Virus record (IMG/VR): IMGVR_UViG_3300023273_000521
Location: 1-56,627 of that record
Reading direction: 5' to 3' (one strand)
Origin: a virus
Length of the DNA stretch: 56,627 bases
Of this stretch, positions 1 through 56,627 are shown one piece after another. Made by a program: the position numbers and the translations under genes. The notes under the pieces are model-generated. The model saw only the letters and a program-made list of their open reading frames with translations. It was not told where the DNA came from and did not search any database. How positions within the stretch are numbered: position 1 is the first letter of the stretch; the number at the start of each line of letters is the position of its first letter.

Positions 1-1014
1 AGTTTATTACTTTCAGAAAACACAATTACTGCTGATGCTTCAACTGCTCTTCAATATCTTGGAGATAAAGGTGTTGTTGAAATCAATAGTAGTAACTTAG
101 ATGTAAGAGAAGGTGATTGGATTGGTGTTCCAGTTGTAGAAACTACAACAACTAATACAATAACCGTTAACGTGTCTGATGGTGATGCATTTTCTCAGAT
201 ATCAGCAAATACTGTAAAATATTACGATGGTACAACAGATTTTGGGGGGCCAGTTGAAGGTAATTATCATTATTTTAACTTCCAAAACTCGAACGGCGCA
301 AATAATTTTTTAGCACTTTTAAATCAAACTGATATTGGTTCTTTTACCGCTGTTGACTCAAATGGTGATGACACTACAGTTTTTACATTTAATGGCACTG
401 ACGTAGATGCTCAAATATACATTCACTCAAGCGGCAGAACTGTTCAATGGAAAAAATCAAGTGGTACATTTACATCACTTGAACCAAGTGATGATTCTAA
501 CATAGCCAACAGCGCTCTGATTGCTGAATTTACGTCAACCATTAATACAACTACATCATCATCAACCACAACAACTCCACTTACAACAGGTGCTGAAGGT
601 ATTATACGTTACAACAAAGACGAAGGCCGATTTGAAGGTTACAATGCAGAAGGTTGGGCTTCACTTGGTGGTTTAGAAACTAATGAGGCTGGTGATAATA
701 TCATTACAGGAAATTTAGTCGTATCAGGCGACATTACATCTACTTCAGATGAAACACTAAAAGATAACATTAAATCAATCGAAGGTGCGTTAGATATCGT
801 AACAAAACTTTCTGGTAAAATGTTTACAATGAAATCCGATGAAACTCAAAAAGAAAAAGTTGGTTTTATTGCACAAGAAATTGAACAACATTTACCTCAA
901 GTTGTGTCAACAGACTCTAACGGCATCAAATCCGTATCTTATGGTAATGTGGCTGCGTTATTAGTTGAGGCTATCAAAGAGTTGAACCAGAAGATAGAAG
1001 ATTTAAAGAAATAG
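1..1014 (+). CDS. Tail fibre, C-terminal part with S74 intramolecular chaperone
   Basis: The frame is open from base 1 with no convincing start, so this is the 3' part of a longer gene; a GTG at 172 is not needed as a start. The visible part is Ser/Thr/Asn-rich beta-structure. The last ~100 residues begin with SDETLKDNI, contain VGFIAQEIEQHLPQVV and end in a coiled segment. This matches the peptidase S74 chaperone found at the C-terminus of trimeric tail fibres and spikes, where it drives trimerisation and then cleaves itself off. A Ser-Asp pair sits at the expected cleavage point. The gene is followed at once by the propeller genes, so it likely belongs to the same host-recognition apparatus. 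The domain is clear; the exact fibre identity is unknown. Confidence 0.85.
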   Translation, partial: SLLLSENTITADASTALQYLGDKGVVEINSSNLDVREGDWIGVPVVETTTTNTITVNVSDGDAFSQISANTVKYYDGTTDFGGPVEGNYHYFNFQNSNGANNFLALLNQTDIGSFTAVDSNGDDTTVFTFNGTDVDAQIYIHSSGRTVQWKKSSGTFTSLEPSDDSNIANSALIAEFTSTINTTTSSSTTTTPLTTGAEGIIRYNKDEGRFEGYNAEGWASLGGLETNEAGDNIITGNLVVSGDITSTSDETLKDNIKSIEGALDIVTKLSGKMFTMKSDETQKEKVGFIAQEIEQHLPQVVSTDSNGIKSVSYGNVAALLVEAIKELNQKIEDLKK

Positions 1015-1026
1015 GAGGTCAGGTCA

Positions 1027-2235
1027 ATGGCCTTTAAAATATCAACTTACAACAAAAACCATACAACAAAGTACGGTGAACCTTATCTATGGGGTTCAGG
1101 TGATGTTACAACACTCCCTTCAAACGAAACCAAGATCACGGCTTCAGATGGGGCTGCTGATGATTCCTTTGGCGGGTCAGTTGCTGTAGGGTGCGGTAGA
1201 ATAGTGGTAGGGGCTTACCAAGATGACGACAATGGTTCTGCTTCAGGCTCAGCCTACATCTTTGACCTTGATGGAAACCAATTGACCAAGATCACGGCTT
1301 CCGATGGGGTTCTTAATGATTTCTTTGGCGAGTCAGTTGCTATAGGCTCTGGTCGAATAGTGGTAGGGGCTTATGGAGATGACGACAATGGTTCTCAATC
1401 AGGCTCGGCCTACATCTTTGACCTAGATGGTACTCAATTAGCCAAGATCACGGCTTCCGATGGGGATACACAAGATAGATTTGGCGGGTCAGTTGCTGTA
1501 GGGTGCGGTAGAATAGTGGTAGGTGCTGAACAAAATAGCGACAATGGTTCTTATACAGGCTCAGCCTACATCTTTGACCTAGATGGTACTCAATTAGCCA
1601 AGATCATGCCTTCCGATGCTGCTGGTGGTAAGTTATTTGGCCGATCAGTTGCTGTAGGTTCAGGTAGAATAGTGGTGGGAGCTTCTGGAGATAGCACCGC
1701 CTATATCTTTGACCTAGATGGTACCCAATTGGCCAAGATCACGGCTTCCGATGGTCCAACTAATAATTTTTTTGGCAATTCAGTTGCTGTAGGTAACGGT
1801 AGAATAGTGGTAGGGGCTGATGATGATGACGACAATGGTTCCAATTCAGGCGCTGCCTACATCTTTGACATAAATGGAACTCAATTAGCCAAAATCACGG
1901 CTTCCGATGGTGCTGATGGTGATAGATTTGGGGAAGCAGTTGCTGTAGGTAACGGTAGAATAGTGGTAGGGGCTTGGGCAGATGACGACAATGCTTCTGC
2001 TTCAGGCTCAGCTTATGTCTTTGACCTAGATGGAAATCAATTGGCCAAGATCACGGCTTCTGATGGTGATGTTGCTGATCTATTTAGCAAATCAGCAGTC
2101 GCTATAGGTAACGGTAGAATAGTGGTAGGGGCTTACCAAGATGACGTAGGTGCTAACGAAAATCAAGGCTCAGCCTACATCTACGAAACACCAAGAGTTT
2201 ATACACCATACGATTTAATATACAACGAGGTTTAA
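1027..2235 (+). CDS. Seven-bladed FG-GAP beta-propeller protein (propeller 1), probable adhesin
   Basis: This 402-residue protein has a ~35-residue N-terminus and then seven repeats of about 52 residues. Each repeat has the pattern KITASDG-x4-FG-x-SVAVG-x-GRIVVGA-xx-DDDNGS-x-SGSAYIFDLDGxQLA. The FG...GA core and Asp/Asn-rich DDDNG loop are typical FG-GAP (integrin alpha-like) blades, which usually bind calcium. Seven repeats equal one complete propeller. Blade 4 is shortened and lacks the DDDNG loop. There is an AGGAGG-type ribosome site just upstream, overlapping the end of the fibre gene. No signal peptide is visible, as expected for a virion protein. The role as receptor-binding or fibre-tip protein is inferred from its place after the tail fibre. 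Confidence 0.8.
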   Translation: MAFKISTYNKNHTTKYGEPYLWGSGDVTTLPSNETKITASDGAADDSFGGSVAVGCGRIVVGAYQDDDNGSASGSAYIFDLDGNQLTKITASDGVLNDFFGESVAIGSGRIVVGAYGDDDNGSQSGSAYIFDLDGTQLAKITASDGDTQDRFGGSVAVGCGRIVVGAEQNSDNGSYTGSAYIFDLDGTQLAKIMPSDAAGGKLFGRSVAVGSGRIVVGASGDSTAYIFDLDGTQLAKITASDGPTNNFFGNSVAVGNGRIVVGADDDDDNGSNSGAAYIFDINGTQLAKITASDGADGDRFGEAVAVGNGRIVVGAWADDDNASASGSAYVFDLDGNQLAKITASDGDVADLFSKSAVAIGNGRIVVGAYQDDVGANENQGSAYIYETPRVYTPYDLIYNEV

Positions 2236-4640
2236 CACATGGCATTTTATTCAGGATCAAAAACAAATCAAAATTTAGTCTTTGGAGATAAAGGTGAGAT
2301 AAGCAATAGTTCATTTGCTTATAGTGAGGCCGCTACAGTTGCAAGCACAGAAAACAAGATCACACCTTCAGATGGTGCTTCTGCTGATGAATTTGGCTAT
2401 TCAGTTGCTGTAGGTTCAGGTAGAATAGTGGTAGGGGCTTATTTAGATGACGACAATGGATCTGCTTCAGGCTCAGCCTACATCTTTGACCTTGATGGCA
2501 CCCAATTAGCCAAGATAACAGCTTCCGATGGTGCTGCTGATGATCGTTTTGGCCGATCAGTTGCTGTAGGTAACGGTAGAATAGTGGTAGGGGCTAGGGG
2601 AGATGCCGACAATGGTTCTGGTTCAGGCTCAGCCTACATCTACGACCTAGATGGAACCAATGAAACCAAGATTACAGCTTCCGATGGTGCTGCTGATGAT
2701 ACCTTTGGCTCTTCAGTTGCTATAGGTAACGGTAGAATAGTGGTAGGGGCTTCTTCAGATGACGACAATGGTTCCAATTCAGGCTCAGCCTACATCTTTG
2801 ACCTAGATGGAACCCAATTGGCCAAGATCACAGCTTCTGATGCTGCTGCTTTTGATTCCTTTGGCCAATCAGTTGCTGTAGGTTCAGGTAGAATAGTGGT
2901 AGGGGCTTACCAAGATGACGACAATGGTAGTGCTTCAGGTTCAGCCTATATCTTTGACCTAGATGGAAATCAACTGGCCAAGATCACGGCTTCAGATGGA
3001 GCTTCTGGTGATTATTTTAGCGATTCAGCAGTTGCTGTGGGTTGTGGTAGAATAGTGGTAGGGGCTTATGGAGATGACGACAATGGTAGCGATACAGGCG
3101 CAGCCTACATCTTTGACCTAGATGGTACCCAATTGGCCAAGATCACACGTTCAGATGCTGCTGCTGAAGATAAATTTGGCTCTTCAGTTGCTATAGGTAA
3201 CGGTAGAATAGTGGTGGGGGCTAATAGAGATGCCGACAATGGTTATGGAACAGGCTCGGCCTATATTTTTGATTTAGACGGAAACCAATTGGCCAAGATC
3301 ACTGCTTCAGATGGTGCTGCTCTTGATAACTTTGGCATATCAGTTGCTGTGGGTAACGGTAGAATAGTGGTAGGGGCTTATTTAGATGACGACAATGCTT
3401 CTTCTTCAGGATCAGCCTACATCTACAACACCAACGAATACTACGACGATTATGTAGAAAAAATTGCTGATAATAGAATTGGCCAATACACAAGATTAAC
3501 AGGATAAAACTATGGCATTTAAAACAACATATTCACAATACGACAATAAAACAGGCCTATTTTCAACAGAAGGTGCTTTAGATTTAACGACAACCCCTTC
3601 AAATGAAACTGTAATACAATCCTCAGATGCTGCATATAATGATAGCTTTGGCTCTTCAGTTGCTATAGGTAACAGTAGAATAGTGGTTGGGGCTGAAGGA
3701 GATGACGACAATGGTGATGAATCAGGCTCAGCCTACATCTTTGACCTAGATGGCACTCAATTAGCCAAGATCACCGCTTCAGATGGTGCTGCTAATGATA
3801 GATTTGGCAAATCAGTTGCTGTAGGCTCTGGAAGAATAGTGGTGGGGGCTGTATATGGAAATAACGACATTGGTGCTGTATCAGGCGCAGCTTACATCTT
3901 TAACCTTGATGGTACCCAATTGGCCAAGATCACCGCTTCAGATGGTGCTGCTGATGATCAATTTGGCTGGTCAGTTGCTGTAGGCTCTGGTAGAATAGTG
4001 GTGGGGGCTTATAGAGATGACGACAATAGTACTGATTCAGGCTCAGCCTACATCTTTGACCTTGATGGAACCCAATTAGCCAAAATCACACCTTCAGATG
4101 GTGCTGCTAATGATTACTTTGGCCGATCAGTTGCTATAGGTAACGGTAGAATAGTGGTAGGGGCTGAGAGAGATGACGACAATGGTGGTTCTTCAGGCTC
4201 AGCCTACATCTTTGACCTAGATGGCACCCAATTGGCCAAGATAACAGCTTCAGATGGTGCTTCTAGTGATGAATTTGGCCAATCAGTTGCTGTAGGTAAT
4301 GGCCGTATAGTGGTAGGGGCTCTTTATGATGACGACAATGGTACTGATTCAGGCTCAGCTTACATTTTTGACCTAGATGGTACCCAATTGTCCAAGATCA
4401 CGGCCTCCGATGGTGTTGCTTATGATAGATTTGGCCGATCAGTTGCTGTAGGCTCTGGTAGAATAGTGGTGGGGTCAGATGATGAATCAGCTTACATCTT
4501 TGACCTTGACGGTAACGAATTAAAAAAGATAACACCCACATCAACAAATGGTACTAATTTTGGTAATAAAGTTTTCATAGGAGACGGTAAAATATTAATA
4601 TCACGTAGTGGAAATGGTGGTGGTAACGGTGCTGGATATG
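1132..4640 (+). repeat. 21 coding repeats of ~156 bp across three genes
   Basis: The unit that begins AAGATCACGGCTTC recurs at 1132, 1288 and 1444, exactly 156 bp apart, and continues through all three propeller genes with small length changes. Framework codons (for example GGTAGAATAGTGGTAGGGGCT) are nearly identical in DNA from blade to blade, while the loop codons differ. This amount of identity gives ample substrate for homologous recombination within and between the genes. Confidence 0.85.
2239..3507 (+). CDS. Seven-bladed FG-GAP beta-propeller protein (propeller 2)
   Basis: This 422-residue paralogue starts 3 nt after the stop of propeller 1. Its N-terminal ~37 residues differ, followed by seven FG-GAP repeats of the same 52-residue unit and a short C-terminal tail (YVEKIADNRIGQYTRLTG). 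Blade 5 carries an extra residue (FSDSAVAVG instead of FGxSVAVG), as does blade 7 of propeller 1. Ca-type loops DDDNGS or DADNGS are present in all blades. Differences from the other two copies fall mostly in the residues just before and after FG, in the two residues after VVGA and in the loop after DDDNG. A role as an alternative or co-assembling receptor-binding head is inference. Confidence 0.8.
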   Translation: MAFYSGSKTNQNLVFGDKGEISNSSFAYSEAATVASTENKITPSDGASADEFGYSVAVGSGRIVVGAYLDDDNGSASGSAYIFDLDGTQLAKITASDGAADDRFGRSVAVGNGRIVVGARGDADNGSGSGSAYIYDLDGTNETKITASDGAADDTFGSSVAIGNGRIVVGASSDDDNGSNSGSAYIFDLDGTQLAKITASDAAAFDSFGQSVAVGSGRIVVGAYQDDDNGSASGSAYIFDLDGNQLAKITASDGASGDYFSDSAVAVGCGRIVVGAYGDDDNGSDTGAAYIFDLDGTQLAKITRSDAAAEDKFGSSVAIGNGRIVVGANRDADNGYGTGSAYIFDLDGNQLAKITASDGAALDNFGISVAVGNGRIVVGAYLDDDNASSSGSAYIYNTNEYYDDYVEKIADNRIGQYTRLTG

Positions 4641-4693
4641 TCTATATCTATGAAACACCAAATATAAAAGACATCTTTTCAATTGTTGACTAA
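3512..4693 (+). CDS. Seven-bladed FG-GAP beta-propeller protein (propeller 3)
   Basis: This 393-residue protein begins 4 nt after propeller 2. Its N-terminus (MAFKTTYSQYDNKTG, then TTTPSNETVI) resembles that of propeller 1, which suggests a shared attachment segment. Six clear FG-GAP blades are followed by a divergent seventh (KITPTSTNGTNFGNKVFIGDG) that ends in GYVYIYETPN, like the closing strand of propeller 1. Blade 6 is short and lacks the DDDNG loop. The stop codon lies in the first copy of a 19-bp tandem duplication. It is likely co-transcribed with the other two copies. Confidence 0.8.
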   Translation: MAFKTTYSQYDNKTGLFSTEGALDLTTTPSNETVIQSSDAAYNDSFGSSVAIGNSRIVVGAEGDDDNGDESGSAYIFDLDGTQLAKITASDGAANDRFGKSVAVGSGRIVVGAVYGNNDIGAVSGAAYIFNLDGTQLAKITASDGAADDQFGWSVAVGSGRIVVGAYRDDDNSTDSGSAYIFDLDGTQLAKITPSDGAANDYFGRSVAIGNGRIVVGAERDDDNGGSSGSAYIFDLDGTQLAKITASDGASSDEFGQSVAVGNGRIVVGALYDDDNGTDSGSAYIFDLDGTQLSKITASDGVAYDRFGRSVAVGSGRIVVGSDDESAYIFDLDGNELKKITPTSTNGTNFGNKVFIGDGKILISRSGNGGGNGAGYVYIYETPNIKDIFSIVD

Positions 4694-4712
4694 CTTTTCA
4701 ATTGTTGACTAA
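4675..4712 (+). repeat. Perfect 19-bp tandem duplication at propeller 3 stop codon
   Basis: CTTTTCAATTGTTGACTAA occurs at 4675-4693 and again at 4694-4712 with no mismatch. The first copy contains the last codons and TAA of propeller 3; the second is intergenic. It marks the border between the propeller genes and the glycan island and looks like a recent slippage or recombination scar. Confidence 0.9.
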
Positions 4713-4715
4713 ATA
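4708..4715 (+). promoter_or_regulatory. Possible variant late promoter ACTAAATA
   Basis: ACTAAATA lies 9 nt before the glycosyltransferase start at 4725. It matches 6 of 8 positions of the T4 late promoter TATAAATA. The same octamer occurs upstream of two other genes here (24530-24537, and 10826-10833 on the minus strand). Weak on its own. Confidence 0.3.
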
Positions 4716-4724
4716 GTATGATAT

Positions 4725-6257
4725 ATGATACCAAATATATTATGGCAAACTTGGAAAACTAAAACTTTACCAACTTTACTTAAAAAACAATCAGAGTCTT
4801 GGAACTATAGTAATCCTCAACTTAAAAAAGAGTTTATGGATGATCAGCAATGTTCTGATTTTATTTTAAATCATTTTGGCCAAGACGTTCATTTAAAATA
4901 TCATCAACTTCCTCAACCGATTAATCGTGCTGATTTTTGGAGATTAGCTGTTGTTTATATACATGGTGGTTATTATTCAGATTTAGATATCACTTGTAAA
5001 ATGAATTTAAATTATTTTATCAAATCAGGTGTGGATGCTGTTTTTATACGAGAAATTAATAACATAGGTAATTATTTTTTTGGTGCCGTACCTAAACATC
5101 CTGTTATCAAAATGGCCATTGATCGTATGTTATCAGAAACAGGTAATATTAATAAAAAAGAATCACAATCGTGGGGAATGCACGGCCTACACCAATCTGT
5201 ACGAGATTATTATAAAGTCATAGGCACAAATTATATTCCTAATGATGAAGTTGATTTTATATTAGATAGTAAAGTCAGACAAGATAAATATATTATACAT
5301 ACTATGGCTAGTTTAGATGATCAAAAAGATTATGAATCATGGAGAAAAAGAGAAAAGTTAATGATAGAAGAAAGACAACAATCAAACGATATTTTATTTT
5401 TTACAACATTTAATAAAAATGGTTATGACCTTTATGGTAAAACATGGGTAGATAGTTTTACTAAAGTTGCTAATTATTATAATAAATTTAGAGCAAAAAT
5501 ATACTACGAAGGTTTTACTCCAAAACAAAATCATTCTAATATACAATGGGTTGATTTTAAAAAAGAAATACCTCAGCATGAACAATGGAAAAAAGAATAC
5601 TTAGAAAAAAACAAGCACACTGATTATGTAAAAACAATGTGTGTTCGTTTTAGTCATAAAGGATTTGTTATACAAGACGTATTAGACAAACATAACAATA
5701 ATTATCTTATATGGTTGGATGGTGATTGTGTATATCAAAATGAGAATTTTACGGAATTTCCTAAAAACATTTTACAAGACAAATTTATGGCTTGTCAATT
5801 AGAACACGCACAGGACTTAAATCATGTGGAAAGTGGTATATTAATATTTGATGGCAATCACCCTAATACAAAGATATTTAATAAACACTTTAAAGAAAAT
5901 TATAAAATAGATAATGTTATAAAAATGAGTGAACCTTATGATGGTTTTATTGTTTCAAAATCTCTTATTACATCTAAATTAGATTATTTTAATTTAAATG
6001 AGAATTTTGGTAAAGGTGGTATTCAATCTGATCCATCTTTAACATTTTTACATCCAGAAATTAAAAAAAGATTTGTGCATAATATAGGTTGGACAGGTAA
6101 AAATCAATATAAAGGATTTGAATTAATTAAAAGCAGAGATGACATTTTAACTAAACTTGAAAACACACTTTTTGGCAATAAAAAAGAAAAACAAGAAAAA
6201 CGAAAAAGACTTTTTAATAAACTTGAAAAATTAAGACGATTAAAATCAAAAAGTTAA
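4725..6257 (+). CDS. Two-domain glycosyltransferase (GT32-like plus second GT-A-like domain)
   Basis: This 510-residue protein has two parts. Residues 1-200 resemble the GT32/OCH1 family: an IPNILWQTWKT start, INRADFWRLAVVYIHGGYYSDLDI with the metal-binding DxD at 86-88, and a following sugar-binding region. From ~220 a second segment (ILFFTTFNKNGYDLYGKTWVDSF) runs to a WLDGDC motif near 331, followed by HVESGILIFDGNHPN, which resembles another nucleotide-sugar transferase domain. The C-terminus is a Lys/Arg-rich helix. It opens the island of sugar genes. The substrate is unknown; targets could be phage fibres or host surface glycan. The first domain is fairly sure, the second less so. Confidence 0.75.
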   Translation: MIPNILWQTWKTKTLPTLLKKQSESWNYSNPQLKKEFMDDQQCSDFILNHFGQDVHLKYHQLPQPINRADFWRLAVVYIHGGYYSDLDITCKMNLNYFIKSGVDAVFIREINNIGNYFFGAVPKHPVIKMAIDRMLSETGNINKKESQSWGMHGLHQSVRDYYKVIGTNYIPNDEVDFILDSKVRQDKYIIHTMASLDDQKDYESWRKREKLMIEERQQSNDILFFTTFNKNGYDLYGKTWVDSFTKVANYYNKFRAKIYYEGFTPKQNHSNIQWVDFKKEIPQHEQWKKEYLEKNKHTDYVKTMCVRFSHKGFVIQDVLDKHNNNYLIWLDGDCVYQNENFTEFPKNILQDKFMACQLEHAQDLNHVESGILIFDGNHPNTKIFNKHFKENYKIDNVIKMSEPYDGFIVSKSLITSKLDYFNLNENFGKGGIQSDPSLTFLHPEIKKRFVHNIGWTGKNQYKGFELIKSRDDILTKLENTLFGNKKEKQEKRKRLFNKLEKLRRLKSKS

Positions 6258-6274
6258 AGGAAAAATTAAGAGAA

Positions 6275-7090
6275 ATGAAAGATATATATAATAACATTTC
6301 CTTTGCAATAGCTACTAATGGTAAGCGATACGATTTAACAAAAAAAACAATCAAATCTATTCAAAATGTAACAAATTATAAATGCGATATCCATATAGGA
6401 GGAAATATTTCAAAATTTTCATTTTTAAAAGACGAGAACATTTTTTTGCATAATTTTAAAGAGGAAGCTAATAATGGATTTGTGGGTAAATTAAGAAATA
6501 AAATAATCGAAAAATGTAATACTGAAATAGTGGTTTATTGTGATGATGATGTTTTGATGCCAAAAAATTGGTTAAATAAGTTTTTAGAATACAATAATAA
6601 TAATGATTGGAATTTTTTAACTAATAAAATTTTATTACCAAATGGTGGCAGGTATTGGGATAGGTCAATTATTAACGATACTATACATACAATGGTTGAT
6701 TATGAACACGATAAATATGATAAAAGATTATATTTTTGTTCTACATTTTTTGTTACTAAGCGAGATTTTTTTAAAAAATTTAAATTTGATGAAACCTTAA
6801 AGTATTATGGAGGAGTAAAAAATAAAAACTTAGATTTAAAAAACTGGAAATCAGCTGAAGACCATGAATTAAGTTATAGAATATATCAACAAGGATATTG
6901 TATAGATTTTGATTATAATAATTGTGTTTTTCATATTAATAATGAATTTACACAGGTTATCAGAAAAAGAAGTTTATCAAAAAACGTATGTGTTAAAAAT
7001 ATTTTTTTAAATGGTGAAGAACCAGACTCTATTTTTGTTAAAGATAGAAGTGTAATCGAAATGTTAAGAAACGAGTTTAAAAATTTATGA
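6275..7090 (+). CDS. Glycosyltransferase family 2-like protein
   Basis: This 271-residue protein starts with a GT-A type strand (ISFAIATNGKRYDLTKKTIKSIQ) and has the metal-binding motif VVYCDDDVLMPKNW near residue 90. The sequence FVGKLRNKIIEKCNTEIVVYCDDD is the usual nucleotide-sugar pocket order of family 2 enzymes. A later SAEDHELSYRIYQQG segment fits the acceptor/ED base region. It overlaps the next gene by 4 nt (ATGA), so the two are translationally coupled. The sugar donor cannot be read from sequence. Confidence 0.8.
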   Translation: MKDIYNNISFAIATNGKRYDLTKKTIKSIQNVTNYKCDIHIGGNISKFSFLKDENIFLHNFKEEANNGFVGKLRNKIIEKCNTEIVVYCDDDVLMPKNWLNKFLEYNNNNDWNFLTNKILLPNGGRYWDRSIINDTIHTMVDYEHDKYDKRLYFCSTFFVTKRDFFKKFKFDETLKYYGGVKNKNLDLKNWKSAEDHELSYRIYQQGYCIDFDYNNCVFHINNEFTQVIRKRSLSKNVCVKNIFLNGEEPDSIFVKDRSVIEMLRNEFKNL

Positions 7091-7734
7091 AATATAAATT
7101 TATAGACATTGGATGTGGTTGTAATTCAGTATCGTCTGATGATCATTTTTTTGGCACAAAAGTAAAAGGTTTACTTGTTGAACCAATAGAAGAATATTGT
7201 AAGATACTACCTCAATCAGATACAGTGCTTGTTGAATGTGCGGCTGTTGGTGAATATGATGGATTTAAAGATTTAAATACAGTTATTGAGGGTGATATTA
7301 TAGAATATATACCTTATAAACTTTACTCAAATCAAAGTAAAATGTCTAGGTATATGAAAAATCATGGTATTCAGCATTGTGGCACATCTTCATTATGTGA
7401 TCCAGATTTAATAGTTCATAAAAACACTACTGAACCAAGATTAGTTAAGTTAATTACACTTAATACATTAATTAAAAAATATAAAATAACGGAAGTTGAC
7501 CAAATAAAAATAGATGTGGAGGGATATGAAGCGATTGTTTTATCTCAACTAATAGAACTTATGGATTCTGAAAAATTGAAAGTAAATGAAAGAATTATAT
7601 TTGAATATGTAAAAGAATTTGGAAATAATGAAGAATTAGATAGGCTAAAAGATGAGATATGTTCTAAGTTTGGATTTAGTGCCTCTCATATTATTTCTAA
7701 TTGGGATTCTGATATAGTAATGGTAAAACAATGA
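7087..7734 (+). CDS. FkbM-family SAM-dependent methyltransferase
   Basis: This 215-residue protein begins FIDIGCGCNSVSSDD, a glycine-rich SAM-binding motif I, then LLVEPIEEYC (acidic motif II region). It has the FkbM signature IKIDVEGYEAIVLSQL near residue 140 and ends with a strand of the core sheet (IIFEYVKEFG). FkbM enzymes O-methylate sugars and other small molecules, so here it probably caps a glycan made by its neighbours. It overlaps genes on both sides by 4 nt. A truncated relative sits downstream at 8524-8598. Confidence 0.8.
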   Translation: MKYKFIDIGCGCNSVSSDDHFFGTKVKGLLVEPIEEYCKILPQSDTVLVECAAVGEYDGFKDLNTVIEGDIIEYIPYKLYSNQSKMSRYMKNHGIQHCGTSSLCDPDLIVHKNTTEPRLVKLITLNTLIKKYKITEVDQIKIDVEGYEAIVLSQLIELMDSEKLKVNERIIFEYVKEFGNNEELDRLKDEICSKFGFSASHIISNWDSDIVMVKQ

Positions 7735-8519
7735 AACCCTCATTAAATTTATATATGTTCACTAATCTCACTAATATTATAAGAGAAAAACAAACAATAT
7801 TTGAAACATTTAATTCATTTAGAAATACTTTTAGTGAATATTCTGATATTAGGCCAACTTGTGTTTATATTGACAGGTATCCTTTAAATGACAATAAAGT
7901 GTTAAAGGAATATACATCAAAAATAAAAGAATATATAAACCCTTATAATATAAAAATAATGAATAGTTACTATGATGCGTTTGTAGATGCTGTTGAGAGT
8001 TCAAATTCTATGTTTAATTTTATGTTAGAACATGACTTCATTTTTTTTAAAGATAGAATTCAACACAATTTACATACCTGTATGAAACAAATGATATATG
8101 ATAATATACATCACTTACGATTTAATGTACAATCTAATTTTAAAAATTTTGATCAACGAATAGAAAAATATAATTGTTACCAAGAAGTTAAAGGTAAGTT
8201 TTTAAATTACTGTACTACTAAAAATCCATCTAATCAACCAAATTTAATTAGGCTTGATATATATAGAAAAGATATGCTTCCTATATTAAAAAAATATTCT
8301 GGTAAAAAAATTAATACATGGGGTACAGAAGACCATTATTATTATAGTGATATGAGTCATACAGTATTGGCTGTATATGGTGATAAAAATTGTTTGGAAA
8401 CTATTGGACATACTGAAGGACGATTTCTTAATGTAGAACTAAAAGATAAAGTAAATGGGTTTGAGGATAGTTTTTACATGACTGAAGAATATTTTAATTA
8501 TTTAAAAACTAAAAATTAA
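7731..8519 (+). CDS. Probable glycosyltransferase-like protein of the glycan island
   Basis: This 262-residue protein has no single decisive motif. It shows an N-terminal alternating strand/helix pattern (LNLYMFTNLTNIIREK; PTCVYIDRYPLNDNKVL) and the segment NFMLEHDFIFFKDRIQ, where EHD is placed like the acidic metal motif of GT-A transferases. A conserved-looking NTWGTEDHYYYSDM follows later. Its position, coupled by 4 nt to the FkbM methyltransferase, supports a role in the same glycan pathway. Function is inferred mainly from context. Confidence 0.55.
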   Translation: MKPSLNLYMFTNLTNIIREKQTIFETFNSFRNTFSEYSDIRPTCVYIDRYPLNDNKVLKEYTSKIKEYINPYNIKIMNSYYDAFVDAVESSNSMFNFMLEHDFIFFKDRIQHNLHTCMKQMIYDNIHHLRFNVQSNFKNFDQRIEKYNCYQEVKGKFLNYCTTKNPSNQPNLIRLDIYRKDMLPILKKYSGKKINTWGTEDHYYYSDMSHTVLAVYGDKNCLETIGHTEGRFLNVELKDKVNGFEDSFYMTEEYFNYLKTKN

Positions 8520-8523
8520 TTTT

Positions 8524-8598
8524 ATGAAATATAAATTTGTAGATATAGGTTGTGGTCAACATTATGTTTCATCAGATAAAGATATTATTCGTAAGTGA
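8524..8598 (+). pseudogene. Fragment of a second FkbM-type methyltransferase gene (N-terminus only)
   Basis: A 24-codon frame (MKYKFVDIGCGQHYVSSDKD, then IIRK and TGA) closely matches the first residues of the intact methyltransferase at 7087 (MKYKFIDIGCGCNSVSSDD). The SAM motif I is kept but the rest of the enzyme is missing; a glycosyltransferase gene starts at the stop codon. It looks like the remnant of a duplicated gene cut off by recombination or gene replacement. It may still be translated to couple the next gene. Confidence 0.75.
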
Positions 8599-9278
8599 AA
8601 TCAGCAATTGTATTCATAGTATATAATAGACCTGAATATTTTCAACAAGTATTAGATTCTGTTTCTAAAACTTTATATTTAGAAAAATATGATTTGTTTT
8701 TTAATTTTGATTCTCGTAATAATAATGTTATTAAAATTGCTACCAAATTTTTAAAAAATATTAATTATCCTTTAACTTCTGATACAATAAAAATTAATGA
8801 CACACATTTAGGTTGTGGTGCAAATCATAGAGATGGGATAGATAGAATTTTTAGTCTAGGCTATGATCAAGTTGTGTGTATAGAAGAAGATGTACTTATT
8901 GCTAATGACACATTAAAATATTTTTATCAGACATATGATTTGAATTTAATAACTTGTGCATTTTCACATAAGTTTGATTTAAGTGTACAAGAAAATATTT
9001 TTGAATGTAATTGGTTTACTCCATGGGTATGGTCAGTTAATAAGACAATATGGAATAGTCTCAAAAAAAATATTAAATGGAATAGAACTTGGGATATGAA
9101 TATTACCAATTATGTTAAAAATAATAATATTATGTGTTTATATCCTTCTTCTACTCGGTCTGAAAATATAGGAAAATATGGTTTAAACCAACAAAATGGA
9201 AATACTCATAATTTTACATTTACGATATCAATCAATGGTAATTATGATGAAAATATAGAATACAAAATGTATAAATAA
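8595..9278 (+). CDS. GT-A fold glycosyltransferase (GNT-I/GT13-like)
   Basis: The GTG start at 8595 overlaps the stop of the FkbM fragment (GTGA). The 227-residue protein opens with AIVFIVYNRPEYFQQVLDSV, a typical GT-A first strand and helix. It has LGCGANHRDGIDRIFSLGYDQ and then VVCIEEDVLIANDTLKYFYQTY near residue 100. The acidic EED with the following DTLKYF resembles the metal motif of the N-acetylglucosaminyltransferase I group. WFTPWVWSVNKTIW fits an acceptor-side segment. The donor and acceptor are unknown. Confidence 0.7.
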   Translation: MKSAIVFIVYNRPEYFQQVLDSVSKTLYLEKYDLFFNFDSRNNNVIKIATKFLKNINYPLTSDTIKINDTHLGCGANHRDGIDRIFSLGYDQVVCIEEDVLIANDTLKYFYQTYDLNLITCAFSHKFDLSVQENIFECNWFTPWVWSVNKTIWNSLKKNIKWNRTWDMNITNYVKNNNIMCLYPSSTRSENIGKYGLNQQNGNTHNFTFTISINGNYDENIEYKMYK

Positions 9279-9308
9279 AATTATTAAAAGTTTAATAGTG
9301 AATAAAAT

Positions 9309-10211
9309 ATGAAAAAAGTATTGGTAACAGGCGGGGCTGGATTTATAGGATCAAACTTAGTGGATAAGTTAATTCATACAAATCATAAAGTTACTGTAAT
9401 AGATAATGAGAGTGCAGAATCAGCAGAACAATTTTACTACAATGATGATGCTGAAAATTTAAATTTAGATATAATAAATTTTGAGCAAATCAAACCACAC
9501 TTTAAAGATGTAGATGTAGTATTTCATTTAGCCGCTGAAGCAAGAATACAACCGTCTATCATCAATCCATTAAAATCAATATATGCAAATGTTATGGGCA
9601 CTTGTTCAGTTCTACAAGCCGCAAGAGAAATGGGTGTTAAACGAGTTGTTTATTCATCTACATCATCAGGTTATGGATTAAATTCTACACCGAATGTAGA
9701 AGATCAACCTGATGATTGTTTAAATCCTTATTCTGTAGGAAAAGTTACTGGTGAAAAACTTTGTAAAATGTATAGTAATTTATTTGATTTAGAAACAATT
9801 GTGTTTAGATATTTTAATATTTATGGTGATAAACAACCTATGAAAGGGCAATATAGTACCGTTGTCGGTATCTTTGAAAGACAAATGAGAAATAATGAAC
9901 CTCTTACAATCGTAGGTGATGGAGAACAAACTAGAGATTTTACAAACGTAGAAGATGCTGTTCAAGCAAATATATTGGCTGCAACTAAAGAAATTGACAA
10001 AAAATATTTTGGTACTGTATTTAATATTGGTAGAGGGCAAAATTATTCTATTAATGAATTAGCAAAAATGTATAATCATACTACTACATACATACCGCCT
10101 AGAAAAGGTGAGGCAAGAGCAACACTTGCAAATATAGATAAAGCAAAAACTATATTAGGTTATAATCCTACTATTAATATAGAGGATTGGTTAAAAGAAA
10201 GATTAAGATAA
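9309..10211 (+). CDS. NAD-dependent sugar epimerase/dehydratase (extended SDR)
   Basis: This 300-residue protein is close to full length for an extended short-chain dehydrogenase. It has the NAD-binding VTGGAGFIGSNL at residues 5-16, then VVFHLAAEA, the catalytic Ser/Thr region YSSTSSGYG, and the YxxxK pair in NPYSVGKVTGEK near residues 140-144. FRYFNIYGDKQ and TRDFTNVEDAV are hallmarks of UDP-glucose 4-epimerase-like and dTDP-glucose dehydratase-like enzymes. It probably supplies a nucleotide sugar to the transferases of the island. Its 3' end overlaps the minus-strand gene by 9 nt. Confidence 0.88.
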   Translation: MKKVLVTGGAGFIGSNLVDKLIHTNHKVTVIDNESAESAEQFYYNDDAENLNLDIINFEQIKPHFKDVDVVFHLAAEARIQPSIINPLKSIYANVMGTCSVLQAAREMGVKRVVYSSTSSGYGLNSTPNVEDQPDDCLNPYSVGKVTGEKLCKMYSNLFDLETIVFRYFNIYGDKQPMKGQYSTVVGIFERQMRNNEPLTIVGDGEQTRDFTNVEDAVQANILAATKEIDKKYFGTVFNIGRGQNYSINELAKMYNHTTTYIPPRKGEARATLANIDKAKTILGYNPTINIEDWLKERLR

Positions 10212-10820
10212 TCTATATTTAATACGATTAAGAAAATCTTTTGATAAACACTCTTTAATAATTTGTTTTTGAGAATCATTTAGATGTTGTGTTCTATAGT
10301 TACGGTAGATTTCTTTTCTTTCATACACAAAGTCATCGGATTGAGGTATTGTCTTAGGTAATGTTATTTGTTTAGGTTTAATGTTAAAGAGTTTAAATAT
10401 TTCTCTTTGTATATCTTTTTGAGTTAATGTTCTTTCATATTGTATTAAAGTAATTTGTTGTGTTTTTAACCATGTATCATAAAAGTCATAGTATAATTTA
10501 CATAGATTTTTTAAATTGATCTGAAATGGACCACAGTAATCTTGTGTATTATGTAGGTAATAATTAGGAAACCATCTTTTAATATCTACACAATTACGAA
10601 AACAAATACTTTCTACCCAACTATAAGGGTGTTTTATAATGGTGAGTATTTTATCTGGATATTTGTCTGTAAAAGGATTTTTAAAATTATATAAATTATG
10701 TTTATGATAATAAGGATGATGAGTGTCGTCTTTAAATTCTACGTTAGGTAAGTTTTGTCTAAACAATTTTAAGACGTAGTTGGTGCCTGTTCTTTGTAAC
10801 CCATTTAAAAACACTTTCAT
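10203..10820 (-). CDS. Sulfotransferase-like P-loop protein
   Basis: This is the only gene supported on the minus strand. The 205-residue protein begins MKVFLNGLQRTGTNYVLKLF, which matches the 5'-phosphosulfate loop of sulfotransferases (usually PKSGTT or GxxRSGTT). ILTIIKHPYSWVESICFRN resembles the 3'-phosphate motif (RNPxxxxxS) that completes PAPS binding. It would add sulfate to a sugar or other hydroxyl, consistent with the neighbouring island. It converges with the epimerase gene and diverges from gp13. The family call is moderately sure; full-length sulfotransferases are usually longer. Confidence 0.65.
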   Translation of the reverse strand: MKVFLNGLQRTGTNYVLKLFRQNLPNVEFKDDTHHPYYHKHNLYNFKNPFTDKYPDKILTIIKHPYSWVESICFRNCVDIKRWFPNYYLHNTQDYCGPFQINLKNLCKLYYDFYDTWLKTQQITLIQYERTLTQKDIQREIFKLFNIKPKQITLPKTIPQSDDFVYERKEIYRNYRTQHLNDSQKQIIKECLSKDFLNRIKYRLS

Positions 10821-10825
10821 AGCAT

Positions 10826-10833
10826 TATTTAGT
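10826..10833 (-). promoter_or_regulatory. Possible variant late promoter for the sulfotransferase-like gene
   Basis: Read on the minus strand this is ACTAAATA, ending 5 nt before the ATG at 10820. That spacing would put the transcript start at the start codon. The same octamer precedes the genes at 4725 and 24548. A TATAAT on the minus strand just upstream is an alternative host-type -10. Confidence 0.35.
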
Positions 10834-10843
10834 TGTTAACTAT

Positions 10844-10851
10844 TATAAATA
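10844..10851 (+). promoter_or_regulatory. T4-type late promoter TATAAATA before gp13
   Basis: Perfect TATAAATA octamer 24 nt upstream of the gp13 ATG (10876), with an AAAGGA ribosome site between. It should be read by gp55-containing RNA polymerase with the gp45 clamp, and would drive the neck-terminase operon. Confidence 0.8.
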
Positions 10852-10875
10852 TACATAGAATTATAAAGGAATACT

Positions 10876-11688
10876 ATGGCAGAACCAGCTACAAGAGAAT
10901 CACTAAAACAATATGCTTTAAGAGCATTAGGTAAGCCAGTCATTGAAATTAACGTAGATGACGACCAATTAGAAGACAGAATAGATGAAGCAGTACAGTT
11001 TTTTCAACAATATCACTACGATGGTATTAAAAGAACATATTTAAAGTACAAGTTAACTGCTGCTGATAAAACAAGACTTTCGGCTACTAATCCTTCAAGT
11101 GAAACAGCAACTCAAAGTTCTGTATCTACAACTTGGTATGAAGATAATAATTATCTTGTAGTGCCTTCAAGTATTATTTCTGTAATTAATATTTTTCCTT
11201 TTTCGGATAAAGGTAATCTAAACCTATTTGATGTAAGATATCAATTAAGATTAAATGACTTGTATGATTTTTCTTCAACGTCTGTAATCAATTATGATAT
11301 TGTATTAAGACACTTAGACTTTTTAGATCACATATTAGTAGGTGAAAAACCATTAAGATTTAATCAACACGAAAATAGATTATACATTGATATGGATTGG
11401 ACAAACGATTTGCAAACAGATGAATGGTTAGTTATAGAAGCATATCGTAAACTTGATCCCGCAACATATACAGATGTATGGAATGATATCTATTTAAAGA
11501 GATATACAACACAATTATTTAAAAAACAATGGGGTGCTAATCTATCTAAGTTTAATGGAGTTACAATGGTTGGTGGTGTAACTTTAAATGGTCAACAAAT
11601 TTACAGCGAAGCACAAGCAGATTTAGATAAACTAGAAAAAGAAATTAGAGAATCATACGAATTGAATCCAACTTTTATGATAGGATAA
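10876..11688 (+). CDS. gp13: Neck protein, gp13-like
   Basis: This 270-residue protein starts with TRESLKQYALRALGKPVIEINVDDDQLEDRIDEAVQFFQQYHYDG, a segment characteristic of gp13-type neck proteins of T4-like marine phages. Gp13 with gp14 forms the head completion/neck ring to which the finished tail binds. T4 gp13 is 309 residues, so length is similar. It is the first gene after the late promoter at 10844 and is followed closely by gp14 and gp15, the T4 order. The assignment rests on family memory and synteny. Confidence 0.8.
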   Translation: MAEPATRESLKQYALRALGKPVIEINVDDDQLEDRIDEAVQFFQQYHYDGIKRTYLKYKLTAADKTRLSATNPSSETATQSSVSTTWYEDNNYLVVPSSIISVINIFPFSDKGNLNLFDVRYQLRLNDLYDFSSTSVINYDIVLRHLDFLDHILVGEKPLRFNQHENRLYIDMDWTNDLQTDEWLVIEAYRKLDPATYTDVWNDIYLKRYTTQLFKKQWGANLSKFNGVTMVGGVTLNGQQIYSEAQADLDKLEKEIRESYELNPTFMIG

Positions 11689-11692
11689 TGAT

Positions 11693-12976
11693 ATGCCAGT
11701 TAATCATTACTTTCAAGGTGGCAACGGCATTGGTGATCAAAACGAAAAAAGATTATACGAAGATTTAATTGTTGAAGGCCTAAAGATATATGGCCACGAT
11801 GTTTATTACCTGCCACGTACACTAGTCAATAGAGATTTAATACTAGGAGAAGATACTACTTCTAGGTTTGATGACTCTTGGTTAATTGAAATGTATATTG
11901 AAACGTCTGAAGGATTTGCAGGTTCACAAGAATTAATATCTAAATTTGGATTAGAGATTAGAGAAGACACTACATTTATGGTGTCTAAAAGAAGTTGGGA
12001 ATATCAAGTAGGTCAAAAAGCAAGCTTAATTGCTTCTGGAAGACCAAACGAAGGTGATATTATTTTTTATCCATTAATGAATTCCTTTTTTGAAATTCAA
12101 TTTGTTGAAGATCAGGAACCTTTCTTTGCATTAGGACAATTACCAGTTTACAAATTAAGAGTAACACGTTGGGAATACAGTTCAGAACAATTAAATACAG
12201 GCAATTCTCAAATTGATGATAATGAAACTGCTTATTCACTAGACAGATTAGCATATCAATCTGCTTTAGAAAATGGAACATTTGGTGCTGTTTTAGGAAA
12301 TCCAGTTGTAACAGGAGATCAAGTTACCTCGATACCGGTTATATCAGGTGGAGAGGGATATATTACAGCCCCAACCATTACTATATCTAGTCCTTCTGCT
12401 ACAATAAATGCTGTAGCATCAGCAAATGTAACTGGAGATACATTGACCTCATTTAATATTGATAACATAGGTCGTGGATATAGTTCAGTTCCTACCTTAA
12501 CATTAACTTATGTGTCAACAGATACTTCAACTAAAACAGATGAAACAGCAATTATAACGTTAACAGATGGACAAGTAACTGCAATTTCTGTGCCAACAAT
12601 TAATGACATTTCTTCTGTTACAAGTGTATCTATATCCAGTCCTGGTGGTGCTGTTACAGCAACTGCTCAGGCGATTTTATCAAATGGAGTTATTGATAGA
12701 ATTAATATTACAGTAGATGGTTCAAGTTATTTAGGATTGTCACCTACAGTTACTATATCAGAAAATACAGATGCTACAGGATCATTATTATTAGAAAATG
12801 ATAGTGCAGATGGTCAAGTTCAATACTTTATTAATGAAGATTTTGATATACAAACTCAATCGACCTATGCAAACAATACTGATTTAGATACTGAAGCAGG
12901 ATTTGATACAGCTTCAACTTTAGATGATATATTAGATTTTGAAGAACGTAATCCATTTGGAGAGGTAGATTTATAA
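11693..12976 (+). CDS. gp14: Neck protein gp14-like with a large inserted beta domain
   Basis: The N-terminal ~190 residues are gp14-like (VYYLPRTLVNRDLILGEDTTSRFDDSW; FGLEIREDTTFMVSKRSWE), and the C-terminus keeps a short gp14-like end (ILDFEERNPFGEVDL). T4 gp14 has 256 residues; here there are 427. The extra part at about residues 195-370 holds beta-rich repeats of the type GGxGYxxAPTxTIS (GEGYITAPTITISSP; GRGYSSVPTLTLTY; GSSYLGLSPTVTISE). Such inserts commonly decorate phage structural proteins. It ends with a 1-nt overlap with gp15 (TAATG). Confidence 0.82.
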   Translation: MPVNHYFQGGNGIGDQNEKRLYEDLIVEGLKIYGHDVYYLPRTLVNRDLILGEDTTSRFDDSWLIEMYIETSEGFAGSQELISKFGLEIREDTTFMVSKRSWEYQVGQKASLIASGRPNEGDIIFYPLMNSFFEIQFVEDQEPFFALGQLPVYKLRVTRWEYSSEQLNTGNSQIDDNETAYSLDRLAYQSALENGTFGAVLGNPVVTGDQVTSIPVISGGEGYITAPTITISSPSATINAVASANVTGDTLTSFNIDNIGRGYSSVPTLTLTYVSTDTSTKTDETAIITLTDGQVTAISVPTINDISSVTSVSISSPGGAVTATAQAILSNGVIDRINITVDGSSYLGLSPTVTISENTDATGSLLLENDSADGQVQYFINEDFDIQTQSTYANNTDLDTEAGFDTASTLDDILDFEERNPFGEVDL

Positions 12977-13779
12977 TGTTTGGAAAATATTTTTATAACG
13001 AAGGTATGAGAAAAACGACAATTGCGTTTGGTCAAATCTTTAATAACATACAAATCAAAAGAAAAGACTCAAACAATACAGTTGTACAAACTATTCGAGT
13101 GCCATTAGCATATGCACCAAAAGAAAAGTTTTTAACGAGATTAGATCAACAACCAAATTTAAATGAAAGAGAAATGGCAATCACGTTACCACGTATGTCA
13201 TTTGAAATATCAGGAATACAATATGACGGTGCTCGTAAATTAACAAGAGTACAGAAATATAAAACAGTCAAATCAAATATTGAAGGTAAAATATTAGATT
13301 ACAATTATACTCCTGTTCCATATGATATATCATATAATTTAAATGTTTTTACAGCAACAGCAGAAAGTGGATTACAAATTATAGAACAAATCTTACCTTT
13401 CTTTCAACCTGATTATACTGTAACAATCAATCAGGTTCCTGAATTAAATATTAAAAGAGATGTACCTATAATTTTAAATAATATACAATATGAAGATTCA
13501 TATGATGGTGCTTTTACACAAAGACGTGCTGTAATTTATTCTTTAAGTTTTACAGCAAAAACTTATCTATATGGACCAGCATCAACACAAAAAGTTATTA
13601 AAACAGTACAAGCAGATATTGGTACAGATACAGATTCTCCTTTAACAAGAGAAGAAAGAATTATTATAACACCTAATCCAACAAGTGCTGACGCAAATGA
13701 TGATTTTGGATTTACAACTACAATAAATTTTTATAATGATGGAAAACGATATGATCCAGAATCAGGAAATGATATATAA
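12976..13779 (+). CDS. gp15: Tail sheath stabiliser/completion protein gp15
   Basis: This 267-residue protein (T4: 272) starts MFGKYFYNEGMRKTTIAFGQIFNNIQI and contains LPRMSFEISGIQYDGARKLTRVQK, typical of gp15. Gp15 forms the ring that caps the finished tail tube and sheath and binds the neck. Its context between gp14 and the terminase genes supports the call. Start and stop are coupled to neighbours by TAATG overlaps. Confidence 0.9.
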   Translation: MFGKYFYNEGMRKTTIAFGQIFNNIQIKRKDSNNTVVQTIRVPLAYAPKEKFLTRLDQQPNLNEREMAITLPRMSFEISGIQYDGARKLTRVQKYKTVKSNIEGKILDYNYTPVPYDISYNLNVFTATAESGLQIIEQILPFFQPDYTVTINQVPELNIKRDVPIILNNIQYEDSYDGAFTQRRAVIYSLSFTAKTYLYGPASTQKVIKTVQADIGTDTDSPLTREERIIITPNPTSADANDDFGFTTTINFYNDGKRYDPESGNDI

Positions 13780-14237
13780 TGAGTAAATTAGAAGATAGAG
13801 TTAATGAAATATTAGGTGTCGAAACAAAAACACCTGTTGAGAAAAAAGAATTTAAACCTCTAGTCCCACGTAGAGAAAATAAAGAATCTCCAGACGTTGA
13901 TAACGATTACAAGTATAGTAGAGAAAACTATTACAATCTGATAGAAAGAGGACAAGAAGCCATAGAAGGCATACTTGATGTTGCACGTGAAGGACAACAT
14001 CCGAGAGCCTATGAGGTGGCTGGTGCCTTAATTAAAAACGTTGCGGACACCGTAGATAAACTACAAGACTTACAAAAGAAACTTAAAGACCTAAAAGAGT
14101 TACCTAAAACGGCAAGTGCTAATATAAAAAACGCATTATTTGTTGGATCAACCGCTGAATTACAGAAAATGTTAAAAAATGAAAATATTAAAAGCAAAAC
14201 GATCACACCCGAACAAGACGATACTGAAGATAAGTGA
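13779..14237 (+). CDS. gp16: Small terminase subunit gp16
   Basis: This 152-residue, highly charged helical protein sits directly before the large terminase, as in T4 (gp16 is 164 residues). The central helix pair (NYYNLIERGQEAIEGILDVAREGQHPRAYEVAGALIKNVADTVDKLQDLQKKLKDL) is the coiled-coil oligomerisation core of the gp16 ring. Gp16 recognises concatemeric DNA and stimulates gp17 ATPase. Its 3' end overlaps the next small gene. Confidence 0.85.
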   Translation: MSKLEDRVNEILGVETKTPVEKKEFKPLVPRRENKESPDVDNDYKYSRENYYNLIERGQEAIEGILDVAREGQHPRAYEVAGALIKNVADTVDKLQDLQKKLKDLKELPKTASANIKNALFVGSTAELQKMLKNENIKSKTITPEQDDTEDK

Positions 14238-14481
14238 TTTAGTTTATAATAAACATTACGAAAAATATAAAACTAAATTAGATCAAGGTGTTGATGTGAT
14301 AACTGATATAATGGAAAATCCTATCGAGGTTATAAAACATAAAATAATATCAACTCCTAGATTTGGTGCTTTAGGTGTAAGATATAAAGAAAAAGAATTT
14401 AGTGTGTATAAAGGAAGTCAAAGAGTAACAAGAGCTTTACAATTAGGTTATACACATATAGAGGCAATAATTAATGAGTAA
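14179..14481 (+). CDS. Small conserved-looking protein between gp16 and gp17
   Basis: This 100-residue protein overlaps gp16 by 59 nt and gp17 by 8 nt. I do not recognise it. It is basic, with no membrane segment, and ends IEAIINE. The C-terminal half (FSVYKGSQRVTRALQLGYTHIEAI) looks like a compact alpha/beta domain. A later start is possible, since the first ~16 residues lie inside gp16. Its place inside the terminase operon suggests a packaging-related role, but nothing more can be said. Confidence 0.6.
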   Translation: MKILKAKRSHPNKTILKISDLVYNKHYEKYKTKLDQGVDVITDIMENPIEVIKHKIISTPRFGALGVRYKEKEFSVYKGSQRVTRALQLGYTHIEAIINE

Positions 14482-16108
14482 TGATGCATATTTGGGAAAC
14501 CCTAATCTTAAAAAAGTAAACACTCCTGTAGAGTTTACACAAGAACAGATTGTTGAATATCAAAAGTGTGCCAATGATCCTCTATATTTTATGGAAAACT
14601 ATATAAGGATTGTATCACTTGACGAAGGACTTGTACCTTTTAAAATGTATGACTTTCAAAAGAAGATAGTTAATACAATTCATAATAATAGATTTACAAT
14701 ATGTAAACTTCCAAGGCAGTCAGGTAAATCAACAACAACTATTTCTTATCTATTACATTATGCCTTATTTAATCCTAATTCAAACATAGCCCTACTTGCC
14801 AATAAATCATCTACTGCCAGAGATATATTAAGTAGATTACAATTAGCCTATGAAAATTTACCAAAGTGGATGCAACAAGGTGTTATTAATTGGAACAAAG
14901 GTAATATTGAATTAGAAAACAAATCAACCATTGTGGCGGCCGCTACTTCTTCAAGTGCTATTCGAGGTGGTTCTTATAATATAATATTCCTTGATGAGTT
15001 TGCTTTCGTTCCTACAAATATTGCCGAATCTTTCTTTAGTTCAGTTTATCCTACAATATCATCTGGTAAAAATACAAAGATGATTATTGTATCAACCCCT
15101 TATGGTATGAATCAGTTTTACAAATTATGGACAGATGCTGAAAATAAAAGAAACGATTATATACCTATAGAAGTACATTGGTCGGAAGTTCCTGGTAGAG
15201 ATGAGGCCTGGAAAGAACAAACAATTAGAAACACATCACCTGAGCAATTTCAACAAGAGTTTGAATGTGAATTTTTAGGCTCTGTTAATACACTTATAAG
15301 TCCTGCTAAAATTAAAAATATGGCTTATATGAATCCTTTAAAGTCTTCAGGTAGTGTAGAAGTATTTGAGGCACCAATCAAAGGTCACACATACATATGT
15401 ACCGTTGACGTATCCAGAGGTGTGGATAAAGATTATTCTGCCTTTATAGTATTTGATGTCACACAAATGCCTTACAAGGTGGTGGCCTTATATAAAGACA
15501 ATGAAGTAAAACCATTTGTCTTTCCTAATATTATAGAACAAGTCTGTAAAGGATACAATAGAGCACATATATTAACCGAAGTCAATGATATAGGCCAACA
15601 AATTGCTGAAGCTTTACAGTTCGAAATTGAATATGACAATCTTATGATGACAACTCAAAAAGGTCGTGCTGGTCAAATACTAGGTGCTATGTATAGTGGC
15701 CGAGGTACATCTTTAGGTGTTCGTATGACTAAACAGATTAAACGAATAGGTTGTGCCAATATAAAGACATTGATAGAGGGTGACAAATTAATAATTAACG
15801 CCTTTAAGATTATAGAAGAAATATCTACCTTTGCTAAAAGAGGTCAAAGTTATCAGGCCGAAGATGGGGCAAATGACGACTTGATGATGTGTTGTGTTAT
15901 ATTTGGCTGGGTGTCAAATCAACCTTATTTTAAAGAATTAACTAACACAAATGCTCGTCAACAAATGTATGTGGAACAACAAAATTTGATAGAGCAAGAT
16001 ATGGCTCCGTTTGGATTTTTAGATGATGGTATCAATGACCATGAACAGGCTACGGTTGATGAATACGGAGATGTATGGCATCCGGTAGATATTCGTAAAG
16101 GTATGTAA
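14474..16108 (+). CDS. gp17: Large terminase subunit gp17 (ATPase-nuclease)
   Basis: The 544-residue DNA-packaging motor has Walker A KLPRQSGKSTT (~77-88), Walker B IIFLDEFAF (~171-178), and the coupling motif IIVSTPYGM. The RNase H-fold nuclease begins at the acidic DVSRGVDKDYSAFIVFDV (~311) and continues with EVNDIGQQI and the last acidic NDDLMM. T4 gp17 is 610 residues. It docks on the gp20 portal, pumps DNA into the prohead and cuts at headful. All key residues are present. Confidence 0.95.
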   Translation: MSNDAYLGNPNLKKVNTPVEFTQEQIVEYQKCANDPLYFMENYIRIVSLDEGLVPFKMYDFQKKIVNTIHNNRFTICKLPRQSGKSTTTISYLLHYALFNPNSNIALLANKSSTARDILSRLQLAYENLPKWMQQGVINWNKGNIELENKSTIVAAATSSSAIRGGSYNIIFLDEFAFVPTNIAESFFSSVYPTISSGKNTKMIIVSTPYGMNQFYKLWTDAENKRNDYIPIEVHWSEVPGRDEAWKEQTIRNTSPEQFQQEFECEFLGSVNTLISPAKIKNMAYMNPLKSSGSVEVFEAPIKGHTYICTVDVSRGVDKDYSAFIVFDVTQMPYKVVALYKDNEVKPFVFPNIIEQVCKGYNRAHILTEVNDIGQQIAEALQFEIEYDNLMMTTQKGRAGQILGAMYSGRGTSLGVRMTKQIKRIGCANIKTLIEGDKLIINAFKIIEEISTFAKRGQSYQAEDGANDDLMMCCVIFGWVSNQPYFKELTNTNARQQMYVEQQNLIEQDMAPFGFLDDGINDHEQATVDEYGDVWHPVDIRKGM

Positions 16109-16119
16109 TTTTGTGGTAT

Positions 16120-16127
16120 TATAAATA
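16120..16127 (+). promoter_or_regulatory. T4-type late promoter TATAAATA before gp18
   Basis: Perfect TATAAATA, about 95 nt upstream of the tail sheath start. The leader holds a small CGTAT-GAATA-ATACG hairpin and an AGAGGAG ribosome site. It allows strong separate transcription of sheath and tube genes. Confidence 0.8.
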
Positions 16128-16222
16128 TCTACAAGAATGAAACTTTGACTATGGGCGTATGAATAATACGAGTTTTGAACAACAAAAATGCAATTAGCTA
16201 ATTAAAAGAGGAGAATAAACCT

Positions 16223-18202
16223 ATGGCATTTCAAGTATCACCAGGTGTTCTCGTACAAGAAAAAGACTTAACTAGAATTATACCTGCAGTATCAACATCT
16301 ATTGGTGCTATTGCTGGCGAATTTCGTAAAGGACCTTTAGATGAGGTCGTGGCTATCTCTAGTGAACAAGAGCTTGTAGATACGTTCGGTAAACCAGATT
16401 CAAATAACTTTGAATATTTTTTTACTGCTGCTAACTTTCTACAATACTCTAATGCTTTAAGAGTAGTACGAGCTACCAATTCAAGCGTAACCAACGCTAC
16501 TGCTAATGGTTCAAGTATAACTATCAATAATAATGATGACTATACTTCAAACTATTCAACAGGTCAAGCGGCTGTTGGTGCGTGGGCAGCTAGAACAGCA
16601 GGAGCGTGGGGTAATAACCTATCTGTTTCTGTTTGTGAAACAGCAGCTGCCTTTGAAGAACAAGGCGTAACAACTGTAAATGACGCTGCTACAGCAGTTG
16701 GCGACACTACAGTAATTTTAGATGATTCATCAGGTATTGCAGTAGGCGACATTGTAGCATTTTCAACTACAGCGGCTACTAACGATTATACTGACGGATT
16801 TGAATATAGAGTAACAGCAAACGACTCAGGAACAAACACTATTACTTTTGTAAGAAAAGAATCAGGAACAGGCGGATTAAATGCTGCTTTAACTGATGGT
16901 GTTAATGTTAGAAGAAGATGGAGATATTATGACTCTGTTGACGGTGCTCCAGGCACTTCACCTTATGCTTCAGCAAGAGGTGGTTCTAATGATGAAATGC
17001 ACGTTGTAGTCATTGACGAAGACGGTGGCATTTCAGGTACTGTTGGTCAAGTTATTGAAACTTACTCTAAAGTATCAAAAGGTGCTGACGCTAAAACAAG
17101 CGAAGGCGGAACAAACTACTATCCAAGTGTTATCTTTAATAGATCAGCATATATTTACTGGATGGATCACTCAACACTAGGCGTTACAAATGGTTTTGGT
17201 TCTAATGTTGCTAGCAAAGATTTTGATAGCACATCAGCAATTGAATTACCAGTAACAAACTCTCTATCTGCAGGTTCTAATGGTACAGCTGTAACAGCAG
17301 GCCAATTAAAAACTGCTTATGAGAAGTTCCAAGACGCTGAAACTGTTGACGTTGGTTTAATCATTGGTGGTAAAACACCTAATGAAACAATTGGAACTCC
17401 AGGCGATGGTAAAAATCACGTAAATGATCTTTTACAAATTGCTGAGGACAGAAAAGACGCTATTGCGTTTGTTTCACCTCCAAGAAACCACGTTGTTGAT
17501 ATAACTAATACAACTACAATCACTAATAATATCATTAACTTCTATGAAGATATTAATTCTTCTTCATATGTTGTTTTTGATAGTGGTTACAAATATATGT
17601 ACGACAGATATAATGATGTATATAGATATGTACCATTAAATGGTGATATGGCTGGTTTGGCTGCTAGAACAGACTTAACAGCTGACGCTTGGTACTCACC
17701 TGCTGGCTTTAACAGAGGTCAAGTAAGAGGCGTAGTTAAATTAGCTTACAATCCAACTAAAGCACAAAGAGATCAATTGTATCCTAAGAGAGTTAATCCT
17801 GTGGCATTTTTCCCAGGACAAGGTACAGTTCTTTTCGGTGACAAAACTGGATTATCAGCGCCGTCTGCATTTGATAGAATCAACGTAAGAAGATTGTTTA
17901 TTGTACTAGAAAAAGCAATCTCTACAGCTTCTAAATTCCAACTCTTTGAGTTCAATGATGAATTTACAAGAGCTAACTTTAGAAATATCGTAGAGCCATT
18001 CTTACGAGAAGTACAAGGTAGACGAGGTATCACAGACTTCCTAGTAGTATGTGATGAAACTAACAATACAGGCGAAGTAATTGACCGTAATGAGTTTATA
18101 GCAGAAATCTTTATTAAACCTGCTAGATCGATTAACTTTATTACACTTCAATTCATCGCAACCAGAACTGGCGTCAGCTTTGACGAAGTTGCTGGCGGTT
18201 AA
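16223..18202 (+). CDS. gp18: Tail sheath protein gp18
   Basis: This 659-residue protein (T4 gp18: 659) begins FQVSPGVLVQEKDLTRIIPAVSTSIGAIAGEFRKGP, the typical sheath N-terminus, and ends with the conserved sheath C-terminal domain (AISTASKFQLFEFNDEFTRANFRNIVEPFLREVQGRRGI; IKPARSINFITLQFIATRTGVSF). Sheath subunits form the contractile outer cylinder around gp19. It is preceded by AGAGGAG and followed 22 nt later by gp19, as in T4. Confidence 0.95.
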   Translation: MAFQVSPGVLVQEKDLTRIIPAVSTSIGAIAGEFRKGPLDEVVAISSEQELVDTFGKPDSNNFEYFFTAANFLQYSNALRVVRATNSSVTNATANGSSITINNNDDYTSNYSTGQAAVGAWAARTAGAWGNNLSVSVCETAAAFEEQGVTTVNDAATAVGDTTVILDDSSGIAVGDIVAFSTTAATNDYTDGFEYRVTANDSGTNTITFVRKESGTGGLNAALTDGVNVRRRWRYYDSVDGAPGTSPYASARGGSNDEMHVVVIDEDGGISGTVGQVIETYSKVSKGADAKTSEGGTNYYPSVIFNRSAYIYWMDHSTLGVTNGFGSNVASKDFDSTSAIELPVTNSLSAGSNGTAVTAGQLKTAYEKFQDAETVDVGLIIGGKTPNETIGTPGDGKNHVNDLLQIAEDRKDAIAFVSPPRNHVVDITNTTTITNNIINFYEDINSSSYVVFDSGYKYMYDRYNDVYRYVPLNGDMAGLAARTDLTADAWYSPAGFNRGQVRGVVKLAYNPTKAQRDQLYPKRVNPVAFFPGQGTVLFGDKTGLSAPSAFDRINVRRLFIVLEKAISTASKFQLFEFNDEFTRANFRNIVEPFLREVQGRRGITDFLVVCDETNNTGEVIDRNEFIAEIFIKPARSINFITLQFIATRTGVSFDEVAGG

Positions 18203-18224
18203 TAGTAGAGAAGGAGAATAAAAT

Positions 18225-18752
18225 ATGCCAAACATAAACGACTTCAAAGCTAAACTTGCTGGCGGTGGCGCAAGAGCCAATCAGTTTAAGGTAATAATGC
18301 CTTTTCCTGGTTACGCACAAGTTGGTGGCGAAATAGAAGACCTAGCTTTTTTATGTCAAGGAACATCAATTCCAGCTATGACGGTTACAAATGTAAACGT
18401 AGCCTTTAGAGGTAGAAACATAAAAATAGCAGGTGATAGAACAATTGATGAATGGTCTGTGACTGTTTACAATGACACAAACTTTAAGTTAAGAAATGCT
18501 TTTGAAAGATGGCAAAACGGTATCAACAATATGTCTGATAACGAAGGCTTAACTAATCCAGTTGATTATCAAGTGGATGCGTTTGTAGATCATTTAGACA
18601 GAAATGGTAATACAATTAAATCCTATACGTTGAGAGGAGCATTCCCGACATCTATTGGTGAAATTGCATTAGACTATGATGAAAAAACGGCTATTGAAAC
18701 GTTCCCGGTAACATTTCAATACCAATACTTTGAAACAAATACTACAACTTAA
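18225..18752 (+). CDS. gp19: Tail tube protein gp19
   Basis: This 175-residue protein (T4 gp19: 163) has the tube-protein layout ANQFKVIMPFPGYAQVGGEIEDLAFLCQGTSIPAMTV, then DEWSVTVYNDTNFKLRNAFERWQNGIN and a final beta segment. It forms the stacked hexamer rings of the inner tail tube. It starts after AAGGAG and is followed directly by a strong terminator, which closes the sheath-tube unit. A second tube-like protein is encoded at 24803-25429. Confidence 0.93.
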   Translation: MPNINDFKAKLAGGGARANQFKVIMPFPGYAQVGGEIEDLAFLCQGTSIPAMTVTNVNVAFRGRNIKIAGDRTIDEWSVTVYNDTNFKLRNAFERWQNGINNMSDNEGLTNPVDYQVDAFVDHLDRNGNTIKSYTLRGAFPTSIGEIALDYDEKTAIETFPVTFQYQYFETNTTT

Positions 18753-18760
18753 TATTAGTA

Positions 18761-18791
18761 AAGGTGGCCTGGTTCTCCAGGCCGCCTTTTT
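18761..18791 (+). terminator. Rho-independent terminator after gp19
   Basis: GGTGGCCTGG-TTCT-CCAGGCCGCC forms a 10-bp GC-rich stem with one G-U pair and a 4-nt loop, followed by TTTTT. It lies 8 nt after the gp19 stop and 9 nt before the next late promoter. Confidence 0.92.
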
Positions 18792-18799
18792 AAAACTCT

Positions 18800-18807
18800 T
18801 ATAAGTA
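18800..18807 (+). promoter_or_regulatory. Late promoter variant TATAAGTA before gp20
   Basis: TATAAGTA differs from the late consensus by one base. It follows a terminator and precedes the portal gene start at 18829 with AAGGAG between, so the context is right for a separate head-gene transcript. Confidence 0.6.
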
Positions 18808-18828
18808 GTAGTAAGGAGAATATAAATT

Positions 18829-20346
18829 ATGGCTGAATTATTTGGATTTAGTATTACAAGGGCTAAAAAACAAGCCGATCCAAAACAAAGTTTCACAACA
18901 ACCCAAGCAGATGACGGTACACAAACGGTTGCCGCTGGAGGTTATTTTGGTCAGTACCTTGATATGGAAGGTACGGCAAAGAGTGAGGCGGATTTAATAC
19001 GTAGATATAGAGAAGTAGCATTACACCCCGAGTGTGATATGGCAATTGAAGATATTGTCAACGAAGCTATTGTCGCTAATGAATTGAAAGACGCTGTAAG
19101 AGTAAATGTATCAGATTTGCCTTACGGACAAGAAGTAAGAAGAAAAATAGAAGACGAATTTAAGCAAGTATTAAGATTATTAAACTTTAATACAAAAGGC
19201 CACGACATCTTTAGAAGATGGTACGTAGATGGCAGAATTTATTATCACAAAATTATAGATAGAAATTCACCTGTAAAAGGTATTACAGAATTAAAATATA
19301 TTGATCCTCGTAAAGTTAAAAAGATTAGAGAGATCAGAAAGAAAAGACCAGACGGACCTGTTCCACACGGCCTTTCAGTAGTAGATGAGTATGTTGAATA
19401 CTTTGTTTATAATGAAAAAGGTGTTTCTGGTTCAACTTCAGGTGCTGGTATTAAAATAGCACCAGACACAATTGCTTTTTGCCCTTCAGGATTAATTGAC
19501 CAAAACAAAAATATGGTATTGTCTTATTTACATAAGGCGATTAAACCTGTTAATCAATTAAGAATGATAGAAGACGCTACTGTTATTTACAGAATAGCAA
19601 GAGCACCAGAAAGAAGAATATTTAAGATTGACGTTGGTAATCTACCAAAAGTAAAAGCTGAACAATATCTACGTGATGTAATGGCAAGATATAGAAACAA
19701 ACTTGTTTATGACGCTTCTACAGGTGAGATTAGAGATGATAGAAACTATATGTCAATGTTAGAAGACTTTTGGTTACCAAGTAGAGAGGGTGGTAGAGGT
19801 ACAGATATTACTACACTACCTGGCGGCCAAAATTTAGGAGAAATTGCTGATATAGAATACTTTAGAGCAAAACTTTATAGAAGTTTAAATGTTCCGGCAA
19901 GTAGATTAGAAGCAAATCAAGGATTTAATTTAGGTAGAGCTTCAGAAATTACTAGAGATGAATTGAAGTTTACTAAATTTGTTCAAAGATTAAGAAAGAA
20001 ATTTACTGAACTTTTTAATGATTTATTAAGAACACAATTAATCTTAAAAGGTATTATAAGTGAAGACGATTGGTATACAGTAAGAGATAGTATTAATTAT
20101 GATTTCTTACAAGATGGCCATTTCGCCGAATTAAAACAAACAGAAATGTTAAGAGAAAGATTAGCATTAGCCAATGAAATGAGAGATTACATTGGTAAGT
20201 ATTTTTCTGTAGAATATGTTAGAAAAAATGTACTTAAACAAAACGAAAGAGAAATTGAGAATATGGATAAACAAATCAAAAAAGAAATTGATGACGGCAT
20301 TATTGCTAGTCCTACAGCTCAATCTTCCGATTTAGAAAATATATAA
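18829..20346 (+). CDS. gp20: Portal vertex protein gp20
   Basis: This 505-residue protein (T4 gp20: 524) carries portal signatures: LIRRYREVALHPECDMAIEDIVNEAIV, WYVDGRIYYHKIID, LKYIDPRKVKKIREI, IARAPERRIFKIDVGNLPK and FTKFVQRLRKKFTELFNDLLR. Twelve copies form the DNA channel at one head vertex and the docking site for gp17 and the neck. It starts a head-assembly operon that runs through gp67/68-like genes to gp21. Confidence 0.95.
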   Translation: MAELFGFSITRAKKQADPKQSFTTTQADDGTQTVAAGGYFGQYLDMEGTAKSEADLIRRYREVALHPECDMAIEDIVNEAIVANELKDAVRVNVSDLPYGQEVRRKIEDEFKQVLRLLNFNTKGHDIFRRWYVDGRIYYHKIIDRNSPVKGITELKYIDPRKVKKIREIRKKRPDGPVPHGLSVVDEYVEYFVYNEKGVSGSTSGAGIKIAPDTIAFCPSGLIDQNKNMVLSYLHKAIKPVNQLRMIEDATVIYRIARAPERRIFKIDVGNLPKVKAEQYLRDVMARYRNKLVYDASTGEIRDDRNYMSMLEDFWLPSREGGRGTDITTLPGGQNLGEIADIEYFRAKLYRSLNVPASRLEANQGFNLGRASEITRDELKFTKFVQRLRKKFTELFNDLLRTQLILKGIISEDDWYTVRDSINYDFLQDGHFAELKQTEMLRERLALANEMRDYIGKYFSVEYVRKNVLKQNEREIENMDKQIKKEIDDGIIASPTAQSSDLENI

Positions 20347-20358
20347 AAGGAGTAAATT

Positions 20359-20688
20359 ATGGCAGATATAAATGACAACACAAAAAACTTTATAGATCAG
20401 TTATCACAAGGTAACAGCATAGATGCTGGAGAAGCATTTAAAGACGCTTTAAGAGATAAAGTAGCAAATGCTTTGGATAATGCTAGAAAAGATATTGCTG
20501 GTAATATGTTTAATGGAAATGTTGAGGCAGCAGATTATAGCGACCCTAAACCGGTTGTAGCAGATCCAGGAACTTTTAATCCAGACGGTTCAATTTCGCC
20601 AACTACAACAGCAGGACAATCTGCTGATGGTGAAGCACAAATAGACTTATCACAAGGTGTAGAAGATGCAGGTGAGCCGAATAGTTAA
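20359..20688 (+). CDS. gp67: Probable prohead core protein, gp67-like
   Basis: This 109-residue acidic protein lies between gp20 and gp21, where T4 has genes 67 and 68. The N-terminus FIDQLSQGNSIDAGEAFKDALRDKVANALDNARKDIAGNMF has the same helix pattern as the start of gp67 (short motif, then a helix of the type LFxxAMxxRxxDxIxxxKxxIA). The rest is disordered and acidic, as in gp67. Gp67 is a scaffold component that is degraded by gp21. Assigned by pattern and synteny. Confidence 0.6.
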   Translation: MADINDNTKNFIDQLSQGNSIDAGEAFKDALRDKVANALDNARKDIAGNMFNGNVEAADYSDPKPVVADPGTFNPDGSISPTTTAGQSADGEAQIDLSQGVEDAGEPNS

Positions 20689-20908
20689 AGAAAACTTACA
20701 AATAGATTCTAAAGCATTTAAGGAATTAAGTCCTAAAATGAAAGAAGCTGTAAGTGATATATTTAAATTGATTGAAAAAGAACAAGGTAATGCTATTAAA
20801 AGATTTGAAAATGCTGTTAATAAGATAGCAGAATTTCATAATATTAATTTAGAAGAATTTGATGAATATTTTGATAAAGAAATATTAGAACAATTAGGAG
20901 AAAAATAA
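20666..20908 (+). CDS. Probable prohead core protein, gp68-like by position
   Basis: This 80-residue charged, fully helical protein overlaps the previous gene by 23 nt. It has heptad-like spacing (ISKAFKEL-type start, then FKLIEKEQGNAIKRFENAVNKIAEF). Small size, helical content and location match gp68 of the T4 core, but similarity in sequence cannot be shown here. It probably co-assembles with gp22 and gp67 in the scaffold. Confidence 0.5.
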   Translation: MQVSRIVKENLQIDSKAFKELSPKMKEAVSDIFKLIEKEQGNAIKRFENAVNKIAEFHNINLEEFDEYFDKEILEQLGEK

Positions 20909-20909
20909 A

Positions 20910-21161
20910 ATGGCAACATTTATAATAAAAGGTTCTGCTACAACTAACGTTACGGACAATGATATTGGCGGAGCTGTTTTTGTTAGATGTGTAGCAACAG
21001 CTAATGCTCAAACAGTAACATTAAAAGAAGACGGTGGTTCAGTAACTATTGGAACTGCTTATTTACATTTAGCGGGTGATGAAATCATTATAGAAAAACA
21101 CCCTACAGATGAAGTTACATTTGCAGGTTCAGTAGCGGCTGTTGGCTCACCGAGAAGTTAA
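20910..21161 (+). CDS. Small beta-rich protein, possible head decoration protein
   Basis: This 83-residue protein starts 2 nt after the gp68-like gene. It is predicted all-beta: FIIKGSATTNVTDNDIGGAVFVRCV, then QTVTLKEDGGSVTIGTAYLHLAGDEIIIEKHPTDEVTF. The pattern resembles small head or fibre-associated proteins seen in marine T4-like phages. It has no T4 equivalent in this position. A structural role is inferred from its place within the head operon; the exact function is unknown. Confidence 0.55.
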   Translation: MATFIIKGSATTNVTDNDIGGAVFVRCVATANAQTVTLKEDGGSVTIGTAYLHLAGDEIIIEKHPTDEVTFAGSVAAVGSPRS

Positions 21162-21189
21162 ATAATTGTAGTTTATAGATAAAAAAGTT

Positions 21190-21197
21190 TATAAATA
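21190..21197 (+). promoter_or_regulatory. T4-type late promoter TATAAATA before gp21
   Basis: Perfect octamer 21 nt upstream of the gp21 start, with AGAGAGAG as a weak ribosome site in between. Confidence 0.8.
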
Positions 21198-21218
21198 TAT
21201 ACATAAGAGAGAGAATTT

Positions 21219-21863
21219 ATGAAACTTATTTCCGAAGAAGTACAAAACGCCGAATATCTTATAGAAGAAAATAACGGCAAAAAAGAATACAAGATAAGAG
21301 GTGTATTCTTACAATCTGAAATTAAAAATAGAAATGGAAGAGTCTATCCTAGAGAAATCTTGGTTAGAGAAGTGAATCGATACACAAAAGAATTTATCAA
21401 TAAAAATAGAGCCTTTGGCGAGTTAGGACATCCTGACGGACCGACTGTTAATTTAGAAAGAGTTTGTCATATGGTTAAGTCATTGAAACAGGACGGCAAA
21501 GATTTTATTGGTGAGGCAAAAATTATGGACACACCATACGGAAAGATCGTAAAAGGTCTTATTGACGAGGGTGCTCAATTAGGAGTATCTAGTCGAGGTA
21601 TGGGGTCTTTAATACAAAGAAACGGTGTAAACTATGTAAAAGATGATTTTTACTTAGCTACGGCCGCTGATATTGTGGCAGATCCATCTGCTCCAGACGC
21701 TTTCGTAGAAGGTATTATGGAGAGTAAAGAATGGATTTGGGACAATGGTGTACTCAAGGAAAAAGACATAGAATCTTGGAAAAATCAAGTCCGTACCGCT
21801 AGACAGCGTTCATTAGAAGAAGCTAAATTAAAAGTCTTCGAATCGTTTCTTAAAAAGCTGTAG
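21219..21863 (+). CDS. gp21: Prohead protease gp21
   Basis: This 214-residue serine protease (T4 gp21: 212) has the herpes-protease-like fold motifs: NRNGRVYPREIL, the catalytic His in FGELGHPDGPTVNLERVCHMV, and the catalytic Ser in LGVSSRGMGSL. It cleaves scaffold and capsid proteins during head maturation, usually after (L/I)x(x)E. The next genes, gp22 and gp23, are its substrates. Confidence 0.95.
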   Translation: MKLISEEVQNAEYLIEENNGKKEYKIRGVFLQSEIKNRNGRVYPREILVREVNRYTKEFINKNRAFGELGHPDGPTVNLERVCHMVKSLKQDGKDFIGEAKIMDTPYGKIVKGLIDEGAQLGVSSRGMGSLIQRNGVNYVKDDFYLATAADIVADPSAPDAFVEGIMESKEWIWDNGVLKEKDIESWKNQVRTARQRSLEEAKLKVFESFLKKL

Positions 21864-21866
21864 TTT

Positions 21867-21874
21867 TATAAATA
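21867..21874 (+). promoter_or_regulatory. T4-type late promoter TATAAATA before gp22
   Basis: Perfect octamer just 4 nt after the gp21 stop. The leader carries a second, partial copy (TTTATAAACG) and an AAAAGGAG ribosome site before the gp22 ATG at 21927. Confidence 0.8.
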
Positions 21875-21926
21875 TATCTACAAAGAAAATTTATAAACGT
21901 TTATAAAGAAAAAAAGGAGATTTTCA

Positions 21927-23090
21927 ATGGCCGAAACAGAAAAAACTATTGAGGCGATGGAACAAGAAGCTGTATTAGAAGCTAACGCTGCTAATCCGCA
22001 AGCTGATGCTCCAAAAAAGAATGCTGTAGCGGCTGAACCTTCTCATCTGAAAAATGATGCTGAAGATTTAGGCTCAGCGGTTACTAAACCGACTGACAGC
22101 AATCCTGACGCCACAAAGAAAATAAGTCAAGTTTCTGGTGATCCTCAACAAAAAGCTCAAGGTTCAGCTGACGCTATGCCTAAGCTAAAAGAGGAAGAAG
22201 AAACTGATTCGGATGAGAAAAAATCTGAAGTTAAAGAAGGTGAAATGCCTAAGGCAGCACTAGACGCTCTTAAAAAATCGCAAGATAAAAAAGAGATGTC
22301 ACACGAAGACGAAAAGAAAAAAGATATGAAAGAAGAATCTGAAGAAGATTTAATTGACGTATCTGCAGACGTTGAAGCTTTAACTAAAGATGAAGACTTA
22401 TCGGAAGACTTCAAAGCAAAAGCATCTACAATCTTTGAAGCTGCTCTGAAATCAAAAGTTTCAGAAATGAAGAAAAAGATGAATGCTAGTTATGAAGAAA
22501 AATTAAAAGAAGAAACTGAAGCTCAGAAAGCTGAACTTACTGAAAAAGTTGATTCATACTTAAACTACGTAGTTGAAGAATGGATGAAAGAGAACTCTAT
22601 CGCTATCGAAAGAGGAATCAAAGGTGAGATCGCTGAAGACTTTATTTCTGGCTTAAAGAAATTGTTTGAAGATCATTACATTGATGTTCCAGATGAGAAA
22701 TACAATGTACTAGAAGATCAAGCAAACAAAATTGAAGAGCTTGAAAAGAAACTTAACGAACAAGTAGAAAAGAATGTTGAACTAAACAAAGCAAATGGCG
22801 AAATGAAAAGACAAGACATCATTGATGAAATGTCTGCTGATTTAGCTGACACTGCTAAAGAGAAATTCAACAAACTTGCTGAAGAAGTTGAGTATTCTAA
22901 TGAGAAAGACTTTACAACTAAAGTTGCAACTATCAAAGAAAGTTACTTTGGTAAAAAAGTTGAAGCTAGTGGTAATGAGATAGATGATGTAGCGGCAGGC
23001 GAATCTTCACAACCTGAAGATTTATCTAATGCTATGGCTGCTTATACCGCCGCTATAAGTAAAACAAAAGACATTAAATTGTCGAAATAA
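21927..23090 (+). CDS. gp22: Prohead scaffold protein gp22
   Basis: This 387-residue, extremely Glu/Lys-rich protein lies between gp21 and gp23 as in T4 (gp22: 269). It contains an acidic disordered N-terminal half and long coiled-coil helices (IEELEKKLNEQVEKNVELNKANGEMKRQ). The middle SYLNYVVEEWMKENSIAIERGIKGEIAEDFISGLKKLFEDHYIDVP is the conserved gp22 core. It forms the inner scaffold on which gp23 assembles. The N-terminal half makes it longer than T4 gp22. Confidence 0.93.
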   Translation: MAETEKTIEAMEQEAVLEANAANPQADAPKKNAVAAEPSHLKNDAEDLGSAVTKPTDSNPDATKKISQVSGDPQQKAQGSADAMPKLKEEEETDSDEKKSEVKEGEMPKAALDALKKSQDKKEMSHEDEKKKDMKEESEEDLIDVSADVEALTKDEDLSEDFKAKASTIFEAALKSKVSEMKKKMNASYEEKLKEETEAQKAELTEKVDSYLNYVVEEWMKENSIAIERGIKGEIAEDFISGLKKLFEDHYIDVPDEKYNVLEDQANKIEELEKKLNEQVEKNVELNKANGEMKRQDIIDEMSADLADTAKEKFNKLAEEVEYSNEKDFTTKVATIKESYFGKKVEASGNEIDDVAAGESSQPEDLSNAMAAYTAAISKTKDIKLSK

Positions 23091-23111
23091 TAAAACGGGA
23101 GATAAAAACAA

Positions 23112-24476
23112 ATGTATTTATCAGAACAATACGAAAAAAAATGGCAGCCAGTCCTAGAACACGCTGATCTTCCAAAGATCACGGATTCTTACAGACGTGC
23201 CGTTACTGCTACTATCTTGGAAAACCAAGAGAGAGCATCAAAAGAAGACGCTGCTTTCTTAAATGAAGCTGCTCCAACTAACGCAACTGGTTCATCAGTT
23301 CAAAATTGGGATCCAATCCTAATTTCTTTAGTTAGAAGAGCTATGCCTAATTTGATTGCTTACGATATTGCTGGCGTTCAGCCAATGACTGGACCAACTG
23401 GCCTTATCTTTGCTATGAGAAGCAGATATACTAACCAATCAGGTACTGAAGCATTATTTGACGAAGCTGACACAGATTTCTCTAGTAGAAATGCTGCTGG
23501 TGACTCAACTGCCGCTTCTGGACCAACTCAATCTGGTGCAAACCCAGGTTTATTAAATGATGATCCTGCTGGTGCTTACACTAGAGGCCAAGGTATGGCA
23601 ACTGCTACTGCTGAAGCTTTAGGTGATTCTGCTAATAACGCTTTTGCTCAAATGGCTTTCTCAATTGAGAAATCAACTGTGACTGCTAAGTCAAGAGCTC
23701 TTAAAGCTGAGTACACTATGGAACTTGCACAAGACCTTAAAGCAATCCACGGTTTAGACGCTGAAACAGAATTGGCTAACATCCTATCTGCTGAGATCCT
23801 TGCGGAAATCAATAGAGAAGTTGTAAGAACAATTTACATCAACGCTGAAATCGGTGCATCAGACAACGCTTCTACAGCGATTGGTTCTGTTAATGCTATC
23901 AACACAACTACTGCTGGTATCTTTGATTTAGATACAGACTCAAACGGTAGATGGTCAGTTGAGAGATTTAAAGGCCTAATGTTCCAAGTTGAGAGAGAAG
24001 CAAACGTTATCGCTCAAAGAACAAGAAGAGGTAGAGGAAATATGATTATCTGTTCTTCAGATGTCGCTTCTGCACTTCAAATGGCTGGCGTGTTAGACTA
24101 CACACCTGCTCTTAACAATAACCTAAACGTTGACGACACAGGTAATACTTTTGCTGGTGTATTAAACGGTAAGTACAAAGTGTACATTGATCCATATAGT
24201 GCTAATAACGCTGCTGCTCAATACTTTGTTGTAGGTTACAAAGGTACTTCACCATATGATGCTGGTATATTCTACTGCCCATATGTACCTCTACAAATGG
24301 TAAGAGCTGTTGGTCAGGACACTTTCCAACCTAAAATTGGGTTCAAAACAAGATACGGCTTACAAGCAAACCCATTTGCTGAAGCAGGCGTATCTGACAA
24401 TGCTGTAATCAATGGCGCTGGTAATGCTAACGCTAACAGATACTACAGAAGAGTCAAAGTAGCGAACTTAATGTAA
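23112..24476 (+). CDS. gp23: Major capsid protein gp23
   Basis: This 454-residue protein (T4 gp23: 521) contains the conserved NWDPILISLVRRAMPNLIAYDIAGVQPMTGPTGLIFAMRSRY, and later MELAQDLKAIHGLDAETELANILSAEILAEINREVVRTIY. The likely gp21 cleavage site is after Glu52 (FLNE|AAPTN), which fits the rule LxE. The C-terminal FNTRYG-like region reads FKTRYGLQANPFAE. It is followed by a strong terminator, as expected for the most highly expressed gene. Confidence 0.97.
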   Translation: MYLSEQYEKKWQPVLEHADLPKITDSYRRAVTATILENQERASKEDAAFLNEAAPTNATGSSVQNWDPILISLVRRAMPNLIAYDIAGVQPMTGPTGLIFAMRSRYTNQSGTEALFDEADTDFSSRNAAGDSTAASGPTQSGANPGLLNDDPAGAYTRGQGMATATAEALGDSANNAFAQMAFSIEKSTVTAKSRALKAEYTMELAQDLKAIHGLDAETELANILSAEILAEINREVVRTIYINAEIGASDNASTAIGSVNAINTTTAGIFDLDTDSNGRWSVERFKGLMFQVEREANVIAQRTRRGRGNMIICSSDVASALQMAGVLDYTPALNNNLNVDDTGNTFAGVLNGKYKVYIDPYSANNAAAQYFVVGYKGTSPYDAGIFYCPYVPLQMVRAVGQDTFQPKIGFKTRYGLQANPFAEAGVSDNAVINGAGNANANRYYRRVKVANLM

Positions 24477-24492
24477 TCATTTTGATTTATTT

Positions 24493-24525
24493 AAAAAGGG
24501 CGGCCTAAAAAACCGCCCTTTTTTT
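24493..24525 (+). terminator. Rho-independent terminator after gp23
   Basis: AAAAAGGGCGG pairs with CCGCCCTTTTT (11 bp) around a 9-nt loop, with seven T residues at 24519-24525. It sits 17 nt after the capsid gene. Confidence 0.93.
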
Positions 24526-24529
24526 ATGC

Positions 24530-24537
24530 ACTAAATA
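24530..24537 (+). promoter_or_regulatory. Possible variant late promoter ACTAAATA
   Basis: ACTAAATA follows the gp23 terminator and ends 10 nt before the ATG at 24548. It is the same octamer as at 4708-4715 and 10826-10833 (minus). A gene isolated after a terminator needs some promoter. Confidence 0.4.
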
Positions 24538-24547
24538 CAGGACAACT

Positions 24548-24787
24548 ATGAAGAAAATACTAATTCAATACTTTTACATATTCATTATAACACTAATAAT
24601 TTTGCTTATTTTTACTTGGGCAAATGCTTGTGAAGTAGAAAAAATTAAAGTAGATGAAACACTACCCATATGTGAAGAATACCAAGTATCTACTGAAGAA
24701 AACCCTTGTAAAAAAGACGGTGAAAGTATAAGTGTTATAGGTGAGGCCATTAAGAAACTAGGTGAATCAGGAACACTTCCTAAATAG
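24548..24787 (+). CDS. Small exported or membrane-anchored protein
   Basis: This 79-residue protein has a strong hydrophobic N-terminal segment (residues 7-24, IQYFYIFIITLIILLIFTW) followed by ANAC, which fits a signal peptidase cleavage site (AxA) or, less well, a lipobox. The rest is a short polar, acidic domain with three more cysteines (LPICEEY, NPCKKD). It could be a periplasmic or lipoprotein-type lysis accessory such as an outer spanin, but nothing proves that. It lies alone between the gp23 terminator and a late promoter. Confidence 0.65.
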   Translation: MKKILIQYFYIFIITLIILLIFTWANACEVEKIKVDETLPICEEYQVSTEENPCKKDGESISVIGEAIKKLGESGTLPK

Positions 24788-24789
24788 TA

Positions 24790-24797
24790 TATAAATA
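24790..24797 (+). promoter_or_regulatory. T4-type late promoter TATAAATA, start codon at expected +1
   Basis: Perfect TATAAATA only 5 nt before the ATG at 24803. T4 late transcripts start about 5-7 nt after this element, so the mRNA would begin at or next to the ATG. No ribosome site exists in between. Confidence 0.75.
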
Positions 24798-24802
24798 GTA
24801 AT

Positions 24803-25429
24803 ATGACAACTACAAAATCATATAGTAGGCAACCAACGGCACAAGATTATGCCAGCCCCACACAGTTTAAATTTAACATACTTAAATTACCAAAAGTAGA
24901 ATATTTTTGTACAGCAGTAAATATACCAGGTATAACACTTGGTGGTAATATTACACAGCAGACACCTTTTAAAGATTTACCTTTGCCTGGTGATAAATTA
25001 ACTTATGAAGCTTTAAATATGACATTTTTAGTTGATGAAAATTTAGAAAACTTCCAAGAAATACACGGTTGGTTAGTCGGTTTAGGTTTTCCACGTGACT
25101 ATTCAGAATTTAGAGGTTTGGTTTCAGCTGGTGATGATAGATTTCCAGCCAAAAATCAGTCTATCAGTACAGAACCAGGTAAAGTAAAATATGGTTCACC
25201 TAATGTTGGTGGTACATATTCAGACGCCACACTTACTGTATTAACAAGTAAAAATAATCCTCAATTAGAAGTAAGATTTAGAAATGTGTTTCCTACTTCA
25301 TTGACAGGACTAGACTACAATCAACAAGCAACAGATGTTGAATATTTGACGGCAACTGTTAACTTTAATTATGAAATATATGACTTTGCTACTGTAGGTT
25401 CATCTACAACTAGCGTTACAACATCATAA
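24803..25429 (+). CDS. Second tail-tube-like protein (gp19 fold)
   Basis: This 208-residue protein has the same opening layout as gp19: PTQFKFNILKLPKVEYFCTAVNIPGITLGG compared with ANQFKVIMPFPG...LAFLCQGTSIPAMTV. It continues with LPLPGDKLTYEALNMTFLVDENLENFQEIHGWLVGLGFPRD, a tube-protein-like pattern. It could be a tube initiator or baseplate-tube connector (role of gp48/gp54), or a tail terminator. It is separated from the tail operon and driven by its own late promoter. The fold call is fair; the exact role is unknown. Confidence 0.65.
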   Translation: MTTTKSYSRQPTAQDYASPTQFKFNILKLPKVEYFCTAVNIPGITLGGNITQQTPFKDLPLPGDKLTYEALNMTFLVDENLENFQEIHGWLVGLGFPRDYSEFRGLVSAGDDRFPAKNQSISTEPGKVKYGSPNVGGTYSDATLTVLTSKNNPQLEVRFRNVFPTSLTGLDYNQQATDVEYLTATVNFNYEIYDFATVGSSTTSVTTS

Positions 25430-25433
25430 AAAC

Positions 25434-25462
25434 TTTACTTTTAAAAGCTTTTGTGATAAAAT
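25434..25462 (+). promoter_or_regulatory. Sigma70-type promoter before uvsY
   Basis: TTTACT (25434-25439), 17 nt, TAAAAT (25457-25462), preceded by TGTGA as in several other promoters here. The uvsY ATG follows 10 nt after the -10 element. Confidence 0.6.
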
Positions 25463-25471
25463 GGAGATATT

Positions 25472-25900
25472 ATGGATTTAGAAAAACTACAAGAACAGGC
25501 CGATAAAGACCTAAAAATTAATGATACAGAACTAGATTTAGAATCATTAAAGACACCTCAATTACACAATCAATATATAAAACACTTAACAAAGTATAAG
25601 TTAATGTTGAGTCGTGCTGAAACTGAATATAATATTATGAAAAAGGAAAAGTGGGAATATTATACAGGAAAGGCAGACGCTTCTGTATATGCCGAAAAAC
25701 CTTTTGATTTAAAAATATTAAGAACAGATATAGACAAATATTTAGATTCAGATATTGATTTACAAAAACAAAAACAAAAAGTTGACTATTTAAACACTAC
25801 AGTTGATTTTTTAGATAGAACAATTAGACAAATAGGTAATAGAGGTTTTACTATTAAAAACGCCATAGACTGGAGAAAGTTTACAAGTGGTGCTATTTAA
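25472..25900 (+). CDS. uvsY: Recombination mediator UvsY
   Basis: This 142-residue protein (T4 UvsY: 137) is helical and charged. It has the UvsY pattern LHNQYIKHLTKYKLMLSRAETEYNIMKKEKWEYYTGKAD near the N-terminus, where the basic segment binds ssDNA, and ends with VDFLDRTIRQIGNRGFTIKNAIDWRKFTSG. UvsY loads UvsX onto gp32-covered ssDNA. UvsX is encoded at 52209. Here uvsY heads a short run with an oxygenase and uvsW, as in marine T4-like phages. Confidence 0.92.
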   Translation: MDLEKLQEQADKDLKINDTELDLESLKTPQLHNQYIKHLTKYKLMLSRAETEYNIMKKEKWEYYTGKADASVYAEKPFDLKILRTDIDKYLDSDIDLQKQKQKVDYLNTTVDFLDRTIRQIGNRGFTIKNAIDWRKFTSGAI

Positions 25901-25902
25901 CA

Positions 25903-26457
25903 ATGTTTTTAAATACTTCTCATTATATAAAAGAACTAGCCTTTTCACAATCTTTTTGTGATAATATAATAAAAGTAGGCCAAAATAAGAAACTAGAAAA
26001 AGCAAAAATAACTAGCGGTAATCAATCAAATAGAAATTCTAAAATTTCATTTATTAAAGATAGAAATATAGAAACAGAAATAACTAAAGTAATAAATGAA
26101 GCAAATGAGAAATCTGGTTGGAACTTTTTATTAAGAGAGTTTGAACCATTACAATATACAGTTTATAATAAAAATGATTTTTATGATTGGCATATAGATA
26201 GTCGTTTAAAACCATATGATAATGGTTTAATTAGAAAGTTAAGTTTTACTATTTGTTTAAATGATGATTATGATGGTGGTTTATTTGAACTATGTTCTCC
26301 ACACCCTATCAATGAAAAGAATATAATAACATCACACTTTTTAAAAAAAGGTTCAATAATAATTTTTCCCTCACATATCTGGCACAAAGTACACAAAGTA
26401 ACATCCGGTGTTAGAAAAACTTTAGTTGGCTGGATAGTAGGAAAACCATTTGTATAA
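25903..26457 (+). CDS. 2-oxoglutarate-Fe(II) dioxygenase
   Basis: This 184-residue protein has the double-stranded beta-helix motif set: iron ligands HxD in YDWHIDSRLKP, then LSFTICLNDDYDGGLFEL, the distal His in IIFPSHIWHKVHKVTSG, and the 2OG-binding Arg just after (GVRKTLVGW). These are typical of the prolyl-4-hydroxylase/PiuC group that is frequent in marine T4-like phages. It could hydroxylate a protein or demethylate a nucleic acid; the substrate is unknown. It is coupled to uvsW by a TAATG overlap. Confidence 0.88.
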   Translation: MFLNTSHYIKELAFSQSFCDNIIKVGQNKKLEKAKITSGNQSNRNSKISFIKDRNIETEITKVINEANEKSGWNFLLREFEPLQYTVYNKNDFYDWHIDSRLKPYDNGLIRKLSFTICLNDDYDGGLFELCSPHPINEKNIITSHFLKKGSIIIFPSHIWHKVHKVTSGVRKTLVGWIVGKPFV

Positions 26458-27938
26458 TGACTACAACAAGATATTTAATTATAGATAAAAAAGATGAAGT
26501 CTATTTAAAGATAGAGGCAGACGCCGATATTCGTAGAGAACTTGGTGAATACTTTACATTTGAAGTGCCTGGTTATAAGTTTATGCCCCAATATCGCAAT
26601 AGGGTATGGGACGGAAAAATAAGATTATTCAGTTATGCCACAGGTCAAATATATGCTGGCCTTTATCCTTATATTGTAAATTGGTGTAAAAATAATAATG
26701 TACAAGTTGTAGATGGTACTAAAATAAAAGACACCAATGTAGAAGATAAAAAAATAGATCAGTTTATAAAGGCACTTAAAATACCAAAAATAGAAGTAAG
26801 AGATTATCAAAAAGAGGCATTTGTTCACGCCGTTAAAAAAAATAGATGTTTACTACTATCTCCAACTGCCTCTGGTAAATCTCTTATTATATACTTAATA
26901 TTAATATTTAACTTATTAAGATTAAAAGATACAAAACAAGATAAGATACTTATTATTGTGCCAACAACATCACTAGTAGAACAGTTATTTAAAGACTTTA
27001 AAGATTATGGTTATAATAGTGAAAGAAATGTACATAGAATCTATTCAGGCCACGAAAAAGAAACAAACAAAAGAGTTATTATTACCACTTGGCAATCGGT
27101 ATATAATATGCCTAAAAAATGGTTTTCAGATGTAGGTACTGTAATCGGTGATGAGGCACATTTATTTAAGGCCGTTTCTTTAACAAAGATTATGACCAAA
27201 CTAACAAAATGTAAATATAGAATTGGTCTTACAGGTACTTTAGATGGTACAAAAACTCATAAACTTGTATTAGAAGGCCTTTTTGGTACTGTAAATAAAG
27301 TTGTATCTACAAGTGAATTACAAGAAAAAAAACAGTTAGCTGATTTAAAAATATTTTGTTTAATACTACAACACGATAAAGACGCTAGACATTTTTTAAA
27401 AGATAAAACATATCAGGAAGAAATGGATTATTTGGTTTCTAACGAAAAAAGAAATAAATATATAAGGAATCTTTGTCTTTCTTTACAAGGCAATTCTTTA
27501 TGCTTATTTCAATACGTTGAAAAACACGGTGAGATTCTTAAACAACTAATCGAAGATAAAGCACAAGATAGAAAAGTGTTTTATGTACACGGAGGTGTAG
27601 ATGCTGATGTTAGAGAAGATATTAGAGCTATTACGGAGAAGTCCGATAACGCTATCATTATTGCTAGTTATGGTGTCTTTTCCACTGGGGTTAATATTAG
27701 GAATCTTCACAACATTGTTTTCAGTTCCCCTAGCAAATCTCGTATTAGAAATTTACAATCTATTGGTCGTGGCCTTAGGTTAAAGGATAATAATTCATCC
27801 GCTACTTTATATGATATTGCTGATGATTTAACTTACAACGAAAAGGAGAATTACACTTTAGCTCATTTTAGAGAAAGGATAAATATTTACAATGAAGAAG
27901 ATTTTAATTATGAAATCCATAACGTGGAGTTAAAGTAA
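26457..27938 (+). CDS. uvsW: UvsW DNA/RNA helicase
   Basis: This 493-residue SF2 helicase (T4: 502) has Walker A SPTASGKSLI, motif II GDEAHLF, motif III LTGTLDGT, and motifs V/VI VFSTGVNIRNLHN and QSIGRGLRL. The N-terminus (YFTFEVPGYKFMPQYRNRVWDGKIRLF) is the UvsW-specific DNA-binding domain. It branch-migrates recombination intermediates and unwinds R-loops, which switches off origin replication late in infection. Confidence 0.95.
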   Translation: MTTTRYLIIDKKDEVYLKIEADADIRRELGEYFTFEVPGYKFMPQYRNRVWDGKIRLFSYATGQIYAGLYPYIVNWCKNNNVQVVDGTKIKDTNVEDKKIDQFIKALKIPKIEVRDYQKEAFVHAVKKNRCLLLSPTASGKSLIIYLILIFNLLRLKDTKQDKILIIVPTTSLVEQLFKDFKDYGYNSERNVHRIYSGHEKETNKRVIITTWQSVYNMPKKWFSDVGTVIGDEAHLFKAVSLTKIMTKLTKCKYRIGLTGTLDGTKTHKLVLEGLFGTVNKVVSTSELQEKKQLADLKIFCLILQHDKDARHFLKDKTYQEEMDYLVSNEKRNKYIRNLCLSLQGNSLCLFQYVEKHGEILKQLIEDKAQDRKVFYVHGGVDADVREDIRAITEKSDNAIIIASYGVFSTGVNIRNLHNIVFSSPSKSRIRNLQSIGRGLRLKDNNSSATLYDIADDLTYNEKENYTLAHFRERINIYNEEDFNYEIHNVELK

Positions 27939-27939
27939 G

Positions 27940-28374
27940 ATGCATCAACCAGCAGTAACAGTAAAAGTTATTAAACTTGATAATGGTGACGATATTGTTT
28001 GTGCTTTTCCTAAAGATCAATTAGATGAAAAGACAGGCCTTATCAGATTAGTAAAACCATTATTAATTAAATATGTACCTCAATTAACACCACAAGGTTT
28101 CAAAGATTATGTGGCTCTTATTAAATGGGCGGCCTACACTAATGATGAAATAATAACTATACCTATTAAAAAGATTTTGACAATTACAAATGCCACTTCC
28201 GAAATGTCTAAAACTTTTGAACATATGTCAAACGATTATCAAAAACTTGAAGCTCCAAGAAAAGATAATGATTATAAAAGAACTATGTTTAATAAAGAAG
28301 ATAATGATAAAGTAAATGAAATATTTGATGAGTTTAGTGATTTAGATGATGATGGTGGAGGAACACTCCATTAA
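27940..28374 (+). CDS. Small protein with LSm/Sm-like beta domain
   Basis: This 144-residue protein starts with VTVKVIKLDNGDDIVCAFPKDQ, followed by a strand set (LIRLVKPLLIKYVPQ; FKDYVALIKWAAYTNDEIITIPIKKILTITN). That order resembles an Sm-like barrel. The C-terminus is disordered and acidic, ending DEFSDLDDDGGGTLH. A related N-terminal pattern is found in the protein at 46726. It could bind RNA or a protein partner. It lies 1 nt after uvsW and so is probably in the same operon. The fold is inference. Confidence 0.55.
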   Translation: MHQPAVTVKVIKLDNGDDIVCAFPKDQLDEKTGLIRLVKPLLIKYVPQLTPQGFKDYVALIKWAAYTNDEIITIPIKKILTITNATSEMSKTFEHMSNDYQKLEAPRKDNDYKRTMFNKEDNDKVNEIFDEFSDLDDDGGGTLH

Positions 28375-28444
28375 CCTGGAGTATCCAGCATATCATCCGC
28401 TACACGCTTATTATATACAAATTTTTATAAAAGTCAATGCTCAT

Positions 28445-28633
28445 ATGAAAAAAAGTGAATGGATAATAAGAGTTACTTATAATAGTGATAATTGGAAAAA
28501 ATATTGTGAACTTACTTATCCTTTCAAAGGCACTCCTAAACAATTAGAAAATAGAATTTGGAAACACTATAATAAAAACTATGAAGACTATGGTAAGGCA
28601 GAAGCCGTTACTGTAGAATTAATCAAAGATTGA
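28445..28633 (+). CDS. Small unknown protein before gp55
   Basis: The start at 28445 gives a 62-residue protein (MKKSEWIIRVTYNSDNWKKY..., ending AVTVELIKD). A longer frame from 28346 overlaps the previous gene and has an unlikely composition upstream. The protein has a WxxxY-rich N-terminal half and the segment FKGTPKQLENRIWKHY. No family is recognised. There is no obvious promoter of its own; a CTGGA-GTA-TCCAG hairpin lies just after the stop of the previous gene. Confidence 0.55.
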   Translation: MKKSEWIIRVTYNSDNWKKYCELTYPFKGTPKQLENRIWKHYNKNYEDYGKAEAVTVELIKD

Positions 28634-28645
28634 TTCATAATAACA

Positions 28646-28674
28646 TTGACATTTTAAACAATTTATAGTATATT
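28646..28674 (+). promoter_or_regulatory. Sigma70 promoter of gp55, leaderless arrangement
   Basis: TTGACA (28646-28651), 17-nt spacer, TATATT (28669-28674). The gp55 ATG begins 8 nt after the -10 hexamer, which is where transcription should start. No ribosome site lies between. Confidence 0.8.
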
Positions 28675-28681
28675 ATACATT

Positions 28682-29224
28682 ATGACTAGAACAAAAAAGA
28701 AAAGCGAACATTACGTTAATAATGCTGAATTTTTAGAAGCTATGAAAGCCTACAAGAAAGCTGTAAATAAATCTATAAGAGAAAAAAAAGAAAAACCACC
28801 AGTAACAGATTACATTGGTAGTTGTTTTTTAAAAATAGCAAATCACTTATCATACAGACCAAATTTTATTAATTATACTTTTAGAGATGATATGATTAGT
28901 GATGGTATTGAAAACTGTTTACAATACTTGGACAATTTTAATCCTGCCAAATCAAATAATCCATTTGCTTATTTTACTCAAATCATTTATTTTGCCTTTA
29001 TTAGAAGAATACAAAAAGAAAAGAAACAAGTAACAATAAAACAAAAGTTAATTATGGATAACAATTATGATGATGTGGCTTTACAACCAGGCGATGATGG
29101 TGAATTTAAAAATCAGTTTAAAGAATTTTTACAAAAGAATATGAGAATTGAAGAACCTACTAAAAAAGATAAACCAAAAACTAAAAAGAAAAAAAAGGTC
29201 GCATCAACTAAATTCTTTGCTTAA
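28682..29224 (+). CDS. gp55: Late transcription sigma factor gp55
   Basis: This 180-residue protein (T4: 185) is a minimal sigma factor. The middle contains a region-2-like helix set: FRDDMISDGIENCLQYLDNFNPAKSNNPFAYFTQIIYFAFIRRIQKEKKQ. Gp55 directs the host RNA polymerase to TATAAATA late promoters, eight perfect or near-perfect examples of which occur in this window, with the gp45 clamp as activator. It would be produced from a host-type promoter, probably as a leaderless mRNA, and is coupled to gp47 downstream. Confidence 0.92.
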   Translation: MTRTKKKSEHYVNNAEFLEAMKAYKKAVNKSIREKKEKPPVTDYIGSCFLKIANHLSYRPNFINYTFRDDMISDGIENCLQYLDNFNPAKSNNPFAYFTQIIYFAFIRRIQKEKKQVTIKQKLIMDNNYDDVALQPGDDGEFKNQFKEFLQKNMRIEEPTKKDKPKTKKKKKVASTKFFA

Positions 29225-29226
29225 TT

Positions 29227-30273
29227 ATGAAAATTGCTTTACTAAATGATACCCATTTTGGATGTAGAAATGACTCTCCAGCCTTTATAGAGTATCAAAA
29301 CAAATTTTATGATGAGATATTTTTTCCCTATCTTATAGAAAACAATATTAAAACACTTGTTCATTTAGGTGATGTGGTTGATAGAAGAAAGTTTATTAAT
29401 CACAATACAGCACATAATTTTAGAGTTAAGTTTTGGGATAGACTAGAAGACTTAAACATTGATACTCATATTATTATAGGTAACCACGATACTTATTATA
29501 AGAATACAAATGAAGTCAATGCTATGGAAAATTTAAATATAACATCACAAGCTTCAATCTATACAAGACCACGTGAAGTAGAATTTGATGGTACTAAAAT
29601 ACAGTTTCTTCCTTGGATATGTGATGATAATTATGAAGAATCAATACACGCCATAGATCACTCAAATGCTGATATATGTTTTGGTCATTTAGAGATAAAA
29701 GGATTTGAGATGCACGGTGGGCATATGAATGAACACGGCTTAGAAAGAAATCAATTTAGAAGATTTGAAAAAGTATTATCAGGCCATTTTCATAAAAAAT
29801 CAGATGATGGTCATATCTATTACCTAGGAACTCAATATCAAATTATGTGGTCAGATCACAACTGTCCAAAAGGCTTTCATATATTTGATACAAATACTAG
29901 AGAACTTGAAAGAGTAGAAAATCCAAATGTAATATTTAAAAAGTTTATATATGATGATACAAAATATGATTATACACACCAAAAACTTGATAATTATGAA
30001 AACTGTTTTGTCAAGTTATTTGTATCTCAAAAAACAAAAGAAGAAATGTATAGTAAACTAATTGAAAGATTTTATAATGATATTAATGTACACGAACTGG
30101 TAATTGTTGATGACCCTACAGATATTAAATCTACAGTAAGAGAAGACATACTAGAACAAGGTGAAGATACATTAACATTTTTAAGAAATTATATTGACCA
30201 AGTAGATACTGATTTAGATAAACATAAATTAAAAGAGTTTGCTAAAGAACTTTATGTAGAGGCTAGTGAGTGA
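29227..30273 (+). CDS. gp47: Recombination nuclease gp47 (Mre11/SbcD-type)
   Basis: This 348-residue protein (T4: 339) has the metallophosphoesterase motifs in order: LNDTHFG, LGDVVDRR, IGNHDTY, FGHLEIKG and LSGHFHKK. With gp46 it forms the ATP-dependent exonuclease that makes 3' ssDNA for UvsX. It starts 2 nt after gp55 and overlaps gp46 by 4 nt. Confidence 0.96.
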   Translation: MKIALLNDTHFGCRNDSPAFIEYQNKFYDEIFFPYLIENNIKTLVHLGDVVDRRKFINHNTAHNFRVKFWDRLEDLNIDTHIIIGNHDTYYKNTNEVNAMENLNITSQASIYTRPREVEFDGTKIQFLPWICDDNYEESIHAIDHSNADICFGHLEIKGFEMHGGHMNEHGLERNQFRRFEKVLSGHFHKKSDDGHIYYLGTQYQIMWSDHNCPKGFHIFDTNTRELERVENPNVIFKKFIYDDTKYDYTHQKLDNYENCFVKLFVSQKTKEEMYSKLIERFYNDINVHELVIVDDPTDIKSTVREDILEQGEDTLTFLRNYIDQVDTDLDKHKLKEFAKELYVEASE

Positions 30274-31985
30274 TAACTTTTAAAAAGATAAGATATAAAA
30301 ACTTTCTATCAACTGGTAATACACCAATAGAAATAAATCTAAACAAATCAAACACCACTTTGATTGTAGGTAGTAATGGATCTGGTAAATCAACTTTATT
30401 AGACGCCTTATGTTTTGTATTATTTAATAAACCATTTAGAATTATTAAAAAAGAACAAATGGTCAATACAGTAAATCAAGGCGATTGTGAAATAGTTGTA
30501 GAGTTTGATGTGGGTACAAAAAAATATAAGATTATAAGAGGCATCAAACCAAACATATTTGAAATTTACCAAGACGGCCAGTTGTTAAACCAAGACGCCT
30601 CTAATATTGACTATCAAAAATATTTAGAAAACAATATAATGAGATTAAACTATAGATCATTTTTACAAGTTGTATTGTTAGGTTCATCATCTTACGAGCC
30701 ATTTATGAAAATGAAACCAAGGTATAGACGAGAGGTGGTAGAAGAAATATTAGACATAAGAGTATTTGGACTTATGGATTTAATATTAAGACCTCAACAA
30801 TCAGAATTAACTAGAAACGTAACAGAATTACGCCATAAATGTGATCTTATAGAATCCAAGTATGAAACAGAATTAAAACACTACAAAGCGCTCTCCGACC
30901 TTAACCTGAACGACCTGGATGGTAAAAGGAAGACATTAGAGAAGAATGGTGAGGTTAGTTATCAATACCATAAAAAGATAGAAGAAATCAATATAGAACT
31001 AGAATCATATCAGGATAAAGTAAAATACAAAGACAAAGAACAGGCCAAGTTAAATAAACTATCTAAACTGGAGGCCAAAATAGAACAAAATCTATCTACA
31101 CATAAAAAGAATTTAGAGTTTTTTGAAGAAAATGATAATTGTCCTACTTGTACACAACCATTACAGGCTGAGTTTAGAGGTGAAAAGATTGCTTACGAAA
31201 AAGGTAAATTAGTTACTTTAAATGATGGTATGAAAAAATTAATGGAAGAAATATCCAGACAAGAAGAACTTATTACGGCTATGGAAAAAATGTCTAATAA
31301 GATGTATGAAATGAATGTAGAAGTGTCTAAACTACAAACATCAATTGAAGAATTAAATAAGTATTCAAATAATATACACGAAGAAATTAAATCTTTAGAA
31401 AACAAACAAACAGATGGTAAAGAAATAGAAAAACATTTAGAGCAATTAAAATCTGATTTGGAAAATACTAAAGTTGAAAGAGATAAAATTATAGAAAAAA
31501 AAGGTTATGTAGATATATTAAGAGAAATCTTAAATGATAAAGGCGCTAAATCTCAAATAATTAAAAAGTATGTACCAATTATGAATACTTTAATTAATCA
31601 GTATTTACAATCAATGGACTTTTTTATATCGTTTCATTTAGATGAAGAATTTAACGAAACAGTAAAAAGTAGATTTAGAGATACCTTTAACTATAATAAC
31701 TTTAGTGAGGGTGAAAAGATGAGAATTGATTTAGCCTTACTATTTACTTGGCGACAAATTGCTAAAATGAAAAATAGTGTCAATACAAACTTGTTGGTAT
31801 TAGATGAAATCTTTGATTCAAGTTTAGATGGTCAAGGAACAGATGACTTTTTTAAGATTATAAAAACTATGACAAAAGAAAACATTTTTATTATATCACA
31901 TAAAGGCGATATACTATTTGATAAGTTTACAGACATAGTTAAATTTGAGAAATATAAAAACTTTACAAGGCTACAACAAACATAG
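30270..31985 (+). CDS. gp46: Recombination nuclease subunit gp46 (Rad50/SbcC-type)
   Basis: The GTG start overlaps the gp47 stop (GTGA). The 571-residue SMC-like ATPase (T4: 560) has Walker A VGSNGSGKSTLLDAL, a coiled-coil middle, a zinc hook DNCPTCTQPL near residue 295, then a second coiled coil, the signature region FSEGEKMRIDLALLF and Walker B LLVLDEIFDSSLDGQG. All elements are intact. Confidence 0.96.
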   Translation: MITFKKIRYKNFLSTGNTPIEINLNKSNTTLIVGSNGSGKSTLLDALCFVLFNKPFRIIKKEQMVNTVNQGDCEIVVEFDVGTKKYKIIRGIKPNIFEIYQDGQLLNQDASNIDYQKYLENNIMRLNYRSFLQVVLLGSSSYEPFMKMKPRYRREVVEEILDIRVFGLMDLILRPQQSELTRNVTELRHKCDLIESKYETELKHYKALSDLNLNDLDGKRKTLEKNGEVSYQYHKKIEEINIELESYQDKVKYKDKEQAKLNKLSKLEAKIEQNLSTHKKNLEFFEENDNCPTCTQPLQAEFRGEKIAYEKGKLVTLNDGMKKLMEEISRQEELITAMEKMSNKMYEMNVEVSKLQTSIEELNKYSNNIHEEIKSLENKQTDGKEIEKHLEQLKSDLENTKVERDKIIEKKGYVDILREILNDKGAKSQIIKKYVPIMNTLINQYLQSMDFFISFHLDEEFNETVKSRFRDTFNYNNFSEGEKMRIDLALLFTWRQIAKMKNSVNTNLLVLDEIFDSSLDGQGTDDFFKIIKTMTKENIFIISHKGDILFDKFTDIVKFEKYKNFTRLQQT

Positions 31986-31993
31986 GAGATAAT

Positions 31994-32569
31994 ATGAAAG
32001 AATTGAAATTAATACCACCAACAGATCCAAGAGTACAAACGGCCATAGCACCTTTTCAGGAAGATATGTTAAAAGAAGAAGGATTTAAAGATAGAAAAGA
32101 ACTATCAGATATGATGTTTGACGCTATGAAAAAATATGGTGGTATAGGTCTATCTGCTAATCAAGTAGGTTTACCATTTAATATGTTTGTTATGGGTGGC
32201 CATTTACAAATAGAAAACGGTTTAAAAATGACTTGTTTTAATCCTATGATAATAACAAGTAGTGAGGAACAAGTAATGATGCAAGAAGGTTGTTTAACTT
32301 TTCCTTTTGTATTTTTACATATCAAAAGACCTCGTAAAGTTGTTGTAAAGTATGAAGATGAAAATGGTGATTTAAAAGAAGGCCATTTAGACGGTATGAT
32401 GAGTAGAGTATTCCAACACGAATACGACCATATGTTAGGTAGAACATTTACTGAACACGTATCTAAATTTAAATTAGATAGAGCTTATAAAAAGGCTGAA
32501 AAAATGATTGATACTTTAAAGAAAGATAAAGACGCCAGAATTATTGAAAAACCAATAAGTAAGGAGTAA
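31994..32569 (+). CDS. def: Peptide deformylase
   Basis: This 191-residue metalloenzyme has all three motifs: GIGLSANQVGLP (motif 1), EGCLTFPF (motif 2, Cys ligand) and QHEYDHMLGR (HExxH ligands). It removes the formyl group from new proteins. Marine T4-like phages often carry a deformylase, thought to support high late protein synthesis. It follows gp46 at 8 nt with AGGAG, so it belongs to the same operon. Confidence 0.95.
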   Translation: MKELKLIPPTDPRVQTAIAPFQEDMLKEEGFKDRKELSDMMFDAMKKYGGIGLSANQVGLPFNMFVMGGHLQIENGLKMTCFNPMIITSSEEQVMMQEGCLTFPFVFLHIKRPRKVVVKYEDENGDLKEGHLDGMMSRVFQHEYDHMLGRTFTEHVSKFKLDRAYKKAEKMIDTLKKDKDARIIEKPISKE

Positions 32570-32570
32570 T

Positions 32571-32741
32571 ATGCCAAAAGAACGACCAAAAATATATGAA
32601 AGAAATCCAATGACAGATGTTATTCGTTGGAGATATGTTGACGAATCACCAGATAAATTTGGATGGCCAAACTACGGAAGAATATTAAATGAGAAAAAGA
32701 AAAACGTACATACACGTAAACCAGCACGTAATAAGAAGTAA
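32571..32741 (+). CDS. Small unknown basic protein (56 aa)
   Basis: An ATG at 32571 preceded by AAGGAG starts a 56-codon frame (MPKERPKIYERNPMTDVIRW; C-terminus KPARNKK). It is basic and rich in aromatic residues (WRYVDESPDKFGWPNYGR). No family is recognised. It is tightly placed after the deformylase, and its 3' end overlaps the next small gene by 53 nt. Confidence 0.65.
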   Translation: MPKERPKIYERNPMTDVIRWRYVDESPDKFGWPNYGRILNEKKKNVHTRKPARNKK

Positions 32742-32925
32742 TAAGAAAAATGGAACAGATGATCCAGTTATTACGGTTAAGCAAGGTAGTAAGAATGTTT
32801 ATTGCCATAAAGTGGCTATTAACGGACCATCCGTTGTGGTTTATGGTGGTAATGATAAGCCTTTATTGTCTTGTGGTGCTCGTGTAGTAATTGAAACCGA
32901 AGCCAGCGTTGACATTTTAAAATAA
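32689..32925 (+). CDS. Small conserved phage protein (78 aa)
   Basis: This basic, beta-rich protein (IHVNQHVIRSNKKNGTDDPV; ITVKQGSKNVYCHKVAINGP) has a pattern I associate with short conserved proteins of T4-like marine phages. The start at 32689 is supported because HVNQHVIRSNKKNG, the characteristic part, lies near the N-terminus. Its start overlaps the preceding small gene in another frame. Function unknown; nucleic-acid binding is possible. Confidence 0.65.
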   Translation: MRKRKTYIHVNQHVIRSNKKNGTDDPVITVKQGSKNVYCHKVAINGPSVVVYGGNDKPLLSCGARVVIETEASVDILK

Positions 32926-32937
32926 TTGTGATATAGT
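32909..32937 (+). promoter_or_regulatory. Sigma70 promoter, leaderless arrangement
   Basis: TTGACA (32909-32914), 17 nt, TATAGT (32932-32937) with the extended TGA just before. The next ATG (32945) is 8 nt after the -10 element, with no ribosome site. Confidence 0.8.
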
Positions 32938-32944
32938 ATATATT

Positions 32945-34246
32945 ATGAGTAGTGAAGATCAATTTGTTGAAAATCAATACAAAGAGTGGTGTGAAAAAAA
33001 CGATATATCTAAAGTAGAAGATATAGACCAAAACCATTTAAAATTAATGGTTGAAAAAGATTTAGCCTTTGTATCTAAAATGACCGTACAAGAATATACA
33101 TTGTACGAGAAATGGATAGAAGTACACGAAAAATATCCTACAGCAGAAACAAATAGTTTCTTTGATGATAAACCTGCCCTTGTCAATCCTGAACAAGAGG
33201 CCTTTATTAAAACAGTTAAAAATAATATTTGGATTCCAGAATCACCAGAAGATATTGATAAGTTAGAACCTGTATTAGAATTTACAGATGATACAGAAAC
33301 AAGATTTGATGGTTCTAAAAAGAGAGGTGATTTATCAGAAAAGTGGAATACATTAAGAACTTTCTTATCTACTATGAAAAACAATTCAAACATTGGTAGA
33401 CAACTATTTTTTATAGTAAAAGATAATAGATCAGGCAAATACCTTGGTGTCATTTGTATTTCAGGTGACTTTATGGATTTAACACCACGTGATAAGTTTA
33501 TAGGTTGGGATAGACAAATTAAAACCTTTGAGGGTAAAATTAATCATACAGCAATAGGTTCTTCTATTGTACCAACACAACCATTAGGATATTCATTTAC
33601 AGGTGGTAAATTATTAGCGTATCTGTGTTTATCAGATGATGTACAAAGAATATGGGAAGAAAAATATGGTGATAAGTTAGTTGGCGTAACAACTACTAGT
33701 TTATACGGTAAGGCAAAGGCCAATACACTATCTCAATATGATGGTTTAAAATATTGGAAAAGAATGGGTTTTACAACTGGTTCTGTATCATTTCAACCTA
33801 GTAGAAAAGTTAGAAATATGATATGGACTTGGTTAAAGAAAAATCATACTAGAAAGTATTGGGAATGGCACGAAGCCAAAAGACCTAACGGCCAACCATT
33901 AAAAAGAGATCATAAGAATAGATCACTAAACTTTACGTATTCAAAACTAGATATACCAAAAGAATATATTAGAACTGAACACCAAAGAGGTATCTACTTT
34001 ACAAAATTATATGAAAATACTAACGAATTTCTATGTGGTAAGATAGAGGCGAAAGATTTAGTTAAAAGATTTGATAGTAGTACCGAATCACTAGTTAAAG
34101 TATGGAAAGAAAAACACGCTAAAAAACGTGTAAAATCACTGGTTGAACAAGGCAGATATAATACAGACAGCCATTTTTATGATGAATTAATCTATATGAA
34201 TTGGGAAGAATGTAAGAATCACTTTCTAAATCAAGTAGGCCGATAA
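32945..34246 (+). CDS. Unknown phage protein, paralogue of the protein at 50612
   Basis: This 433-residue protein has a charged helical N-terminus and a core from ~130: FIVKDNRSGKYLGVICISG, then GSSIVPTQPLGYSFTGGKLLAYLCLSDDVQRIWEEKYGDKLVGVTTTSLYG and YDGLKYWKRMGF. The core matches the protein at 50612 (QPFGFNYLGGKLLAAVCCSHEVRQK; TTSLYG; SQYDGMKPF). The strand-rich core with GGKL-L and TTSLYG looks acyltransferase-like (possibly related to DUF4338-type proteins), but that is a guess. The C-terminal third is basic. Leaderless expression is likely. Confidence 0.6.
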   Translation: MSSEDQFVENQYKEWCEKNDISKVEDIDQNHLKLMVEKDLAFVSKMTVQEYTLYEKWIEVHEKYPTAETNSFFDDKPALVNPEQEAFIKTVKNNIWIPESPEDIDKLEPVLEFTDDTETRFDGSKKRGDLSEKWNTLRTFLSTMKNNSNIGRQLFFIVKDNRSGKYLGVICISGDFMDLTPRDKFIGWDRQIKTFEGKINHTAIGSSIVPTQPLGYSFTGGKLLAYLCLSDDVQRIWEEKYGDKLVGVTTTSLYGKAKANTLSQYDGLKYWKRMGFTTGSVSFQPSRKVRNMIWTWLKKNHTRKYWEWHEAKRPNGQPLKRDHKNRSLNFTYSKLDIPKEYIRTEHQRGIYFTKLYENTNEFLCGKIEAKDLVKRFDSSTESLVKVWKEKHAKKRVKSLVEQGRYNTDSHFYDELIYMNWEECKNHFLNQVGR

Positions 34247-34300
34247 GTGTTCTGGTTCTGTTCTTTTAAAAAGTAAGTAAAATCAACAAAATTTAATGGC

Positions 34301-34329
34301 TTGACTTTTAAAGCGTTTTGCGTTAGGAT
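34301..34329 (+). promoter_or_regulatory. Sigma70-type promoter with TAGGAT -10
   Basis: TTGACT (34301-34306), 17 nt, TAGGAT (34324-34329), preceded by GGC. An ATG (34336) follows 7 nt after the -10 element. The same GGCTTGAC...TAGGAT layout recurs at 34409 and 36786. Confidence 0.65.
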
Positions 34330-34335
34330 TATCCT

Positions 34336-34434
34336 ATGAAAGCGGTTAGTTGTTTTATTTCTCATTTTTTTTCTTTCTTGCTAGCCGCTTTCTACAAAAT
34401 TTATAGGCTTGACATTTTTAATAAAATAATATAG
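34336..34434 (+). CDS. Possible leaderless 32-aa hydrophobic peptide
   Basis: A frame from ATG 34336 to TAG 34432-34434 encodes 32 residues, including CFISHFFSFLLAAFY, a short membrane-like stretch. It starts where the promoter at 34301 should begin transcription, and its end overlaps the next promoter. The same DNA forms a long hairpin, so this could instead be a small RNA. No other evidence for translation. Confidence 0.35.
   Translation: MKAVSCFISHFFSFLLAAFYKIYRLDIFNKII
34339..34391 (+). other. Long stem-loop between the protein at 32945 and the VWA gene
   Basis: AAAGCGGTTAG pairs with CTAGCCGCTTT over 11 bp with one G-U pair, enclosing a 31-nt T-rich loop. It begins 3 nt into the possible peptide. 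The 3' side lacks a T-run, so it is not a normal terminator. It could control the RNA made from the promoter at 34301. Confidence 0.5.
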
Positions 34435-34437
34435 GAT
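34409..34437 (+). promoter_or_regulatory. Sigma70-type promoter of the VWA gene, leaderless arrangement
   Basis: TTGACA (34409-34414), 17 nt, TAGGAT (34432-34437). The ATG at 34445 is 8 nt after the -10 element. It shares GGCTTGAC and TAGGATATA with the promoter of the AAA+ partner gene. Confidence 0.75.
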
Positions 34438-34444
34438 ATACAGT

Positions 34445-36754
34445 ATGACTACACAAATAAACATAGACACTAAATCACAGTTAGCAAAATTGATTGCTAC
34501 TGAAAATATTATAATTCAACATAATCAAGTTAAGACAGCAAGTTTTGATACTGTTAATCGTATCTTAACATTACCAATCTTTAAAGTACAAAGTGGTGAT
34601 GTTTATGATATGTTAATAGCACACGAATGTTCTCACGCTTTATTTACACCAACAGATGGTTGGACTAAGATTTCAGGTGATGATGAGTTAAGAGCTTATG
34701 TAAATGTTTTAGAAGATACTAGAATTGACAAGTTAATTCAAAAAAAATATCCAGGTGTAGTTAGAAATTATCTTAATGGTTTTGATATTATGGAAAAACA
34801 AAACTTCTTTGGTTTGAGAGGTAAAGATATTAATACTGATTTGATGTTAATTGATAAAATTAATATGAGATCAAAGTCAATGAATAGAATTAATTTTAAA
34901 TTTTCAAGTGAAGAAAAAAATTGGTTAACTAAAGTTGACGCTCTTAAAACTTTTAATCAAGTTGTTAAGTTAGCTAAAGAGATGTTAAACTGGCAAAAAG
35001 ATCAAATTGAACAAATGAAAAAATTGCCAGATTTTGATACTCACCCTTTAGTTGAAAACTACAATTTAGATGATGAGCAAGATTCAGATAATAATGTTAA
35101 TACTAAAGATGGTAATTCAGATATTGAAAGTAACAATTCAGACAACGATAATGGTAATGATGGCGACCAAGAATCACAAGCAAACAAATCAGATGAGAAT
35201 ATTGAAGATGATGAGAATGGTAAAGAAGCCAATTCTTACAATACTGATGGTGCTGGTGGTGACGGTGGTGTGGATCCTCAAAAATTAGTTGCTATTACAG
35301 ATTCATCTTACGAAAAAAACAAAGAAAAGTTATTAGACGGCAAAACAAAATATACTTACTTTAATTTACCAGAACCAAATCTAAAAAATGTTATGGTATC
35401 AGGCAAAGATTGGGTTAAAAAATGGAAAGAATATGCTTTTAAAAAGAATGAATATTATTCTTATGAGCATAATAAAAGAATTGAATATATTAATTGGTTA
35501 AAAGATAACTTTAAACAATTTAAAAACGATAACAAAAAAACTGTTAACTACCTAGTTAAAGAATTTGAAATGAAAAAATCTGCTACAGCTTACAAAAGAG
35601 CAAGTACAGATAAAACTGGTGTTATTGATCCTCTTAAATTAAAAGATTACAAATTTAGTGACGACATCTTTAAAAGATTAACTATCTTACCAAATGAAAA
35701 AAACCACGGTATGATGATGTTATTAGATTGGTCTGGTTCAATGTGTGATGTTATTAAACAGACAATTGATCAACTTTTAAATCTAGTATGGTTCTGCCAA
35801 AAAATTAATATACCTTATGAAGTTTACCTATTTACTAGTGAAATGGACGGCGATAGACAATTAAGATCATATGACTATGATGATAAAGGTAACAGAATTA
35901 ATATAAAATCAAAAACTTGGAATTTAAAACACGGTGATGGTTTATTTGATAATTTTAATCTAATTAATATTGCCAGCCACAGAATGAAAAAAACTGATTT
36001 AGATGAGTCTTTAATGTACTTATATCATATGGGTTTATATTATGAGGATAGATACACTAACAGAAGCTATATGGATAGTTACTATTACAAAGGTGATAGA
36101 TTTGATATTCCAAAAGAATTTTGGTTAGGTACTACACCTTTAAACGAAGCTTTAGTTGTTATGAATAAAATTGTACCAATGTTTAAAAAGAAATATAACA
36201 TTGAAAAAATGACATTTATTACATTAACAGATGGCGGCGCTAATTCAAATTATGGTACTGAAAAAGTTGTTAATACTGAAAAAGGTTTAGGTGTAGAAAA
36301 AACATCAGCTGGTACGCCAGTTATCACAATGGGTAAAAAACAATATACAGTTGAAGATAATTATTTTTCTGGCCAAATGACTACTTTATTGTTAGATGTT
36401 TTAAAATCTCAGTACAATATTAATACAATTGGTTTCTATGTTGTTAAAAGATTAAACAGAATGTGGGAACTAGAAGGTATGATCGGTAAATACAAAGATT
36501 GGAATGATAAACACAATAAATTACAAGCTCTTAAAAATAAATTTAATAAAGAAAAAGTAGCTGATGTTAACAAACCAGGTTACAATAGATACTTTTTATT
36601 AAATGGTAAAACAATGGCGGTTGAGAATACTGACCTTTCAGCAGTAAATGACGGTATGAAAGCTGGTAAGATTAAACAGTTATTCAGTAAATCAATGAAA
36701 GGCCGAATCGTTTCCAGATCGTTATTAAACAAATTCATAGAGGAGGTTGCTTAA
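34445..36754 (+). CDS. VWA-domain protein with HExxH motif, CobT/DUF2201-like partner of AAA+ ATPase
   Basis: This 769-residue protein has an N-terminal metallopeptidase-like segment with IAHECSHALF (HExxH at 60-64) and then EDTRIDKLIQKKYPG. A very acidic linker (about 205-280) follows, then a C-terminal von Willebrand A domain with MIDAS motif MLLDWSGSM near residue 428 and FITLTDGGAN. Cobaltochelatase CobT and MoxR-linked VWA proteins share this plan and work with an AAA+ ring. The AAA+ partner is the next large gene. In marine phages this pair is usually labelled cobT/cobS, though a real role in cobalamin synthesis is doubtful. Confidence 0.8.
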   Translation: MTTQINIDTKSQLAKLIATENIIIQHNQVKTASFDTVNRILTLPIFKVQSGDVYDMLIAHECSHALFTPTDGWTKISGDDELRAYVNVLEDTRIDKLIQKKYPGVVRNYLNGFDIMEKQNFFGLRGKDINTDLMLIDKINMRSKSMNRINFKFSSEEKNWLTKVDALKTFNQVVKLAKEMLNWQKDQIEQMKKLPDFDTHPLVENYNLDDEQDSDNNVNTKDGNSDIESNNSDNDNGNDGDQESQANKSDENIEDDENGKEANSYNTDGAGGDGGVDPQKLVAITDSSYEKNKEKLLDGKTKYTYFNLPEPNLKNVMVSGKDWVKKWKEYAFKKNEYYSYEHNKRIEYINWLKDNFKQFKNDNKKTVNYLVKEFEMKKSATAYKRASTDKTGVIDPLKLKDYKFSDDIFKRLTILPNEKNHGMMMLLDWSGSMCDVIKQTIDQLLNLVWFCQKINIPYEVYLFTSEMDGDRQLRSYDYDDKGNRINIKSKTWNLKHGDGLFDNFNLINIASHRMKKTDLDESLMYLYHMGLYYEDRYTNRSYMDSYYYKGDRFDIPKEFWLGTTPLNEALVVMNKIVPMFKKKYNIEKMTFITLTDGGANSNYGTEKVVNTEKGLGVEKTSAGTPVITMGKKQYTVEDNYFSGQMTTLLLDVLKSQYNINTIGFYVVKRLNRMWELEGMIGKYKDWNDKHNKLQALKNKFNKEKVADVNKPGYNRYFLLNGKTMAVENTDLSAVNDGMKAGKIKQLFSKSMKGRIVSRSLLNKFIEEVA

Positions 36755-36755
36755 A

Positions 36756-36857
36756 ATGGTTGATTTTACTATGCTTTTTATAGGCTTGACTTCTATGATG
36801 GTTATGATAGGATATACCAATGAAAACAAAAAAGGAGTACATTATGTTAAATACTAA
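36756..36857 (+). CDS. Possible 33-aa membrane peptide overlapping the AAA+ promoter
   Basis: An ATG at 36756, with an excellent AGGAGG site about 10 nt upstream, opens a 33-codon frame (FTMLFIGLTSMMVMIGY is a membrane-like stretch; end HYVKY). The frame runs through the whole sigma70 promoter of the AAA+ gene and into its 5' end. The strong ribosome site lies inside the end of the VWA gene, which suggests coupled translation. No homologue is known to me. Confidence 0.45.
   Translation: MVDFTMLFIGLTSMMVMIGYTNENKKGVHYVKY
36786..36813 (+). promoter_or_regulatory. Sigma70-type promoter of the AAA+ gene
   Basis: TTGACT (36786-36791), 16 nt, TAGGAT (36808-36813), with ATG (36820) 7 nt after the -10 element. 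A second start with AAAAGGAG exists at 36844. Confidence 0.7.
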
Positions 36858-38052
36858 ACAACAAGAATTTGTTAAACACGCTTTAGAGAAGTTTGGCAAA
36901 TCACAATTAACTGTAGGAGAGTTAAAAGAAGCCAACGCTAAGTTTGGTTGTAAATACGCTCCACAATGGTTAATTAAAAATAAAGATTACAAAGTTGGTA
37001 AGTCTTTATTTAAACTGCCAGTTGATGGCGAAGCTAAATCAGTAAAAGTAAAAGAAGCTGATACTGATAATGAAAAAATATTAACCCCTGATAATGAAAC
37101 TAAAAAAGAGGCCGCTTATGTGGTTTCATCTTTGACAGGTAATATCGTACCTAAAAAAGATCCTGTGTTCGTTAGTTTTGGTAACTATCCAGATTTAAAA
37201 TCAATTATTAAATCTAACAGGTTCTATCCTGTGTTTATTACTGGTTTGTCTGGTAACGGTAAAACTATGGGTGTTACTCAAGCTTGTGCCGAGGCTAAAA
37301 AAGAATTAATAAGAGTTAACATTACAATTGAAACAGATGAGGACGATCTATTAGGTGGTTACAGACTTAAAGATGGCCAAACTGTATGGCAAAACGGTCC
37401 GGTAATTGAAGCGATGGAAAGAGGCGCTCTTCTTCTACTTGATGAGATTGACTTAGCAAGTAATAAGATTATGTGTTTACAACCAATCCTAGAAGGTTCT
37501 GGTGTGTTTGTTAAAAAAATTAACAAGTATGTTAAACCAGCTCAAGGCTTCAATGTGATTGCTACTGCTAACACTAAAGGGCAAGGATCCGAAGACGGTA
37601 AGTTTATCGGTACCAATGTTCTTAACGAGGCGTTTTTGGAAAGATTTCCAATTACCTTTGAGCAGAAATATCCAAGTGTTAGTATTGAAAAAAAGATACT
37701 TAACAATACATTAAAGTCTTATGGTAAATCAGATGCCAAATTCGTTGACAAGTTAACAACGTGGGCAGATGTGATTAGAAAAACCTACTTTGATGGTGGT
37801 GTTGATGAGATTATCTCTACCAGAAGATTAGTCCACATTACACAAGCGTATTCAATCTTTGACAATAAGATGAAAGCAATTCAAATGTGTACTAATAGAT
37901 TTGATGATGATACAAAAAATTCGTTTGTTGAGTTATATACAAAAGTTGACTCTGGCGCTAGTGTCGAAGACATTATAGAAGACCAAAGAAAAGCTGAAGT
38001 AGAAGCTCAAACGGATGACAATGATAGTGAGTCGGATGACGAAGTTATCTAA
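36820..38052 (+). CDS. cobS: AAA+ ATPase, CobS/MoxR-like
   Basis: This 410-residue protein has Walker A GLSGNGKTM, the CobS-type segment ETDEDDLLGGYRLKDGQTVWQNGPVIEAMERGALLLLDEIDLAS (Walker B LLLLDEID), sensor 1 NVIATANTKGQG and an arginine-finger region LERFPITFEQKYP. The acidic tail ends DDNDSESDDEVI. It should form a ring that works with the VWA protein upstream. Two starts are possible: the leaderless ATG at 36820 or the ATG at 36844 (MLNTKQQEF) behind AAAAGGAG. Function in the phage is unknown. Confidence 0.88.
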   Translation: MKTKKEYIMLNTKQQEFVKHALEKFGKSQLTVGELKEANAKFGCKYAPQWLIKNKDYKVGKSLFKLPVDGEAKSVKVKEADTDNEKILTPDNETKKEAAYVVSSLTGNIVPKKDPVFVSFGNYPDLKSIIKSNRFYPVFITGLSGNGKTMGVTQACAEAKKELIRVNITIETDEDDLLGGYRLKDGQTVWQNGPVIEAMERGALLLLDEIDLASNKIMCLQPILEGSGVFVKKINKYVKPAQGFNVIATANTKGQGSEDGKFIGTNVLNEAFLERFPITFEQKYPSVSIEKKILNNTLKSYGKSDAKFVDKLTTWADVIRKTYFDGGVDEIISTRRLVHITQAYSIFDNKMKAIQMCTNRFDDDTKNSFVELYTKVDSGASVEDIIEDQRKAEVEAQTDDNDSESDDEVI

Positions 38053-38077
38053 ATCTATCACACATAGTGTAGTCCTA

Positions 38078-38107
38078 GGTGGAGGGGTTGTGCCCTCCAC
38101 CATTTTA
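38078..38107 (+). terminator. Hairpin terminator after the AAA+ gene
   Basis: GGTGGAGGG-GTTGTG-CCCTCCACC is a perfect 9-bp GC-rich stem followed by ATTTTAT. The T-run is short and interrupted, so some read-through into bS21 is likely. Confidence 0.7.
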
Positions 38108-38139
38108 TCTACACTTACAGGAGAGGAGGTAAAAACATT

Positions 38140-38349
38140 TTGTCAATAACTATACAAGTAAGAAACGGTAATTTAGAACAGGCTATGAGAGTGCTTAAGA
38201 AAAAAGTACAAAAAGATGGCCAGTTAAAAATTTTAAAAGCAAAACAATACTATGAAAAACCGTCAGAAATAAAAAGACGTAAGAAAAAAGAAGGTATTGC
38301 TAACTTTAAAAAACAACAAAAGAAGTTAAAACAACAAAGAGGTTTTTAG
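38140..38349 (+). CDS. rpsU: Ribosomal protein bS21
   Basis: This 69-residue protein matches bS21 along its length: VRNGNLEQAMRVLKKKVQKDGQLKILKAKQYYEKPSEIKRRKKKE, including the hallmark YEKPSxxRRRKK. The start is a TTG at 38140, 9 nt after AGGAGG; an ATG is not available in this frame. bS21 is the last small-subunit protein to bind, next to the 16S 3' end, and is important for initiation. bS21 genes have been reported in pelagiphages and other marine viruses. It may replace host bS21 and bias initiation toward phage mRNA; that is inference. Confidence 0.9.
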   Translation: MSITIQVRNGNLEQAMRVLKKKVQKDGQLKILKAKQYYEKPSEIKRRKKKEGIANFKKQQKKLKQQRGF

Positions 38350-38350
38350 A

Positions 38351-38489
38351 TTTTACGCCTGTGTTGATGTATATATATTATTGTTAGGCGGCTCGTAAGT
38401 CCTAACGGCGTAAAAACCCGATAAAATTTATCGGTGTCGCAAAAACGGTGAAGTTTGGTAGTTTCACTCCGTGATAAAAGAAACTACCA
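38351..38489 (+). ncRNA. Structured non-coding region downstream of bS21
   Basis: Between bS21 and the late promoter there is no gene but four paired elements. TTTTACGCC (38351-38359) pairs with GGCGTAAAA (38407-38415). Inside it, GTTAGG (38383) pairs with CCTAAC (38401), stacked directly on the outer stem. CCGATAA-AAT-TTATCGG follows at 38418-38434. TGGTAGTTTC (38456) pairs with GAAACTACCA (38480). GTGAA (38448) can instead pair with TTCAC (38463), which excludes the last stem. It could be a small RNA, a control element or processing signals. It does not fit a tRNA or any family I know. Confidence 0.5.
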
Positions 38490-38490
38490 T

Positions 38491-38498
38491 TATAAATA
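38491..38498 (+). promoter_or_regulatory. T4-type late promoter TATAAATA upstream of hsp20
   Basis: Perfect octamer directly after the hairpin ending at 38489. It lies about 110 nt before the hsp20 start and gives a long leader with its own hairpin. Confidence 0.75.
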
Positions 38499-38558
38499 AT
38501 ATTGAGTGTGACATTTTTGACCACTTGAAAGGTAGAAATTCATACTTATATTAATAAC

Positions 38559-38580
38559 AAGAGCGCCATAATGGGCTCTT
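38559..38580 (+). other. Hairpin in the hsp20 leader
   Basis: AAGAGC pairs with GCTCTT, and inside it CCAT with ATGG. It is followed by TAAATTAACTTGC and then the AAGGAGGA ribosome site of hsp20, so it may shape or stabilise the leader. No T-run. Confidence 0.5.
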
Positions 38581-38610
38581 AAATTAACTTGCTTTAATAA
38601 GGAGGAAAAT

Positions 38611-39057
38611 ATGACTAATAAAGCACTTTCTATTTTTAATCAATTAAGACCGGTAACCGTTGGGTTTGATAACGTGTTCGACCACTTTGAAAGAATGATG
38701 GACGACCATAATTTCAACGAAATGGTTAGATATAACTATCCACCATACAATATCGTAAAGACAGGTAACTTTACTTACAATATTGAACTAGCACTTGCTG
38801 GTTTCAGTAAAAAAGATATTGAAATCAATATGGAAGATGGTGTCTTAAATATTAAATCAGCTGTAGAAGCAACTAAAGACAAAGACGAGGATGGAGTAAT
38901 CCATAAAGGTATCGCTAAAAGATATTTCTCTAAATCTTTTACAATCGCTGATGATGTTGAAGTTAAAGGCGCTGAATTAAAAGATGGTCTTTTAAAAGTG
39001 TCTTTAGAAAGAATTGTTCCAGAGTCTAAAAAACCAAGAACAATTAATATTAAGTAA
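38611..39057 (+). CDS. hsp20: Small heat-shock protein (Hsp20/alpha-crystallin)
   Basis: This 148-residue protein has an alpha-crystallin domain: YNIVKTGNFTYNIELALAGFSKKDIEINMEDGVLNIK, then RYFSKSFTIADDVEVKGAELKDGLLKVSLER and a C-terminal PRTINIK that carries the I-x-I anchor. Hsp20 genes are common in marine T4-like phages and are thought to help virion assembly or protein stability. Strong AAGGAGGA site. It has a terminator directly after it and a late promoter before it, so it is a late gene by itself. Confidence 0.95.
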   Translation: MTNKALSIFNQLRPVTVGFDNVFDHFERMMDDHNFNEMVRYNYPPYNIVKTGNFTYNIELALAGFSKKDIEINMEDGVLNIKSAVEATKDKDEDGVIHKGIAKRYFSKSFTIADDVEVKGAELKDGLLKVSLERIVPESKKPRTINIK

Positions 39058-39069
39058 ATAGTAAAATAG

Positions 39070-39100
39070 AAGGCGGAGAGCTTGACTTTCCGCCTTTTTT
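39070..39100 (+). terminator. Rho-independent terminator after hsp20
   Basis: AAGGCGGA (39070-39077) pairs with TCCGCCTT (39089-39096), with an 11-nt loop and a T-run at 39095-39100. The loop holds the -35 element of the next promoter. Confidence 0.88.
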
Positions 39101-39110
39101 ATGTTATAAT
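39082..39110 (+). promoter_or_regulatory. Sigma70 promoter overlapping the hsp20 terminator
   Basis: TTGACT (39082-39087), 17 nt, TATAAT (39105-39110) with extended TGT. The -35 is in the loop and the spacer in the 3' arm of the terminator. It drives the DUF262-type gene at 39148. Confidence 0.82.
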
Positions 39111-39147
39111 TATATTATAAAAAATAAACTGTGGAGGTTATTATATT

Positions 39148-40560
39148 ATGAGTATTATTTTTAGACAAGTGAAATCTGATACTGAAGAAGTACCAATGTT
39201 GGATTTTATCAAAAGGGTAGAACCAAATCAAGCAGCCGACAAGGCCTTTCAAGCAAATGAATTTACAAGGTGGAAAATAGAGCAAGGCTCTAGTTATATG
39301 ACTTCTACAATTAGAAATATGGCACCTAGTAAATTTATATTTTGTGATGTTGAAAAGTGTTTAAAATCTGCTATTGAAAGAGAATCAAAAATAGATGAAG
39401 AATATTTCCAAAAATGGCTAGACGCTGGTGTTACATATTTAAATTTAGATTCTAATAATAGAACAATCAATATTGTAGGTTTTATTGACGGTAGTTTTGG
39501 TGTTGAAGAAGGAACTTACGAAATTGAGGGTAATATTTTTAAAATTAAAACTGATTTAAATGATAAACTTGTTTTTGATAGAGAAAAAAATGAAGTTGAT
39601 TATACAAAAACAACTTTACCTAAAGCAATTGTATCAGCATTTTTAGAAGCAAGAGTAAATTTAGAAATATATACAGATACAACGAGAGAAGAATTATCCG
39701 AAGTGTTTACTAGAATTAATGACGGTAAACCTTTGAATGAACCTGAAAAAAGAAATGCTAGAACTAGTGATGTTGCTAATGTAATTAGAGAATTAGCTGA
39801 ACAACATAAAGATAGATTCTTTAATTCACTTACTAAATGGTTTACACCAGAACAACAAAATAGAAGAGGCTTAGATGATTTTATTGCTGGTATGTGCCAC
39901 GTATTTTTTGAAGGTGCTGAAACAACAATATCACCAGCTTCATTAAATTCTATGTATAGAATTGGTTCCGAAGTAGATCAAAACATAAATCTATTTAAAA
40001 AAAGATTTAATCAGTTTATGAGTTGGGTATCAAAAGGTGATTTAAATGCTATACCTAATAGAAACTCTATCTTTGATTTATGGATAATTTTCATAGATTT
40101 AAAAAATGATAAAAAAGAAATTAAACCAGGTAAAGAAGACGCTTTTATTAATCACTATGTAAAAGTAGTAGGTGATTTATTAAGAGATAAAACTCCATAT
40201 CCTTGTGGTAAAGGTGACCCTAAATCGTTTGAAACAATGGTAGGTGGCAGACAAGCAGCCAACAATGTTAAAAGAAATCAGATGATTATGGAAAAACTTG
40301 ATGTTGATGAATACTTTATTAAAATGGATTCAAAAAGAGTTGTCAATGATAGTGATAAACTAGCTGTGGCTGCCAGAGATAACTTTAAAACACCAGAAGG
40401 AAAAGATATTGATTTATCAAAATTACAAACAAAAGAATATCATAAAGGACACGTAAATTCTTATAGAGATACAGGTGATACTTCAATAGATAATACGGTT
40501 ATTCAGACAGATATAGATAACTGGAAAACAGGTACAAAAAAGGTGAAAGTTAGTGTTTAG
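39148..40560 (+). CDS. DUF262-type (GmrS-like) protein with C-terminal HNH-like motif
   Basis: This 470-residue protein has the DUF262 hallmark LSEVFTRINDGKPLNEPEKRNAR near residue 190, which in GmrSD-type enzymes belongs to the ParB-like NTP-using domain. The C-terminus (KEYHKGHVNSYRDTGDTSIDN) resembles an HNH/DUF1524-type nuclease segment with spaced His and Asn. A long helical middle connects the two. Proteins of this class include modification-dependent (type IV) restriction enzymes. It overlaps the adenine methyltransferase gene by 8 nt. The DUF262 part is fairly sure, the nuclease part less so. Confidence 0.65.
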   Translation: MSIIFRQVKSDTEEVPMLDFIKRVEPNQAADKAFQANEFTRWKIEQGSSYMTSTIRNMAPSKFIFCDVEKCLKSAIERESKIDEEYFQKWLDAGVTYLNLDSNNRTINIVGFIDGSFGVEEGTYEIEGNIFKIKTDLNDKLVFDREKNEVDYTKTTLPKAIVSAFLEARVNLEIYTDTTREELSEVFTRINDGKPLNEPEKRNARTSDVANVIRELAEQHKDRFFNSLTKWFTPEQQNRRGLDDFIAGMCHVFFEGAETTISPASLNSMYRIGSEVDQNINLFKKRFNQFMSWVSKGDLNAIPNRNSIFDLWIIFIDLKNDKKEIKPGKEDAFINHYVKVVGDLLRDKTPYPCGKGDPKSFETMVGGRQAANNVKRNQMIMEKLDVDEYFIKMDSKRVVNDSDKLAVAARDNFKTPEGKDIDLSKLQTKEYHKGHVNSYRDTGDTSIDNTVIQTDIDNWKTGTKKVKVSV

Positions 40561-41377
40561 TTATCTTGGTGGTAAAAAGTTTCAGGCAAAATGGATTGCC
40601 TCCAACTTTCCAAAACATAATACTTATGTTGAACCATTTGGTGGTGCCTATTGGGTTTATTTTGTGGCCAACCACCAAATAGATCAGGCTCATACAAATG
40701 TATATAATGATTTTAATAGAGATATAGCAAATATATTTCATTGTGCCAGACATAAAGATAGAGAATTTTTAAAATCTTTATTGTCATATGAACCACAACA
40801 AGAAGAAATTTTTAATCAATTTAAATCAGATTTAATACCATTTAATACAGACTTTGAACTAGGTGATATTGAAAGAGCCACAAAATATATCTACCTACAA
40901 ACTCAAAGTTTTAGTGGTGATACTCTAAATGAAAAAACAAAGTTTGTAAATTTAAAAGGTAAATATAAATCAAAGTATCAACATTTTATAGATAAAATTA
41001 GTGATAAAAAATGGTTATATTTTATTAAAGGCATAAATCATATTCATAACGAATCATATGAAACAGTTATTAATATGTATGATAAAGAAGATACATTATT
41101 TTATGTTGATCCTCCATACTATAAAATGGAAGATTACTATGTAAAAGACTTTCAAAGAAGCCAGCACGAAGACCTGGCCAATAAACTAAAAGAAATAAAA
41201 GGTAAATTTGTATTGTCTTATTATGACTTTCCAGATTTACAAAAGTGGTTTCCAAAAGATCAATACACTTGGATAGAAAAAGAATTTAATAAACAAAACG
41301 CTAGTAAAAACAAAGGCGCTGGTAAAGGTAAAGAAGTATTAATTATGAATTATAAACCAGCATTGACTTTAGAATAG
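40553..41377 (+). CDS. dam: DNA adenine-N6 methyltransferase, Dam/D12 class
   Basis: The GTG start at 40553 lies inside the upstream gene. The 274-residue enzyme has the D12 order: FSYLGGKKFQAKWI and YVEPFGGAYWVYF (SAM site), YNDFNRDIANIF, then the catalytic FYVDPPYYKMEDYY. The typical late segment ...KGKEVLIMNYKP closes it. The family methylates GATC-like sites. The tight overlap with a DUF262-type protein suggests a restriction-modification or self-protection pair. The target site cannot be read from sequence. Confidence 0.9.
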   Translation: MFSYLGGKKFQAKWIASNFPKHNTYVEPFGGAYWVYFVANHQIDQAHTNVYNDFNRDIANIFHCARHKDREFLKSLLSYEPQQEEIFNQFKSDLIPFNTDFELGDIERATKYIYLQTQSFSGDTLNEKTKFVNLKGKYKSKYQHFIDKISDKKWLYFIKGINHIHNESYETVINMYDKEDTLFYVDPPYYKMEDYYVKDFQRSQHEDLANKLKEIKGKFVLSYYDFPDLQKWFPKDQYTWIEKEFNKQNASKNKGAGKGKEVLIMNYKPALTLE

Positions 41378-41391
41378 CTTTGTGATATATT
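41363..41391 (+). promoter_or_regulatory. Sigma70 promoter of tRNA-Gly(UCC)
   Basis: TTGACT (41363-41368), 17 nt, TATATT (41386-41391) with TGTGA before it. The -35 lies in the last codons of the methyltransferase gene. The expected start is at the 5' end of the tRNA (41399), leaving almost no 5' leader. Confidence 0.8.
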
Positions 41392-41398
41392 AAATAAT

Positions 41399-41472
41399 GC
41401 GGATGTCGTATAAAAGTAATACACTTGGTTTCCAACCAGGAAAAGATTGGGCAGTACAGTCCATCCGCTCCA
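41399..41472 (+). tRNA. tRNA-Gly (anticodon UCC) with atypical D- and T-loops
   Basis: The 74-nt cloverleaf is complete: acceptor GCGGATG/CATCCGC, discriminator T, encoded CCA (41470-41472). D-arm is GTAT-AAAAGTA-ATAC; anticodon arm is CTTGG-TTTCCAA-CCAGG with UCC at 41431-41433. Four variable bases follow, then T-arm GATTG-GGCAGTA-CAGTC. Acceptor start and discriminator U fit bacterial tRNA-Gly. The T-loop GGCAGTA replaces the normal TTCGANN, and the D-loop lacks the second G of GG. So the usual D-/T-loop contact is missing. It has its own promoter directly upstream. Confidence 0.85.
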
Positions 41473-41494
41473 AAATTTGAACGAGGAGTAAATA

Positions 41495-42037
41495 ATGTTT
41501 GATAAATTTGTAATACCAAAAACTAATTTTAAAATAAGAGAAGGCGATTCTGTATTAGAAGATGGCTGTAACTTTGATGAGGGTAAGTGGGTAGAAAAAT
41601 CTACAGACGACTTTTTTAAAGGCAAAAGAGTTGTATTGTTTTCTCTACCTGGTGCTTTTACACCAACTTGTACATCTACTCAATTACCAGGCTTTGATGA
41701 AAACTATGAAAAAATTAAAAGTCTTGGAATAGATGAAATCTATTGTTGTTCAGTAAATGATACATTTGTTATGAACGCTTGGGCAGAAATTTTAAAAATC
41801 AAAAATGTAAAAGTAATTCCTGATGGATCTGGTAATTTTACTAGATTTATGGGAATGTTAATTGGAAAAAATCATAAAGGCTTTGGTAATAGAAGTTGGA
41901 GATATATGGCAGTTATTAACGATGGAGTTGTTGAAAAGTGGTGGCAAGAACCAGGTATCAATAATGACGGATCAGATAATGACCCATACGTTGAAACTAC
42001 ACCAGAGAATATGATAAGTTATTTGAAATCAAAATAA
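41495..42037 (+). CDS. Peroxiredoxin (Prx5/AhpE-like)
   Basis: This 180-residue protein has the peroxiredoxin active site LFSLPGAFTPTCTSTQLPGF, with the peroxidatic Cys in PTCT, and the Prx5-type segments YCCSVNDTFVMNAWAEI and IPDGSGNFTRFMGML. It reduces hydrogen or alkyl peroxides using a thiol donor. It starts 22 nt after the tRNA with GAGGAG. A phage copy could protect the infected cell from oxidative stress, which is plausible in sunlit sea water. Marked homology to Prx5-type; donor unknown. Confidence 0.92.
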   Translation: MFDKFVIPKTNFKIREGDSVLEDGCNFDEGKWVEKSTDDFFKGKRVVLFSLPGAFTPTCTSTQLPGFDENYEKIKSLGIDEIYCCSVNDTFVMNAWAEILKIKNVKVIPDGSGNFTRFMGMLIGKNHKGFGNRSWRYMAVINDGVVEKWWQEPGINNDGSDNDPYVETTPENMISYLKSK

Positions 42038-42039
42038 CA

Positions 42040-42068
42040 TTGACAAAAAAACTATACTATGTTATATT
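42040..42068 (+). promoter_or_regulatory. Sigma70 promoter of gp45
   Basis: TTGACA (42040-42045), 17 nt, TATATT (42063-42068) with extended TGT. The gp45 start follows 31 nt later after an AAGGAG site, so unlike others this mRNA has a leader. Confidence 0.83.
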
Positions 42069-42098
42069 ATAATATGTTAAATTATGAAGGAGTGATAT

Positions 42099-42764
42099 AT
42101 GAATCTATCAAGTGATACGGTTTCTGTATTAAAAAACTTTTCAGACATTAATCAAAATATATTGGTTAAACCTGGAAACAAAGTACAGACAATCTCTACA
42201 ATGAAAAATATTTTAGCAGAAGCTGAAATATCAGAAAAGTTTGAAAGCGAATTTGCTATCTATGATCTACCAGAATTTTTGAGATCAGTAGAACTTTTTG
42301 AAAAACCAGAACTAAAGTTTAATGGTGGATCAAATGTTCAGATTGCTGATTCTAATTCTAAACAGGCAATAAAATATTTCTTTGCTGACAAATCAGTTAT
42401 TGTTTCGCCTACAAAGAATATTACAATGCCAGATAAAGAAGTTACTTTTACATTTAAAAAAGAAACCTTTTCTAAATTACTAAAAGCAGCTACTACATTA
42501 AATTTACCAGATGTTGCCGTTAAAGGTGATGGTAAATCAATTAAATTAATTGCTACAGATAAGAAAAACAAATCTTCAAATGATTATTCTATTGAAGTTG
42601 GTGAGACCGATAAAACATTTACGGCCTATTTTAAAACTGAAAACTTTAAAATGGTTTCAGATGATTATGATGTAGCAATATCTAAACAAAAGATAAGTCA
42701 TTTTGTAAACAGAAATAAACCTATACAATATTGGATAGCATTAGAACCAGATTCGGAGTTTTAA
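42099..42764 (+). CDS. gp45: DNA polymerase sliding clamp gp45
   Basis: This 221-residue protein (T4: 228) begins LSSDTVSVLKNFSDINQNILVKPGNKVQTIS and has the clamp pattern LPEFLRSVELFEKPELKF, then YFFADKSVIVSPTKNITMPDKEVTFTF. It forms the trimeric ring that tethers gp43 to DNA and activates late transcription with gp55. It is followed after 1 nt by a small unknown gene, then gp44. Confidence 0.95.
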   Translation: MNLSSDTVSVLKNFSDINQNILVKPGNKVQTISTMKNILAEAEISEKFESEFAIYDLPEFLRSVELFEKPELKFNGGSNVQIADSNSKQAIKYFFADKSVIVSPTKNITMPDKEVTFTFKKETFSKLLKAATTLNLPDVAVKGDGKSIKLIATDKKNKSSNDYSIEVGETDKTFTAYFKTENFKMVSDDYDVAISKQKISHFVNRNKPIQYWIALEPDSEF

Positions 42765-42765
42765 T

Positions 42766-43113
42766 ATGTCTGAAGTCTATAAATTAGAAGACGGTACCGA
42801 ATACAAAGCAGACGACTACTTAAAAGTAGAAACCAGAGAATATCATCAAACAACACATTATCTTAATAGACAAATTGCTGTTTCTGATATTATAGAGGAG
42901 TTTGGCGATTTGCCTACCTTTGAAAAAGGTTTATACTTTAATTGGAACGACTATCATAAAGCTTCACAAGAAGACAAAGACTTGGCAGATAAAGTACAAG
43001 AATTTGTTGATGAACACGATTATGACCGTGAAGAAGATTGTTGGACAATGAATAAAGGTGGTTATGATGTTGATAGTGAAATTGTAAAAGAATTTACAAT
43101 GGAAACACCCTAA
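42766..43113 (+). CDS. Small acidic unknown protein between gp45 and gp44
   Basis: This 115-residue protein is very acidic (YKLEDGTEYKADDYLKVETREYH, then DKVQEFVDEHDYDREEDCW). I do not recognise a family. It starts 1 nt after the gp45 stop, so it is probably co-translated. Its acidic character and placement between clamp and clamp-loader genes suggest a protein partner or DNA mimic, but this cannot be shown. Confidence 0.6.
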   Translation: MSEVYKLEDGTEYKADDYLKVETREYHQTTHYLNRQIAVSDIIEEFGDLPTFEKGLYFNWNDYHKASQEDKDLADKVQEFVDEHDYDREEDCWTMNKGGYDVDSEIVKEFTMETP

Positions 43114-43138
43114 TAATGAATAAAGTGAGGTTTATATT

Positions 43139-44083
43139 ATGTCAGATTTTTTGTGGGTTGAAAAATACCGTCCAAAAAAGATAAGCGATTGTATTCTTAC
43201 CGAAGATTTAAAGAATACATTTACACAATTTCTAAAACAAAAAGAAATACCTAACCTATTGTTGTCTGGTACTGCCGGTACTGGTAAAACAACAGTAGCA
43301 AGAGCCTTATGTGAAGAACTAGGTAGTGATTATATCATTATTAATGGTTCAGACGAAGGCCGTCAAATAGATACATTAAGAAATAAGATTAAAAACTTTG
43401 CTTCTACTGTATCTCTTACCGAAGACGCTAATCATAAAGTTGTCATAATTGATGAGGCAGATTATATGAACGCTGATAGTGTTCAGCCTGCTTTAAGAAA
43501 CTTTATAGAAACATTTTACAATAATTGTAGATTTATATTTACTTGTAATTATGTCAATAAGATAATACCAGCATTACATAGTCGTTGTACTGTCATTGAT
43601 TTTGCCATAAAAAATGGTCAAAAGGTAAAGACGGCTACTGCCTTTATGAAACGATTAGGTGGTATACTTGATGATGAGAATATAGAATATGACAAAAAAG
43701 TATTGTCAGAATTAATACAAAAGTATTATCCAGACTTTAGAAGAACTATCAACGAACTACAAAGATATTCAGTTAGAGGTAAGATTGATAGTGGTATTCT
43801 TTTTAGTCTATCAGAAGCTAATACCAAAGAACTCATAGTATCATTAAAAGAAAAAAGATTTAATGATATGAGAAAATGGGTTGTTCAGAACTTGGACAAA
43901 GAGGCCTCTTTTCTATTTAAAACTATCTATGATGTTCTCTATACAGCACTAGACTCTAAATCTATTCCTCAATCTATATTAATTTTGGCTGGGTATCAAT
44001 ATAAATCTGCCTTTGTTGCTGACCAGGAGATAAATATGGTTGCCTGCCTTACAGAAATAATGGCGAGTTGTAAATTTAAATAA
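43139..44083 (+). CDS. gp44: Clamp loader large subunit gp44
   Basis: This 314-residue AAA+ protein (T4: 319) starts WVEKYRPKKISDCIL. It has Walker A SGTAGTGKTTVAR, Walker B VVIIDEADYM, sensor 1 FIFTCNYVNKIIPALHSRC with the SRC arginine finger, and a C-terminal helical collar. Four copies join gp62 to load the gp45 clamp. A basic small gene and a tRNA lie between it and gp62, an unusual arrangement. Confidence 0.96.
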   Translation: MSDFLWVEKYRPKKISDCILTEDLKNTFTQFLKQKEIPNLLLSGTAGTGKTTVARALCEELGSDYIIINGSDEGRQIDTLRNKIKNFASTVSLTEDANHKVVIIDEADYMNADSVQPALRNFIETFYNNCRFIFTCNYVNKIIPALHSRCTVIDFAIKNGQKVKTATAFMKRLGGILDDENIEYDKKVLSELIQKYYPDFRRTINELQRYSVRGKIDSGILFSLSEANTKELIVSLKEKRFNDMRKWVVQNLDKEASFLFKTIYDVLYTALDSKSIPQSILILAGYQYKSAFVADQEINMVACLTEIMASCKFK

Positions 44084-44092
44084 GAGATTAGA

Positions 44093-44230
44093 ATGGCTAG
44101 AAGAACATTTTTTAGAAAATTAATAGTAAAATTAAGAATATGGTATGCTGATATACGAGGACATCACGGTAAAAGATGGGATTATGAACCTGGTGATTGG
44201 TATATGGGTAGACACAATAAAAGAAAGTAA
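44093..44230 (+). CDS. Small basic protein (45 aa) between gp44 and tRNA-Gly
   Basis: An ATG at 44093 opens a frame with about 30% basic and aromatic residues (MARRTFFRKLIVKLRIWYAD, then IRGHHGKRWDYEPGDWYMGR). It has no strong ribosome site (AAGAGATTAGA). It fits exactly between gp44 and the tRNA. An RNA- or DNA-binding role is conceivable, but unproven. Confidence 0.5.
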   Translation: MARRTFFRKLIVKLRIWYADIRGHHGKRWDYEPGDWYMGRHNKRK

Positions 44231-44238
44231 AACCATAA

Positions 44239-44312
44239 GCGGATATGGTATAGAAGTATTACGCCACGTTGCCAACGTGGAGATGGCGGAGCGTTACCGC
44301 CTATCCGCTCCA
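44239..44312 (+). tRNA. tRNA-Gly (anticodon GCC) with atypical D- and T-loops
   Basis: The 74-nt cloverleaf is complete: acceptor GCGGATA/TATCCGC, discriminator T, encoded CCA (44310-44312). D-arm is GTAT-AGAAGTA-TTAC (three pairs plus a T-T); anticodon arm is CCACG-TTGCCAA-CGTGG with GCC at 44271-44273. Four variable bases follow, then T-arm GGCGG-AGCGTTA-CCGCC. The T-loop AGCGTTA again lacks TTCGA, and the D-loop lacks GG. It sits 8 nt before the gp62 start and has no separate promoter, so it must be cut out of the clamp-loader mRNA. Confidence 0.85.
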
Positions 44313-44320
44313 GAATTATT

Positions 44321-44713
44321 ATGTACGAATTGAAAGATTACTTAAACGCTATAAACTTTACTAAAGAAAATCTATTAGATACAGACGATTTAACGTGGGA
44401 AAAGAAGTATCCACCGTTTATCATTAACAAGTGTTTATCAATGCATTATGACAGTATAGCAGCTGCCAATGAAATGAATGGTTATCACTTTTTAGATAAG
44501 AAAGTCCAGTTTCATTTTTTGATAAATAGTATTAGAAAAAAGAAGCGATTTGGTGGCAAATGGTTATCACAAGCCAAATTGAAGAATTTAGAGTATGTCA
44601 AAGAATATTATGGATATAGTAATGAGAAAGCAAAACAAGCACTTAGCATACTAAAAGACGAACAAATTGAATTTATAAAAGAGACCTTGAACAAAGGTGG
44701 GAGAAAAAAATGA
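44321..44713 (+). CDS. gp62: Clamp loader small subunit gp62
   Basis: This 130-residue protein (T4: 187) follows gp44 in T4 order and has the gp62 pattern YELKDYLNAINFTKENLLD, PPFIINKCLSMHYDSIAAANEMN and FLINSIRKKKRFGGKWL. One copy joins four gp44 in the loader. It has no ribosome site because its ATG lies 8 nt after the tRNA 3' end; processing of that tRNA would leave an almost leaderless mRNA. Shorter than T4 gp62. Confidence 0.9.
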   Translation: MYELKDYLNAINFTKENLLDTDDLTWEKKYPPFIINKCLSMHYDSIAAANEMNGYHFLDKKVQFHFLINSIRKKKRFGGKWLSQAKLKNLEYVKEYYGYSNEKAKQALSILKDEQIEFIKETLNKGGRKK

Positions 44714-45171
44714 GCGAAGAAATTGTAAACTGGTCGCCTGAAAGTATGTTAGAGGTCACAATCAAACAACCAGACGACTTCCTTAAAGTTAGAGAAACAT
44801 TAACTAGAATTGGTGTAGCGTCCCGAAAAGACAAAACACTTTATCAATCGTGTCACATTTTACATAAACAAGGTAAATACTTTATAACACACTTTAAAGA
44901 ACTATTTGCTTTAGACGGTAAAAAGGCTACATTGGTTGAAAACGATATACAAAGAAGAAATACTATTGCTATTCTTTTACAGGATTGGAATTTAATTGAC
45001 ATTGTAAAACCAGCAAAAGCTGAAAACAAAGCACCATTAAGTCAAATCAAAGTATTACCTTTTAAAGAAAAAAAAGAATGGACGCTATCAGCTAAATATA
45101 ATATTGGTAAAAAAATTGATGAGAATAAGGAAGAAGTAAAAGATAGCGACAATGCAAGTACCGAAGTTTAA
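44710..45171 (+). CDS. regA: Translational repressor RegA
   Basis: This 153-residue protein (T4: 122) matches RegA closely: MLEVTIKQPDDFLKVRETLTRIGVASRKDKTLYQSCHILHKQGKYFITHFKELF, then LLQDWNLIDIV and FKEKKEWTLSAKYNIGKKI. RegA binds start regions of early mRNAs, including clamp-loader genes, and lowers their translation. It lies directly after gp62 as in T4. The C-terminus has an extra acidic tail (EEVKDSDNASTEV). Confidence 0.96.
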   Translation: MSEEIVNWSPESMLEVTIKQPDDFLKVRETLTRIGVASRKDKTLYQSCHILHKQGKYFITHFKELFALDGKKATLVENDIQRRNTIAILLQDWNLIDIVKPAKAENKAPLSQIKVLPFKEKKEWTLSAKYNIGKKIDENKEEVKDSDNASTEV

Positions 45172-46672
45172 AGATTTTATTACTGAGCAAAATATAGAAC
45201 GTAAAAATAAACCGATTACGGTTGCAATTATTACGAAGTCTAATCCAAATGTTAAAAAACAAAAAGCTGGTGAAGCTCCTAAAAAAGAACTTACAGTTGG
45301 TTTAATTCAAAAGGCTTGTAAGAAAAAAGGTTTTGAGTGTGTTGTCATCAATACAAAACACGCTATCATCACTGGTAAAGACGAAGATAAGAATACTTTA
45401 ACCATTTATAATTATGATGGTAAAGATTCTGAACATACATTTATAGGTAAAGATACTGTTTGTATTACACGAGCAGGTTCTATTGAAGACGAAGCTGGAT
45501 TATCATTAATATCAGCCTTTCAAAACTCATCAGCATTTATGTTAAACACACGATCAGCTATGCTGACTTGTGATAATAAATTAACAACAGCATTACTATT
45601 TGAAAAGTTTGGTATACCTACACCAAGAACAGCGTTTGTATCAAATGAAAAAAACATAGAAGACGCTGTAAAATTAGTTGGTAATAAATTTCCTATCATA
45701 CTTAAAACATTAACTGGTACTCAAGGTATTGGTGTAATTAAAATTGAAAGTATGGATAGTTTAGTATCTACAATACAAGCATTATGGAAACACGATGCAG
45801 AAGTATTAATACAAGAATATATGGAAGTAGATGGTGATGTAAGAACTTTAGTCGTAGATAATAAGATATTTGCGTCAACAAATAGAGTTGCCGCTAAAGG
45901 TGAGTTTAGATCCAACACTCATAGAGGCGCTACACCAAAACCATATAAGTTAAGTGAAGAAGAACAAGAAATCATTTTAAAAGCCGCTAGAGCGTCCAAA
46001 GCGTACCTTGTAGGCGTAGATCATATCATTTACAAGGGTAAACCTTATGTATTAGAAATCAATGGTAGTCCAGGTTCAGGTGCCGAATATGAAGGTTATC
46101 AATATAAAGATTACTATTCAGAACCAGAACCATCAGGCGCTATCGGTGGCGAAGAATTAATGTATGATATTATAGATTGGGTATCAAAAAGAAGTCATTG
46201 GGATAGACAAGCAAATAGTGAATGTGGTTGGTTAGAAACTGTTGAACTAGATGAACTAGGAAAAGTTAGAGCAAAATTTGATACAGGAAATGGTTCACTT
46301 GCTTGTGCCTTACACGCTGATGAAATTTTAGAAGATGGTAAAATAGTTAAATGGAAATATGACGGAAAAACTCATACTAAACCAAGACACGGTACAAGTA
46401 AAGTTTATAGAGCAAATGCTGACGGTGAAGAGCCATCAGAAATTAGACCAACGATATTATTAGATATTACATTTAATGGTTTTACATATAAAGATATTGA
46501 ATTTGGTTTAGACCAAAGACCACGATCAGGCTCAGATATATTAGTTAATAGAGAATTAATGCGACAAATGAATGTAAGTGTCAACCCTAATAGAACATTT
46601 GTATTAAGTAAGAGATTAAGACCTATTGAAAAAGAAGGTAAACAAGACAAAGTGGGTTTTGAAAAGAAATAA
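45152..46672 (+). CDS. rimK: RimK-like ATP-grasp ligase fused to a retropepsin-like (zinc protease) domain
   Basis: This 506-residue protein has an N-terminal RimK-type part: PRTAFVSNEKNIEDAVKLVG, ILKTLTGTQGIGVIKIESMD (ATP-grasp loop), VLIQEYMEVDGDVRTLVVDNKIFAS and HIIYKGKPYVLEINGSPG. From ~350 a second domain has VELDELGKVRAKFDTGNGSLACALHADEI (DTG catalytic motif) and FGLDQRPRSGSDILVNRELM, as in the ATP-dependent zinc protease/RimB-type family. RimK adds Glu to the end of ribosomal protein S6 in bacteria. The fusion could write and trim such a modification. Substrate is inference. Confidence 0.88.
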   Translation: MQVPKFKDFITEQNIERKNKPITVAIITKSNPNVKKQKAGEAPKKELTVGLIQKACKKKGFECVVINTKHAIITGKDEDKNTLTIYNYDGKDSEHTFIGKDTVCITRAGSIEDEAGLSLISAFQNSSAFMLNTRSAMLTCDNKLTTALLFEKFGIPTPRTAFVSNEKNIEDAVKLVGNKFPIILKTLTGTQGIGVIKIESMDSLVSTIQALWKHDAEVLIQEYMEVDGDVRTLVVDNKIFASTNRVAAKGEFRSNTHRGATPKPYKLSEEEQEIILKAARASKAYLVGVDHIIYKGKPYVLEINGSPGSGAEYEGYQYKDYYSEPEPSGAIGGEELMYDIIDWVSKRSHWDRQANSECGWLETVELDELGKVRAKFDTGNGSLACALHADEILEDGKIVKWKYDGKTHTKPRHGTSKVYRANADGEEPSEIRPTILLDITFNGFTYKDIEFGLDQRPRSGSDILVNRELMRQMNVSVNPNRTFVLSKRLRPIEKEGKQDKVGFEKK

Positions 46673-46674
46673 CA

Positions 46675-46703
46675 TTGACAATTTAGTCAATTTATGTTAT
46701 ATT
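46675..46703 (+). promoter_or_regulatory. Sigma70 promoter of the gene at 46726
   Basis: TTGACA (46675-46680), 17 nt, TATATT (46698-46703) with extended TGT. The next start is 23 nt after the -10 and has AAGGAG. It also serves the ferredoxin and DNA polymerase genes downstream. Confidence 0.83.
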
Positions 46704-46725
46704 ATAAACAATAAGGAGAAATATT

Positions 46726-47043
46726 ATGTCAGACGTGAAACTATTAAGACTAGCTACTGGCGAAGATGTAATCGCTAGAGTAGAAGAAGACGACCAAGGT
46801 GTAAATTTAAACAAAGCATTTGTTATTATACCTCAACAATCGGCACCAGGCCAACCAATACAATTAATGATGTCATTATATAATGCTTTTGGTAAAAGTG
46901 ATACTGTTACGGTATCAAAAGACAAAGTTGTATTCATAACAGATCCTAAAGAAGATATTTTAAAATCATATCAAAAAAATACAAGTAGTATTTTAACATC
47001 ACCAGGATTAATTACAGAAACTAAATTACCTAAATTAGATTAG
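46726..47043 (+). CDS. Small protein with LSm/Sm-like beta domain
   Basis: This 105-residue protein begins VKLLRLATGEDVIARVEEDDQGVNLNKAFVIIP, which parallels VKVIKLDNGDDIVCAF in the protein at 27940. It continues with QPIQLMMSLYNAFGKSDTVTVSKDKVVFIT and a polar tail. It is compatible with an Sm-like barrel, so RNA or protein binding is possible. It overlaps the ferredoxin start by 1 nt. Function unknown. Confidence 0.6.
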   Translation: MSDVKLLRLATGEDVIARVEEDDQGVNLNKAFVIIPQQSAPGQPIQLMMSLYNAFGKSDTVTVSKDKVVFITDPKEDILKSYQKNTSSILTSPGLITETKLPKLD

Positions 47044-47366
47044 TGATAACTGTTTACTTTGTACGTGATGGCTCAAAGATAGCAGTTGATGTGCCTGAAG
47101 GCACTACTCTAATGAAGGCTGCTAGAGATTATTCAAAAGTATCCATACCAGAAATACCAGCAGATTGTTCTGGTAGTTGTGCTTGTGCTACTTGTCACGT
47201 ACATATTGATGAAAGGTATTATGAATCTATACCTACAGATACAGCTGAAATTGAATTGTTAGAATATGAACCTGAATTTAAACCTAAACAAAGTAGATTA
47301 TCTTGTCAAATTACATTGACTAAAAAACATAATGGTTTGATAGCTACATTATTAAAAGACTTATAA
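47043..47366 (+). CDS. [2Fe-2S] ferredoxin
   Basis: The GTG start overlaps the upstream stop. This 107-residue protein has the adrenodoxin/bacterial-type cluster motif ADCSGSCACATCHVHI (Cys-x4/5-Cys-x2-Cys), with the last Cys in RLSCQI. TTLMKAARDYSKVSIPEI fits the preceding helix. It carries electrons and might serve the phage oxygenase at 25903 or a host enzyme. It is linked by TAATG to DNA polymerase. Ferredoxins are known from marine phages. Confidence 0.9.
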   Translation: MITVYFVRDGSKIAVDVPEGTTLMKAARDYSKVSIPEIPADCSGSCACATCHVHIDERYYESIPTDTAEIELLEYEPEFKPKQSRLSCQITLTKKHNGLIATLLKDL

Positions 47367-49855
47367 TGAATTTTTATAAATCAGTAATTGAACACAAAGG
47401 CAAACTTCTTGTAAGAGGTATACACGAGGGTAAAGACTTTAAAGAAAAGTTAGATTTTGGTCCTACTCTATATGCTTTAACACAACAAGAAACTGAATAT
47501 AAAAATTTACAAGGCCAATATTTAAAACCAATCACATTTAAAAACATAGACTCTGCTCGTAAGTTTAGACGAGAAGTTGTAACTCAAAATTCACCTATTT
47601 ACGGATTAGAAAGATACCATTATCAATATATTGGTAAAGAATATCCTGAAGATATTAAATGGGATAAAGATCATATTAAAATCTTCACACTTGATATTGA
47701 AACAAGTTGTGAAAATGGTTTTCCTGATGTGGAAAATCCTATTGAAGAATTACTTTGTATTACAGTTAAAAATCAATCTAACAAACAAATTATTACTTGG
47801 GGTACAGGTGAATATAAAACTGATAGATCAGATGTAACTTACGTTCAATGTAAGAATGAAAATCAGTTATTATTTGAGTTTATGAAGTTTTGGATTAAGA
47901 ACTATCCAGATGTAATTACTGGTTGGAATACAAAATTCTTTGACTTACCTTACTTGATGAATAGAATTAAAATGATTGCTGGCGATAAAGTGGCCAATAA
48001 AATGTCGCCTTGGGGTTTAATTAAAAGTGAGGAGATTGTTGTAAGAGGTAGACCTCAAACCGTATATACAATTTATGGTATTACAAATTTAGATTACTTG
48101 GACTTATACAAATGGTTTGTACCACAAAGACAAGAAAGTTATAAACTTGACTTTATCGGTGAGTTAGAACTTGGCCGTGGTAAAGATGATATGCCATATG
48201 ATACATTTAAAGAATGGTATACTAAAGACTTTCAATCGTTTGTTGATTACAATATACAAGACGTAGAAATTGTTGATGGACTAGAAGATAAACTAGGCCT
48301 AATTGACTTGTCATTAACCGTTGCTTATGAAAGTAAAGTAAACTATGGTGATATATTTTCACAAGTTAGAGTATGGGACACTTTGATAGCAAACCATTTA
48401 ATGAAAAAAAATATTTGTGTGCCTCCAAGAGAAGAACATTTAAAAGAAACAAAATACGAAGGCGCTTATGTAAAAGAACCTCAACTTGGTCAACACAAAT
48501 GGGTGGTGTCGTTTGATATTAACTCTCTATATCCTCATATTATCATACAGTATAATATTTCTCCCGAAAAGATTATAGGAGTTAAATCATCTGGCGTTTC
48601 AGTAAATAAAATGTTAGAACAAAGGACACCACTCACTCATTTAAAAACTGAAGGCGCTTGTATAACACCTAATGGTGCTTTATTTAAAACAGATGGTCAA
48701 GGTTTTTTACCTGAAATGATGGAAACAATGTACAATGAACGAGTTATTTACAAGAAACGAATGTTAAAGGCAAAAAAAGAATATGAAAAAACAAAAGATC
48801 CTAAACTTGTAAGAGAAATATCTCGTTGTCACAATATTCAATGGGCTAGAAAGATTGCTCTCAATAGTGCTTATGGTGCCGTAGGCAATCAATACTTTAG
48901 ATATTATGATGTAAGACAGGCAAGTGCCATTACAACGGCAGGCCAGTTTATTATTCGTTTTATTGAAAGTAAAGTAAATGAATATTTAAATAAAATATTA
49001 AAAACACACGATAAGTTAGATTATATTGTGGCGTCTGATACAGATTCAATTTATGTAACACTTGACAAGTTAGTAGAAAAAACTTGTGAAGGTAAAGATA
49101 ATGAACAGATATGTAATTTCTTAAACAAGGTTGTAGATAGTAGAATAGAACCATTTTTAGAAAAATGTTTTGCTGAATTGGCTGATTATACAAATGCTTT
49201 TAAAAATTGTATGGTAATGAAACGAGAAGTAATTGCCAATAAAGGTATATGGGTAGCTAAAAAAAGATATATGTTAAATGTATTAGATGAAGAAGGCGTT
49301 AGACTATCTGATCCTAAATTAAAGATTATGGGTATTGAAGCAGTTAAGTCATCAACACCACAAGTTTGTAGAGGTAAGATTAAAGAAGCCATTAAGATTA
49401 TTATGTCTAAAGAACAATCTGATTTACACAATTTTATTTCTGAATTTAAAAAAGAGTTTTTTCAAATGTCGGCTGAACAAATATCTTTTCCTAGAAGTTG
49501 TAATAATTTAAGAAAATACAAACACGCTAATGATGTGTTTATTAAAGGCACACCTATTCACGTTAAAGGTGCTTTGATTTATAATCATCAACTAAAACAA
49601 TTTAAGTTACAAAACAAATACCCTTACATACAAGAGGGTGATAAAATCAAGTTTTTAAAATTACTAGAGGCAAATCCATTTAAATTTGATGTAATAAGTT
49701 ATATTACTAAACTACCTAAAGAGTTTAAACTCAAAGAATATATTGATTATGAAACACAATTTGAAAAAACATTTTTAGATCCTATGAGATTTATATTACA
49801 GGCGATTGGTTGGGAACACGAAGAAAAGGCCAGTTTAGAGGCATTTTTTGGATGA
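47366..49855 (+). CDS. gp43: DNA polymerase gp43
   Basis: This 829-residue family B polymerase (T4: 898) has exonuclease motifs TLDIETSCENG, ITGWNTKFFDLPYLMNR and YNIQDVEIVDGL. It has polymerase motifs A SFDINSLYPHI, B KIALNSAYGAVGNQYFRYYD and C YIVASDTDSIYV, and the thumb end KVG-type region (KKRYMLNVLDEEG). It replicates the genome with gp45 and gp44/62. It runs directly into a small membrane-protein gene through an ATGA overlap. Confidence 0.97.
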   Translation: MNFYKSVIEHKGKLLVRGIHEGKDFKEKLDFGPTLYALTQQETEYKNLQGQYLKPITFKNIDSARKFRREVVTQNSPIYGLERYHYQYIGKEYPEDIKWDKDHIKIFTLDIETSCENGFPDVENPIEELLCITVKNQSNKQIITWGTGEYKTDRSDVTYVQCKNENQLLFEFMKFWIKNYPDVITGWNTKFFDLPYLMNRIKMIAGDKVANKMSPWGLIKSEEIVVRGRPQTVYTIYGITNLDYLDLYKWFVPQRQESYKLDFIGELELGRGKDDMPYDTFKEWYTKDFQSFVDYNIQDVEIVDGLEDKLGLIDLSLTVAYESKVNYGDIFSQVRVWDTLIANHLMKKNICVPPREEHLKETKYEGAYVKEPQLGQHKWVVSFDINSLYPHIIIQYNISPEKIIGVKSSGVSVNKMLEQRTPLTHLKTEGACITPNGALFKTDGQGFLPEMMETMYNERVIYKKRMLKAKKEYEKTKDPKLVREISRCHNIQWARKIALNSAYGAVGNQYFRYYDVRQASAITTAGQFIIRFIESKVNEYLNKILKTHDKLDYIVASDTDSIYVTLDKLVEKTCEGKDNEQICNFLNKVVDSRIEPFLEKCFAELADYTNAFKNCMVMKREVIANKGIWVAKKRYMLNVLDEEGVRLSDPKLKIMGIEAVKSSTPQVCRGKIKEAIKIIMSKEQSDLHNFISEFKKEFFQMSAEQISFPRSCNNLRKYKHANDVFIKGTPIHVKGALIYNHQLKQFKLQNKYPYIQEGDKIKFLKLLEANPFKFDVISYITKLPKEFKLKEYIDYETQFEKTFLDPMRFILQAIGWEHEEKASLEAFFG

Positions 49856-50007
49856 TAACAGGTTTATTTTTATTAATAATAACTATACATTGGGGTTTTG
49901 CCACAGGAGCCATATTGGCTGCTAGAACTAATTTAAGTATACCTCAATTTTTAATAATAATATTAATGATTAGATATTTTATACAGGCTTATGGACTTTC
50001 AAACTAA
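49852..50007 (+). CDS. Small membrane protein (51 aa)
   Basis: The ATG at 49852 overlaps the gp43 stop (ATGA), so a longer frame with an unlikely TTG start at 49810 is not needed. It has two hydrophobic stretches (MITGLFLLIITIHWGFATGA and IPQFLIIILMIRYFIQAYG). It could sit in the inner membrane. The last residues overlap the MT-A70 methyltransferase start. No family recognised; the two-helix plan is holin-like but that is only a possibility. Confidence 0.6.
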   Translation: MITGLFLLIITIHWGFATGAILAARTNLSIPQFLIIILMIRYFIQAYGLSN

Positions 50008-50527
50008 CAAACAATATGGAGTAATATATGCTGACCCTCCTTGGTATTTTAAAACGTATAGTAACAAAGGAAAGGATAAAAGTCCTGAAAGACATTATCC
50101 TTGTATGTCTATCGCTGACATTATTCGGTTACCTGTTGACCGAATTGCTAAGGACGATGCAGTCCTTTTAATGTGGGTTGTAGATCCACTTTTAGACCAG
50201 GCGTTTAAAGTTATTGACGCCTGGGGCTTCAAGTATAAGACAGTTGGATTTACTTGGGCAAAAACGAATCGAACTAAAATGGGTTTCTTTACAGGTTTAG
50301 GTTATTGGACTAGAGCCAATCCTGAAATGTGTTTGTTGGCTACTAAAGGCAAACCAAAAAGAAAATCAATGGGTGTAAAACAATTAGTGGTACAGGAAAG
50401 AGGTCGACATTCCGAGAAACCATTATTACACAAAGAGATTGAAGCTCTTGTAGATGGTCCATACATAGAGTTGTTTGCTAGAAAAAAGCCATTTAAAAAT
50501 TGGGACTATTGGGGAAATGAAGTATGA
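49991..50527 (+). CDS. MT-A70-family adenine-N6 methyltransferase
   Basis: This 178-residue enzyme has the MT-A70 signature YGVIYADPPWYFKTY with catalytic DPPW, then DDAVLLMWVVDPLLDQAFKVIDAWGFKYKTVGFTWAKTN and HSEKPLLHKEIEALV. Phage members methylate DNA adenines. It is a second adenine methyltransferase in this window, from another family than the Dam-type enzyme at 40553. Overlaps the neighbours on both sides by short ATGA-type joints. Confidence 0.9.
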   Translation: MDFQTNKQYGVIYADPPWYFKTYSNKGKDKSPERHYPCMSIADIIRLPVDRIAKDDAVLLMWVVDPLLDQAFKVIDAWGFKYKTVGFTWAKTNRTKMGFFTGLGYWTRANPEMCLLATKGKPKRKSMGVKQLVVQERGRHSEKPLLHKEIEALVDGPYIELFARKKPFKNWDYWGNEV

Positions 50528-50631
50528 TTGAAATGTTTGGAGTAGGATTAATGGTTGCCATTTTTATGGTAATAGTGTATATTATACCTATTTGGTTATT
50601 GAGAAAATGGAATGATGAAGACCCTAAATAA
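50524..50631 (+). CDS. Small single-span membrane peptide (35 aa)
   Basis: An ATG at 50524 overlaps the MT-A70 stop (ATGA). The frame reads MIEMFGVGLMVAIFMVIVYI and ends with RKWNDEDPK: one membrane segment followed by a charged tail. The next gene overlaps it by 20 nt. The dense overlaps suggest it is translated. Function unknown. Confidence 0.5.
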   Translation: MIEMFGVGLMVAIFMVIVYIIPIWLLRKWNDEDPK

Positions 50632-51715
50632 AGAACAAGCCCTATATTGTGCTAATATATTCAATGACTATTTTAGTCAGTTTGATAGAATAGATCAGTA
50701 TATGAGAGATCAAAAGTTATCTCAATTAGAAACAAATAATTCTGCTGGTACATTATTTGATGATGGTCCTGAAGAAGACTTGTTTAATAGTGACATATCA
50801 CCTGAAGAAATGAACTTTGAAATAAAAGAGATTACTAATGAAAGATTTGATAAACTTTTAAATATGGTTTCTTCACATACAAATATGTCAAATGTTCCAG
50901 GTAAGAACTTAAAGATAGTTGTAATGGAAACTAATACACAAAAGATAGTTGGTTTTATTAGACTATCATCTCCTGTAATTAATATGAAACCTCGTAATGA
51001 GATGTTAGGACAAGTGCCTGATTTAAAATCATTTAACAAAACTTCTATTATGGGTTTTGTAATTGTGCCTGTACAACCATTTGGTTTTAATTATTTGGGT
51101 GGTAAACTATTGGCCGCTGTTTGTTGTTCACACGAAGTAAGACAAAAGATGAATGTTAAATATGATATGAATATGGCCTTATTTGAAACAACATCTTTAT
51201 ATGGTAATAGCAAATCATCAAGCCAATATGATGGTATGAAACCATTTTTAAGATATAAAGGCTTAACTGATAGTGACTTTATACCTTTAATACACGGTAA
51301 ACCCTACCACGATTTGGCTAAGTTTGTAGAAAACAATATAGGCAAATTAGTAAAAGATGACGCTTCAAGTAAAAAACTAAAACTTACTATGGCTATTATT
51401 GGTTTAGTTAAAAGAAGTTTAGATGGTACAGATTTAGAAAATTTTAACACAACTATTAGTAATGCTAAAAAACTTACAGAAAGAAAAAGATATTATGCTT
51501 GTAATTATGGTATTAAAAACTATATCAATATTGTAAATGGTACAGAAACAGATATAGTCAAAGATGAAAACTACGACAAACATAACCTAAATAATATTAT
51601 AGAGTGGTGGAAAAAGAAAGCAACCAATCGTTATAATAATCTTAAAAATGAAAATCGTTTGAGGAAAGAACTTGAAATATGGTCACCGGATGCACAAATA
51701 CAGATAATCAGATGA
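50612..51715 (+). CDS. Unknown phage protein, paralogue of the protein at 32945
   Basis: This 367-residue protein has the same core as the 433-residue protein at 32945: KIVVMETNTQKIVGFIRLSS, GFVIVPVQPFGFNYLGGKLLAAVCCSHEVRQKMNVKYD, ETTSLYGNSKSSSQYDGMKPF. The N-terminus is a separate acidic helical segment. The C-terminus has YACNYGIKNYINIVNG. The core looks like a mixed alpha/beta enzyme (acyltransferase-like at best). Both paralogues also share a basic helical C-terminal part. Function is unknown. Confidence 0.6.
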   Translation: MMKTLNKEQALYCANIFNDYFSQFDRIDQYMRDQKLSQLETNNSAGTLFDDGPEEDLFNSDISPEEMNFEIKEITNERFDKLLNMVSSHTNMSNVPGKNLKIVVMETNTQKIVGFIRLSSPVINMKPRNEMLGQVPDLKSFNKTSIMGFVIVPVQPFGFNYLGGKLLAAVCCSHEVRQKMNVKYDMNMALFETTSLYGNSKSSSQYDGMKPFLRYKGLTDSDFIPLIHGKPYHDLAKFVENNIGKLVKDDASSKKLKLTMAIIGLVKRSLDGTDLENFNTTISNAKKLTERKRYYACNYGIKNYINIVNGTETDIVKDENYDKHNLNNIIEWWKKKATNRYNNLKNENRLRKELEIWSPDAQIQIIR

Positions 51716-52083
51716 TAACAAAAAAAGATTACGAAGAATTAAAAGATTATTGGGACTTCCAAAGAAAGGTAGAATACAATAAAGAGGTTGTATTTAATAT
51801 GGCCGATTCTTTTGAGGGTCGTGTATATAATGATTTTGGACCTGTCAACCTTAATGATATGAAAGAATTGTTATGGATGAGGGTAAAACCTGAAGATTAT
51901 GAAAATCCAAGAAAAGGTTGGGTGCCTATAAATGAAAAATATAGGTTTGAATGGGAAGGCGAAGCTAATATGCCTAACTTTGAAATAGATACGCCAAAAG
52001 GTGATAGAATCGCTTTAAAGGCAAAAGATATTAAAAGGTGGCAAGAGGCCTTTGAAGACGATAATGGAAATAATGATATATAA
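51712..52083 (+). CDS. Small unknown protein (123 aa) upstream of uvsX
   Basis: The ATG at 51712 overlaps the previous stop (ATGA). The protein (MITKKDYEELKDYWDFQRKV...) is acidic, with helical and mixed segments: LNDMKELLWMRVKPEDYENP and FEWEGEANMPNFEIDTPKGDRIALKAKDIKRWQEAFEDDNG. No family is recognised. It probably belongs to the operon ending at the uvsX region. Confidence 0.6.
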   Translation: MITKKDYEELKDYWDFQRKVEYNKEVVFNMADSFEGRVYNDFGPVNLNDMKELLWMRVKPEDYENPRKGWVPINEKYRFEWEGEANMPNFEIDTPKGDRIALKAKDIKRWQEAFEDDNGNNDI

Positions 52084-52237
52084 TAAGGGTAAAATTGTAG
52101 AACGGTACCATTTTAAGCCACAGGAGCTTGACAAAATTAAGAATTTCTGTTATAATGATAACATCAAGTGGTACATATTAAAATATAGTGAAAAGGAGAT
52201 AATGGAATATGAGCAATTTTCTAAAGGACATAATTAA
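52073..52237 (+). CDS. Small protein (54 aa) overlapping the uvsX promoter and start
   Basis: From an ATG at 52073 a 54-codon frame ([20 protein letters not shown]; end QFSKGHN) overlaps the previous gene by 11 nt and uvsX by 29 nt. It contains the complete uvsX promoter. The composition is protein-like ([25 protein letters not shown]), but support is limited to its frame and placement. Confidence 0.45.
52128..52156 (+). promoter_or_regulatory. uvsX: Consensus sigma70 promoter before uvsX
   Basis: TTGACA (52128-52133), exactly 17 nt, TATAAT (52151-52156), with extended TGT: a perfect match to the bacterial consensus. It lies inside a small coding frame. The uvsX start is 53 nt downstream behind an AAAAGGAG site. 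Confidence 0.87.
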
Positions 52238-53234
52238 AGAAACAGGTAATGAGTACGCTACACTTGTAAGTGAAGGCGTTGATAGCGCAGACGTAACAAG
52301 TTTTATTGATACAGGCTCGTATTCTTTTAATGCTTTGTTATCAGGTAGTATTTACGGTGGTATGCCTGGAAATAAAATCACAGCAATCGCTGGTGAAGCC
52401 GCAACAGGTAAAACTTTCTTTGCTTTAGGTATCTGTAAACATTTTTTAGATACAGACAAAGACGCAGGTGTAATTTATTTTGAATCAGAAAGTGCCATCT
52501 CAAAAGAGATGATTGAGGGTAGAGGTGTTGATTCAAGTAGAATGGTAATTGTGCCAGTTGCCACAGTACAAGAATTTAGAAATCAATCAATTAAAATTAT
52601 AGACAAATATTTAGAACAACCAGAAGATAAACGTAAACCATTAATGTTTGTATTAGATAGTTTAGGTATGTTATCTACTACAAAAGAAATGGAAGATACG
52701 GCTGCTGGTAAAGAAACAAGAGATATGACTAGATCACAAATAGTCAAATCAACGTTTAGAGTTTTAACACTTAAATTAGGTAAAGCAAATATACCTATGA
52801 TAATGACCAATCACACTTATGATGTTATTGGTTCTATGTTCCCACAAAAAGAAATGGGTGGCGGTTCAGGTTTGAAGTACGCCGCTTCATCAATCATCTA
52901 CTTAGGTAAACGAAAAGAAAAAGACGGTACTGAAGTAGTTGGTAATATTATACATTGTAAAAATTATAAAAGTAGATTAACAAAAGAAAATGCTCAAATA
53001 GATGTCAAACTAACTTATAAAAAAGGACTTGATAAGTATTACGGTCTGTTAGAACTAGGCGAAGAAGTTGGTATCTTTAAAAAGGTATCAACTAGATTTG
53101 AAATGCCAGATGGTTCTAAAGTATTTGGTAAAAATATCAATGATGAGCCTGAAAAATATTTTACAAAGGAAGTATTAGATAAGATTGATGAATATGCCAA
53201 AAAGAAATTCAGCTACGGATCAGACGAAGAATAA
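52209..53234 (+). CDS. uvsX: Recombinase UvsX (RecA-like)
   Basis: This 341-residue protein (T4: 391) has the RecA-type Walker [30 protein letters not shown], and Walker [23 protein letters not shown] and [20 protein letters not shown] are the later motifs. It promotes strand exchange with UvsY and gp32. Its C-terminus overlaps the next small gene. Confidence 0.96.
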
Positions 53235-53514
53235 AAAAAGATACGTTTTTGTTCAAAAAGAAGGTGACGATTTTACTTGTATAAAAATCGTTGATGGTAA
53301 ATTTGAAAACGTTATCTATAAGTACGGCAAAGTTGGATTTGCTAGAGATGAAAATCCAGACGGAACGTTGCCTATGAAGTTTGATTATGATATAGTAAGT
53401 AATCCTAATAAGGCAGATATTGATTCACAAGACTTTATAGATTTTATTGGTGATATATTAATGGAACAATTGGAAAAACAGGTAACAGATGGCACCGTTG
53501 TCTTTGACAAATAA
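53188..53514 (+). CDS. Small unknown protein between uvsX and gp41
   Basis: This protein of ~108 residues overlaps uvsX by ~47 nt. It has a basic N-terminus ([22 protein letters not shown]) and then an acidic body ([34 protein letters not shown]). Starts at 53188 or 53194 are possible. The beta hairpin followed by a helix is seen in small conserved proteins at this position in T4-like marine phages. No function known. Confidence 0.65.
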
Positions 53515-54889
53515 CGAAAGAATAGAAATAACTATTTTAAGAAACTTCTTTTATAATGAGGAGTTTACAAGAAAGGCTTTACCTTTTGTAAAACCTGATT
53601 ACTTTACAAATAGAATAGAAAAACTATTGTACGAAGAAATAGATAAGTTTGTACAAGAATATAAAAATCTACCTACAAAAGAAACCATTTTAATTGAGTT
53701 TGGCCGTAGAAAAGATATAAATGAAGAAGAATTAAAATTAATTAAAGAACTTGTTATTAGTTTTACAGATGAAAAGTCTGATTTACAATGGTTGTTAGAT
53801 ACAACAGAAAAGTTTTGTAAAGATAGAGCAGTACATAACGCTGTATTATCTGGCATTAAGATACTAGATGGCAAAGATAAACAAAGACAGCCAGAGGCAA
53901 TACCAAGCATATTAAGTGAGGCATTGGCCGTTAGTTTTGACAATCATATTGGACACGATTATATTGGTGACGCTGAAAGTAGATTTGATTGGTACCATAC
54001 AAAAGAAAAAAGATATCCTTTTGACTTGTCTTTCTTTAACAAAATTACAAAAGGTGGTGTACCAAGTAAAACACTAAACATCGCTTTGGCAGGAACTGGT
54101 GTTGGTAAGTCTTTGTTTATGTGTCACGTAGCTTCTAACTTCTTAACACAAGGTCAAAATGTATTATACATTACTTTAGAAATGGCTGAAGAAAGAATTG
54201 CTGAAAGAATTGACGCCAATTTAATGGACGTTACAATGGATGATTTACACGATATGCCTAAACAACTATATGATAATAAAATGGCCAAGTTAAGAAGTAA
54301 AACAACAGGTCAATTAATCATTAAAGAATATCCAACAGCGTCAGCTCATAGTGGTCATTTTAGAGCATTAATTAATGAACTATCATTAAAGAAAAGTTTT
54401 AAACCAGATGTTGTGTTTGTAGATTATTTAAATATTTGTGCTAGTAGCAGATTTAAAGGTGGTAATATATCTTCTTATTTTTATATTAAGGCAATTGCTG
54501 AAGAATTAAGAGGCCTAGCAGTTGAGTTTAATTTACCTATCTTTTCTGCTACACAAACAACTAGAACTGGTTACGTAAGTACAGATATTGGTTTAGAAGA
54601 TACTTCAGAAAGTTTTGGTCTACCTGCGACAGCCGACTTTATGTTTGCCTTAATGTCTAATGAAGAATTAGAATCTTTAGGGCAAATGAAAGTAAAACAA
54701 TTAAAGAATAGATACAATGATCCTGGTTTAAACAGAGCATTTATTGTAGGTGTTGATAGAGCAAAAATGAGATTATATGACGTGGAAAATACGGCACAAA
54801 ATATAGTAGATAGTAACCAAACAAAAGAAAAGGAAAGTTATCCTACACCTGAACAGGCTTATGATAAGTTTTCTGATTTTAAAGTATAA
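53489..54889 (+). CDS. gp41: Replicative DNA helicase gp41
   Basis: This 466-residue protein (T4: 475) is DnaB-like. It has Walker A ALAGTGVGKSLFM, VLYITLEMAEERIAERIDANLM (motif 1a), Walker B PDVVFVDYLNICAS, PIFSATQTTRTGY and RYNDPGLNRAFIVGVDRAKMRLYDV with the arginine finger region. It forms the hexamer that unwinds DNA ahead of gp43. Its start overlaps the small gene before it by 26 nt, and it joins the next by TAATG. Confidence 0.95.
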   Translation: MAPLSLTNNERIEITILRNFFYNEEFTRKALPFVKPDYFTNRIEKLLYEEIDKFVQEYKNLPTKETILIEFGRRKDINEEELKLIKELVISFTDEKSDLQWLLDTTEKFCKDRAVHNAVLSGIKILDGKDKQRQPEAIPSILSEALAVSFDNHIGHDYIGDAESRFDWYHTKEKRYPFDLSFFNKITKGGVPSKTLNIALAGTGVGKSLFMCHVASNFLTQGQNVLYITLEMAEERIAERIDANLMDVTMDDLHDMPKQLYDNKMAKLRSKTTGQLIIKEYPTASAHSGHFRALINELSLKKSFKPDVVFVDYLNICASSRFKGGNISSYFYIKAIAEELRGLAVEFNLPIFSATQTTRTGYVSTDIGLEDTSESFGLPATADFMFALMSNEELESLGQMKVKQLKNRYNDPGLNRAFIVGVDRAKMRLYDVENTAQNIVDSNQTKEKESYPTPEQAYDKFSDFKV

Positions 54890-55152
54890 TGGTAAAAAAA
54901 AGAATACAAAAAGTAAAGTTTCACAAAGGTGATAGACGGCCTAATAATGAACAACCAAATCTTTCTTATGTAAAGAAGATGAAAAAACATAAGAAAGATA
55001 TTATATGGGAAGTCATTGAAAAACCTAATAATAATGTGATTGCTCAATTCTTTTTTGAAGAAGACGCTTACAAATTAGTGAAGTTTCAGAATAAAAACAA
55101 GGTATGGGAGCCTAATGGAGGCATACCAAAATTCTTATGGGTAAGTGTTTAG
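54889..55152 (+). CDS. Small basic unknown protein after gp41
   Basis: This 87-residue protein starts at the gp41 stop (TAATG). It is very basic at its start (MVKKRIQKVKFHKGDRRPNN) and beta-rich in the second half (KKDIIWEVIEKPNNNVIAQFFFEEDAYKLVKFQNKNKVW). Similar small basic proteins follow gp41 in related phages. The basic start could bind nucleic acid; no family is recognised. Confidence 0.65.
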   Translation: MVKKRIQKVKFHKGDRRPNNEQPNLSYVKKMKKHKKDIIWEVIEKPNNNVIAQFFFEEDAYKLVKFQNKNKVWEPNGGIPKFLWVSV

Positions 55153-55155
55153 TGT

Positions 55156-55163
55156 TATAAATA
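55156..55163 (+). promoter_or_regulatory. T4-type late promoter TATAAATA
   Basis: Perfect octamer 3 nt after the stop of the preceding gene and about 60 nt before the start at 55225. It returns the window to late transcription after the replication block. Confidence 0.8.
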
Positions 55164-55224
55164 TTAGTAAATAATTGATTTATATGGAACAAGTGATTAT
55201 AGTAATGGGAAAAATGAGAGAGAA

Positions 55225-56451
55225 ATGTTTAGTTTTAAAGGATTTTTTACAAAGGAAAAAAATACACATTTAGAACATCTGGAAGACGATATAATAAATC
55301 GTGGTTCAAAAGGTGGTCAAAATGCTATTAATTTTCTTAATTCAATAAGAGATATGCTAGCTGGTTCTTCCAGTAGTAAAGTCAATATGTCCGTCAAATG
55401 GGACGGAGCTCCTGCTATAGTCTGTGGTATTAATCCAGAAAATGGTGAATTTTTTGTAGGTACAAAGGCCGTTTTCAATGTAAATCCTAAAATAAACTAT
55501 ACATCATCTGATATAAGAAGAAATCATAGTGGTGAATTGGCTAACAAATTATCTATAGCATTAAGAGAACTTAAAAAATTAAACATATCTGGTATATTAC
55601 AAGGTGACTTTTTGTTTTCAAAATCAGATTTAAAAACAGCAAAAATAGATGGTGAAAATATGTTAACTTTTACACCTAATACTATTACATATGCTGTACC
55701 TATTGATTCAGATATTGGTAAAAGAATTAAAAGAGCAAGAATGGGTATAGTATTTCATACATCTTACTCTGGTAAAACAATGAAAGATTTAAAAGCAGGT
55801 TTTGGTACAGTTTCCGGTCGATCTGGAATATCTTCCGTGTTTTTAGCTGACGCTGCTTATAGAGATGTAAGTGGCTCAGCTAAATTAACATCAAGCGAAT
55901 TATCAACCTTTAATGCTAGAATAAGAATGGCTGAAGGATCTTTATCAAAAGCTGGTTCTATGTTAGATGAAATGGCCAAATCTTCGTCTGATGCATTATC
56001 TGTAGGTTTTAGATTAAAGACTTTTTTTAATCACTATATAAGAAATACACAAGGTAATATGGCTAAAGTAAAAACACTTGTAGATATGTTTGGTGAATAT
56101 TATGAAAATGTTTTACAAGCAGAAATAGATAGTAGAAAGACAGAAAGTGGTAAAAAGAAATATCAGGATATTTTAAAAAAGAATATGGTTTATATTAATA
56201 GAAACAAACAAGCCTTATATTTTGCTATTGCTTCACACGTTACCTTACAGAATGCTAAAAATTATTTGGTTAATAAGTTAAGTGAAATACAAAGTATTGG
56301 CCATTTTTTAAGAACATCTACAGGATATAAAGTAACAGCTCCTGAAGGATTTGTGGCCGTTGATAGAGTGGCTGGTGCTGTCAAGTTAGTAGATAGATTA
56401 GAATTTAGTAGAGCCAATTTTACGGCTGAGAAAGATTGGGTTAAAGGTTAA
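55225..56451 (+). CDS. Ligase-like nucleotidyltransferase (KxDG family)
   Basis: This 408-residue protein has MSVKWDGAPAIVCGINPENGEFFVGTKAVF near residues 58-85. KWDGAP matches motif I (KxDG) of DNA/RNA ligases and capping enzymes, whose Lys takes the AMP or GMP. GILQGDFLF near 134 fits motif III, and ARMGIVFHTSYSG near 185 fits motif IIIa/IV. The C-terminal half is helical and long. Found after a late promoter, so it is a late gene. It could join or repair DNA/RNA ends, but the type is not determined and it may be a virion-associated protein. Confidence 0.65.
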   Translation: MFSFKGFFTKEKNTHLEHLEDDIINRGSKGGQNAINFLNSIRDMLAGSSSSKVNMSVKWDGAPAIVCGINPENGEFFVGTKAVFNVNPKINYTSSDIRRNHSGELANKLSIALRELKKLNISGILQGDFLFSKSDLKTAKIDGENMLTFTPNTITYAVPIDSDIGKRIKRARMGIVFHTSYSGKTMKDLKAGFGTVSGRSGISSVFLADAAYRDVSGSAKLTSSELSTFNARIRMAEGSLSKAGSMLDEMAKSSSDALSVGFRLKTFFNHYIRNTQGNMAKVKTLVDMFGEYYENVLQAEIDSRKTESGKKKYQDILKKNMVYINRNKQALYFAIASHVTLQNAKNYLVNKLSEIQSIGHFLRTSTGYKVTAPEGFVAVDRVAGAVKLVDRLEFSRANFTAEKDWVKG

Positions 56452-56627
56452 TGGCAAGCACAGGTTATATAAGCGAACAGAATTATCAAATTGCTAGAGG
56501 CTTGATAAAAGGAGCTTCTTCAATACATAAGTTTGGTGCGGTTCCTGCTATGTCAATTAATACGACAGGTACTTGTTGGGATAAAAATGATACTTTATAT
56601 CCTTGGTCAGCATTTTCAAGTGCGAGT
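56451..56627 (+). CDS. Probable virion protein, N-terminus only (window end)
   Basis: The ATG at 56451 overlaps the previous stop (TAATG). The frame is open to the end (59 codons), MASTGYISEQNYQIARGLIK, then a GASSIHKFGAVPAMSINTTGTCWD stretch. This start resembles structural proteins of marine phages (HKFGAVPxMSxNxTGTxWDxND). The gene is cut by the window end, so only a tentative call can be made. Confidence 0.5.
   Translation, partial: MASTGYISEQNYQIARGLIKGASSIHKFGAVPAMSINTTGTCWDKNDTLYPWSAFSSAS

Follow-up and report, generated by a model that had tools for sequence, protein, structure and literature searches.

On sequence evidence, the two tRNA-Gly genes of the window (the whole stretch of 56,627 nucleotides analysed here, from a marine virus, IMG/VR record IMGVR_UViG_3300023273_000521) are members of a wider class of viral tRNAs that have exchanged a near-universal elbow contact for a different, matching pair. 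The contact between G18 of the D-loop and Psi55 of the T-loop is found in nearly all tRNAs and holds the molecule in its L shape. In both window copies the G18-U55 elbow pair is absent and a covarying A18/G55 is found in its place. It would appear that a matched pair has been changed (G18 to A and U55 to G) and that bases have not simply been lost. We regard it as fairly likely that both are bona fide tRNA-Gly genes whose products, compensated at a rewired elbow, can be charged and probably take part in translation while the virus infects its host. The genes and their neighbours are listed in Table 1.

Table 1. Features in and around the two tRNA-Gly sites of the window.
Feature	Position	Strand	Basis or remark
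Sigma-70-like promoter, TTGACT-17-TATATT	41363..41391	+	Sequence; 10/12 consensus matches
tRNA-Gly(UCC), site 1	41399..41472	+	Rfam 39.3 bits; fold z -3.50
Redoxin/AhpC-TSA-like gene	41495..42037	+	Pfam PF08534
gp45-like sliding clamp gene, defines site 1	42099..42764	+	Resembles the sliding clamp of Mosig and HTVC008M
gp44-like clamp loader gene, defines site 2	43139..44083	+	86.6% amino acid identity to Mosig, 67.2% to HTVC008M
tRNA-Gly(GCC), site 2	44239..44312	+	Rfam 51.9 bits; ARAGORN tRNA-Gly; fold z -2.26
gp62-like clamp loader subunit	44321..44713	+	Pfam PF16790, 27.7 bits, cut-off 27
RimK/GSH-synthetase-like ATP-grasp gene	45152-46672		Nearby in window

Both window copies scored above the 29 bit cut-off of the Rfam tRNA model (RF00005) for a tRNA-like cloverleaf. 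ARAGORN found the site-2 tRNA and missed the one at site 1. When dinucleotide shuffles were folded, none of 200 was as good as the site-1 tRNA and 3 of 200 were as good as the site-2 tRNA. The D- and T-loops are AAAAGTA and GGCAGTA at site 1 and AGAAGTA and AGCGTTA at site 2, and both genes have U73 and an encoded CCA. These results confirm the two glycine genes, anticodons, U73, CCA and loops described in a first-pass annotation of the sequence. Its description of the stems as perfect was too generous: there is a U13.U22 in the D stem of the site-2 tRNA and a U51.G63 wobble in the T stem of the site-1 tRNA (G49-C65 is present in both and position 51-63 is C-G at site 2). The same annotation considered the conserved loop bases to be lost. 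This is true of positions 18, 54, 55 and 58, which are altered in both copies (A18/G55 in each, with G54/G58 at site 1 and A54/U58 at site 2), but U8, A14, G19, U20, A21, C56, R57 and G53-C61 all stay. Position 15/48 is A15/A48 at site 1 and G15/U48 at site 2. The redoxin-like gene lies directly 3' of the site-1 tRNA, a place held by gp45 in many relatives, and the gp62-like start codon is 8 nt 3' of the site-2 CCA.

Ordinary and altered tRNA-Gly were collected from a sample of IMG/VR with a search pattern that left positions 18, 19 and 54-60 free. All 84 tRNAs had one of three combinations at 18/55, namely G18/U55 (67), A18/G55 (14) and G18/C55 (3). The 14 swapped tRNAs include several close relatives and are therefore not 14 independent events. 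An internal control in the same 84 tRNAs, position 19/56, was G-C in 82 and A-U in 2. After identical sequences had been removed, the rule 'A18 if and only if G55' was obeyed by 80/80 tRNAs, while the maximum in 10,000 column shuffles, a procedure that ignores relatedness, was 68. In a larger phage set enriched for swapped forms, 524 unique tRNAs gave G/U in 434, A/G in 82 and G/C in 5, with 3 unresolved at 18/55. No A18/U55 or G18/G55 intermediate was present among the 84 tRNA-Gly or the 524 phage tRNAs (the same 3 unresolved). Picking cloverleafs by their D-arm pattern gave G55 in 52/52 unique examples, some of these loci having come from a pattern that fixed G55. Loss of the elbow is not supported because the 18/55 rule holds and G19-C56 is kept. 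The swap extends beyond glycine, since, of 345 unique tRNAs for other amino acids, 9 combined G55 with AG in the D-loop (tRNAs for Met, His, Ile, Thr, Val and Arg), and this weakens any glycine-specific function. A literature search found no paper pairing A18 with G55 in tRNA or linking 18-55 with covariation, none on pelagiphage with tRNA-Gly and none on a purine trap.

The features of the swapped class were counted in 97 unique swapped and 122 ordinary tRNA-Gly. The glycine identity set consists of G1-C72, C2-G71, G3-C70, U73, C35 and C36. All of these were present in 97/97 swapped tRNAs apart from C2-G71, present in 96, and both window copies carry the identity elements. U33 and G19-C56 were likewise found in 97/97 and an encoded CCA in 88/97. 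L154, the one contig with a CCA-less swapped tRNA that was checked, resembles S-SSM6a/S-SSM7, and S-SSM6a itself encodes no CCA on its ordinary tRNA-Gly. Position 54 was not U in 67/97, U54 being kept in the other 30, position 58 was A in just 24/97 and A15/A48 was found in 59/97. Among 89 unique swapped tRNAs with a 7-base D-loop, 1793 of 1869 stem cells were paired compared with a maximum of 1359 in 300 shuffles. This rules out a pseudogene decaying by uncompensated stem drift, and the relatives bear out the earlier claims that the stems vary with pairing kept and that decay does not account for the genes, since both the stems and the glycine identity are conserved. The exception is pair 13-22, which was paired in 31/89 and unpaired in 58/89. 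In 3/90 unique swapped copies the anticodon loop had only 5 or 6 bases. Position 51-63 was U-A in 61/97 swapped but only 13/122 ordinary tRNA-Gly.

The search for the same loops in related phages, as the first-pass annotation had advised, showed that swapped tRNA-Gly recurs in several phage groups. The swapped state is present in phage groups of several hosts, including S-SSM6a-like (Synechococcus) and Melnitz-like (OM43) contigs, and a Campylobacter phage tRNA-Met is also swapped. Cultured Melnitz and record AG-345-L05 gave no match to the tRNA-Gly pattern. The swapped pattern was found in 0/199 cellular genomes of one phylum, but the ordinary control pattern was itself found in only 2/199. 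At 80 gp44 loci, swapped tRNA-Gly was found in 29, ordinary in 2 and none in 49 within the available stretch, many stretches being short. Site 1 lies before gp45, or before redoxin and gp45, and site 2 before gp62; elsewhere the swapped gene was found before S21 in HTVC008M and beside RegA/DNA polymerase genes in other relatives. In three phage groups swapped and ordinary forms occupy one syntenic place. The closest to a minimal pair, at one locus, is ordinary L132 (AGTGGTA/TTCGAAT) and swapped L018/L174 (AGTAGTA/TGCGAAT), which within the D- and T-loops differ at 18 and 55 only. The other pairs are ordinary S-SSM6a with swapped L154 and ordinary L299/L324 with swapped L110/L121. Seven contigs (L126, L132, L157, L161, L165, L181 and L192) carry a swapped site-1 and an ordinary site-2 tRNA-Gly, and in L081 both forms of tRNA-Gly(UCC) lie side by side. 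A normal TTCGA loop in a relative at the corresponding locus had been named beforehand as evidence against a special role for the loops. Such relatives were found at the gp44/gp62 site; at site 1 there were none (gp44 identity of at least 72%, up to 2.5 kb upstream of gp44).

Upstream of site 1, the -35 of the promoter-like sequence overlaps the end of a methylase ORF and the -10 ends 7 nt 5' of G1 of the tRNA (41392-41398 lie between), an arrangement shared by many relatives. A score of at least 10/12 was reached by 51/76 site-1 copies and by ∼1% of mononucleotide shuffles. With a wider gap allowed, a count made without a shuffle control, 60/72 unique site-1 upstreams were promoter-like and 43 of these 60 ended 7-8 nt before G1. 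Transcription at site 1 would be expected to start at, or within 1-2 bases of, the first base of the tRNA. No promoter-like sequence was found at site 2 (0/24 swapped and 0/7 ordinary) and it was rare away from both sites (4/51 swapped and 4/117 ordinary).

In the preferred mechanism an A18.G55 pair would replace G18-Psi55 as the 18-55 elbow contact, A18 and G55 presumably pairing in three dimensions. The outer G19-C56 and U8-A14 are kept together with the glycine identity elements, and the swapped tRNA would be glycylated and would decode GGN. Zhang and Ferre-D'Amare (PMC4810234) cite, in the portion of their article consulted, a paper titled for the dependence of rapid translocation on the 18-55 pair. 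Counting against a bona fide tRNA-Gly are the difference at 51-63, a pair that contacts EF-Tu, the short anticodon loops (3/90), the unpaired 13-22 (58/89), the absence of a promoter-like sequence at site 2 and the patchy occurrence of the gene across the group.

Two causes of the swap would be compatible with a working tRNA. The elbow may have been selected to be hidden from modifying or reading enzymes, which we put forward tentatively. The swapped tRNA has A18 and G55, often lacks U54 and mostly lacks A58, and there should be no Gm18 or Psi55 and usually no m5U54; it may therefore function without being modified by the host, or evade a nuclease or quality control that reads the elbow. The class is defined by its loss of G18 and U55, positions 54 and 58 often follow, the state occurs in phages of several hosts, and examples of phage tRNAs evading host defences are known (parts of PMC10264068 and PMC11555353). 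However, U54 is kept in 30/97, swapped and ordinary tRNA-Gly share contigs, the Thr and Ala tRNAs inspected on the same contigs have ordinary loops and 20/26 unique non-Gly tRNAs on loci with swapped tRNA-Gly are ordinary. These ordinary tRNAs also weaken the idea that a host lineage lacking elbow modification is alone responsible. The defence-evading phage tRNAs are likewise shifted from the host form, but by changes in the anticodon loop rather than the elbow, and in the part of the eLife text covered (PMC10264068) the terms T-loop, D-loop and elbow do not occur. The alternative of compensated drift, in which weaker selection on phage than on host tRNAs tolerated a double change without benefit, is also possible, if short of probable. 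It is consistent with several tertiary pairs varying together (54/58 and 15/48), with G18/C55 in 3/84, with the short anticodon loops and with the two forms sharing contigs, whereas the absence of single-step intermediates, the ordinary/swapped pairs in three syntenic settings and the lack of an ordinary site-1 form among relatives at least 72% identical in gp44 argue against it. A bolder and rather speculative reading is that phages have repeatedly built a second elbow, A18.G55, that neither the modifying enzymes of the ordinary elbow (Gm18, m5U54, Psi55) nor those that read it can see, which would give tRNAs, glycine foremost but for other amino acids too, able to function unmodified or to withstand a host defence directed at tRNA; the site-1 tRNA may even be leaderless with RNase P not needed.

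The remaining explanations place the tRNA outside translation or its origin in the host. The first-pass annotation had attributed the loops to a staphylococcal-type glycine donor, a decoy or a regulator, a cause that the covarying 18/55 and the retained G19-C56 do not support. A donor or decoy, charged but kept off the ribosome, is very unlikely here. It would fit the odd loops, the frequent U-A at 51-63 and the nearby ATP-grasp gene. The staphylococcal cell-wall tRNA-Gly is described, in the part of PMC4052509 consulted, as having UU or CU at 18-19 and the weak EF-Tu pairs A49-U65 and A51-U63. The phage copies are also tRNA-Gly with an altered D-loop GG, but theirs has become AG, they keep G19-C56 and their T-stem pairs are different ones; neither window copy has UU/CU at 18-19 or the two weak pairs, which occur together in 4/97 unique swapped and 0/122 ordinary tRNA-Gly. 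Ordinary forms are found at the same loci, and a glycine donor would not explain a swap that is shared by tRNAs for six further amino acids. What is left in favour of the earlier proposal is the 51-63 difference and the short anticodon loops; EF-Tu binding could differ because 51-63 is so often U-A in the swapped class. A tRNA-shaped leader acting as a processing point before gp45 or gp62, and so as punctuation or a regulator of the replication operon, is unlikely. The positions of sites 1 and 2 and the expected start of transcription near the first base of the site-1 tRNA agree with it, but such a role would not call for glycine identity, a CC anticodon or CCA, and the gene also lies before S21, beside RegA/DNA polymerase or alone with a terminator-like hairpin. 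Inheritance by copying a SAR11 tRNA-Gly that already had A18/G55 is highly improbable given the swapped tRNAs of the Synechococcus, OM43 and Campylobacter phages and the close relatives with ordinary forms.

Returning to the rewired but working tRNA-Gly, the class shares with ordinary bacterial and phage tRNA-Gly (RF00005) the cloverleaf, glycine identity, CC anticodon, CCA, U8-A14, G19-C56 and G53-C61, and differs in having A/G rather than G/U at 18/55 and often non-standard 54/58 and 15/48. Linked tertiary changes in a working tRNA are also described for eukaryotic tRNA-Ala (R15/A48 and A54/A58; PMC7566577 in part), and A15/A48 is common in the phage class too, but no 18/55 change is named in that part of the source. 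tRNA-Pyl and type II mitochondrial tRNAs are likewise without the GG/TPsiC signature pair. Their D/T contacts are lost or replaced (PMC7609411, in part), whereas G19-C56 is kept throughout the phage class and 18/55 covaries.

The swapped phage tRNAs thus have the look of functional tRNAs, liable to be overlooked in annotation, rather than of defective ones, and such a natural, recurrent and strictly covarying replacement would offer a direct test of the purpose of the elbow and its modifications. HTVC008M and P. ubique HTCC1062 are a cultured pair in which these questions could be asked. HTVC008M is listed with 0 tRNAs in Table 1 of PMC7029224, the part consulted, but does carry one swapped tRNA-Gly gene. 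In Mosig the tRNA is covered by an annotated hypothetical protein and, like the site-1 window copy but unlike ordinary tRNA-Gly, is missed by ARAGORN. Two contigs, L207 and L217, have a promoter-like sequence (9 and 10 of 12, respectively), the tRNA and a terminator-like hairpin.

The window, a virus record of 56.6 kb, is close to two cultured SAR11 phages, the Kyanoviridae myophages Mosig EXVC030M and HTVC008M. The first-pass annotation had described two window genes as tRNA-Gly, with anticodons UCC and GCC, that lack the conserved D- and T-loop bases. Both exceeded the cut-off of the Rfam tRNA model (39.3 bits for tRNA 1 and 51.9 bits for tRNA 2, cut-off 29), confirming them as tRNA genes, and ARAGORN detected tRNA 2 and missed tRNA 1. 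The loss of loop bases holds only in part: G18 is replaced by A and U55 by G in both copies, but G19 and C56 are retained. The loops are A14 A A A18 G19 U A21 and G54 G55 C56 A57 G58 in tRNA 1, and A14 G A A18 G19 U A21 and A54 G55 C56 G57 U58 in tRNA 2 (tRNA numbering). Below, tRNAs with A18/G55 are called swapped and those with G18/U55 ordinary. The Gly codons in 54 selected window ORFs were GGU 648, GGC 202, GGA 172 and GGG 43.

Locations of tRNA-Gly genes and neighbouring features
Feature	Location	Strand	Context
tRNA 1, tRNA-Gly UCC (site 1)	window 41399-41472		D12-type DNA methylase gene on one side, redoxin gene on the other; gp45 further downstream
tRNA 2, tRNA-Gly GCC (site 2)	window 44239-44312		flanked by gp44 and gp62
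Swapped tRNA-Gly(ACC)	Mosig 7782-7852	minus	precedes gp45
Swapped tRNA-Gly(ACC)	HTVC008M 91140 (stretch L195, 5009-5082)		directly precedes ribosomal protein S21 gene
Swapped and ordinary tRNA-Gly(UCC)	contig L081, 847-1002	minus	adjacent to each other
S21 gene (58.2 bits)	window 38140-38349		window tRNA-Gly genes elsewhere, unlike HTVC008M
RimK/glutathione-synthetase-like ATP-grasp protein	window 45152-46672		adjoins RegA; C-terminal zinc protease family match scoring below the curated cut-off
manA RNA motif RF01745 (123.6 bits)	S-SSM6a stretch L387, 3528-3728		directly adjoins S-SSM6a tRNA-Gly

The swapped gene of HTVC008M is unannotated and is the single Rfam tRNA of that phage, for which Table 1 of Zaragoza-Solas et al. 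(PMC7029224) gives a tRNA count of 0. The Mosig gene is missed by ARAGORN, is absent from the Rfam hits and is overlapped by a hypothetical protein.

IMG/VR was scanned for tRNA-Gly with the acceptor ends and anticodon loop set and positions 18, 19 and 54-60 left free, giving at least 120 stretches with 80 loci listed. All 84 matches on the listed loci were above the cloverleaf threshold; 67 were G18/U55, 14 A18/G55 and 3 G18/C55, with no other combination, and the Watson-Crick control pair 19-56 was G-C in 82 and A-U in 2. After removal of identical sequences, A18 was present if and only if G55 was present in 80 of 80 listed matches. The best of 10,000 shuffles reached 68, though shuffling ignores kinship and several swapped sequences are closely related, so recurrence of the swap outweighs this statistic. 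Two larger sets are enriched in swapped forms because some loci came from searches for them: 222 unique tRNA-Gly from the collected loci (G/U 122, A/G 97, G/C 3) and 524 unique tRNAs with encoded CCA from a T-loop-blind scan of the collected loci (G/U 434, A/G 82, G/C 5, 3 unresolved). In long D-loops, 18-19 were assigned by the preference GG > AG > GA. G55 was present in 52 of 52 unique cloverleafs carrying the D-arm of the swapped-form search, some of whose loci came via a pattern with G55 fixed; 4 more stretches with this D-arm failed the cloverleaf scan and have GC where 55-56 would fall. On L330 (3212) and L348 (6798) the phage tRNA-Gly has A19-U56 in place of G19-C56, so that the outer elbow pair covaries in nature too.

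Ordinary-elbow relatives at the same locus, named in the first-pass annotation as counter-evidence to its proposal, do occur at site 2. Within 900 nt past 143 distinct gp44 genes there were 26 swapped and 8 ordinary copies, 102 cases with no tRNA-Gly and 7 stretches that were too short. On a gp44 tree of 136 rows these states require at least two changes, with the caveat that gp44 and tRNA histories may differ. Contigs L132 and L018 are ~79% identical around site 2 and their D- and T-loop differences are confined to 18 and 55. The cultured Synechococcus phage S-SSM6a has an ordinary, CCA-less tRNA-Gly, and its kin L154 has a swapped CCA-less one at the aligned place; likewise, in aligned stretches L299 and L324 are ordinary and L110 and L121 swapped. 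L110 matches OM43 phage Melnitz (72.7% identity, 88% query coverage), in which the tRNA-Gly pattern search gave no match. Presence is patchy: among 80 gp44 loci, 29 had swapped tRNA-Gly, 2 ordinary and 49 none within the stretch covered. Seven contigs (L126, L132, L157, L161, L165, L181 and L192) combine a swapped site 1 with an ordinary site 2, and L081 has both forms side by side. The occurrence of both forms on single contigs argues against the swap being strongly required. It may have arisen as a way to avoid elbow modification, quality control or nucleases, or through compensated drift. In a cellular control of 199 genomes the ordinary control pattern itself matched just 2, which probably reflects the rarity of encoded CCA in these genomes. 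No account of an A18/G55 elbow was found among the literature matches listed, which leave subscription journals mostly uncovered.

We favour a chargeable, probably translating tRNA-Gly in which A18 and G55 would pair in the elbow, substituting for G18-Psi55. Glycine identity elements are nearly complete in the swapped genes, whose products would be charged with glycine and would decode GGN. Counted against this reading, besides the patchy presence, are U-A at the EF-Tu contact 51-63 (61/97 swapped, 13/122 ordinary), an unpaired 13-22 in the D-stem (58/89 swapped) and, among 90 unique swapped copies, three whose anticodon loop has just 5 or 6 bases. Such short loops were seen on L114 (5185), L144 (6417), L191 (4956) and L153 (930). 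Positions 54/58 are U/A in 120 of 122 ordinary tRNA-Gly; in the 97 swapped they are G/G (55), U/A (21), A/U (9), U/U (9) or C/A (3), and 15/48 is A/A in 59. Tertiary pairs also change in a linked manner in eukaryotic tRNA-Ala, whose R15/A48 and A54/A58 are described as invariably co-occurring (PMC7566577).

A sigma-70-like promoter (at least 10/12 matches) lies immediately upstream of 51 of 76 site-1 copies, compared with ~1% of mononucleotide-shuffled upstreams. The same threshold was reached at 0/24 site-2 copies, 4/51 swapped copies elsewhere and 4/117 ordinary copies elsewhere. A wider search, run with no shuffle control, found promoter-like sequences in 60 of 72 unique site-1 upstreams. 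Most of these (43/60) leave a gap of 7 or 8 bases to G1, so transcription at site 1 probably starts at the tRNA itself or within a base or two. On L207 and L217 the tRNA is accompanied by a promoter-like sequence and by a terminator-like hairpin. A separate feature was present in 20/97 swapped and 3/122 ordinary unique tRNA-Gly.

G55, in every case together with a D-loop AG, was also found in 9 of 345 unique non-Gly tRNAs of the collected loci: four Met(CAT) and one each for His, Thr, Arg, Val and Ile. The Arg tRNA has U56 and hence keeps the pattern only in part. The 195 loci with swapped tRNA-Gly hold 26 unique non-Gly tRNAs, of which 20 have TTC and GG. An unannotated tRNA-Met(CAT) with loops AGTAGTA/TGCAAAT is present in CPX, a cultured phage of Campylobacter; among 4 of 21 matching records examined, similar tRNA-Met genes are ordinary in Caulobacter phage CcrColossus, Ochrobactrum phage POI1126 and the uncultured record LR756511. 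An unpaired 1-72 end and A11-U24 are signs of bacterial initiator tRNAs. The A18/G55 tRNA-Met(CAT) genes on L311 (3663), L323 (2567), L350 (2961) and L352 (856) resemble these, with 1-72 unpaired (C1.A72 or A1.A72) in all and A11-U24 in three of the four. Arrays on L218 (1-5115) and L210 (11062-12500) carry tRNAs for several amino acids with swapped or otherwise odd elbows; that of L218 includes an ordinary tRNA-Glu beside them, and L218 also has a stretch resembling phage rtcB genes.
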